DNA of 33,978 bases from an uncultured Planctomycetota bacterium (GTDB taxonomy: Bacteria > Planctomycetota > Planctomycetia > Pirellulales > Thermoguttaceae): NCBI GenBank assembly GCA_900318195.1, contig ONJR01000253.1, forward strand, positions 1-33,978, read 5' to 3'. The translations under genes were made by a program, and so were the position numbers. Below the pieces are notes generated by a model. The model was given only the letters and a program-made list of their open reading frames with translations. It ran no database searches and was not told where the DNA came from. The stretch's first letter is position 1. Each line of letters begins with the position of its first letter. Shown piece after piece: positions 1 through 33,978 of the stretch.

Positions 1-80
1 ATGCAGCGGAATAAATGGCTGTTCCCACCGTAGGTCAAAAGCGCCAACGGCGCGCAGCCCCCGACTTCAGTCGGGGGGTA
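1..80 (+). mobile_element. Possible right end of an IS200/IS605-type element (hairpin and omega-RNA 3' end)
   Basis: Positions 58-65 and 70-77 form a perfect 8-bp GC-rich stem (CCCCCGAC/GTCGGGGG) closed by the loop TTCA. A hairpin with a CGACTTYAGTCG core is typical of the right ends of IS200/IS605 elements, where TnpA recognises it as single-stranded DNA and where it also forms the 3' end of the TnpB guide (omega) RNA. An open frame runs through the hairpin to a TAA at 89-91, as tnpB often does. The rest of the element would lie left of the window. An alternative is a target-site cruciform of the DGR inferred next door, since those also have short GC-rich stems and small loops. The hairpin is seen; its family assignment is inference. 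Confidence 0.4.
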
Positions 81-91
81 TCGAGGCGTAA
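2..91 (+). pseudogene. Possible C-terminal tail of a TnpB-like protein, partial
   Basis: One frame is open from the window edge to TAA at 89-91 and encodes 29 residues ending SPRLQSGGIEA. That ending is translated from the hairpin at 58-77 and resembles tails of TnpB/OrfB proteins whose genes run into the element's right-end hairpin. The usual TnpB zinc-ribbon cysteines are not in the visible part, so the assignment rests on the hairpin and the tail alone. The frame converges on the 3' end of the four-domain protein. It may be spurious. Confidence 0.25.
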
Positions 92-136
92 CGACAACGC
101 GGCGCGGAAAGGGAACGCGGGTTACTGTATTGACGC

Positions 137-158
137 GGATTGGTTGCGTTACCAATCC
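137..158. other. 8-bp inverted repeat just after the variable-protein stop codon
   Basis: GGATTGGT (137-144) and ACCAATCC (151-158) form a perfect 8-bp stem around a 6-nt loop. It starts 19 bp after the stop codon of the minus-strand four-domain gene. No clear U-run follows in that direction, so it is a weak candidate for an intrinsic terminator. In the phage BPP-1 DGR a short hairpin/cruciform 3' of the variable region is needed for efficient retrohoming, so this inverted repeat could serve that role; this is inference. Confidence 0.35.
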
Positions 159-177
159 ACGACGAATCGACTGCTCG

Positions 178-3100
178 TTACTTGGAAGCGTCGGTCAGCT
201 CAAGCCGGAAGCCCAGGCTGCCGTCCCGAAGCTCCGGCGTGTACCTGCGACGGATCGCCGAACGGCAGTTCCTGGACGCGCTGCTCCAGCCGCCCCCGCG
301 ACTCACGCGGCCCGAGCCGTTTTTAGAACCGGTCAGATATGTCGCTTCGCCGCCAGGATAGTCTCCATACCAATCGGAGCACCACTCCCAAACATTACCG
401 TGCATATCGTAAAGTCCCCAGCTATTCGGCGACTTACCTCCTACCGGATGCGTTCTAATATTTGAATTCTCACTATACCATGCCAAACTATCCAAACTGG
501 CGCCGGGGACGTTATACCGACCAGTCGTACCCGCTCGGCACGCATACTCCCAATGCGCCTCGCTTGGTAGCTGGAACCTCATTCCGTTCGGCGCATACTG
601 CTGGATCTTCTCTATAAAAGACTGACAATCATTCCAGCTAACAAATTCTACTGGTAGCTTATTACCTTTGAAATAACTCGGGTTACTTCCTGTAACTTTC
701 TGCCACAACTCTTGCGTTGTCTCAACCTCCGCGAGCCAGAACCCACGACTTATCTTCACATTATGTCGCGTCTCATCCTCGTCGCGTCCCTCTTCACTCT
801 CCGGACTCCCCATCATAAACTCACCCGGCGGACACCAGCGAAAGTTTGTCTTTACACCGGCTATTTTAACAGTCAAAACGTCGTCTGCCGGACGTGAAGG
901 CGGGGACGGCGAGGGTGTGGTAGAAGACTGATTACCAAGCGGCTCAGGAGAGGACAATTCTTCCGAAATTGCAACTAGCTCAAGCCGGAAGCCCAGGTTG
1001 ATGTTCCGAAGCTCCGGCGCGTTCCCGTTACGGTTCGCCGAACGGCCGTCCCCGGACGTGTAGTACCAGCCGCCCCCGCGAATCACGCGGCTCGAACCGC
1101 TTTTGGGTCCAGTTGGGTCTGTCGCTTCGCCTCTAGGGTAATCGCCATACCAATCAGAACACCACTCCCAAACATTACCGTGCATATCGTAAAGTCCCCA
1201 AGCATTGGCGACATAACTACCGACCGGAGTCGTCTTCTTAAGATACTTTCCCTTCTTTTTTGTACCATAGGGATAATTACCATCACAATTCGCTTTATCG
1301 CCGTTAAGCGCCGTTCCAAAAGAAAAAGGAGTCGTCGTTCCCGCACGACAAGCATACTCCCAATGCGCTTCGCTAGGTAGCTGGAACCTCATTCCGCTTG
1401 GCGCATACTGCTGGATCTTCTCTACAAAAGACTGACAATCATCCCAGTTAACACTTTCTACTGGTAGATTATTACCTTTGAAATTACTCGGGTTACTTCC
1501 TGTAACTGTCTCCCACAACTCTTGCGTTGTCTCAACCTCCGCGAGCCAGAACCCACGACTTATCCTAACCTTGTGTCGCGTCTCCTCCTCGTCGCGTCCC
1601 TCTTCATTCTTCGGACTACCCATCATAAACTCACCCGGAGGGCACCAGCGGAAGTTTGTCTTTACACCGGCTATTTCAACGGTAAAAACGTCGCCTGCTT
1701 GACGTGAAGACGGGGGCGGTGGCGGCAATTTCTGAGAGGACGACTGGTTAGACCCGGACAATTCTTCCGGCGTCGCGGTCAGAACAAGTCGCAACCCTAA
1801 CGAAGTGGACGACTCGCTCGGGCTATGCTTATGTCGATGCGCAGACTGAAAGCAGTTCGGCTCCGACTTCCACGTCCCTCCGCGAACAACGCGATCCTGT
1901 CCCCTACTCGGTCCAACGGGATCTGTAACGCGCTCCGTTCCAAGGTCGTCGGCGTACCAATCCGCGCACCATTCGTCGACGTTCCCCTTCATATCCTTCA
2001 AGCCCCATGGGTTCGCAAGATAGTTCCCTACCGGAGACGTAAAGGCATAGCCGTCGTCAAAGGGAAACGACTTTTCAAGGTCTGAAATCACCGTTTTCAA
2101 TCGAGCGTCAGCGCCGTTTAGTTTGCCTTCCGCGTCTTCCTGCGCGTCGCCCCACCAGTAAATTGAGGTCGTGCCCGCGCGGCACGCATATTCCCACTGC
2201 GCTTCGGTCGGCAACTTAAACTCGGCGCCGGAGGGCGCGTAATTCTGATTCAGCCAACTAAGATACTCTTTAACGTCGCCCCAATTAATACAAACGACGG
2301 GGTGCGCGTCCCGTTGACTGTCCGTAACGGAATCGTCGTATTTCACCGTTTGCCAGTTGTGGGGAAGCTCGTCGCGTTCCGCGCTTGTTTTATAATCAGT
2401 CGCTACGGCGAACGCACGAAACGCCGCGACCGTTACCGGAACCTCGCCGAGCCAAAAACCGCGCGTGAGCGTTACGTAATGTTGTGTCTCGTTCTTGTAA
2501 CGCCCTTCAACGCTCTCCGGACTCCCCATCATAAACTCACCCGGCGGGCACCATCGAAACTTCGTCGGAATCCCGGCGATAAGCACGGTCTTCTCGTCCC
2601 CGGCTTTGAGCGCGGTTCCGGCGCTCAACTCGAGTCGCAACCCGAGAAAGTCCCCTTGCCCGGTAACGTCGAATCCGTTGCGCGCCGCCGAGCGACACGC
2701 GGTCGGCGGATCGTACCAGCATCCTCCGCGATGAACGCGCGCTTCAGGCGCGTCGCTAGTCGCGGGACGATAGCGGTCGGCGCACCATTCGCTCAGATTG
2801 CCCGCCATATCCTTTAAGCCCCAACGGTTCGCTTCAAAGCGTCCGACCGCGCAGAGGGTCTCGCATTCGTCGTCAAATGGAAACGACTCCCAGTCGCACC
2901 GGTACGTTTTCGCGCACGTCTCGTCGAATCCGTTAAGCTTACCCTTGCCGCTCCGCGCGTCGTCGCTATCCCACCAGTATGCGGTCGTCGTTCCGGCGCG
3001 ACAAGCGTATTCCCAATGCTCTTCCGTCGGCAACTTAAAGGAGAGACCGGCTGGCGCGTACTTTTGAACGGCGTCGATAAAGCGCTGGCAGTCGTTCCAA

Positions 3101-3447
3101 CTGACATTATCGACCGGCAACTCCTCGTCGCTACTACGAAAGTCGCTAGGATTGCGGTTCATCACCGCCTGCCATAGACGCTGCGTCGTTTCTGTTTCCG
3201 CCAGCCAAAAGCCCTGCGCTATCCTTACGCGACGCTGGTCCTCGTCCTGTCCGCGACCAGACTCCGTCGTCGGACTACCCATAACAAACTCGCCCGGCGG
3301 GCACCAGCAAAAGACAACGTCGACGCCGGCGATCTTTACCGTCTTACTCTCGCCGGCGCGTGTTCCTAGATTCCCGTCGTCCGCAACGAGCGTCGCGGTA
3401 CAGAACGCGAGCAAGGTCGCTGCTAACAGCGCGCGCAAACTTTTCAT
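178..3447 (-). CDS. Secreted protein with four FGE-sulfatase/C-type-lectin-fold domains; probable DGR variable protein
   Basis: A 1089-residue protein with a Sec signal peptide (about residues 1-22, ending before DDG) and a good ribosome site (GAGAGG) before the ATG. It holds four FGE-sulfatase (SUMF1-type) domains at roughly 30-280, 283-558, 586-823 and 855-1083. Each opens with IAGV...F.WCPPGEF.MGSP and closes with a GN..EWC.DWY, RGG.W and LG.RLEL block. The active-site cysteine pair of true formylglycine-generating enzymes is absent from the C-terminal motif, so sulfatase activation is unlikely and ligand display or binding is more plausible. Domains 3 and 4 are close copies. Their ends (residues 789-817 and 1049-1077) differ only at first and second codon positions, as expected for DGR variable regions. 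Proline/serine-rich linkers separate the last domains. Secretion is inferred from the signal peptide; the ligand is unknown. Confidence 0.9.
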   Translation of the reverse strand: MKSLRALLAATLLAFCTATLVADDGNLGTRAGESKTVKIAGVDVVFCWCPPGEFVMGSPTTESGRGQDEDQRRVRIAQGFWLAETETTQRLWQAVMNRNPSDFRSSDEELPVDNVSWNDCQRFIDAVQKYAPAGLSFKLPTEEHWEYACRAGTTTAYWWDSDDARSGKGKLNGFDETCAKTYRCDWESFPFDDECETLCAVGRFEANRWGLKDMAGNLSEWCADRYRPATSDAPEARVHRGGCWYDPPTACRSAARNGFDVTGQGDFLGLRLELSAGTALKAGDEKTVLIAGIPTKFRWCPPGEFMMGSPESVEGRYKNETQHYVTLTRGFWLGEVPVTVAAFRAFAVATDYKTSAERDELPHNWQTVKYDDSVTDSQRDAHPVVCINWGDVKEYLSWLNQNYAPSGAEFKLPTEAQWEYACRAGTTSIYWWGDAQEDAEGKLNGADARLKTVISDLEKSFPFDDGYAFTSPVGNYLANPWGLKDMKGNVDEWCADWYADDLGTERVTDPVGPSRGQDRVVRGGTWKSEPNCFQSAHRHKHSPSESSTSLGLRLVLTATPEELSGSNQSSSQKLPPPPPSSRQAGDVFTVEIAGVKTNFRWCPPGEFMMGSPKNEEGRDEEETRHKVRISRGFWLAEVETTQELWETVTGSNPSNFKGNNLPVESVNWDDCQSFVEKIQQYAPSGMRFQLPSEAHWEYACRAGTTTPFSFGTALNGDKANCDGNYPYGTKKKGKYLKKTTPVGSYVANAWGLYDMHGNVWEWCSDWYGDYPRGEATDPTGPKSGSSRVIRGGGWYYTSGDGRSANRNGNAPELRNINLGFRLELVAISEELSSPEPLGNQSSTTPSPSPPSRPADDVLTVKIAGVKTNFRWCPPGEFMMGSPESEEGRDEDETRHNVKISRGFWLAEVETTQELWQKVTGSNPSYFKGNKLPVEFVSWNDCQSFIEKIQQYAPNGMRFQLPSEAHWEYACRAGTTGRYNVPGASLDSLAWYSENSNIRTHPVGGKSPNSWGLYDMHGNVWEWCSDWYGDYPGGEATYLTGSKNGSGRVSRGGGWSSASRNCRSAIRRRYTPELRDGSLGFRLELTDASK
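196..309 (-). repeat. DGR-like variable region 2 (C-terminal domain 4)
   Basis: Coding strand reads from RV[S]RGGGW to LGFRLEL at the end of the gene (residues 1047-1083). Compared with 976-1089, 15 codons differ at 19 bases, all at codon positions 1 or 2. Examples are AGC/TAC twice after the Trp codon, CGC/AAC, TAC/AAC and GGC/ATC. Every difference fits a common template with A at that site, mostly AAC. The 18 bp CTGGGCTTCCGGCTTGAG at the 3' side (199-216) is identical in both copies and would be the homing-initiation (IMH-like) segment. The pattern is seen directly; the DGR origin follows from known adenine mutagenesis in DGRs. Confidence 0.8.
976..1089 (-). repeat. DGR-like variable region 1 (domain 3)
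   Basis: Second copy of the variable segment, encoding residues 787-823 (RV[I]RGGGW to LGFRLEL). It retains more of the presumed template state: AAC codons are present at residues 801, 803, 805, 815 and 817, where the other copy has ATC, CGC, TAC, GAC and AGC. The 18-bp block at 979-996 is identical to that at 199-216. This copy is internal to the reading frame, which is unusual because DGR variable regions are normally at the C-terminus of their protein. Confidence 0.75.
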
Positions 3448-3581
3448 TATCCTCTCTCCGAAAGGGATCCATTGTGTCAGTTACAAAGGCGCGCACACGC
3501 GCGCAATCATATAGGGTCTATTCGCGCTCTTTTTGGCGGAAAAAAATATCAGAAATTTATCCTCGCGGAATCGTCGCGCGC

Positions 3582-4160
3582 CTAGCGCGCCGTCCAGCGC
3601 CATAGCAGATACGCCTTCGTCGCGCGCGCGCGCTGGAACCCGACTTTCTCCAAGACGCGTTGCGACGCCGCGTTCTTAACGGTCGTCTCCGCGAGCATCA
3701 CGTCGGCGTCGTCGCGCGCGCGCAGCCATTCGCAGGCGGCGCGCAACGTTTCGGTCATTACGCCGCTGTTGCGCGCCGCGCGCCGCACGCTATACGCGAC
3801 TTCGACCGCGCGCAGACGAGGCGCGCCTTTATAGAAGAGTCGCGCCGTCTCGACGCCCGACGCGCGATCCAGGACAAGCCACAGGGTTCCCCAGACGTAG
3901 CTCGCGGCGTCGTACGCCAGCCCTTTGAGATAGAGCGCCTGCAACGCGCGACGTTCGTAGTATAGTAGCGGCGCCGACGGCTCGGGTAGTCGCCATGCGC
4001 GTTGGAACTCGTCGTACGCGTAGAGATACGCCTCGAATTCGGGTCGTCGTAGCGGCGCGAGAGCGAATCGAGGCGTTAAAATCGTCTCGGGACGCGCCCA
4101 AAGCGGGTCGATCGCGTTCCGATAGCGCTCCTCCGTATCGTCGCGCTGGAGTCGGGTCAT
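3582..4160 (-). CDS. GNAT family N-acetyltransferase (RimJ/RimL-like)
   Basis: A 192-residue protein of the GNAT fold. Residues around 120-145 (VEVAYSVRRAARNSGVMTE) match the beta-4/motif A acetyl-CoA pyrophosphate loop, and NAASQRVLEKVGF near 165-177 is the usual RimJ/RimL C-terminal motif. It should transfer an acetyl group from acetyl-CoA to an amine; the substrate cannot be read from sequence. The ATG overlaps the TGA of the upstream phosphatase-fold gene in the arrangement ATGA (4157-4160), so translation is probably coupled, and it is the last gene of the operon. It has no export signal, unlike the three upstream products. Confidence 0.85.
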   Translation of the reverse strand: MTRLQRDDTEERYRNAIDPLWARPETILTPRFALAPLRRPEFEAYLYAYDEFQRAWRLPEPSAPLLYYERRALQALYLKGLAYDAASYVWGTLWLVLDRASGVETARLFYKGAPRLRAVEVAYSVRRAARNSGVMTETLRAACEWLRARDDADVMLAETTVKNAASQRVLEKVGFQRARATKAYLLWRWTAR

Positions 4161-4969
4161 TCGATCACGAGCTCGCAGAAGACGGGTCGATGGTCGGAAG
4201 TCGAGGTATCGGGCACGACTTCGCTCGCTAGCGAGTCAATCCGTTTCGCATTGCGGACGAAAATGTAGTCGATCTGAACCTTTGGTTCCGGGGCGGGGAA
4301 AGTCGGCGCTTCGGGACTGACTTGCGTCCACGTCTTGAGCAGCTCTTGTATTTCCTCGGAATGCGGCTCGGCGTTGAGGTCGCCTAGTAGAATTATGGGC
4401 TTGTCAGTCCGTTTCGCGGCTTCCGCGTCGATCGTTTTAACCGCCTTAACGCGCAACGGCGCGGTCAGCGGAAGGTGCGTATTGAAGAAGTAGTACTTTT
4501 CAAACTCGAGGATCTGCAACGCGCGAGGGTGCGCGGAACCCTCCATAATTACGGTTTCGAGCGTAATCGGTCGCTCTTTCGAGAGGGTTCCAATCCCGTA
4601 GAGCCCGCCCGGCAGCTCGCGTTTCGGCGAAAAGGTCGGGTAGAGATCGGTCATGCGACTGAGTTCGCCGAGCTGATCGACGTCCTCGCCGCTACGCTTC
4701 GTCTTATTATCGACCTCCTGCAGTCCGGCAATATCGGGCGCCTTCGAGTTAATCACCGCCGCCGTCTTATCGAGGAACGCTTCCTCTGGGTTAGAATACG
4801 ATCCTCCCGGCGCGCGTCCGATTTGGATATTGTACGATAAGACGCGCAAATGGAGCGCGTCCTTCTTCGCCGGCTCGGCGCCGAAAAGCTGGAGCGCGGT
4901 CGTCGCGGTCGTCGCGCCGACAAGCGCGGCGGCGAGCGATTTGCAATATTCGCGACGCGTTAGATTCAT
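4157..4969 (-). CDS. Secreted endonuclease/exonuclease/phosphatase family protein
   Basis: A 270-residue protein counted from the ATG at 4969, which has AAGGAGA upstream; an in-frame ATG at 5017 would run back into the preceding gene and lacks such a site. Residues 4-29 form a Tat-type signal (TRREYCKSLAAAL). The catalytic set of the DNase I/EEP fold is complete: N47 in LSYNIQ, E85 in GLQEVD, H165 in NTHLP, D197/N199 in GDLNAEP, and D259/H260 in SDHRPV. The family hydrolyses phosphodiester or phosphomonoester bonds with a divalent metal; members act on nucleic acids, phosphoinositides or sphingomyelin. The substrate here is unknown. It starts 25 bp after the glycosidase-like gene and overlaps the acetyltransferase gene. 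Confidence 0.88.
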   Translation of the reverse strand: MNLTRREYCKSLAAALVGATTATTALQLFGAEPAKKDALHLRVLSYNIQIGRAPGGSYSNPEEAFLDKTAAVINSKAPDIAGLQEVDNKTKRSGEDVDQLGELSRMTDLYPTFSPKRELPGGLYGIGTLSKERPITLETVIMEGSAHPRALQILEFEKYYFFNTHLPLTAPLRVKAVKTIDAEAAKRTDKPIILLGDLNAEPHSEEIQELLKTWTQVSPEAPTFPAPEPKVQIDYIFVRNAKRIDSLASEVVPDTSTSDHRPVFCELVIE

Positions 4970-4994
4970 AGCGTATCTCCTTATTCTATAAAGG

Positions 4995-7775
4995 CTAATT
5001 CTGCATTTTAAATTCATAAACGCGCACGTCCTGAGCGTCGAGCGCGTCGACGTCGAACGCGCCGCCGTCCAACTTGAGCTCGACGTCGCGCGTCAGTTCG
5101 CGAACCGTCGCGTCCTTCTTCACAACAATATCGGCGAAATACTTATTCAACGTAACGCGCGCGTCTTTCGCTTCGTTCGAGTCGTTAAAGACCGTTAGGT
5201 ACACGACGTCAGGGTCGCGCAACGGGTTGGAAGCGCAAGGAGCGCCCTCGAGCGCGCCGAACCGCTCGACGTGAATCGCCGGCTCCGACGCTTCGGCGAG
5301 CGTAATCGGCTCCCAACCGGATTCCGCAACCCTTTTAACGAGCGGAACGTATTGCTTAAAGAGCGCCCGATCGCGTTCGTAGAGATCAGGATTCTCGAAA
5401 TAATGGCGCGTCGACGCGTCTTGACTAAAGAAGCTCGGGAACATCCCGTACGCGAGCGCGCGCTTCATATAAAGCGCCGTATGGTCGCGCGTGAACTCGT
5501 CGAAGTTCGTATTCTGCAGAAAGCAGTACGGCTTGCCGCAACACATAGCGCGACGATATAGCAATTCGTCGTCCGGCATAGGTCGCCAGTCGCCGCCCCA
5601 GCGCCAGTTCGTTTCCGTACCGAGCACGTCCAATAGCGGCGCGAGCCAGAAGTGCGCGCTAGGGGTCGAGTTCGCCATCGCCAGCTTGCCGCGCGCGTGC
5701 ACGTCCGCCGATATCTTACGCGCGTATTCGAACGCTATCAGTCCGCGAAAGATCGCAGGACGCCCGGTCTTCGCGTCGAACGTCAGCGGCGTCGTCATAC
5801 CGGCGAAATGCGTACGATCAAAATCGAGCGTCGCCGTTACGTAGCCCTCGCTGGAATCAATGTACTCGCCGTCCACCCCGGGCTGCGCCTGCGCGGCGAT
5901 CAGTTCGTCGCGCGTGCTCGGCGCGCTCGTCGGGTCCATCGGCTCGCCGTACAACTCGTTCGCCAGCTTATCGTTCCACTTCACTTCAAAACCAGCGATC
6001 GGTTCGATTCCCGCCGCGAAGAGCGCCGCGGTCGTCTCGTTCTTGAGCTTGCCCTCTTTCGCTAACTGCACGAGTCCGGGCGCGTCGTTCATACTCCAGA
6101 CGACCCCGTCGCACCAGGGCGTGTCGAGCAGATTGCCGAAGAATTCGCCGTTCTCGTCCCGGAATCCGGTCGTTAGCAACGCTTGCGCCTCGGACACGTT
6201 CCACGCGGGCGCGCCCTGCGCGTTGCGCTCGTTCTTAACGGCGATTTCCTTTGCCGTCTGCAGCGCGGCGGCGCGCGATTTAGGGGACGTCTCCGACTTC
6301 TGAACCTGCTGCCACCACGTCATCGGCTCGGTGTACCGGAAGCTCGTTAGTCCGCGCGCGTCGTCCTCCGCCGTCTCGTCGATTCCCTCCTTGAATTGAA
6401 AGCCAAAATCCTGCCAGTCCTTGACTTTCGAGACCTTCGCAAACGCCATCCAGTTACCCTGATTCTGCGCGCGCACGCGAAACGCGTCCGGATACGCCAG
6501 GCGGTAAGCGTCCCAAGCGACCCGGAACGGAGTCGAGCCGGTCGTATCGTCCCCGAACCAGGGCGCGTTGTACTCGCCGTCCGCGCACGACGTCTGCAGT
6601 TCGAGAACCGGGACGCGCAACTCGGCGGTCGGCGACTCCGCCGTGAGCGCTAGGTCGAACGCGACGTAAAGTTCGCGCGTCGCGCCGTTGCAAACGATTC
6701 GATAGAACGCGGGATAATCCGGACTAACGCCCAAACTGAGCGCGCCCAAAATTCTCTCGCGCGCGCCGTCTGGGTCGCGCAATCTGTACCCGACGCATCC
6801 GATCGGATAGTAAGAGGTCTCGCCCCTACCGACCTCTTGGAACTTACGGGTCGCGCGATACTCGTTAATTCCGATCTCGCGTTGCGCGCGCGGACCGTCG
6901 TACCACACGAGCGTCGCGTTCGGCGCCGTCCATTCGGGAATAGGAAAGACGAAATAGAATGTAAACGCGCGATCCTCGCCGCTCGCGTTCGCAAGTTTCA
7001 CCGGAAACTCCAAGGCGCCGCCCCGATTAACGGCGCGTCCGCACGAGACGCGAACGCCGTTCCATTCGCAGGACGCGTTCGGCGCCATGAGCTCGGTCAG
7101 CAGCGCGCCGCAGAATTCGTCGCTACCGGCGGCGCGCAATAGGCACAAGGGCGCGTCCGACTTGACGTCCGCGCTCGCGAGCTCGACCGGCGCGCCGTCG
7201 AAATACGCGACCGGATTCGCAAACTTATACTCGTACAGCTCGACGTCTTTAAACTCGACCGCGCCGGTATGACCGCGAAAGATTCCGTAACATGTCAACG
7301 ACTTAATCGGCTTGTCCGGAAAGACCAAGACGCGCCCCTGCGACCATTCGGAATCGCCGACGGGGAACGCCGCGATCTGTCCCCATAACGGCGTTCCGTC
7401 CGCGTAAATAATATCGAGATAGAGCGAGTAGTCGCTCCCGACGTTGCCCTGCACGTTCTCGCCGCGACTCATACAGGTCGCGACGATCGGCGTCGCGACT
7501 TCCTGATTGAGCTCGTAATAGAACCGCACGCCCTTCGCGTCCTCGCCCAGTTCGCGCGTCTCGCAACGATAGACGCCCGGCGACGATTCGACGTACCCGG
7601 CGCCGTAACTCGCCGGTCCAAGCGTCGGCGCGACTAGACGTTTATGCTCGGCGGACTCGAGCGCCAAACCCTGCCGCATAACGCGCGCGCTAACCGGCGC
7701 CGCAGCCGACGCGACGGGAGACGCGAGCGGCGCGAGAACGAGCGCTAGGAACAAAATGATTATACTTCGTTTCAT
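4995..7775 (-). CDS. Large secreted protein with glycoside-hydrolase-like C-terminal half
   Basis: A 926-residue protein with a clear Sec signal (residues 1 to about 25, ending SAAAP) and a ribosome site (TTAGGA) ahead of the ATG. The N-terminal 400 residues look like beta-sandwich domains rich in short strands and aromatic residues. From about 420 on the pattern suggests an alpha/beta barrel glycosidase: conserved acidic stretches (GVDGEYIDSSEGY, ETNWRWGGDWRP, FFSQDAS) and a final small beta domain typical of glycosidase C-termini. I cannot place it in a CAZy family. It begins 28 bp after the HzsA-like gene and precedes the phosphatase-fold gene, so it is probably co-transcribed. A polysaccharide-related role is inference. 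Confidence 0.75.
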   Translation of the reverse strand: MKRSIIILFLALVLAPLASPVASAAAPVSARVMRQGLALESAEHKRLVAPTLGPASYGAGYVESSPGVYRCETRELGEDAKGVRFYYELNQEVATPIVATCMSRGENVQGNVGSDYSLYLDIIYADGTPLWGQIAAFPVGDSEWSQGRVLVFPDKPIKSLTCYGIFRGHTGAVEFKDVELYEYKFANPVAYFDGAPVELASADVKSDAPLCLLRAAGSDEFCGALLTELMAPNASCEWNGVRVSCGRAVNRGGALEFPVKLANASGEDRAFTFYFVFPIPEWTAPNATLVWYDGPRAQREIGINEYRATRKFQEVGRGETSYYPIGCVGYRLRDPDGARERILGALSLGVSPDYPAFYRIVCNGATRELYVAFDLALTAESPTAELRVPVLELQTSCADGEYNAPWFGDDTTGSTPFRVAWDAYRLAYPDAFRVRAQNQGNWMAFAKVSKVKDWQDFGFQFKEGIDETAEDDARGLTSFRYTEPMTWWQQVQKSETSPKSRAAALQTAKEIAVKNERNAQGAPAWNVSEAQALLTTGFRDENGEFFGNLLDTPWCDGVVWSMNDAPGLVQLAKEGKLKNETTAALFAAGIEPIAGFEVKWNDKLANELYGEPMDPTSAPSTRDELIAAQAQPGVDGEYIDSSEGYVTATLDFDRTHFAGMTTPLTFDAKTGRPAIFRGLIAFEYARKISADVHARGKLAMANSTPSAHFWLAPLLDVLGTETNWRWGGDWRPMPDDELLYRRAMCCGKPYCFLQNTNFDEFTRDHTALYMKRALAYGMFPSFFSQDASTRHYFENPDLYERDRALFKQYVPLVKRVAESGWEPITLAEASEPAIHVERFGALEGAPCASNPLRDPDVVYLTVFNDSNEAKDARVTLNKYFADIVVKKDATVRELTRDVELKLDGGAFDVDALDAQDVRVYEFKMQN

Positions 7776-7803
7776 AACGTTTTCCTAATGACTGCATATT
7801 CGA

Positions 7804-10800
7804 TCAGTTCGCGTCGACCGCGCGCCACGTGGCGCCGAGCGCGGCGTCGAGCTGAAGGTCGTTAAGTCGTTTACCCGAACGTTTCGCGTCCCGGGTTACT
7901 TTCGCGCGCTCTTGGAAATACTCGTAGCGGCGTTCCTGATCCACTTCAATATCGGCGACCGGCTGGAAGTCGGACTCCTCGCCGCGACCCTGCTTGGCAA
8001 GTCGATCCTTACCGCGCGTTATGATCTCGAGCGCCTCGCGGTACCCCGGATCGACGAGCGCGTTCGCGGCGCCCCAGTGATTAAGGCACGGACTGCGCTC
8101 TGGTCGATCGAGCGAGACCGCTTGCGCGAGCGCAAGTCCCTTGAGCGTCGTAAGCTCTTCCAGACGTCGCGTCTCTTCCGGCGTGAGCGGCGAACGACCG
8201 TACGAGTTATTGCGATACGCGCTTCCATAAGTCGGATAGTACGGCGCGTTGATATCGATCCACGTAAAGACGCGCAACGCCGCGTCCGGATCCGTCTTCT
8301 GATCGACGTAGACGCCCATTTCCTTGCGCTTCTGATCGATCTCGGCATTGTCGTGTCCGGAAACAAAGATTTGCGCGAGCTTACTCTTCGTCGAGCCCCA
8401 TTCGTAAGGCGGCAGGACGTTGTGCGGACCCGCGCCGGGCACGCGAACGAGATTCTTCGCGCGGATCTGCCAGTAGGACGCGTTAAACGCAAGGTTGCGA
8501 TCGCCCGCGAGAACAAGTTTCTCGCCCGCTGGTTTGCCGAAATCGTGGCACGTTACGCAATATTTGTCGAAGACCGGCTGAACTTCCTCCATATAGCTGT
8601 ACAGCTTCGGCTCGCCAAACTGCGAAACGAGCTTCTGCGGCTCGCCCGACTCCTGCGCGCCCGCGAACGCGCCGGAACTGGGCGCGTCCAAACGACTTTC
8701 GTGGCAGCCGACGCACGCGTTCGTTTCGCCCGGACGAACCATAATGCCGCTGCGCATCGATTGTATGAGCCGGTAGTTCTCGTCGAGCAGTTGGAAGTAG
8801 ACGAATTTTTCAGCCGGAACGGCGAAGGACGCGCTGCCGTCCTCTTTAACGTCGACTATTCCGAGTATCCGCTTATTATTAAAGTCGTCCCACGCCATAC
8901 CGGGCGCTTGCGTGCCGCTACCGTCCCACAGCGGGTTCGTCCAGAACCGCTTCTCCGGCGACTCGACGACGCGCAAGTACTTAACGGCGCCCTTCTCGAC
9001 CTTATCCATTCCGAACCCTTCGTAGACGTTCGAGACGTGGAAATAGCCGTTCGGATCGTCGTACCGCACGCGATCGGCGATCGTCGGCGGAGGCGTCGTC
9101 GGCGCGACCGGAATCGGGTCGTAACATCCCGGCGCGTCGGTAAAAGCGAGAATCGAATCCCCCTCGGGCGTAAGGAGATAGATTCCCATCTCCTCGCCGA
9201 CGCCCGTTTGACCGGAGGCGAGAACGTACCCGTCTTCTAGCGGGAACGGGTCTTCGTACTTACGCGGCGAGTTTCTAAAGGTATCGTACTTAACGGCTTC
9301 GAGGAACGGATCGTTCGCGGGCGCGTCGGAGACCCAGTCGATCACCTCCGGCGGCCAGGTCTGTACGACCGGCTTGCGTCCGTCTGCGCCTAGTCTGCGG
9401 TCAATGAGCGCGACGGCGCCCCAGGGTCGATCGTGGCACGAGCCTAGCACGCAGACAAAGAGCGAGTCGTCTTCAGGGGTCGGTTTCGCGTCGATTACGC
9501 CGCCGGGGGACGCCGTGTTATTGCCCCAGAAGATTTCATGCTTGGAGCCGTCGGGATTCGTAACCCATACGCCTTGCGCGTCGCCGAAGTTGCGGTCGAC
9601 GTATTCCCAACGATCGTAAATAATTCTTCCGTCGGACAATAGCGCGGAATGCCCTTCGAAGAGCGTGCTCTTGCCGATCTGCTCGATATTGGTTCCGTCG
9701 CCGTTCATTTTGTGCAAGTTGCACATAATGTGCCGATTGCACATACAGTATTTCGGTTCGCGGGTCGAGGAGAAGACGATTTCGCCGGTCGGCAGATAGA
9801 TCGGGTCGATATCAGACGCGCCTTGCACAAAGGTGAGCTGTTTGAATCCCGGCAGCGCGGCGATTTCCTCGCGCGTTTCGTTCCCCTTGAGGACGATCGT
9901 CTCGCGCTCCGGCTCGAGCGTCATTTCGCCGATATGATAGAAGTCGTCCTTGGAGAGGCGGAATGAAAAGAGGACTTTCTTAGCGTCGAATGAGAGCGTC
10001 GGATCGCGCACGACGCCCTGCTCGAGTTGCAGTAAGTCCTTTGATCGATTCTCTTTCGGGTACCATAGCGCGAGCGCGGAGCCTCCGACAAAGCTATTTT
10101 CATTGATCTCGCCGGGCTGAAAGATCGTCGCCGTATTATGGTGGTCGGGACGATATTGCGTGCGTCGGACGTAGAGAACGGCGTCCGGTAGGAGGTCGGC
10201 GACCATTTTCCGCGCCTGCGCCTCGCGTTCGGCTTTTTCACGCGCGACGCGCTCGCAGAACGCCTTGCGCAACGCGGCGCCGTCCGGGTCGAGCCGTCCG
10301 GCAATTTGGAACGCGTCGCAGCGCATATGCGCCCAGGGTCCCGTCGTGAGATCGACGACCCTGATTACGGCGCGACGACCGCGATATTGACTTACGTCCC
10401 ACTTCACAGGGTCGAGTTTCTGACTGTCCTTACCTTTCGCGTTCATAACGGGCTCGACGTCGCCGTCTTCTTTAAGGAGCGCGAGTTCAACGCGTTCGGC
10501 GTCCCTATTGCCGGCGCCTCCGACGAGAAATTCAACGACGTCGCCGTCGATAACGAATACGGGCGACTCGATTACGCAGATTGTGTCGTCGGTCGGGCTC
10601 TCGTTTGCGGTCGATTCAAGGGTTGTTAGGTAGTATTTACCGCTCTTATCGTAGGGGACGGAGTTGTTATGGAACTCGACGTCGCGCGAGCCGATCGGTT
10701 TCGTATTCGCGCCTTCGACGATCGTCCAATCGTCCAAGCGTCCGGATTCAAAGTCGAAGACGAGCTTCTCCTGCCCGAGCGCGTTCGCGCACAACGCGAG

Positions 10801-10848
10801 CATAGCGCCGAACGTCGTCGCCAAACATAGGGTTAGAAAACGTTTCAT
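7804..10848 (-). CDS. HzsA-related secreted di-heme cytochrome c
   Basis: A 1014-residue exported protein (Sec signal about 1-25, ending ANALGQ; GGAG ribosome site). The central region resembles the middle domain of the hydrazine synthase alpha subunit. It contains a Cys/His cluster (CMCNRHIMCNLH) near 366, beta-propeller-like repeats, and two CxxCH heme c sites at about 712 (CVGCH) and 764 (CVTCH). Proteins of this HzsA-related family are common in planctomycetes that do not perform anammox, and the other hydrazine synthase subunits are absent here, so hydrazine synthesis should not be assumed. A periplasmic redox role is likely. It is the first gene of a four-gene minus-strand operon and follows a terminator, so it should have its own promoter within 10849-10905. 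Confidence 0.85.
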   Translation of the reverse strand: MKRFLTLCLATTFGAMLALCANALGQEKLVFDFESGRLDDWTIVEGANTKPIGSRDVEFHNNSVPYDKSGKYYLTTLESTANESPTDDTICVIESPVFVIDGDVVEFLVGGAGNRDAERVELALLKEDGDVEPVMNAKGKDSQKLDPVKWDVSQYRGRRAVIRVVDLTTGPWAHMRCDAFQIAGRLDPDGAALRKAFCERVAREKAEREAQARKMVADLLPDAVLYVRRTQYRPDHHNTATIFQPGEINENSFVGGSALALWYPKENRSKDLLQLEQGVVRDPTLSFDAKKVLFSFRLSKDDFYHIGEMTLEPERETIVLKGNETREEIAALPGFKQLTFVQGASDIDPIYLPTGEIVFSSTREPKYCMCNRHIMCNLHKMNGDGTNIEQIGKSTLFEGHSALLSDGRIIYDRWEYVDRNFGDAQGVWVTNPDGSKHEIFWGNNTASPGGVIDAKPTPEDDSLFVCVLGSCHDRPWGAVALIDRRLGADGRKPVVQTWPPEVIDWVSDAPANDPFLEAVKYDTFRNSPRKYEDPFPLEDGYVLASGQTGVGEEMGIYLLTPEGDSILAFTDAPGCYDPIPVAPTTPPPTIADRVRYDDPNGYFHVSNVYEGFGMDKVEKGAVKYLRVVESPEKRFWTNPLWDGSGTQAPGMAWDDFNNKRILGIVDVKEDGSASFAVPAEKFVYFQLLDENYRLIQSMRSGIMVRPGETNACVGCHESRLDAPSSGAFAGAQESGEPQKLVSQFGEPKLYSYMEEVQPVFDKYCVTCHDFGKPAGEKLVLAGDRNLAFNASYWQIRAKNLVRVPGAGPHNVLPPYEWGSTKSKLAQIFVSGHDNAEIDQKRKEMGVYVDQKTDPDAALRVFTWIDINAPYYPTYGSAYRNNSYGRSPLTPEETRRLEELTTLKGLALAQAVSLDRPERSPCLNHWGAANALVDPGYREALEIITRGKDRLAKQGRGEESDFQPVADIEVDQERRYEYFQERAKVTRDAKRSGKRLNDLQLDAALGATWRAVDAN

Positions 10849-10905
10849 TGCGGACTCCGTTAAAAAGGTATAAACTAGAATAATGACGCTCAGTTATCAA
10901 CGGAT

Positions 10906-10946
10906 AAAAACGAGGAGACGGTCGTCCTGCTCGGTCGATCGTCTCC
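10906..10946 (-). terminator. Rho-independent terminator of the beta-propeller/cytochrome gene
   Basis: On the minus strand a GGAGACG...CGTCTCC stem (arms 10940-10946 and 10914-10920, extended by a CGA/TCG inner segment after one mismatch) is followed by TCGTTTTT (complement of 10906-10913). It begins 7 bp after the stop codon and separates this gene from the HzsA-like operon. Confidence 0.85.
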
Positions 10947-10953
10947 TACGTTC

Positions 10954-13125
10954 TTACAGAGACAAGACGTATTCGATCAAGTCGTCCTGCTCCTCTTTGG
11001 ACAGCTCGTCGAACCGGCCGTCTTTAACGCCGTGCTTGCCAACCTCGAGAAGCTCGCGAATCGTTGTGTACGCGCCTGTATTGAGGTATGGCGCCGTACG
11101 CCACGTCTCGATAAGGGACGGCGTGTCGAACTTATCGATGAAGTCGTTCGGATCCTGCGACCCGACCCGATGCAGGCGCATATCGGTATAGAACGAGTCT
11201 TTAGGATGACAAGTCGCGCATCCGATTTTATCGCTTTCAAAGAGCTCCTTGCCGCGCTTCGCCGACTCGCTCAGTTCGCCGTTCACTAAATGCGGACTAG
11301 GCGCCGGCTTGAGCGCTTTGAGATACTCGTCAACGCAACACGCCTTCTCTTCGTCGTAGTGCATAAAGAGAATATGGGTAAATCCAGCGCGCACCGCCGT
11401 TTCCGCGTCCGCGCGTATTCCAGAAATCATACACGGCGGCGTCTCGTGCGACAGCAACATGCTCTTCGTATTCTTAAGATTGCCGGTTCCGTCGTTGAGT
11501 AGATCCCAATTGAACCCGTCGGCGCGCGCGTCCGGATGGCAGGTTACGCAACTGAGCCAATGCTCAAAGCAAGCGGTCGCGTCGTGAAAGGTTATTTCGC
11601 CGTGACGACGCATGGTGAGAACCGGCTTGGGCGCAAGTCGCGCAAACGCGCGGTCAATTTCGACGCCCTTCATTGGAATCGCGGGCGTTAGTTCCGTAAA
11701 GCGTAGCGGCGCGCCGTGCGCATTATCGGTCGCCGACTGCGCGTAGAGCGCCGCGAACGCGTCCTCTTCCTCTTGCGAATCGTCGATCGGGTCGGCTTTC
11801 TCGTCGTTCAACGCCTCTTGACGTTCGCGCGCCGCGCGCGTAACGGGCGGCTTCTCCTGCGCGACGTATGAGTTCGGGAAATGCTCGAAGGGCGGGTTCA
11901 GCTTTAGGGTCGCGCGGCATATAACGTCGTCGTACCGGGCGAGCGCGTAAAGTTCGCCGTTCCGTTCGATTAGCTGGCGAATCCCTTTGAATCCGAATTT
12001 AACGCGCAGTCTGAAGGGCAGTTGCACTTCGCCCTTCGCAAAGGTCTGATACGTATAGGCGCCGTACCCGGGTCGCGCCCATTCTGGACGTTCGTCGATC
12101 ATTTGCAGGAGCCGCTTGAGAGGCAAGTAAATAACCTCGTCCGTTCCGGCGATCGAGGCAATGAGGCGTTCGCCGTCGCTTGAAATTGCGATTCCCCAAG
12201 GGTTGCCGGATCCGAGTTCGGCGTCGTCGAGAAAGAAGATTTCAACGAGCTTCGCCTGCTCCACGTCGACGCAGAGCACGCAATTCTCCGAAATCCAGCC
12301 GCCGGAAACCTGACTCGTTATCGACAGATAGCTACACTGCACTGCGGGAACAAAAGCGTACTTGCCGTCGGAGGAAACGACCAAGTCCTGGAGAAGATTG
12401 TGCCCGTTGAGAAGCTCCGTTACCTTCTGTTCGCCGGTCGCAAGATCGATTACGCGCACTTCGGCGCACGAGAAGGAACGATTCGCCGGCATATTCGTTA
12501 TGCGATCAACGACGACCAGTTTATCCCCGTTAGGGGTAAGCTCAAGCGCATACGGCTCGCGCCCAGCGTCCCAGACGCGCAACTCCTCGCCCGTCGACGC
12601 CGTCAGCTCCTGCACCGTTCCCGAGTAGCAGTTGGCGACGTACAAAACGGCGTTCTCGCCCTCGCCTTTAACGGCGACGTCGGTCGGCGTGTGCCCTACG
12701 GAATAAACGTCCGTCAGCTTCGGCGCCGCGTCCGAGAGCTCGTAAAGAGCGACTCGTCCGTTTTCGTCCCCGCCTACGACCGCCAGACGACTGCCGTCGG
12801 GAAAGAGCGCCAGCTTCGTCGGTTTAAAGGGAACCTCGACCAGCTCGCTAGCGCTCGAACCGTCCGCCTTGACGCGCATGAGTCGCTCAGATTGATAGCC
12901 GACGACGTAGAAGAACTCGCCCTGCGCGTCGAGCGCAAAATCTGCAGGGTCAAAGTAATGCTCCGCGTCCTCGCCAAACTCCTCGCCCAACGTTGGTCGC
13001 GACATTGAGGAATAAATGGACGCCGTTCCCTGACCTAACGCCGAGTCCGACCCGACGCCGACCGTAATAAGCGTCGTAACGAGCGCGAGGATAAGCGCGC
13101 GACAAGCGGTTTCTCTTGATTTCAT
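10954..13125 (-). CDS. YncE-type beta-propeller fused to a di-heme cytochrome c
   Basis: A 723-residue exported protein (signal about 1-31, ending SALGQ). Residues about 45-420 consist of YVTN/YncE-like beta-propeller blades (for example GHTPTDVAVKGEGENAVLYVANC and REPYALELTPNGDKLVV). The C-terminal part carries two heme c sites, CVTCH near 526 and CATCH near 636. The stretch between them (WDLLNDGTGNLKNTKSM, then SHETPPCM) is characteristic of MauG/cytochrome c peroxidase-like proteins of planctomycetes. It probably works as a periplasmic electron-transfer or oxidising enzyme; the partner is unknown. No strong Shine-Dalgarno is seen before the ATG. It is monocistronic by its position between a terminator and a 123-bp upstream gap. 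Confidence 0.85.
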   Translation of the reverse strand: MKSRETACRALILALVTTLITVGVGSDSALGQGTASIYSSMSRPTLGEEFGEDAEHYFDPADFALDAQGEFFYVVGYQSERLMRVKADGSSASELVEVPFKPTKLALFPDGSRLAVVGGDENGRVALYELSDAAPKLTDVYSVGHTPTDVAVKGEGENAVLYVANCYSGTVQELTASTGEELRVWDAGREPYALELTPNGDKLVVVDRITNMPANRSFSCAEVRVIDLATGEQKVTELLNGHNLLQDLVVSSDGKYAFVPAVQCSYLSITSQVSGGWISENCVLCVDVEQAKLVEIFFLDDAELGSGNPWGIAISSDGERLIASIAGTDEVIYLPLKRLLQMIDERPEWARPGYGAYTYQTFAKGEVQLPFRLRVKFGFKGIRQLIERNGELYALARYDDVICRATLKLNPPFEHFPNSYVAQEKPPVTRAARERQEALNDEKADPIDDSQEEEDAFAALYAQSATDNAHGAPLRFTELTPAIPMKGVEIDRAFARLAPKPVLTMRRHGEITFHDATACFEHWLSCVTCHPDARADGFNWDLLNDGTGNLKNTKSMLLSHETPPCMISGIRADAETAVRAGFTHILFMHYDEEKACCVDEYLKALKPAPSPHLVNGELSESAKRGKELFESDKIGCATCHPKDSFYTDMRLHRVGSQDPNDFIDKFDTPSLIETWRTAPYLNTGAYTTIRELLEVGKHGVKDGRFDELSKEEQDDLIEYVLSL

Positions 13126-13248
13126 AGTTCAAACTCAAATCACTGTGTTGATGAATTCGGCTATGGCTTCGCACGACAAGCGCGTCGCCAGTGTCCCTAT
13201 AATATACGCCTTTTTAACTGAAATACCAGCCACCCCAAGATAAAGGAT

Positions 13249-15261
13249 TTACGCGTCGCAGTGTCGTCGTTTCCTCCAAACTTCCAACGCAACTACCGCC
13301 ATTACACACGCGATCGCGCCGGCAAATCCGAGACTGCGCGGCATAAGGGAACGCGACGTTTCAACTTCAATAGGCTCTAGCGCGTCGAGTCGTTCAAGTA
13401 AGAATTCGCTCGCGCGCGAGAGAGCGGCGGCGCGGTCGAGATCGCGCAGATCGAGCGTCGCGCCCCCGACCTGCGCGGTTAGCTCGGTCAGCGTCTCGAG
13501 CGTCGCGCGCGTCGACTCTTCTTCGCGCCGTCGCGCCAGGAGATCGCTCTCGCGCGAGCGCGCTATGAAGTCGAACGCGGCGTCCGAGGGCGCGGACTCG
13601 CACGACGCGCGTTCTGTTAAGTATTCGACAACGCGCAGAATCAAGAGACGGTAGAGAGCTTTATCGTCGAGCGTTTGCAGGCGCCATAGTTCGTCGATCG
13701 TCTGGCATGCGATTTTACGATCGCTTAACTGGCGCGCGAGTAGAACAGGGGGCGTTTCGCCGTCCGCAGAACGGCGCGCGAGCAAGAGCGGCTCGACGTC
13801 GTTGCGCCACTCGCGAACGCGCGCGATTCGGGTCGGCGCGACGCGTTCTAGCGCGGCGTCTTGCAGCCAGAGCGCGTTGAGTTCAGGGAATACTCGCCGT
13901 GTGGAAGAGTTCGGCGCGAGTCGCCAGGTCGAGTCTGTTATGACGTCAAGAGAGCGCTCTTGCCCAACGCAGAAGGCGTCAGGCGCGCTGAGAAGGAGGT
14001 CGACGTTCAAGAGCCATACTGACGGCGCATAATCGTCGGTCGTAAGGAGTCGCGCTAGCGCGTCGTTTGTCAGTAGCTCGCGGGTCGCGCCGAGTATAAT
14101 AAGATCGAAGCGCTGAAATTCTCCGCGCGCGAACGCTTCGCGTGAAAACGAACGTTCCGACTCGTCTTCTTCAGCGGCAAGTAACATCGCGCGCAATTCG
14201 ACGGAATCTTCGCGCCGGAGGAGTTCGCGCATATATCGAAATTCATAGCTTGGTTCGTCGTCGACAAGCAGAATTTTGACCTTCTCTTCGTCTGAACGCG
14301 CCATACGCAACGCCGCGAAATTATTGACGAGCGCAAATTCCAGTTCGCTACGCAACGTTTCATAGGGGCGCGCGAGCCATTCGTCTCCGGCAAACGCCAC
14401 GTCGGAGGCGTCCGCGACGTGGAGAACGAATTCATTGTCGGCGTCGCGCGCGTCGAGTTCAATAGTCCATTCGATTTCTACCCGAGGATTCGCGAGCGCG
14501 ACGCTCGCGCGTTCTTCGCGCAACAAGCGAGGCGGCGAATTCGCGGCGCGACGCGTCCACAATCGTAACTTGGCGACGCGTTCGCTCGTTGCGCCGATTA
14601 ATTCTACTGACGCCGAAACGGTCGCGCGACCTGTTTCAGGGGAATAATCCGCGTCCGCGCGCGTTATTCGCCAATCGAGCGGACAATCCGTGCCGCCAAG
14701 CGCGAGCGCGTCAACCGTAGGCGCGCGAGAAACTCGTTCGGACTCTACGATACGGTCGCGTCTGTTGTCAACGCCGTCTGAAAGTAGAAACACGCGCGCG
14801 TAACCCGGGGAATCTTCGCCGTAGAAGCCCGGCGCGACAACGTCGCGTATCGCGGAGTACGACGAAGGCGCGGCGTCGAAAGGACGAGAAGAGAGCGTGA
14901 GCAACTCGACGCGCCCGGCGCGACGCTCGACGAGCGTTCGCAACTCGTCGATAATCGCGAGCGCGATTCCACGCGCGCTCGTCCCTTGCGATTCCCGCGT
15001 CATACTAACAGAATCGTCGATCACGACCGCTACGCGTGGGAACTGATCCTCCATGCGAATAACGCGAGGATCAAGATAGAGAGTCGCGACCAAGAGAGCA
15101 AACGCGATCCTCAACGCCAGTAGCGCGACGGTCGCAACGCGCGAACCTCCGGACTCGTAACGCGCGCGACGTACGAACCCGTAAACGAACGCGACGACGC
15201 ACGCAAACGCAAGAACGCACGCGACGAGCGAACGATCTATCGCAAACGAGCCCCAATTCAT
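13249..15261 (-). CDS. VWA-domain membrane protein with glutamine-amidotransferase-like region
   Basis: A 670-residue membrane protein. Two N-terminal transmembrane helices (about 11-30 and 43-62) precede a von Willebrand A domain with the metal-binding DxSxS motif (DDSVS, 82-86) and the LLSDGVDNR strand. A middle region (KILLVDDEPSYEFRYMRELL and onward) resembles the class I amidotransferase-like domain often paired with VWA in planctomycete BatA-like proteins. One C-terminal helix (about 645-663) is followed by a basic tail. GGAGG lies 7 nt before the ATG. It starts 15 bp after the EamA transporter gene and is probably co-transcribed with it. The family is linked to membrane-anchored protein-protein interaction; the exact function is not known. 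Confidence 0.82.
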   Translation of the reverse strand: MNWGSFAIDRSLVACVLAFACVVAFVYGFVRRARYESGGSRVATVALLALRIAFALLVATLYLDPRVIRMEDQFPRVAVVIDDSVSMTRESQGTSARGIALAIIDELRTLVERRAGRVELLTLSSRPFDAAPSSYSAIRDVVAPGFYGEDSPGYARVFLLSDGVDNRRDRIVESERVSRAPTVDALALGGTDCPLDWRITRADADYSPETGRATVSASVELIGATSERVAKLRLWTRRAANSPPRLLREERASVALANPRVEIEWTIELDARDADNEFVLHVADASDVAFAGDEWLARPYETLRSELEFALVNNFAALRMARSDEEKVKILLVDDEPSYEFRYMRELLRREDSVELRAMLLAAEEDESERSFSREAFARGEFQRFDLIILGATRELLTNDALARLLTTDDYAPSVWLLNVDLLLSAPDAFCVGQERSLDVITDSTWRLAPNSSTRRVFPELNALWLQDAALERVAPTRIARVREWRNDVEPLLLARRSADGETPPVLLARQLSDRKIACQTIDELWRLQTLDDKALYRLLILRVVEYLTERASCESAPSDAAFDFIARSRESDLLARRREEESTRATLETLTELTAQVGGATLDLRDLDRAAALSRASEFLLERLDALEPIEVETSRSLMPRSLGFAGAIACVMAVVALEVWRKRRHCDA

Positions 15262-15276
15262 ATCAACGCCTCCGCG

Positions 15277-16296
15277 TTAATTTTTAGCCAGTCCGGCAAG
15301 CGCGACGCCAACCGCGACGAGCGCGACCCCAATTCCGATCATTTCAGTAAAAGGCTCGTGGAAACAGAAAACGCCAAGCGCCGCGAGCGCTATCGTCTGC
15401 GCGTTCGCTATCATCGTCTGCTTCAGAACGAAGAGTCGGCGCAAACTTTCGATCTGAAAAATGAAGCCGAACATATTCGCGAGCCCCGCTAGGATAACAA
15501 TGCGCCAGCATTGCGCGGGCGGCTCGAGCCAGGCGGAGCAGCCGTGCTGCGCCGTAAAGATGGAACCGCAGATCAACATGCCGACGCCGCAGACGGTTAT
15601 CATTACCATGGTCGTCGCCGCGTATGCGCCGCGCTCCGTCGACGATTCCGCGCCGTCCGGCGTACGCTTGCGCAAAACGCGACGCATAAGCGAAAGTTGC
15701 GCGGAATAGCCGAGCGCCGTAAGGAAGACGCAGATCGCGCCAAACCCCAAACGCAACTGCGAGCCCGCTATCTCGCCCTCGAAATTGGAAGAGCCAAAAC
15801 TCAGCAGAAAGACCGCGACGATGAGAATCACGAGCGCCAACGCTTTAACGGGCGTTACGCGCTCCTTAAGCCACGTCGCGCCCAAAATAGAAGACATAAT
15901 AAGTTGCGTCGCCTGCACCATAGGAGTCGTGAGAGTCAGTCCGATCGCCGCGTAAGCCCAAAGGTGCGACCGCGCGCCGACAAGCTCGCAGAACACGCCC
16001 GCGACAACCAACGTTAAAAAGACGCCACGACTAGGAAAACGATATCTGCCGCGAAGACTCTGAACAATAATAACCAGCGCGGCGAACGAAACGGTCACAA
16101 GCTCCTTGATCGTAATAGTCCAGTCGGCGCTCACCTCAGGAAAATCCGACATTCGTCGCACCAAACTCAGCGACGCCGTATAAAACAACGCCGACGTTAG
16201 CGCCATAACGAACCCAATGGTTTCGTCGCTCCAGCCGCGCTTCGCGACCGAACGCTCCGCTACGACCGACGCGTCGTGCGATTCAGAATCCTTCAT
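15277..16296 (-). CDS. EamA/DMT family transporter
   Basis: A 339-residue polytopic membrane protein with about ten hydrophobic helices arranged as two EamA repeats (about 30-165 and 190-335), as in drug/metabolite transporters. The N-terminal 25 residues are polar and cytosolic. The repeat-ending segment ATWLKERVTPVKALALVILIVAVFLL is typical of the first repeat, and its counterpart FHEPFTEMIGIGVALVAVGV ends the second. Substrate not predictable. It heads a two-gene unit with the VWA protein and has a plausible promoter at 16361-16388. Confidence 0.87.
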   Translation of the reverse strand: MKDSESHDASVVAERSVAKRGWSDETIGFVMALTSALFYTASLSLVRRMSDFPEVSADWTITIKELVTVSFAALVIIVQSLRGRYRFPSRGVFLTLVVAGVFCELVGARSHLWAYAAIGLTLTTPMVQATQLIMSSILGATWLKERVTPVKALALVILIVAVFLLSFGSSNFEGEIAGSQLRLGFGAICVFLTALGYSAQLSLMRRVLRKRTPDGAESSTERGAYAATTMVMITVCGVGMLICGSIFTAQHGCSAWLEPPAQCWRIVILAGLANMFGFIFQIESLRRLFVLKQTMIANAQTIALAALGVFCFHEPFTEMIGIGVALVAVGVALAGLAKN

Positions 16297-16337
16297 AGCA
16301 TGAACCTTTCCAAGATAGTCTAATTACGTCGCGCAGT

Positions 16338-16357
16338 GCGCAAGAAAAAACTTGCGC
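16338..16357. other. Perfect 7-bp hairpin with A6/T6 loop
   Basis: GCGCAAG (16338-16344) and CTTGCGC (16351-16357) flank six A residues. It lies where the transcript of the EamA gene would begin if the promoter at 16361-16388 is used, so it could be a 5' stabilising hairpin. It could also help end ubiE transcription, but no U-run follows the stem. Confidence 0.4.
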
Positions 16358-16360
16358 GAT

Positions 16361-16388
16361 ATTTTAGAACGCTTTCATGCGACGTCAA
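16361..16388 (-). promoter_or_regulatory. Candidate sigma70 promoter of the EamA-VWA unit
   Basis: On the minus strand TTGACG (16388-16383), a 16-bp spacer and TAAAAT (16366-16361). It lies 65-92 bp before the ATG at 16296 in the gap after ubiE. Good match to consensus but untested. Confidence 0.45.
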
Positions 16389-16419
16389 GCGCCTCAGCGC
16401 AACGATTCGACGCCAAAAT

Positions 16420-17175
16420 TTACCGCTTTTCGCCTATAAAGATTCCAAGAACGCCAAAAGTCATGCCGCGCCAACTCGCATTCGTAAGACCGTTCGCACG
16501 CATATGCTCCAACACGACGTCGCGAGAGTCGAACGCGTCGACGCTCGCCGGCAAATAGCGGTACGCGTCCGTCTTATCGCGCGCGACGCGGCGCCCGATC
16601 GCGGGAAGAATATGATGGAAGTAGAAACGAAAGATCGGCGCGAAAATCGGAAATTTCGTCGGCGAGAATTCGAGAATAGCGACAACGCCGCCGGGACGGC
16701 ATACGCGCGCCATTTCCGCGACGCCCTTGCCGGGATCGGTCATATTGCGCAGTCCAAAGGAGATCGTTACCGCGTCGAAACGACCGTCTTCAAACGGCAA
16801 ATCGCAACCGTCCGCTTCGATAAATTCGACCCCGCGCGCTTTTTCACGCGCAAGTTCGAGCATTTGAGGCGTAAAATCGACCCCGATCGTCTTGAGCGAG
16901 GGCGTTTGCGGTTCCCGTTGCTCTCGTTTCGTCCACTGACGCCGCTCCTCGAGCACGACGTCGCCCGTCCCGGTCGCGACGTCGAGCGTTTCGATCTCGC
17001 GCGCGTCGGTCGTAGAGACTCGCTTGAAAACCTCGGCGACGAACTTCCGACGCCAGCGCGGCGCAAGACCTACGGACAGGAGATTATTGAGCAAATCATA
17101 TTTCGGCGCAATCTCGCCAAACATAGCGCGAACGCGCTCTTTCGATTTATCGACGGTCGTTTCGGTTTCGGACAC
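16420..17175 (-). CDS. ubiE: Demethylmenaquinone methyltransferase (UbiE/MenG)
   Basis: A 251-residue class I SAM-dependent methyltransferase. It carries the UbiE signature segments: APKYDLLNNLLSVGLAPRWRR near the N-terminus, SAM motif I DVATGTGDVV near 64-73, and the NMTDPGKGVAEMARVCRPGGVVAILEFS block. It ends with the typical MTFGVLGIFIGEKR. The enzyme C-methylates demethylmenaquinone in menaquinone synthesis at the membrane surface. The start is GTG at 17175; AAGG and GAGG lie 10-14 nt upstream, and no better ATG exists near the conserved N-terminus. It is transcribed divergently from comB across a 238-bp gap. Confidence 0.93.
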   Translation of the reverse strand: MSETETTVDKSKERVRAMFGEIAPKYDLLNNLLSVGLAPRWRRKFVAEVFKRVSTTDAREIETLDVATGTGDVVLEERRQWTKREQREPQTPSLKTIGVDFTPQMLELAREKARGVEFIEADGCDLPFEDGRFDAVTISFGLRNMTDPGKGVAEMARVCRPGGVVAILEFSPTKFPIFAPIFRFYFHHILPAIGRRVARDKTDAYRYLPASVDAFDSRDVVLEHMRANGLTNASWRGMTFGVLGIFIGEKR

Positions 17176-17209
17176 TAGACGGCGCCTTTCCTCTTTTCGA
17201 TTTTCAGTG

Positions 17210-17263
17210 TATAATGTTAAAGTTGAGTCGCGCTACCTATCGCGCGCTACCTAACGTATTATA
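17210..17263. promoter_or_regulatory. Divergent ubiE/comB control region with two 10-bp direct repeats
   Basis: A perfect TATAAT lies on the plus strand at 17210-17215 (toward comB) and another on the minus strand at 17263-17258 (toward ubiE); neither has a good -35. Between them GCGCTACCTA occurs twice as a direct repeat (17230-17239 and 17244-17253, period 14 bp). The repeats could be operator half-sites. Seen in sequence; function inferred. Confidence 0.35.
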
Positions 17264-17413
17264 ACCGTAATCGCGAAGACGCCCAGGCGCGCGTCGAGCA
17301 AGTTGCGAACTTCCGCGCTACTCGCGACCGTCGCTAACGCGAACGTTCAATGCGGTCGATAATACCGAAAACGCGCGCCAAGACCGTCTGGCGCGTTAAG
17401 GATGATAAGGACT

Positions 17414-18199
17414 ATGAAATACATCGACGTTTACCCTACGCCGGCGTTGGCGCCGGAACTGCCCGAGAACGGAGTCGCCGTCGCGATCGACGCGTTGCGC
17501 GCTACGACGACTATTACTACCGCGCTCGCAAATGGCGCCGACGCCGTTACGCCCTTTGAAACCGTCGAAGAAACGATACGCGCCAAGGAAACAGCGATCC
17601 GCAACGAGCGCGAAAACGCGGCGCGCATTATCCTCGGCGGCGAACGAGGGGGACTGCCGATCGCCGGGTTCGATCTCGGTAATTCGCCGCGCGCGTACGA
17701 CCGCGCTACGGTCGAAGCCAAGACCGTATATTTCACGACGACGAACGGCACCAAGGCGATTCTCGCGTGTCGCGGACGCGTCTTGCTCGCGAGCTACTTG
17801 AACGCGAACGCCGTTGTCGCGCGCATACTCGAGTCGCGCGCCGAACGCGTCTCGATCGTTTGCGCCGGTACAAACGGCGACTATACCGAAGAGGATCTCC
17901 TACTCGCCGGACTACTAACGGAACGTCTCACGCTCGCTGATCGCGAATACGCGCTCAACGTCCAGGCGGAAGTAACGCGCGAGCAGTTTCGACATGATCG
18001 CGCAACCGCGCTCGTCGAGCGTCTCAGGGCAAGTCGCGGCGGTCAAAATCTTAAGCGAATCGGGTTGGCGCGCGATATTGCCGACGCCGCGCGTCTCGAC
18101 TCGCTCGACGTCGTTCCGGAATGCCGACGCATTGCGGATTTTCCCTATGTCGAGATTAAATTGTACGACGCGGTCGCGTCGTCGGGGCGCGAGTCCTAG
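17414..18199 (+). CDS. comB: 2-phosphosulfolactate phosphatase family protein (ComB)
   Basis: A 261-residue protein from the ATG at 17414, preceded by GATAAGG; an ATG four codons upstream has no room for a ribosome site. It has the ComB hallmarks: IDALRATTTITTALANGA, GGERGGLPIAGFDLGNSP, and TTTNGTKAI (about residues 107-115), with CAGTNGDYTEEDLLLAGLL further on. ComB is a Mg2+-dependent acid phosphatase that makes sulfolactate from 2-phosphosulfolactate in coenzyme M synthesis of methanogens. Bacterial homologues are widespread where coenzyme M is not made, so the physiological substrate here is open. Neither comA nor comC is nearby. Confidence 0.88.
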   Translation: MKYIDVYPTPALAPELPENGVAVAIDALRATTTITTALANGADAVTPFETVEETIRAKETAIRNERENAARIILGGERGGLPIAGFDLGNSPRAYDRATVEAKTVYFTTTNGTKAILACRGRVLLASYLNANAVVARILESRAERVSIVCAGTNGDYTEEDLLLAGLLTERLTLADREYALNVQAEVTREQFRHDRATALVERLRASRGGQNLKRIGLARDIADAARLDSLDVVPECRRIADFPYVEIKLYDAVASSGRES

Positions 18200-18279
18200 C
18201 TCGTCGATATCAAGCGCGCGTCGCAACGAATGCGGCGCGCATAGTTCAGTTGATTTGTCAATCATATAAGGAAAGAGAA

Positions 18280-19923
18280 ATGCGGATGGAAGAATTGGTC
18301 GCGCTCTGCAAACGACGCGGCTTCCTGTTTCAATCGAGTGAAATCTACGGCGGCTTGAACGGATTTTGGGACTACGGTCCTCTCGGCGCGCTTCTTAAGC
18401 GCAACGTGAAAGACGCATGGTGGAACGACATGATCGCGCGCCACAACGATATGGTTCAGGATCAGGGCGCGCCGAGCGCGTACGAAATGACAGGAATCGA
18501 CTGCTCCATCATCATGCATCCTCAGGTCTGGAAATGCTCAGGGCACTACGATCTTTTCCACGACTTCATGATCGACTGCCGCGAGTCGAAGAAACGCTAT
18601 CGATTCGATCACATTAAAGGACGCTGGGTCTCCGGTTTGAAACACGGCGAGAACGGCGCTCCCGCGCAACAGGTTCGGGTCTTCGTCACCACGATCGAAA
18701 CGGAAAACGAACACGACGCGCTAGAGCAAGCGGCGCTCAAGTTCTTCGGTCTACGCAAAAAGGACGCCGGCAATCTCGTCTGGGAAGGGGACGTCGCGGG
18801 AATCGATTCCTTTGAAAATAACGATTTCTCGCAAGTTCTCGGACCCGACGCAAAACACGTCGGCACGCTCACGGAACCGCGCGAGTTCAACCTCATGTTC
18901 AAAACGATCGTCGGCGCGCTCGGCGGCGAAGAGGACGCCGCGTTCCTGCGTCCCGAGACGGCGCAGGGCATCTTCGTGAACTTTAAGAACGTCGTCGACA
19001 GCGCGCGTGTTCGCGTGCCGTTCGGCGTCGGGCAGATCGGCAAGAGCTTCCGTAACGAGATCACGCCGCGCAACTTTACGTTCCGCAGTCGCGAATTCGA
19101 GCAGATGGAAATCGAGTTCTTCTGCCATCCGTCGGAATCGCTACAATGGTACAAATACTGGCGCGATCGTCGTTTCAAGTGGTACATCGACATGGGTCTC
19201 GCGGGCGAACGCCTGAGAATGCGCGAACACGAGAAAGCGGAACTCGCGCACTACTCCGTCGGAACCGCCGATATCGAATACGCGTTCCCGTTCCTACCGG
19301 AGGGCGAATTCGGCGAACTGGAAGGCGTCGCGCACCGCGGCGATTTCGACTTGCGCTCGCACTCCGAGGGTAAACTTGTCCGCGACGGCGATTCGCTCAC
19401 GCTTGAGAGGGACGCTAACGGCGCTCCCAAATGGCGCGGCTCCGGAAAAGATATGTCGTATTACGACGATCTTAAGAAGGAGCGATTCATACCGCACGTC
19501 ATCGAGCCGAGTTCCGGCGCCGATCGCGCGACGCTCGCGTTCCTATGCGAAGCGTATAAGGTCGACAAGGCGCCGACCTCGGAACAGGGCAAAGAGGAAG
19601 AACGCGTCTATCTCAAGCTCCATCCGCGTCTCGCGCCCGTAAAGGCTGCGGTATTCCCGCTCGTACGTAAGGACGGTATGCCGGAAATCGCGACTGAAAT
19701 CTACGGCGAACTGAAACAGCGGATGGTCGTGCAATACGACGAAAAAGGCGCGGTCGGACGCCGCTATCGTCGTCAGGACGAAATCGGCACGCCGTTCTGC
19801 ATTACGGTCGACGGTCAGACGGCGCAAGACGGCACGGTTACGCTACGCGACCGCGACACGCTCGAGCAGAAACGCGTTAAACGCGACGAACTGCTCGCGG
19901 AAATTGAAGAGCGCATTCGGTAA
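18280..19923 (+). CDS. glyQS: Glycyl-tRNA synthetase, single-chain class II type
   Basis: A 547-residue enzyme from the ATG at 18280, which has AAGGAAAG a few bases upstream; a TTG further up has none. It charges tRNA-Gly with glycine in the cytosol. The class II motifs of the homodimeric GlyRS are present: SSEIYGGLNGFWDYGPLG at the N-terminus, FLRPETAQGIF near 221, GKSFRNEITPRNFTFRSREFEQ (motif 2) near 254, and HVIEPSSGADRATLAFL (motif 3). A C-terminal anticodon-binding domain follows (APVKAAVFPLV onward). This is the eukaryote/archaea-like alpha2 form, not the alpha2beta2 GlyQ/GlyS form. Gaps of about 80 bp separate it from comB and from the next gene. Confidence 0.95.
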   Translation: MRMEELVALCKRRGFLFQSSEIYGGLNGFWDYGPLGALLKRNVKDAWWNDMIARHNDMVQDQGAPSAYEMTGIDCSIIMHPQVWKCSGHYDLFHDFMIDCRESKKRYRFDHIKGRWVSGLKHGENGAPAQQVRVFVTTIETENEHDALEQAALKFFGLRKKDAGNLVWEGDVAGIDSFENNDFSQVLGPDAKHVGTLTEPREFNLMFKTIVGALGGEEDAAFLRPETAQGIFVNFKNVVDSARVRVPFGVGQIGKSFRNEITPRNFTFRSREFEQMEIEFFCHPSESLQWYKYWRDRRFKWYIDMGLAGERLRMREHEKAELAHYSVGTADIEYAFPFLPEGEFGELEGVAHRGDFDLRSHSEGKLVRDGDSLTLERDANGAPKWRGSGKDMSYYDDLKKERFIPHVIEPSSGADRATLAFLCEAYKVDKAPTSEQGKEEERVYLKLHPRLAPVKAAVFPLVRKDGMPEIATEIYGELKQRMVVQYDEKGAVGRRYRRQDEIGTPFCITVDGQTAQDGTVTLRDRDTLEQKRVKRDELLAEIEERIR

Positions 19924-19949
19924 CGCGCGAGACGTCGCGCTAATGTAAC

Positions 19950-19974
19950 GCGACCGACGCGCGGCGTCGGTCGC
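19950..19974 (+). other. Strong 11-bp hairpin after glycyl-tRNA synthetase
   Basis: GCGACCGACGC and GCGTCGGTCGC pair perfectly around a 3-nt loop, 27 bp after the stop codon. No U-run follows, so it may stabilise the mRNA end, act as a Rho-assisted or processing site, or only weakly reduce read-through to the small gene downstream. Confidence 0.5.
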
Positions 19975-20006
19975 TTGGCAACCAGTTCGAATAAGGAGAA
20001 CGCAAC

Positions 20007-20285
20007 GTGAAGCTTACGAAATCGCGATCCGCGCAAACGCCTCCTAAAGAGCGCCACGCGGCAATGTTAGGCGTTGGGCTCGACGCTACGGACGGGCAGG
20101 TTCGCATAACGCGCGGCGATAATTTTACGCTATGCGGCGGGAGTGAAGAGACGCACTCCATTATGCAGGAAACGGCGGTTAAGGTCAACGAGCAGCTCGA
20201 CCGTAAAGGCAAGACGCTGGACGAGACCTCGCCGCAGGAATTCCGCGATATTTTATTCGACGTCGTCGATCGCATACGACGCTAG
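20007..20285 (+). CDS. Small conserved-looking protein of unknown function
   Basis: A 92-residue soluble protein with a GTG start and a strong ribosome site (AAGGAGAA, 19993-20000). No signal peptide or membrane segment is visible. The N-terminus is basic (KLTKSRSAQTPPKERH), the centre holds a short beta-rich part (GVGLDATDGQVRITRGDNFTLCGG), and the C-terminal half is likely helical (ETAVKVNEQL and FRDILFDVVDRIRR). I do not recognise the family. It lies between glycyl-tRNA synthetase and the LarA-like gene, 48 bp before the latter's ATG. Confidence 0.7.
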   Translation: MKLTKSRSAQTPPKERHAAMLGVGLDATDGQVRITRGDNFTLCGGSEETHSIMQETAVKVNEQLDRKGKTLDETSPQEFRDILFDVVDRIRR

Positions 20286-20333
20286 TCGACGACGAACAGA
20301 TTACAGTCATTCCTCTATTTGATAGGCGTCCCA

Positions 20334-21623
20334 ATGTCATGGTTTAGTGAAACAGGCGTTCTCACTCGCGAACGCATACTCGAACTTACGCGTCAAGCGG
20401 CGGAAGAAGCGCGACGCAGAATCTGCGCCGATCCTAAGCGCGTACTATTACTGCCACCCGATATAACGCGCGCGCATAGCGGCGCCGGGTGGATTACCGA
20501 AGAATTCTATAAGATCTTTTCGCCGACGGCGGACGTCTACGTTATTCCGACGCTAGGTCAACACCTTCCGCACACTCCGGAGCAGAATCGCTGGATGTTC
20601 GGATCGATTCCCGAGGAGAAGATTCTGAAACACGACTGGCGCAACGGCGCGACGCTCATCGGCGAAGTACCGGCGGATTACGTTAAAGAGGTTTCGCACG
20701 GCAAAGCCGACTGGAGCATTCCGATCGCGCTCAATACGACGCTCGTTAAAGAGCCGTGGGATCTCGTAATTAACGTCGGACACGTCGTGCCGCACGAAGT
20801 TCTAGGGTTCGCGAACCATAATAAGAACTACTTCATCGGACTGGGCGGCAAACCGACGATCTGCGCCTCTCATATGATGGCGGCCTGTTGCGGAATCGAG
20901 AACAATCTCGGCAATCTCCTGACCCCTTTGCGCAGATGCTACAACAAGGCGGAGGAAGACTACCTAGGGTTCCTACCGGACTTCTTCTTCGAAGTTACGA
21001 TGGCGTACGACGCCGAGGGCGTCTTGCGGCATACGGGCGTGTACGTCGGTGACGAAGTGGACGTCTATTTGGACGCGGCGCGCGCGTCGCGCGAGCAGAA
21101 CGTAACGATCGTGCCTCCGCTGAAGAAGGTCGTCGCCGTTATGCAGGGCGACGAATTCTACAGCACGTGGGTCGCGAACAAAGCGATCTATCGCACGCGA
21201 ATGGCAATGGCGGACGGCGGCGAGTTGCTTATTATTGCGCCGGGTCTCAAGAGATTCGGCGAGCAGTCCGACGTCGACGCGTTGATTCGCAAATTCGGAT
21301 ACTCCGGTACGGAAAACGTCATGAAATTGTGGAAGCAGGAGCCGGTCTTACAAGATCTCACGCACGGCACGGCGCACCTCATTCACGGAAGTTCAGAAGG
21401 ACGTTTCAAGATAACGTACGCGCCAGGTCATTTGACGAAAGAAGAAGTCGAAAGCGTATGCTTCGGCTACGCCGATCTCGAAGAGACCCTCAAACGCTAC
21501 GATCCCGCCAAGATGAAGAACGGTTTCAACACCATGCCGGACGGCGAGGTCGTCTATTATATTAGCACGCCGAGCGCGGGTCTATGGTCGACGGAAGAAA
21601 AGATGCGCGATCGAGACGCGTAA
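20334..21623 (+). CDS. LarA-like nickel-pincer racemase/epimerase family protein
   Basis: About 429 residues from the ATG at 20334; an upstream TTG is possible but neither has a strong ribosome site. It belongs to the LarA (DUF2088) family, whose founding member interconverts D- and L-lactate with a nickel-pincer nucleotide. Key residues line up: D43 and R46 in DITR, H77 in LGQH, then H154, K164 and H180. The spacing of the last three is the same as H174, K184 and H200 of the Lactobacillus plantarum enzyme, where the lysine holds the pincer and H200 binds nickel. The substrate may be another 2-hydroxyacid. Cofactor genes larB, larC and larE are not in the window. A terminator follows 28 bp after the stop. 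Confidence 0.85.
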   Translation: MSWFSETGVLTRERILELTRQAAEEARRRICADPKRVLLLPPDITRAHSGAGWITEEFYKIFSPTADVYVIPTLGQHLPHTPEQNRWMFGSIPEEKILKHDWRNGATLIGEVPADYVKEVSHGKADWSIPIALNTTLVKEPWDLVINVGHVVPHEVLGFANHNKNYFIGLGGKPTICASHMMAACCGIENNLGNLLTPLRRCYNKAEEDYLGFLPDFFFEVTMAYDAEGVLRHTGVYVGDEVDVYLDAARASREQNVTIVPPLKKVVAVMQGDEFYSTWVANKAIYRTRMAMADGGELLIIAPGLKRFGEQSDVDALIRKFGYSGTENVMKLWKQEPVLQDLTHGTAHLIHGSSEGRFKITYAPGHLTKEEVESVCFGYADLEETLKRYDPAKMKNGFNTMPDGEVVYYISTPSAGLWSTEEKMRDRDA

Positions 21624-21651
21624 CGCGCGACGTATCGCCGTAATACACGCC

Positions 21652-21694
21652 AGAAGCGCGCGTAGCTCAATGCGACGCGCGCTTCTTTGATTTT
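21652..21694 (+). terminator. Rho-independent terminator after the LarA-like gene
   Basis: A perfect 12-bp stem (AGAAGCGCGCGT at 21652-21663 with its complement at 21675-21686) and an 11-nt loop, followed by TTGATTTT. It sits between the convergent larA-like and dnaA genes. The reverse direction lacks a clear U-run, so it mainly serves the plus strand. Confidence 0.85.
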
Positions 21695-21720
21695 ACGACC
21701 TCCGGCAGGGTCAAATTCGT

Positions 21721-23736
21721 TTAAACCCTCGCGACGCCAAGCGAGCGCTCCAAACGTTCGAGCGTCTCTTGCACCGTAAAGACTCCGCTCGGGGACGCGA
21801 TCGCTTCGTGCTCTTCGAGCCAACGATCGACTTTCTTTTGCGCGGAAATAACCGCAGAATGACGACGACCGCCAAAAAACTCGCCGATTTCCGTCAACGC
21901 GGCGCGCGTGTATTTACGCGCAAGCCACATTGCGAGCGCGCGCGGATCCGCGCATTTCTTCGCGCGCGACGACGATTTCAACGCCTTCTGCTCTAATCCA
22001 AACGTCTCTTGCACAACGCGCTCAACGTCTTCAAGTTTAACGCTACGCGTCGCGACCGTCGCAAGATCGGAAAGCGCGGTTCGCGCCAGTTCAACCGTAA
22101 TAGGCGCGCCCGTCGTGAGATGCGCGGCAAAAAGTCGATTCAGCGCGCCCGAAAGCTCGCGCGCGTGCGTCGCGTAACGCGATACGACATATCGACACAC
22201 GTCGTCTGGAACGGCGAGACGACGCTCCAGCGCCATGCGTCGGAAAATTTGCGCGAGCGTCTCGCGTTCAGGCTGCTCAATCGTACAGGTCATACCGCTC
22301 TGCAACCGCGTGAGAAGCTCGCTGCGCAACTTCGTTAATTCGCGGAGCGGACGATTCGCGGAAAAGAGCGTCTGCACATTGCGCGCGCGAAGGAAGTCGA
22401 GAATATTGAGAAGTTCCGTCTGCGTCGATATTTTGCCCTCGAGGAAATGGACGTCGTCAAGCGCGAATAACGAGATATTCTTAAAACGATCGCGGAACGG
22501 CGAACCGCCGCGCAGACTCTGGATGAAAAGCGTAGTGAACTGCTCCGCCGTCATGTAAAGCGGAGATTTCGCGTCCCATTTACGCGCATAAGAGTCGCAC
22601 GCCGCTTCCAGTAGATGCGTCTTACCAACGCTCGTCGAACCGCTAATCGTGATCGGATTCATCGTGCCAGGCTGGAGGATCGCTATTTCGATCGTTTTGT
22701 ACGCAACGCTATTAGAAAAGCCCTGAACAAAGGAACCAAGCGTCGCGAAACGTCGACCGGATTCGTCAAGTTTGACGCGTCGCGTCTCTTTCGGCAACCG
22801 GACGACATTGAGACCGTTCTCGTCTCGCGAAACTTCAGGAATAGCGTCCGCAAAGAGATCGGCGTTCTTCGCGCCGCTCGAAGGGCGCCCACGCCTGCGC
22901 GGCGGAGGATTCAAACGCGGATCGTCGTCAAAGGAACCGACCGCAAGCGCGACGCGCTCTTGCTCCGAGAGAGACGACGCGCTCGCTAGCGCTGGACTCG
23001 TATGCTCGCGCTGCGCTACGTTCGCGAAAAGATCGACGAAAGACGGAGGCGGAAGCGCGTCCGGCGCCGCTCGGGACTCGTCGACCGAGGAAGACGCCGC
23101 GCCGTTCGTAGATTGCGACGCAACGCCATTCGGGGTCGCGTTTTTACGTGGACGACCGCGTTTTCGCTTCGCGGGCTCAACCGGCGGGCGCTCGAGCAAA
23201 CTGTCGGGCGCGGCGTGCGCGCTGAGATCGGCGCGCGGCAGTTCGTTCGCGGTAAAAATACGCTCAGTCGCGCGCGCGGTCGACGCGAACGCGGACGCGC
23301 TCGGCGTCTCGACGCTAGCGGCGTCCTGCGTGGTCGCGGTCTCCGACTTGCGCGGTCGTCCTCGACGGCGCTTGACAGGCGTCGCGTCCAACGTCGTTGG
23401 AGCTGGACTCGACGTCGGCGGCGGAAACGGTAGAAACGTCGCGGACGGCGCGGCGTGCGTTGAGGACGACGGCGCCGTCGGCTCGAGCGCAAATTTCACC
23501 GTCGCGCTCGGACCGAGGAGTTCGCGCGCCACCATTTCGATCATGTGCGAAAACGTGTCCCGCAGCCAGCTAAGTTGGAATTCCTTCTCCACGCTAACGG
23601 TAACGACCGTTCCGTCGAAGACAAAACGCACGTCGCGGGAGAACCACATCGAATAACGTTGGTCCCCGATCTGCGCGCGCAATCCAGACCGCAAGAGCTG
23701 GTCGAGATCCGCTGAATTCGTCTGGCTAAGCGTCAA
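21721..23736 (-). CDS. dnaA: Chromosomal replication initiator DnaA with long AT-hook linker
   Basis: About 671 residues, well above the usual 440-480. Domain I (about 10-85) is followed by a disordered Pro/Ala/Ser-rich linker to about 325. Domain III has Walker A GSTSVGKTH near 366-374 and Walker B LFALDDVHFL near 422-431, with sensor and arginine segments (SANRP, RLQSGM). Domain IV carries the DNA-binding signature GEFFGGRRHSAVISA near 617-631. It initiates replication by binding DnaA boxes at oriC. The odd part is three AT-hook motifs in the linker (RRRGRPRK near 123-130, KRGRPRK near 192-198, RRRGRPS near 280-286). The start codon is TTG with AGGG about 9 nt upstream; the next Met is inside domain I. 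dnaN, recF and gyrB do not flank it here. Confidence 0.95.
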   Translation of the reverse strand: MTLSQTNSADLDQLLRSGLRAQIGDQRYSMWFSRDVRFVFDGTVVTVSVEKEFQLSWLRDTFSHMIEMVARELLGPSATVKFALEPTAPSSSTHAAPSATFLPFPPPTSSPAPTTLDATPVKRRRGRPRKSETATTQDAASVETPSASAFASTARATERIFTANELPRADLSAHAAPDSLLERPPVEPAKRKRGRPRKNATPNGVASQSTNGAASSSVDESRAAPDALPPPSFVDLFANVAQREHTSPALASASSLSEQERVALAVGSFDDDPRLNPPPRRRGRPSSGAKNADLFADAIPEVSRDENGLNVVRLPKETRRVKLDESGRRFATLGSFVQGFSNSVAYKTIEIAILQPGTMNPITISGSTSVGKTHLLEAACDSYARKWDAKSPLYMTAEQFTTLFIQSLRGGSPFRDRFKNISLFALDDVHFLEGKISTQTELLNILDFLRARNVQTLFSANRPLRELTKLRSELLTRLQSGMTCTIEQPERETLAQIFRRMALERRLAVPDDVCRYVVSRYATHARELSGALNRLFAAHLTTGAPITVELARTALSDLATVATRSVKLEDVERVVQETFGLEQKALKSSSRAKKCADPRALAMWLARKYTRAALTEIGEFFGGRRHSAVISAQKKVDRWLEEHEAIASPSGVFTVQETLERLERSLGVARV

Positions 23737-23856
23737 AGGAATACCCTAACTTCACAAGTTCGAACCCGTCGCCGCAAGTAGCGCGAGTCAAACGACAACG
23801 TTTATTTCAAACACACCAAGCGCGCGAAAATTTCAAAACAGGCAAAATACGCGTTT

Positions 23857-23865
23857 TGTGCAAAA
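23857..23865 (-). promoter_or_regulatory. DnaA box in the dnaA leader
   Basis: TTTTGCACA on the minus strand fits the consensus TTWTNCACA exactly. It lies roughly 10-20 bp downstream of the predicted dnaA transcription start, a suitable place for DnaA to repress its own gene. Match seen; autoregulation inferred from other bacteria. Confidence 0.55.
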
Positions 23866-23882
23866 TCACGCGACACGCGTCT

Positions 23883-23910
23883 ATTCTACATTCGACGTCC
23901 CTTTTGTCAA
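23883..23910 (-). promoter_or_regulatory. dnaA sigma70-type promoter
   Basis: TTGACA (23910-23905), 16-bp spacer, TAGAAT (23888-23883) on the minus strand. The -35 is a perfect consensus match. The predicted leader to the TTG start is about 140 nt. Confidence 0.7.
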
Positions 23911-23974
23911 AGGAACTTTTCAACGCGCTTTTCGGTTTATCGGCTTTTTAATCCGACATAATCGTCATTTCTTG

Positions 23975-24003
23975 ACGCTATAGCGTTGCTTTTTGCAAAA
24001 AGC
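23975..24003. promoter_or_regulatory. Two adjacent perfect palindromes
   Basis: ACGCTATAGCGT (23975-23986) and GCTTTTTGCAAAAAGC (23988-24003) are perfect palindromes of 12 and 16 bp one base apart, about 65-95 bp upstream of the dnaA -35. They may be binding sites for dimeric regulators or nucleoid proteins. They are not followed by a U-run on either strand, which argues against a terminator. Confidence 0.45.
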
Positions 24004-24083
24004 TCTAATTATGGCTCAAGATTTCTTTCGCCTATTTTGCTTAACTTACGCAATATGCTGTTTCTTACGTTTATACGGATCCG

Positions 24084-25226
24084 TTATAGCGGCAACGCGC
24101 GAGGGCAAAGGTAATATGCGCGCGGTACTGCGAGCGCGTCGACCGCCTTATTCAACTTCTCTTTCTCAGATTTCACGCTCAGTCCAAGGGAGGATAGGAA
24201 ATCGGGCTCTTCGTCAAACCGCACGACCTGCACGTCGTCTTTGTCGACGTTGGCAAGTTCGATCGCCGCGTCGATCGCGTCGGAAAGAAAACCGATCTCG
24301 TCGATCAAATGCTTCTCCAAAGCCTGAGGCGCCGTATAGACACGACCGTCCGCAATTGCGCGCAACTCCGCGTCTTTATCGGCGTCCTGGAAATAAGGAC
24401 GACCAGCCCGAACGACGTCAAGGAACTGCTCGTAACCGTCGTCGACCAACGACTGCCAAATCGCAAGCTCCTCTTCGGTCGGCTCCTTCATGAAGTTGCC
24501 CATACCCTTCATCGCGCCGCTCGTAACCGCCGCAGAACGCACGCCAAGCTTATCACAAAGAGACGCCGCGTTGTACATCGGAATAATGACCCCGATCGAA
24601 CCCGTCGTCGTAGAACGCTCAGCAAATAGCTTGTCGCCCGTCATGGAAATGTAATACCCGCCGCTCGCCGTAAGGTCGCCCATACTGACCACGATCGGTA
24701 TATTCTTCTTTTCCTTGAGTTCGGCGAGAAGATGGTGATAGTAGTCGCTGCCGGAAATTGTCCCGCCGGGCGAATCGACGCGCAAGACGAGCGCGGCGAG
24801 TTTGTCGTCCTCTTCCAGCTCCTTAATCGCGGTCGCAATAAATCCGTCTTCTTCGGTCGCGATTTCGCCTAGTATCGGCAAGACGACAACGCGGTGCGAC
24901 GCCGTGTCGGAACCAGAAAGAACCGTCTCCGTGCCGACAGAAGTCGCAACGCCCGACGAAAGCGCGCTACTCAATGCCGACGCGCCGGCAAAGAGAACGC
25001 ACCAGAAGAGAAAGAAGGAGAGCGCGCAGAAGAGCGTAACGCCGACTACCGTTACGCATATGTCCTTCAGCACAATTTGCCAGAATCTAGGGCGCGGGGG
25101 ATCCTGAAGAGGCCGCGGCGCCAAACGAGGGTCGACGGAATGAGGAAACGCGCCGCCCGGGGTAAAGGAGTGACCGAAAGGTTGATTGAAGTTCGGTTGG
25201 TTCGGGGGCGTCGGTGAAAAAGACAT
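24084..25226 (-). CDS. sppA: Signal peptide peptidase SppA, 36K type
   Basis: A 380-residue membrane protease with GGAGAG before the ATG. A cytosolic Pro-rich tail (1-47) leads into a transmembrane segment (about 52-85). The S49 peptidase domain follows, with LRVDSPGGT near 148, the nucleophile Ser188 in TASGGYYIS and the general base Lys240 in TSGAMKGMGN. The 52-residue spacing between them equals that of Bacillus subtilis SppA (S147/K199). It degrades cleaved signal peptides in the membrane. It is the short one-domain form. It lies upstream of dnaA on the same strand, but a 347-bp gap with the dnaA promoter separates them. Confidence 0.93.
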   Translation of the reverse strand: MSFSPTPPNQPNFNQPFGHSFTPGGAFPHSVDPRLAPRPLQDPPRPRFWQIVLKDICVTVVGVTLFCALSFFLFWCVLFAGASALSSALSSGVATSVGTETVLSGSDTASHRVVVLPILGEIATEEDGFIATAIKELEEDDKLAALVLRVDSPGGTISGSDYYHHLLAELKEKKNIPIVVSMGDLTASGGYYISMTGDKLFAERSTTTGSIGVIIPMYNAASLCDKLGVRSAAVTSGAMKGMGNFMKEPTEEELAIWQSLVDDGYEQFLDVVRAGRPYFQDADKDAELRAIADGRVYTAPQALEKHLIDEIGFLSDAIDAAIELANVDKDDVQVVRFDEEPDFLSSLGLSVKSEKEKLNKAVDALAVPRAYYLCPRALPL

Positions 25227-25260
25227 AGTTCGCTCTCCGGTTTTTCACAATGAAATAAGA

Positions 25261-25304
25261 CAACAAACGGACGGCGCGCGACGACCCGCGTCGCGCGCTA
25301 TCCG
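25261..25304 (-). terminator. Rho-independent terminator after the Gfo/Idh gene
   Basis: On the minus strand CGGA-TA-GCGCGCGACG pairs with CGTCGCGCGC-CG-TCCG around a 5-nt loop, followed by TTTGTTG (complement of 25261-25267). It ends transcription between the oxidoreductase and sppA. Confidence 0.75.
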
Positions 25305-25335
25305 CTTTTATTCTTGGCAACGCGCCAATTGAACG

Positions 25336-26745
25336 CTAGTCGCGCGAGATTTCAAAGCCCTTGCGTTGTTCGCGCGCCATGAAGCTCGCCGCTTGCTCGT
25401 CGCCTGTAATCTGCTCCGTTTGCGGATCCCAGGTAATCTGACGTCCCAAACGCGCGGCGATTCCGCACAGATGGCAGCAGTTGAGCGCTTGCACGTGCGA
25501 CCATACGTCGGAGACCGGCTTGCCGCCCTCGCGAATGCAACGGATGAAGTTCTCTTTGTGCCCTTCGTACGGCTTGCCGTTGTACAACGCGTTGAAATCG
25601 TCTTGCGAGAACGCGTCCTTCGGCAATTCCTCAACAACCTTGCCCTTGCAGCGTCCGCGACTAACGTGCATACGACCCTTCTCGCCTTCGAAAAGAATCC
25701 CGTTGCCGTCCGGCGAGGAACTCACAACGTGCATTTCGCAGCCGTTGGTGAGCTGCAGAACGATATCGAACTCGTGGCTCGTATTGTAACGGTTGTCGAC
25801 GGTCGGATAGCCGTCTTTGAACGGCACCGGATGCTTGGCGTTCTCGCCGTTGACGGTCGTCGGTCCGGTCCCAATCTTATCGAGTCCCATGGCCCAGAGC
25901 GCGCAGTCGATATGGTGCGCGCCCCAGTCGGTGAATTTACCGCCGGAGTATTCGTACCACCATCGGAATTCGTAGTGCGCGCGCGTACGCCCGAAACGAT
26001 TGTCGTTGTTGTTCTTGTCGAGGAAGTCGCCGTCGCCGAGGAATTCCGTGTACGGCGCTTGACCGAGGTAGAAGTTCCAGTCGAAGTTGGCGGGAGGATC
26101 CATGCGCGGAATGTCCGTATCGCCCGAGGTCGGAGAGCCGCCGACGTCGCAGACGACCTTCTTAATCTTGCCGAGCATTCCGGCGCGAACGATGAGAGTC
26201 GCGAGCGCAAACTGGTCATGTTGCGACCGCTGCTGCGTGCCGACCTGGAAAATCTTGCCGTACTTTTCGACCGCCTTGCGAATGATCTTGTTCTCTTCGA
26301 GCGTTAAGGTCAGCGGCTTCTGGCAGAAGACGTGCTTGCCCGCCTGCAACGCTTCCACGGCGATCTTGACGTGCCAATGGTCGGGCGTAACAACGGTAAC
26401 GACGTCGATATCGTCGCGCTCGAGGAGTTTACGATAGTCCTTGTAGGTATCGGGCGTGATCGTTTCGCCTTTGTCGTTCTTCTTGCCAATGCCGGAGCGA
26501 ATCGTGCGTCCCAGCCCGTAGTCCTCGTCTAAATCGCAGATCGCTACGATATCGCACAGTCCGTTGAATCCGTGCGCGTCGCCGCGTCCCATACTGCCGA
26601 CGCCAATGCACCCCATCCGTAGTCGATCGCTCGGCGCTTGCGCCCAGACGGGCTTGAGTGTTTGCACGCTCGGCAACACCGTCGCGGCGGCCGCTAACGC
26701 AGCAGAACTCCGTAAAAAGGAACGTCTCGTCAAATTCTTCGTCAT
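25336..26745 (-). CDS. Tat-exported Gfo/Idh/MocA family oxidoreductase
   Basis: A 469-residue protein with a Tat signal (TRRSFLRSSAALAAAATVLPS, about residues 5-25). The NAD(P)-binding Rossmann start is GCIGVGSMGRGDAHG near 45-59. The family motif TPDHWHVKIAVEAL is followed by GKHVFCQKPL near 140, where the lysine stands in the usual EKP motif; here it is QKP. The C-terminal domain contains GGKFTDWGAHHIDCALWAMG, typical of planctomycete sugar or inositol dehydrogenase-like proteins. It probably oxidises or epimerises a sugar with a bound nucleotide cofactor; the substrate is unknown. It has its own strong promoter (26833-26862) and terminator, so it is monocistronic. Confidence 0.9.
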   Translation of the reverse strand: MTKNLTRRSFLRSSAALAAAATVLPSVQTLKPVWAQAPSDRLRMGCIGVGSMGRGDAHGFNGLCDIVAICDLDEDYGLGRTIRSGIGKKNDKGETITPDTYKDYRKLLERDDIDVVTVVTPDHWHVKIAVEALQAGKHVFCQKPLTLTLEENKIIRKAVEKYGKIFQVGTQQRSQHDQFALATLIVRAGMLGKIKKVVCDVGGSPTSGDTDIPRMDPPANFDWNFYLGQAPYTEFLGDGDFLDKNNNDNRFGRTRAHYEFRWWYEYSGGKFTDWGAHHIDCALWAMGLDKIGTGPTTVNGENAKHPVPFKDGYPTVDNRYNTSHEFDIVLQLTNGCEMHVVSSSPDGNGILFEGEKGRMHVSRGRCKGKVVEELPKDAFSQDDFNALYNGKPYEGHKENFIRCIREGGKPVSDVWSHVQALNCCHLCGIAARLGRQITWDPQTEQITGDEQAASFMAREQRKGFEISRD

Positions 26746-26832
26746 AAAAGTGAACCCTTCTCGTATTGGGGGGAGAGTCGTATTAAATTATTTCACATAC
26801 GAGCGGCGCGATCGCGTCGCACAACTCTCCAT

Positions 26833-26862
26833 ATTATACCCCAATCTTCCGTTCGACGTCAA
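26833..26862 (-). promoter_or_regulatory. Promoter of the Gfo/Idh gene
   Basis: TTGACG (26862-26857), 18-bp spacer and a perfect TATAAT (26838-26833) on the minus strand. The leader to the ATG would be about 80 nt. Confidence 0.7.
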
Positions 26863-26892
26863 GCTTTTTTACAATATCCGACGCCAAATACC

Positions 26893-26919
26893 ACAATTTG
26901 GCTCAATAGCCCAAATTGT
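26893..26919. promoter_or_regulatory. 9-bp inverted repeat between divergent promoters
   Basis: ACAATTTGG (26893-26901) and CCAAATTGT (26911-26919) are perfect inverted arms 9 bp apart, with a further GGCT/AGCC pairing inside. It lies 31 bp upstream of the Gfo/Idh -35 and 50 bp upstream of the rpmB -35. It is a candidate operator for a dimeric regulator. Confidence 0.5.
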
Positions 26920-26968
26920 ATCCGCAAGGAATCGAATGCGAGGAACGAGAAAAAATCTTAGACGCCTC

Positions 26969-26996
26969 TTGTCAAATTTGTCGTCTGCGTTATAAT
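26969..26996 (+). promoter_or_regulatory. Promoter of rpmB
   Basis: TTGTCA (26969-26974), 16-bp spacer and a perfect TATAAT (26991-26996). The distance to the ATG implies a leader of about 320 nt. Confidence 0.65.
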
Positions 26997-27321
26997 TGCG
27001 AATCGACGTCTTAATTGTTTGGCTACGGCGCTCGACGCCTGGTTCAAACGGCAAGCGCAACCTTGCGCGAGGCTGAAAGCGCGGCGCGAATGATGAGCGC
27101 GGCGCGCAATTCCCCTTTGAAGGTCGCGTGACGTCTGAAGCGACGCTAATGCGTCGCGCGCAACCGAGCTCGTGTCTCGTCGCATTGGGACCGCGACTGA
27201 CCGAGGTTCGCGCGCGCGTTTGGAAGTCAGTCTGCGCGTTGTCCTCGACGACGCGCAAAACGCGAGTAGGATCGCCGCGCGGTTGCGCGCGATCGCCAGA
27301 AGATATAAGACAGGAATTGAA

Positions 27322-27594
27322 ATGTCTCGAGTTTGTGAAATTTGCGGTAAGGGCAAGACGATTGGTAACCACGTTACGACTCGCGGTCGCGCGAAGCATT
27401 TGAAGGGCGTTGGTACGAAAGTTACCGGTATCACGCGTCGCGATTTCAAGCCGAACCTCCAGAACGTCCGCGTTACGCTACCGAACGGCGGTTCCAAGGT
27501 CATGCGCGTTTGCACGCAATGCATGCGTTGCGACGCCGTCGTCAAGCGCGTCGTCCACAAGCCGTTCGAGTTCAAGACGGTCGCGAAGGGGTAG
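27322..27594 (+). CDS. rpmB: 50S ribosomal protein bL28
   Basis: A 90-residue ribosomal protein of the large subunit. The ATG at 27322 follows CAGGAATTGAA; the frame is open upstream, but that part does not look like L28. It has the family features SRVCEICGKGKTIGNHVT and the basic GITRRDFKPNLQNVRV stretch. The zinc-binding form is indicated by C5/C8 and C64/C67. A strong terminator 44 bp after the stop makes it monocistronic. Confidence 0.96.
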   Translation: MSRVCEICGKGKTIGNHVTTRGRAKHLKGVGTKVTGITRRDFKPNLQNVRVTLPNGGSKVMRVCTQCMRCDAVVKRVVHKPFEFKTVAKG

Positions 27595-27637
27595 TCGCCC
27601 TCGCGTGGAATTGATGGGATTCCGCATTACGCATACG

Positions 27638-27673
27638 AGAAGAGCGTCTATTGACGGCGCTCTTCTTTTTTTT
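27638..27673 (+). terminator. Rho-independent terminator of rpmB
   Basis: AGAAGAGCG (27638-27646) pairs perfectly with CGCTCTTCT (27658-27666) around an 11-nt loop, followed by a run of eight T. Confidence 0.92.
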
Positions 27674-27684
27674 GTCGCACATAA

Positions 27685-27713
27685 TTGCTTTCTCTTTCTC
27701 GGAGCGCTATACT
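27685..27713 (+). promoter_or_regulatory. Promoter of the glycosidase-like gene
   Basis: TTGCTT (27685-27690), 17-bp spacer, TATACT (27708-27713), directly after the rpmB terminator. It rules out translation from the TTG at 27685 and supports a start at 27772. Confidence 0.6.
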
Positions 27714-27771
27714 CAAGGCGAGCGACGCGTCGTCGCTCCATCGAACGCCTAATATGCCGGGAGATTACGAT

Positions 27772-30228
27772 ATGCCGTTTTCAATAGCGCAACGCGGCGC
27801 CGCCGCAATCATGCTTCTATGTTTCACCACGCTCGCCGCCGCACAAACGCCGTCAAGCGCAACCTACAACGCGCGCAATCTAGCGCTCGACGACGGTTGT
27901 CCGCGCGCGCAACGCGCCGGCGACGCGATCTTCTGCGACGAGTTTCGCAACGCCGACGCATGGTCGGAAATCGCAAATTATCGCGAGCTGCTCAGTCTGC
28001 GGTTCGGCGAACTCGATTCAACTGGCGCGCCGCGTCTGCTCATTACGCGCGCTAAGGTCGGCGAGGAGGAAACGGACACGGCGTGGCGTATCGCCTCGCG
28101 TAAGATCGCTATCGCGCCGGAACTGCGCGGTAGAGAATTCGTACTAAGAACGACGGCGCGCGCCTCGAAACGCATAGAAGCCGCCGGATCGGACGGCGAT
28201 TCCTGGCGCGGCGCTATTCTATGGCGCAACGAGCGCGACGAACTGATCAAACGAAGCGAGACGCTATTCAGCGCGCAACCGACCCTCGCTGAAACGACCG
28301 CGTTCGGCACGATTCCAGAAGACGCCGCGAACGCGACTATTCAAATCGGATGCGACGTTCCCAACGTTACCGGCGACGAATTCGTCGCAATATACTCCGT
28401 GGCGCTAGAAGTTGTCAACTCGAAACAACCCTATCCGAAACCCGCCGACTTTATCTCCGAAATAACAAACGCCGCAGATTCGATAGCGATCGACGCCGAG
28501 ATTCCAGAAGGCGGCGCCGTCCTCGTACAAATCGTCGACGTCCAACCGGACGCGTTCAACGCCAACGTAGCGTTCGCCGAGCACAACGGCGCGCAAGAGT
28601 ATGTATACAAGTTCACGGCAAGCGGCGAACAGAAGATCGCGCAACGGTTCGATTCGGAATTAATACGGTACAAAGTTACGATTATACCTAACGGGCGCGA
28701 GACCCCTACTCTGCGCAGCGTGCGCGTCGGAGAAAAAATTGACCGCAACTGGAGTCAAGGCGGCGACGCCGAGCCGCCCGTCGTGAAATTCGTTGGCGGA
28801 CGCGCCGTCCCGAATCCCGATCCCAAAATTCCGCTCGAATTTGAACTGCGCGACGCGTCAATTATCCGAAAAGAATCAATTGAAATTACCGTCGACGAAC
28901 GCGCGCTAACAGACGCGTTCGAGATTCTGCCGCTCGACAACGGCGCGCTACGACTGCGCGAACGCGAACCGGAGGAACGCCGACAAGGTCTGCACCGCGC
29001 AACGCTCAACGCCGCCGACGTCTACGGTAACGCCGTTCACGCTGTGCGATGTTTCTACGTCGGCGACCCGCCTAAAACGCCGAACGTTACGCTACGCGAC
29101 GACGGTACGACTCTCATTGACGGCAAGCCCTTCTTTCCCATCGGAATTTACGGCGTTACGAAACGCGAGTTCAACGGCGACAATATCGAAGAAGCGTTTC
29201 GCGGACTCAAAGAAGCCGGTTTCAACTTCGCGCACTCATACTCCATGCCGCGCTCCGACGAATTCCTCGCCGCTGCAGAAAAGTTCGGTTTTAAGCTGTG
29301 GTCCGTTGCGCGCGAGCCAGACGAAAGGTTCGTCGAAATTGAACGCCATTGCCCCGCAATTATCGCATGGTATCTCGGCGACGACACGTCCTATAATACG
29401 CGACCGGAGGAATTGCTAAACTACCACGAATCTGTTAAAGCGGTCGATCCAACTCGCATCACAGTTCAAGCGGACCCGATCGACTCTGGGGCAAAAGTAA
29501 CTCGATACCGTCCCTACGTTGACGGAACCGACGCGTTCCTACCGGAAATTTATCCCGTGCGCGACGAGGGGGAAGACGCTGGAAAAGCGTGCGTCGCTCA
29601 GACGATTCGCGACGTGCGACGCGCTCGCGAAGACGCCAAGGCGTCTGCGACGGGCGTCAAGGCGATTTGGCCTATTATTCAATATTTCCAGGGCTGGGGC
29701 TGGAAGCGATTCCCTACGAATCGCGAACTGCGCGCTATGAGTTTCGCCGCGCTCGCGGCAGGCGCTAACGGAATCACATGGTATACGTACGGCGGGTTCG
29801 TCGATCCGGAAAAAAATATGTACAACTACGGCGTTACCACCTCGCCTGAAAGATGGCAAAATATCTCAAACTTAGCGACTCAAATTCAAACGCTCTCGCC
29901 CGCGCTCCTCGAACCGACCGATCTCGCCGCTCAGCCGAAAGTCGTCGTCGAACGCGGACCCGACGCGAACCTTTACGACGAACCTGCCGTCGTCGCGCTA
30001 TACAAACGACTTAACGACGAGAACTACGTCATTGCCGTAAATTCGGCGTTCGAGCCCGTCGACGTCCGATTCGTCTTTCCTAGCCCTGTAAACGTCGATA
30101 TTTCAGCGCCGGAACTAATCTTTCAAGACGAGAACGACGACTCGCTCGCGCGCCCGAAATTCGACGCCGGAACGATTACCGATTCGATCGAACGATTCGG
30201 CGTTCGCGTATATCGTTGGAAGGACTAG
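27772..30228 (+). CDS. Secreted glycoside-hydrolase-like protein (alpha/beta barrel C-terminal half)
   Basis: About 818 residues from the ATG at 27772, which follows GGGAGA and begins a signal peptide (PFSIAQRG then a hydrophobic stretch ending AAAQ). The N-terminal 430 residues look like beta-sandwich domains, including a carbohydrate-module-like segment. From about 440 there is a GH2/GH42-like barrel: LIDGKPFFPIGIYGV, LKEAGFNFAHSYSMP, HCPAIIAWYLGDDTSY, QADPIDSG, FLPEIYPV and WPIIQYFQGWGW. A final small beta domain ends the protein. Acidic residues in WYLGDD and PEIYP are where such barrels keep catalytic groups, but I cannot assign the nucleophile. It is followed 54 bp later by a channel gene. 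Confidence 0.78.
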   Translation: MPFSIAQRGAAAIMLLCFTTLAAAQTPSSATYNARNLALDDGCPRAQRAGDAIFCDEFRNADAWSEIANYRELLSLRFGELDSTGAPRLLITRAKVGEEETDTAWRIASRKIAIAPELRGREFVLRTTARASKRIEAAGSDGDSWRGAILWRNERDELIKRSETLFSAQPTLAETTAFGTIPEDAANATIQIGCDVPNVTGDEFVAIYSVALEVVNSKQPYPKPADFISEITNAADSIAIDAEIPEGGAVLVQIVDVQPDAFNANVAFAEHNGAQEYVYKFTASGEQKIAQRFDSELIRYKVTIIPNGRETPTLRSVRVGEKIDRNWSQGGDAEPPVVKFVGGRAVPNPDPKIPLEFELRDASIIRKESIEITVDERALTDAFEILPLDNGALRLREREPEERRQGLHRATLNAADVYGNAVHAVRCFYVGDPPKTPNVTLRDDGTTLIDGKPFFPIGIYGVTKREFNGDNIEEAFRGLKEAGFNFAHSYSMPRSDEFLAAAEKFGFKLWSVAREPDERFVEIERHCPAIIAWYLGDDTSYNTRPEELLNYHESVKAVDPTRITVQADPIDSGAKVTRYRPYVDGTDAFLPEIYPVRDEGEDAGKACVAQTIRDVRRAREDAKASATGVKAIWPIIQYFQGWGWKRFPTNRELRAMSFAALAAGANGITWYTYGGFVDPEKNMYNYGVTTSPERWQNISNLATQIQTLSPALLEPTDLAAQPKVVVERGPDANLYDEPAVVALYKRLNDENYVIAVNSAFEPVDVRFVFPSPVNVDISAPELIFQDENDDSLARPKFDAGTITDSIERFGVRVYRWKD

Positions 30229-30282
30229 CCGTATAATACGCGCTAAATTGAGTCGTTCAGACCTACTGTCGCAAGGGAAATT

Positions 30283-30921
30283 ATGAAAAAGAAATCGCCG
30301 CAGGATTCGAACTCAACAGGTCAAGAGGAGTCTTCGTCGTTAGTTAGCTTCTGCCGCTCGAGCGTCGCCGCCGGCGTGTGTATCGGTTGCGCGGGCTTGA
30401 TTTACTCGCGACTCATTGGAACCGCGCTCGGCGGGTACGTCGGCGCGCTCTGCTTTGCCGCAGGCTTGTATTACGTCGTACTGAAGGGGCTAACGCTCTA
30501 TACGGGCAGGATCGGTTTTCTTTCGGAAACTTTTTCGCGGTTCACTCTTATGTTGATTTTCAATTTTATCGGGGCGGCGCTCGCGGCGATCGTCGCCAAT
30601 ATTGCTTACGAGCCCGAGAAGCTAGTTGAACTCGCGACCAAGAAACTCGCGCTCCCGTATATGACGGTTCTCGGTCGCGCGTTTCTCTGCGGTATGGCGA
30701 TGTACTTCGCAGTCGACGGGTGGAAGCGTACGAATTCTCCTTTTCCCGTCGTCTTGGGCGTTTTTGTCTTCGTCGCGTGCGGGTTCGAACACTGCGTCGC
30801 CGACGTCTTCTATTTCAGCGCCGCGAACCAACTCTTCACGGTCGCCGTTTGGAAATTCACCTTCTTAGCAGTGTTAGGCAATACGCTCGGCGCGATCTTT
30901 TTAAAGAAGATTACGGACTAA
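30283..30921 (+). CDS. Formate/nitrite transporter family channel (FocA/NirC-like)
   Basis: A 212-residue membrane protein with six hydrophobic helices after a polar N-terminal tail of about 22 residues, shorter than typical FocA (about 280). FNT hallmarks include GLTLYTGRIGFL, LIFNFIGAALAAIVAN and GFEHCVADVF at 167-176. H170 in the last is the family's conserved central pore histidine. It should move formate, nitrite, hydrosulfide or a similar small anion across the inner membrane. AAGGGAAATT precedes the ATG, and a TATAAT at 30232-30237 may start its own transcript. Its stop is 13 bp from that of the convergent LRR gene. Confidence 0.85.
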   Translation: MKKKSPQDSNSTGQEESSSLVSFCRSSVAAGVCIGCAGLIYSRLIGTALGGYVGALCFAAGLYYVVLKGLTLYTGRIGFLSETFSRFTLMLIFNFIGAALAAIVANIAYEPEKLVELATKKLALPYMTVLGRAFLCGMAMYFAVDGWKRTNSPFPVVLGVFVFVACGFEHCVADVFYFSAANQLFTVAVWKFTFLAVLGNTLGAIFLKKITD

Positions 30922-30934
30922 GCGCTCGCGTTCG

Positions 30935-33856
30935 TCACTGCCACGGATTGTACAAGACGCCGTACTCGAAGAGCGTGCGTATCTCGCGCGCCGCATGTTC
31001 TTCTTCATCGGCTAAGACCTCTAGCGTATGTGGTTCAAGCTGACGCAGGCGGTCAATGTACCGACGTTCGGCGGCGAATAACTTGTCGGCGCCGCTCTCA
31101 TTGAAGGATATTCCAAAGAGCCGCTCTAGTATGTCGCTTCCGCCATGCTCGACATAGGCGCCTCGCAACACGCTAATTCTCGTCTGATCGAGTCGCGCGA
31201 GCGCAATCTCAACACCGTAGTCCTGACCAACTCGTTTAGCGCGCGCTAGCTCGCGACAACACAGGGCGGTCGTCGCGCGCAGATTGCCGCGCACCCATAT
31301 GACTTTTAGTAAATCAAGACTGGTATAACTCGTACGCTTCGGCGTCATATTCCATCGCACCAATTGCCGCTGGAACTCTTCCTCTGAAATACAGTCCCCT
31401 GTCATCCATTCGGTTATGCCGTCGTCGCCAAGCGCAGACGAGTCGGAAACAACGGACAAAACGTCGTTAATCGCAACCATAGCCGGCGTTACATTCTCGG
31501 GCTCCTGTGTTGTCTCGCGCGCGCCAAGTCTCAACCAGGCGCGAATCCTATCTATAAGGCGCGGCTTAGTCGTGGGCTTCTCGCGTCCGTAATAGAGCGG
31601 TTGAGCGCCGCTCGGGGTGGCAGTCCCTCCCTTTGATCGCGCTTCTCGATTCGGTTGCGCAATCAGTTTTAGTTCGCGATTATGCTCTCGCGCCCATTTC
31701 TCGCCGTAGCTACCGGAATAGACGAGCAACTTTGCCGGACAGTTGAAGAATGCGTTGGCGTGGATATATCGGACGTTTTCGGGGATAACCAGGCATTGTA
31801 GCGAGGAACAACCAGAAAACGCTTTATTCATAATCGACGCGACCTCTTTACCAAGTACGACGTTTTCCAATTGTGAACACCCGTAAAAGGCGTAACTCTC
31901 GATAATCTTGACCGTATCTGGGATATAGTAGTAATCGTTAGAAATCGTATTTGGATAATGGATGATCGAGCTTCGCGCCTTATTAAAGAGCGCGCCAGAC
32001 TCGGAGGAATACGATCTATTATGATCGTCGACTGTTACCTTCGTCTCTGGGGCAAAAGCGCCGATTCCAATGAGTTTAATGAAAGACGGTATAAATATTC
32101 CAGATAGCGCGGAACATCCTATAAACGCAAAATCCCCTATCAATCCGACCGTCGACGGAATAACGACGCTCCTCAATCTCGCGCAATCTTTAAAAGCCTC
32201 GTTCCAGACGCCAGCGACTTGCCTGCCGTTGATCGTCGACGGTATAACGACCTCGCCATTCTCGGGAATGCAATCGTTGTCAACGTGGGCGATCATAAGA
32301 TCGATACCGTGATTCATCGTTGTAAATAGCGGCTTTTTCGCGTCAAGAAGTACAAATTGACGACGATGGCTACGAGCCCAGCGTTCCGCATAGCTATCGC
32401 GATATACCAAGAGCGTAGCGGGACAACCGTTGAACGCGTCGGCGTCTATCTCTAGCGCCGTCCTTGGAATGACGAGGCTCGCGATACCGTTGCATCCAGA
32501 AAACGCGTACGCGCCAATCTTCACAAGACCTTCAGGCAACGTAAGATCCGAGATCATATCGCATTCGCTAAACGCTCGTTCGGCAATTGTTCTAACGGAG
32601 GAAGTAACGACGTATCTTTTGACGGACGGAGAGTTAGCCACATGAAATATCGTTTCCATACGTTTATCAAAGAGCGCGCCGCCGTTTGAACAATAAAAGC
32701 TGTTATTTGAATCAACTTCCACGCTACAATTTTCCGAAAACGCACAGCTCCCAATATTCCGCACGGTTGCGGGTACAACAATCTTCGTTAGCGAATCACA
32801 TCCTAGAAACGCAGACGCGCCGATCGAACAAACGCCCTCTGGTATGACGACCTTCGACAGTTTAGAGCAATTCATGAAGGCGCTCGGACTAATCGTAGCT
32901 TTACTTCCGGGCGCTATAATAACAGTGTGCAACGATTGACAATCCTGGAATGCGCTCGAACCGATCAAATCCGCGCTTTTGGGAATCTCAACGGTAGTAA
33001 GTCGACTACATTTGAAAAACGCGCTATTCCCTATTCGCGTAACAGACTCGGGAATAACGACGCTGGTAAGAGTCGCGCATTGCGCAAATGCGCCGTCGCT
33101 AATCGCCTCAACGGGACGACCGTTAATTTCGCGCGGAATAGCAATTCGACCGTCTGACGAAATAGAAGCGGCGTCGACTCCGGTTATGACGACGCCGTAG
33201 CCGGAGTTTTCGTACGTAAGCGCCAACTTTAACTCATACGGTCTACTGTGGGCGATCGCCCAGCGCTCGGCGTAACTACCGGCGCATACTTCAAACGTCG
33301 CGTTGCAGTTCACAAAAGCCGAGTCGCTAATCTCTGTAAGCGCGTTCGGCAAACGAACTCTTGCGAGCGATCGACAATGCGCAAAGACGTTATTGCCAAG
33401 ACGCGTTACGCTTTCCGGAATCGTTACGCTTTCCAGCGCGCTGCACGCGGTAAAAGCGCCGGAACCGAGCGACTCGACGCCGTCCGAAATAACGACGCTT
33501 TTAATCGAATCACACTCGACAAACGCATAATCGCCTATGCCTACGACTCGTTTACCGCAGATTTGCGAAGGTATTACCACATTCCCGCTTTCCGGAAGGT
33601 TCGCGCGCTCGATTCGCGTAATCACAACGCCGTCGCGCGTCTCTTCGTACCCGTACCAACTTCTGACGTCGTAACTACGACCATGTTCGCGCGCCCAACG
33701 TTCCGCATAGCTGCCTTCGTACACGATTAACTTCGCAGGACAATGGACAAATGCGCTGCTCCCGATCTCTGTTACGCGCTTGGGAATGGCAAGCGTCTTC
33801 AGCGACCAGCATTCTGCAAAAGCCCAGTCGCCTATCGACGTTAATGTCGACGGCAA
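30935..33856 (-). CDS. BspA-type leucine-rich-repeat protein, probably 5'-truncated
   Basis: About 973 residues reading from a TTG at 33856. Twenty-one LRR_5/BspA repeats of the form IG..AF..C..L..V.IP fill residues 1 to about 715. They fall into four modules, each ending in a (G/D)SYAE(R/K)WAR.H.R-like block followed by a DGVVIT-type strand and a VVIP...I.G..V block. The last 240 residues are different: a basic Pro-containing linker, then a helical part with GDCISEEEFQRQLVRW and a closing EEEHAAREIRTLFEYG segment that I do not recognise. The repeat pattern continues in frame upstream to 33901 (VFSNCVALANLTLP), where a stop (33902-33904) interrupts, so the real N-terminus, including any signal peptide, is missing. 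BspA-like proteins usually act at the cell surface or in binding; the role here is unknown. Confidence 0.75.
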   Translation of the reverse strand: MPSTLTSIGDWAFAECWSLKTLAIPKRVTEIGSSAFVHCPAKLIVYEGSYAERWAREHGRSYDVRSWYGYEETRDGVVITRIERANLPESGNVVIPSQICGKRVVGIGDYAFVECDSIKSVVISDGVESLGSGAFTACSALESVTIPESVTRLGNNVFAHCRSLARVRLPNALTEISDSAFVNCNATFEVCAGSYAERWAIAHSRPYELKLALTYENSGYGVVITGVDAASISSDGRIAIPREINGRPVEAISDGAFAQCATLTSVVIPESVTRIGNSAFFKCSRLTTVEIPKSADLIGSSAFQDCQSLHTVIIAPGSKATISPSAFMNCSKLSKVVIPEGVCSIGASAFLGCDSLTKIVVPATVRNIGSCAFSENCSVEVDSNNSFYCSNGGALFDKRMETIFHVANSPSVKRYVVTSSVRTIAERAFSECDMISDLTLPEGLVKIGAYAFSGCNGIASLVIPRTALEIDADAFNGCPATLLVYRDSYAERWARSHRRQFVLLDAKKPLFTTMNHGIDLMIAHVDNDCIPENGEVVIPSTINGRQVAGVWNEAFKDCARLRSVVIPSTVGLIGDFAFIGCSALSGIFIPSFIKLIGIGAFAPETKVTVDDHNRSYSSESGALFNKARSSIIHYPNTISNDYYYIPDTVKIIESYAFYGCSQLENVVLGKEVASIMNKAFSGCSSLQCLVIPENVRYIHANAFFNCPAKLLVYSGSYGEKWAREHNRELKLIAQPNREARSKGGTATPSGAQPLYYGREKPTTKPRLIDRIRAWLRLGARETTQEPENVTPAMVAINDVLSVVSDSSALGDDGITEWMTGDCISEEEFQRQLVRWNMTPKRTSYTSLDLLKVIWVRGNLRATTALCCRELARAKRVGQDYGVEIALARLDQTRISVLRGAYVEHGGSDILERLFGISFNESGADKLFAAERRYIDRLRQLEPHTLEVLADEEEHAAREIRTLFEYGVLYNPWQ

Positions 33857-33978
33857 CGTCAGGTTGGCAAGCGCTACGCAATTACTAAAGACCTCAAATT
33901 GCTACCTAGTGTGTCCAGTTAAAACTGGAGTTGCATAAAAACGGACCGTTTGCTATGCTCGTGGCAAACATTTTTAAC
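33857..33978. other. Junction of truncated LRR gene with foreign-looking DNA
   Basis: LRR coding similarity stops between about 33889 and 33904. The DNA beyond has a CCAGTT-AA-AACTGG inverted repeat (33915-33928). A promoter-like pair on the plus strand follows (TTGCAT at 33931-33936, 17-bp spacer, TATGCT at 33954-33959) reading off the window. This fits the end of an insertion sequence with its transposase promoter, but no transposase is visible. Confidence 0.4.

Follow-up and report, generated by a model that had tools for sequence, protein, structure and literature searches.

The target gene considered here raises the question of how two variable regions (VRs) of the kind made by diversity-generating retroelements (DGRs) came to lie in a single polypeptide, one of them in the interior of the chain, and where the machinery that would have written them resides. 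The window, that is, the whole stretch of DNA analysed, is 33,978 nucleotides long and constitutes the entire contig C221 of a 4.18-Mb draft genome (283 contigs, 86% complete) of an uncultured Planctomycetota bacterium. The gene (178..3447, minus strand, as are all features of the gene and its downstream side given below) encodes a protein of 1,089 amino acids with four FGE-sulfatase (PF03781) domains (Pfam, E 2.6e-164) and no other domain at an E value of 0.001, and its N-terminal stretch, judged by eye, resembles a Sec signal peptide. Domain searches place FGE domain 1 at 2632..3306, and no current VR was recognised there, since its end gave no VR DNA match and was not flagged as VR-like in the template comparison described below. 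Domain 2 (1783..2550) has no current VR either, its end mismatching the closest template at 31 of 78 non-A sites. Domain 3 (982..1644) terminates in VRa (976..1098, residues 784-824, delimited by alignment and template comparison) and domain 4 (202..834) in VRb (196..318, residues 1044-1084), five residues before the stop codon. VRa is internal to the chain, yet it occupies the end of its own FGE domain and is followed by an invariant 3' block, and both VRs have the placement of a DGR target, at the end of a domain of the C-type lectin/FGE fold. The 3' blocks, 21 bp long and identical (977..997 in VRa and 197..217 in VRb), are candidate IMH elements, a role assigned to them by position and identity. 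By eye, the domain ends appear to lack the pair of active-site cysteines that characterises the catalytic FGE enzyme. FGE domains are frequent in this draft, with 43 matches in 4.2 Mb, many of them within open frames of more than 1,000 amino acids.

The best solved relative of the protein by sequence is Treponema denticola variable protein 1 (TvpA, 2y3c; E 2.5e-33), which is also the best fold match of a structure model of residues 575-1089. The model has a mean pLDDT of 82.9 and a pTM of 0.53, so that the position of the two modelled domains relative to each other is unreliable. The target would act at the cell surface as a binding protein that presents two variable faces.

The two VRs differ in a manner that is clearly distinct from the divergence of the domains around them. 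A preliminary description of this DNA had counted 19 base differences in 15 codons between 196-309 and 976-1089, and these were found again with the same residue pairs, although 20 of the 114 columns differ over this span. The twentieth difference (CTG/CTA, plus-strand positions 196/976) is a third-position change in the outermost column, beyond the 21-bp 3' block. Moreover, the variable stretch begins one codon before that listing, with residues 786 and 1046 (AGC/GGC). Outside the VR, domains 3 and 4 show 104 differences in 190 aligned codons, 51 of them at third positions; inside the VR, only 1 of 21 differences in 40 codons is at a third position (Fisher p = 7e-5). When 150 sliding segments of 40 codons were taken from the sequence outside the VR, the share was never as low as this 0.048, the minimum of 0.11 coming from a segment with only 9 differences. 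The claim that third-position changes accompany the divergence of the flanking parts and are nearly missing from the VR is borne out by these counts.

Adenine specificity was assessed with further copies of the VR and with templates from related genomes. Besides VRa and VRb, the same draft has a third copy, VRc, at 271-393 of contig C22, where it falls close to the end of a protein of 533 aa that has two FGE domains, and contigs C62 and C23 carry decayed ends of VR-bearing FGE genes. When the DNA of VRc was used as a query against 147 genomes, the own draft included, 23 of them matched, and nine loci in relatives contain a stretch with AAC at the variable codons that lies within the 3' end of an RT-like frame or directly after it. 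Eight of these template loci were counted, the truncated L061 being excluded, and they serve as stand-ins for the missing own template. The closest one, that of G024, which was chosen as the best of eight after all had been inspected, has A at 25 of the 27 positions where VRa, VRb and VRc are not all alike and at 6 of the 93 constant sites (p = 5e-18). Taken singly, the other seven have A at 19 to 24 of the 27 varying sites, and the majority of the eight templates has A at 21 of 27 varying and 9 of 93 constant sites (p = 2e-11). Variation in the three copies is, by relatives' templates, almost wholly confined to A sites in the manner of a DGR variable region, with one clear exception at a T site. 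The preliminary description had held that every difference between VRa and VRb is compatible with A in the template, which is formally correct, but residue 801 does not fit. Its codon is GGC in VRa (1045..1047, located by template alignment), TGC in VRb and VRc, and TGC or TGT in the relatives' templates; since all eight have T at the changed base, the TGC/GGC change is probably not an A-site change. The other non-A exception with respect to the closest template concerns VRc, at the third position of a GAG/GGT codon.

The same pattern recurs in relatives that have both template and target. In G015, G024, G011, G078 and G079, the target on the same contig has 17-23 mismatches to the 30-33 A sites of the template and no mismatch to its 75-78 non-A sites. 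In G126, one target differs from the template at 16 of 30 A sites and 1 of 78 other sites, and a second, which is one codon shorter, has 11 mismatches at 78 non-A sites. Further targets compared with the template of their own genome are less clean, with 3, 3, 5 and 7 mismatches at 76 non-A sites in G005, 5 of 78 twice in G015, 4 of 75 in G078 and 6 of 77 in G079. With an author-set cut-off that tolerates up to 14 non-A mismatches to the best template, VR-like stretches occur in 33 ORFs (the 8 template frames excluded), and two copies occur in only two of these, the window's gene and one in G090, a count that additional copies may escape, as many VR-like loci are clipped at their 1.5-kb flanks. 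The G090 ORF (L156, 4126-8112; 1,329 aa) has three VR-like domain ends that differ mainly at A sites (p about 1e-6). Because 14 to 21 non-A sites differ as well, and third positions are also affected, this ORF looks like an older, decaying DGR target with multiple VRs. A scan with a degenerate template pattern gave one exact match in genome_contigs (L149, a contig of a Saprospiraceae MAG) and none in viral_contigs. In addition, nine phage records show partial blastn matches to the last two domains of the target (72-90% identity), and in L055 (742-3603) a decayed orphan VR end is accompanied by a tandem series of five ORFs, each of about 160 aa, that resemble one another by eye.

In relatives, the templates belong to a cassette of the HRDC-type DGR lineage, in which an HRDC protein adjoins the RT and its template. 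The gene order in G015, a member of the same genus, is target, HRDC protein, RT and template; for this genome, Pfam recognises the RT (RVT_1, E 2e-15) and the adjoining small protein (HRDC, E 1e-17). The same layout is seen in G011, G024, G078 and G079, with an ORF of like size in the place of the HRDC gene. These ORFs measure 162-177 aa in G011, G024, G074, G078 and G079 and 227 aa in G005; the contig of G074 stops before any template, and that of G005 starts 188 nt before the ORF, so that its target is out of view. Seven aligned RTs share invariant P-I-G-x-L-T-S-Q and Y-M-D-D motifs, the former of which is taken here to be a mark of DGR RTs. The G015 RT, used as a query against the 147 genomes, gave some match in 50, many of them to other RT classes at about 25-35% identity. 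Long and strong matches in the same genus were limited to G005, G011 and G015 among 19 relatives. VR-like stretches are more widespread, being present in 9 of these 19 (G004, G005, G009, G010, G011, G014, G015, G017 and G019), of which 3 have a full-length match to a DGR-type RT. Targets with no visible RT are common among the same-genus drafts G001-G019.

The own draft, 86% complete, yielded no template in a search with VR DNA and no DGR-type RT in searches with RVT_1 and with the RT of the same-genus G015, and for this reason the complete element can only be deduced. The one RVT_1 match was dismissed as a DGR RT, being an RT-Cas1 fusion beside Cas6; this locus (L001, G000 C278:33793-37404), where the fusion adjoins a Cas6-type protein, is a CRISPR locus with a reverse transcriptase. 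The HRDC protein of G015 found one weak match, a 658-aa frame on C10 (E 2.6e-7, 29% identity). The position at which the contig ends may be informative. It stops 177 nt past the stop codon of the target, inside a dispersed repeat (1..148) that has 33 matches in the draft, this copy counted among them, several at contig ends; this repeat, with its stem-loops, likely fragments the assembly. In G011, G015, G024, G074, G078 and G079, the stop codon of the target is followed, after 176 to 406 nt, by the start of the gene in the HRDC place. By analogy with these genomes, and because the contig ends within that distance, a cassette of HRDC protein, RT and template may sit just beyond the break.

A natural comparison is provided by P0002, a homologue from another assembly in ENA (3 member sequences, the longest on a contig of 66,449 bases), which was compared as protein. 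P0002 is also 1,089 aa long, and its 31 residue differences from the window protein all fall within residues 781-849 (901..1107, from the protein alignment), the other 1,020 residues being identical. Fifteen of the 31 are in VRa, and 14 of these 15 are at codons with A in the closest template; furthermore, VRa of P0002 departs from the inferred template at asparagine codons only. The remaining 16 are outside the VR, three before it (781-783) and thirteen in the linker that follows (826-849), and VRb is identical in both proteins. In P0241, the homologue of the C22 protein, VRc is unchanged and 4 residues differ elsewhere. The expectation that related strains would vary only in the codons of the VR is, therefore, upheld for VRa, which varies as predicted, but not for the linker, which varies too, nor for VRb, which does not vary. 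The comparison supports DGR authorship of VRa and does not indicate present activity at VRb and VRc, as both are identical in the homologues. The linker change is not explained by retrohoming alone. Given that 16 of the 31 differences lie outside the VR, a joint replacement of VRa and the linker seems to have taken place, the simplest route being recombination with an allele or with a further tandem FGE gene. The own draft yielded no donor of this tract, its best match there being the window itself (69%), and no RT was placed on the P0002-bearing contig by any of the 120 listed of 2,327 RT homologues.

Taken together, it is very likely that VRa and VRb were written by an HRDC-type DGR whose template and RT are predicted to lie outside the assembled draft. 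The DGR interpretation made in the preliminary description is supported by the match of variable sites to A in relatives' templates, the likeness to TvpA, the HRDC-type cassettes of relatives and the VRa differences of P0002. According to this model, the HRDC protein, RT and template would be located just past the end of the contig, the RT would copy the template with random bases at A positions, and the mutated cDNA would replace VRa, VRb and VRc. The target protein would then be exported and present two variable lectin-like faces, which could allow two-site or multivalent binding. Recombination would additionally move VR segments between related genes or alleles, as suggested by the linker difference beside VRa of P0002. 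A further, tentative possibility, which is held with rather low confidence, is that the internal VR is renewed by recombination together with retrohoming, DGR-mutated modules of VR and linker being swapped between tandem FGE genes. Such swapping would explain why the replaced tract of P0002 continues for 25 residues beyond the VR and why an internal VR can lack a downstream hairpin, and one template could in this way feed a combinatorial store of two-faced binding proteins. Several observations weigh against the DGR account, namely the absence of template and DGR-type RT from the draft, the less clean targets in relatives, the P0002 differences outside the VR, the unchanged VRb and VRc of the homologues, the two changes that are not at an A of the closest template (TGC to GGC in VRa and GAG/GGT in VRc) and the lack of a perfect stem of at least 6 bp downstream of VRa, a hairpin having been proposed as needed in BPP-1.

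Hairpins were set aside as DGR evidence. A study of BPP-1 proposes a hairpin downstream of the VR as a conserved need (PMC3240598). In the window, a perfect inverted repeat with an 8-bp stem and a 6-nt loop starts 37 nt after VRb (137..158), and a second one, with an 8-bp stem and a 4-nt loop, is found within the dispersed repeat (58..77). VRc has a downstream 6-bp stem, and VRa has no perfect stem of at least 6 bp in the 200 nt downstream. In sets of 500 shuffles, 106-118 attain a 6-bp stem and 7-8 attain one of 8 bp; among 62 coding stretches of the target gene, the respective counts are 10 and 4. Only the stems of VRb stand out, and only a little, and both overlap the dispersed repeat or lie in it.

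Several other explanations deserve consideration. Positive selection can yield amino-acid-changing differences in binding loops, but ordinary selection of this kind on a duplicated loop, with no DGR involved, is extremely improbable here, as the changes affect the A of the template codons AAC, AGG and ACG and leave the codons between them untouched, and the same positions are AAC in relatives' templates beside RTs. An artefact of assembly also seems improbable, though less so. In that case a false join between similar tandem domains, either in the window or in P0002, would have brought in an internal VR and linker from another gene. Domains 3 and 4 are indeed near-repeats, and the differences to P0002 are all contained in a single tract with sharp borders; on the other hand, the two assemblies give proteins of equal length, in the same frame and with the domains in the same order, that share 1,020 identical residues, P0002 is found on contigs of up to 66,449 bases against 33,978 here, and the linker of P0002 is absent from the own draft.

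The reading that competes most closely with an element still in existence is that the VRs were made by a DGR whose RT and template have since been lost, the copies now being only inherited and recombined. This is unlikely, although it gains from the absence of RT and template from the draft, the unchanged state of VRb and VRc in P0002 and P0241, and the finding that, of the nine same-genus relatives in which VR-like stretches occur, three show a DGR-type RT match of full length; moreover, T. denticola isolates devoid of the DGR core are described as retaining target genes (PMC4891356). Nevertheless, only 2 of the 27 sites varying among VRa, VRb and VRc are non-A in the closest template, indicating that little ordinary change has accumulated; these drafts also lack part of their genomes, and the break in the contig falls at the place that the cassette occupies in relatives. 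An HRDC-type DGR outside the assembled draft is, thus, the preferred reading.

The closest known system is that of T. denticola, where HRDC-type DGRs with remote FGE targets have been described (PMC4891356). As in that system, the proteins considered here are FGE targets of the C-type lectin fold, an HRDC accessory protein is present in relatives, targets may be remote, and mostly asparagine codons are varied. They differ in that TvpA has a single C-terminal VR, whereas the window protein has two FGE domains each with a VR, one of them internal, and in that the RT is absent from the own draft. The view that two VRs in one protein are unusual agrees with one survey, in which a minority of the multi-VR DGRs, 31 of 271, have more than one VR in the same chain (PMC6642488), although such proteins have already been published. 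In Marichromatium purpuratum 984 (DiGReF, 2012), the first case with tandem FGE domains, an ORF of 3,366 bp has three VRs in tandem FGE paralogs, and its authors were undecided between a sequencing artefact, a pseudogene and an expressed gene (PMC3521204); it resembles the present gene in having several VRs in one tandem-FGE ORF, but here two assemblies concur on the twin-VR ORF, and two of the four domains vary. DGR 4 of Thiohalocapsa PB-PSB1 (2024) likewise has one target with three unequally diversified VRs, a diversification best explained, according to its authors, by a template in trans (PMC10907252). The organism and the gene neighbours are different in that case, and in the present one the exchange appears to have taken in the linker beside the changed VR. 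DGRs with two VRs, and hence more than one per element, are also described from Faecalibacterium phages (2024); these are phage-borne, and the part of that report consulted does not state that both VRs are in one ORF. ORFs with multiple VRs are, then, already known, and the apparent joint exchange of VR and linker is the part worth following. No such exchange appears in the portions of the DGR literature consulted, and the part seen of PMC4372165 mentions gene conversion in general terms only.

This locus could serve as a system for asking how retrohoming selects one of two nearly identical sites within the same gene, whether a hairpin is dispensable at an internal site, and whether recombination spreads DGR-made diversity. 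Moreover, it illustrates that target genes can be recognised in draft genomes that lack their RT. Elsewhere on the contig, a 1,014-aa protein (7804-10848) contains the middle domain of hydrazine synthase alpha (PF18582, E 7.7e-33), and the frame beside it (10954-13125) has a weak MauG-like match below the cut-off of Pfam. Near the other contig end, a BspA-type leucine-rich repeat protein of 973 aa is encoded at 30935-33856.
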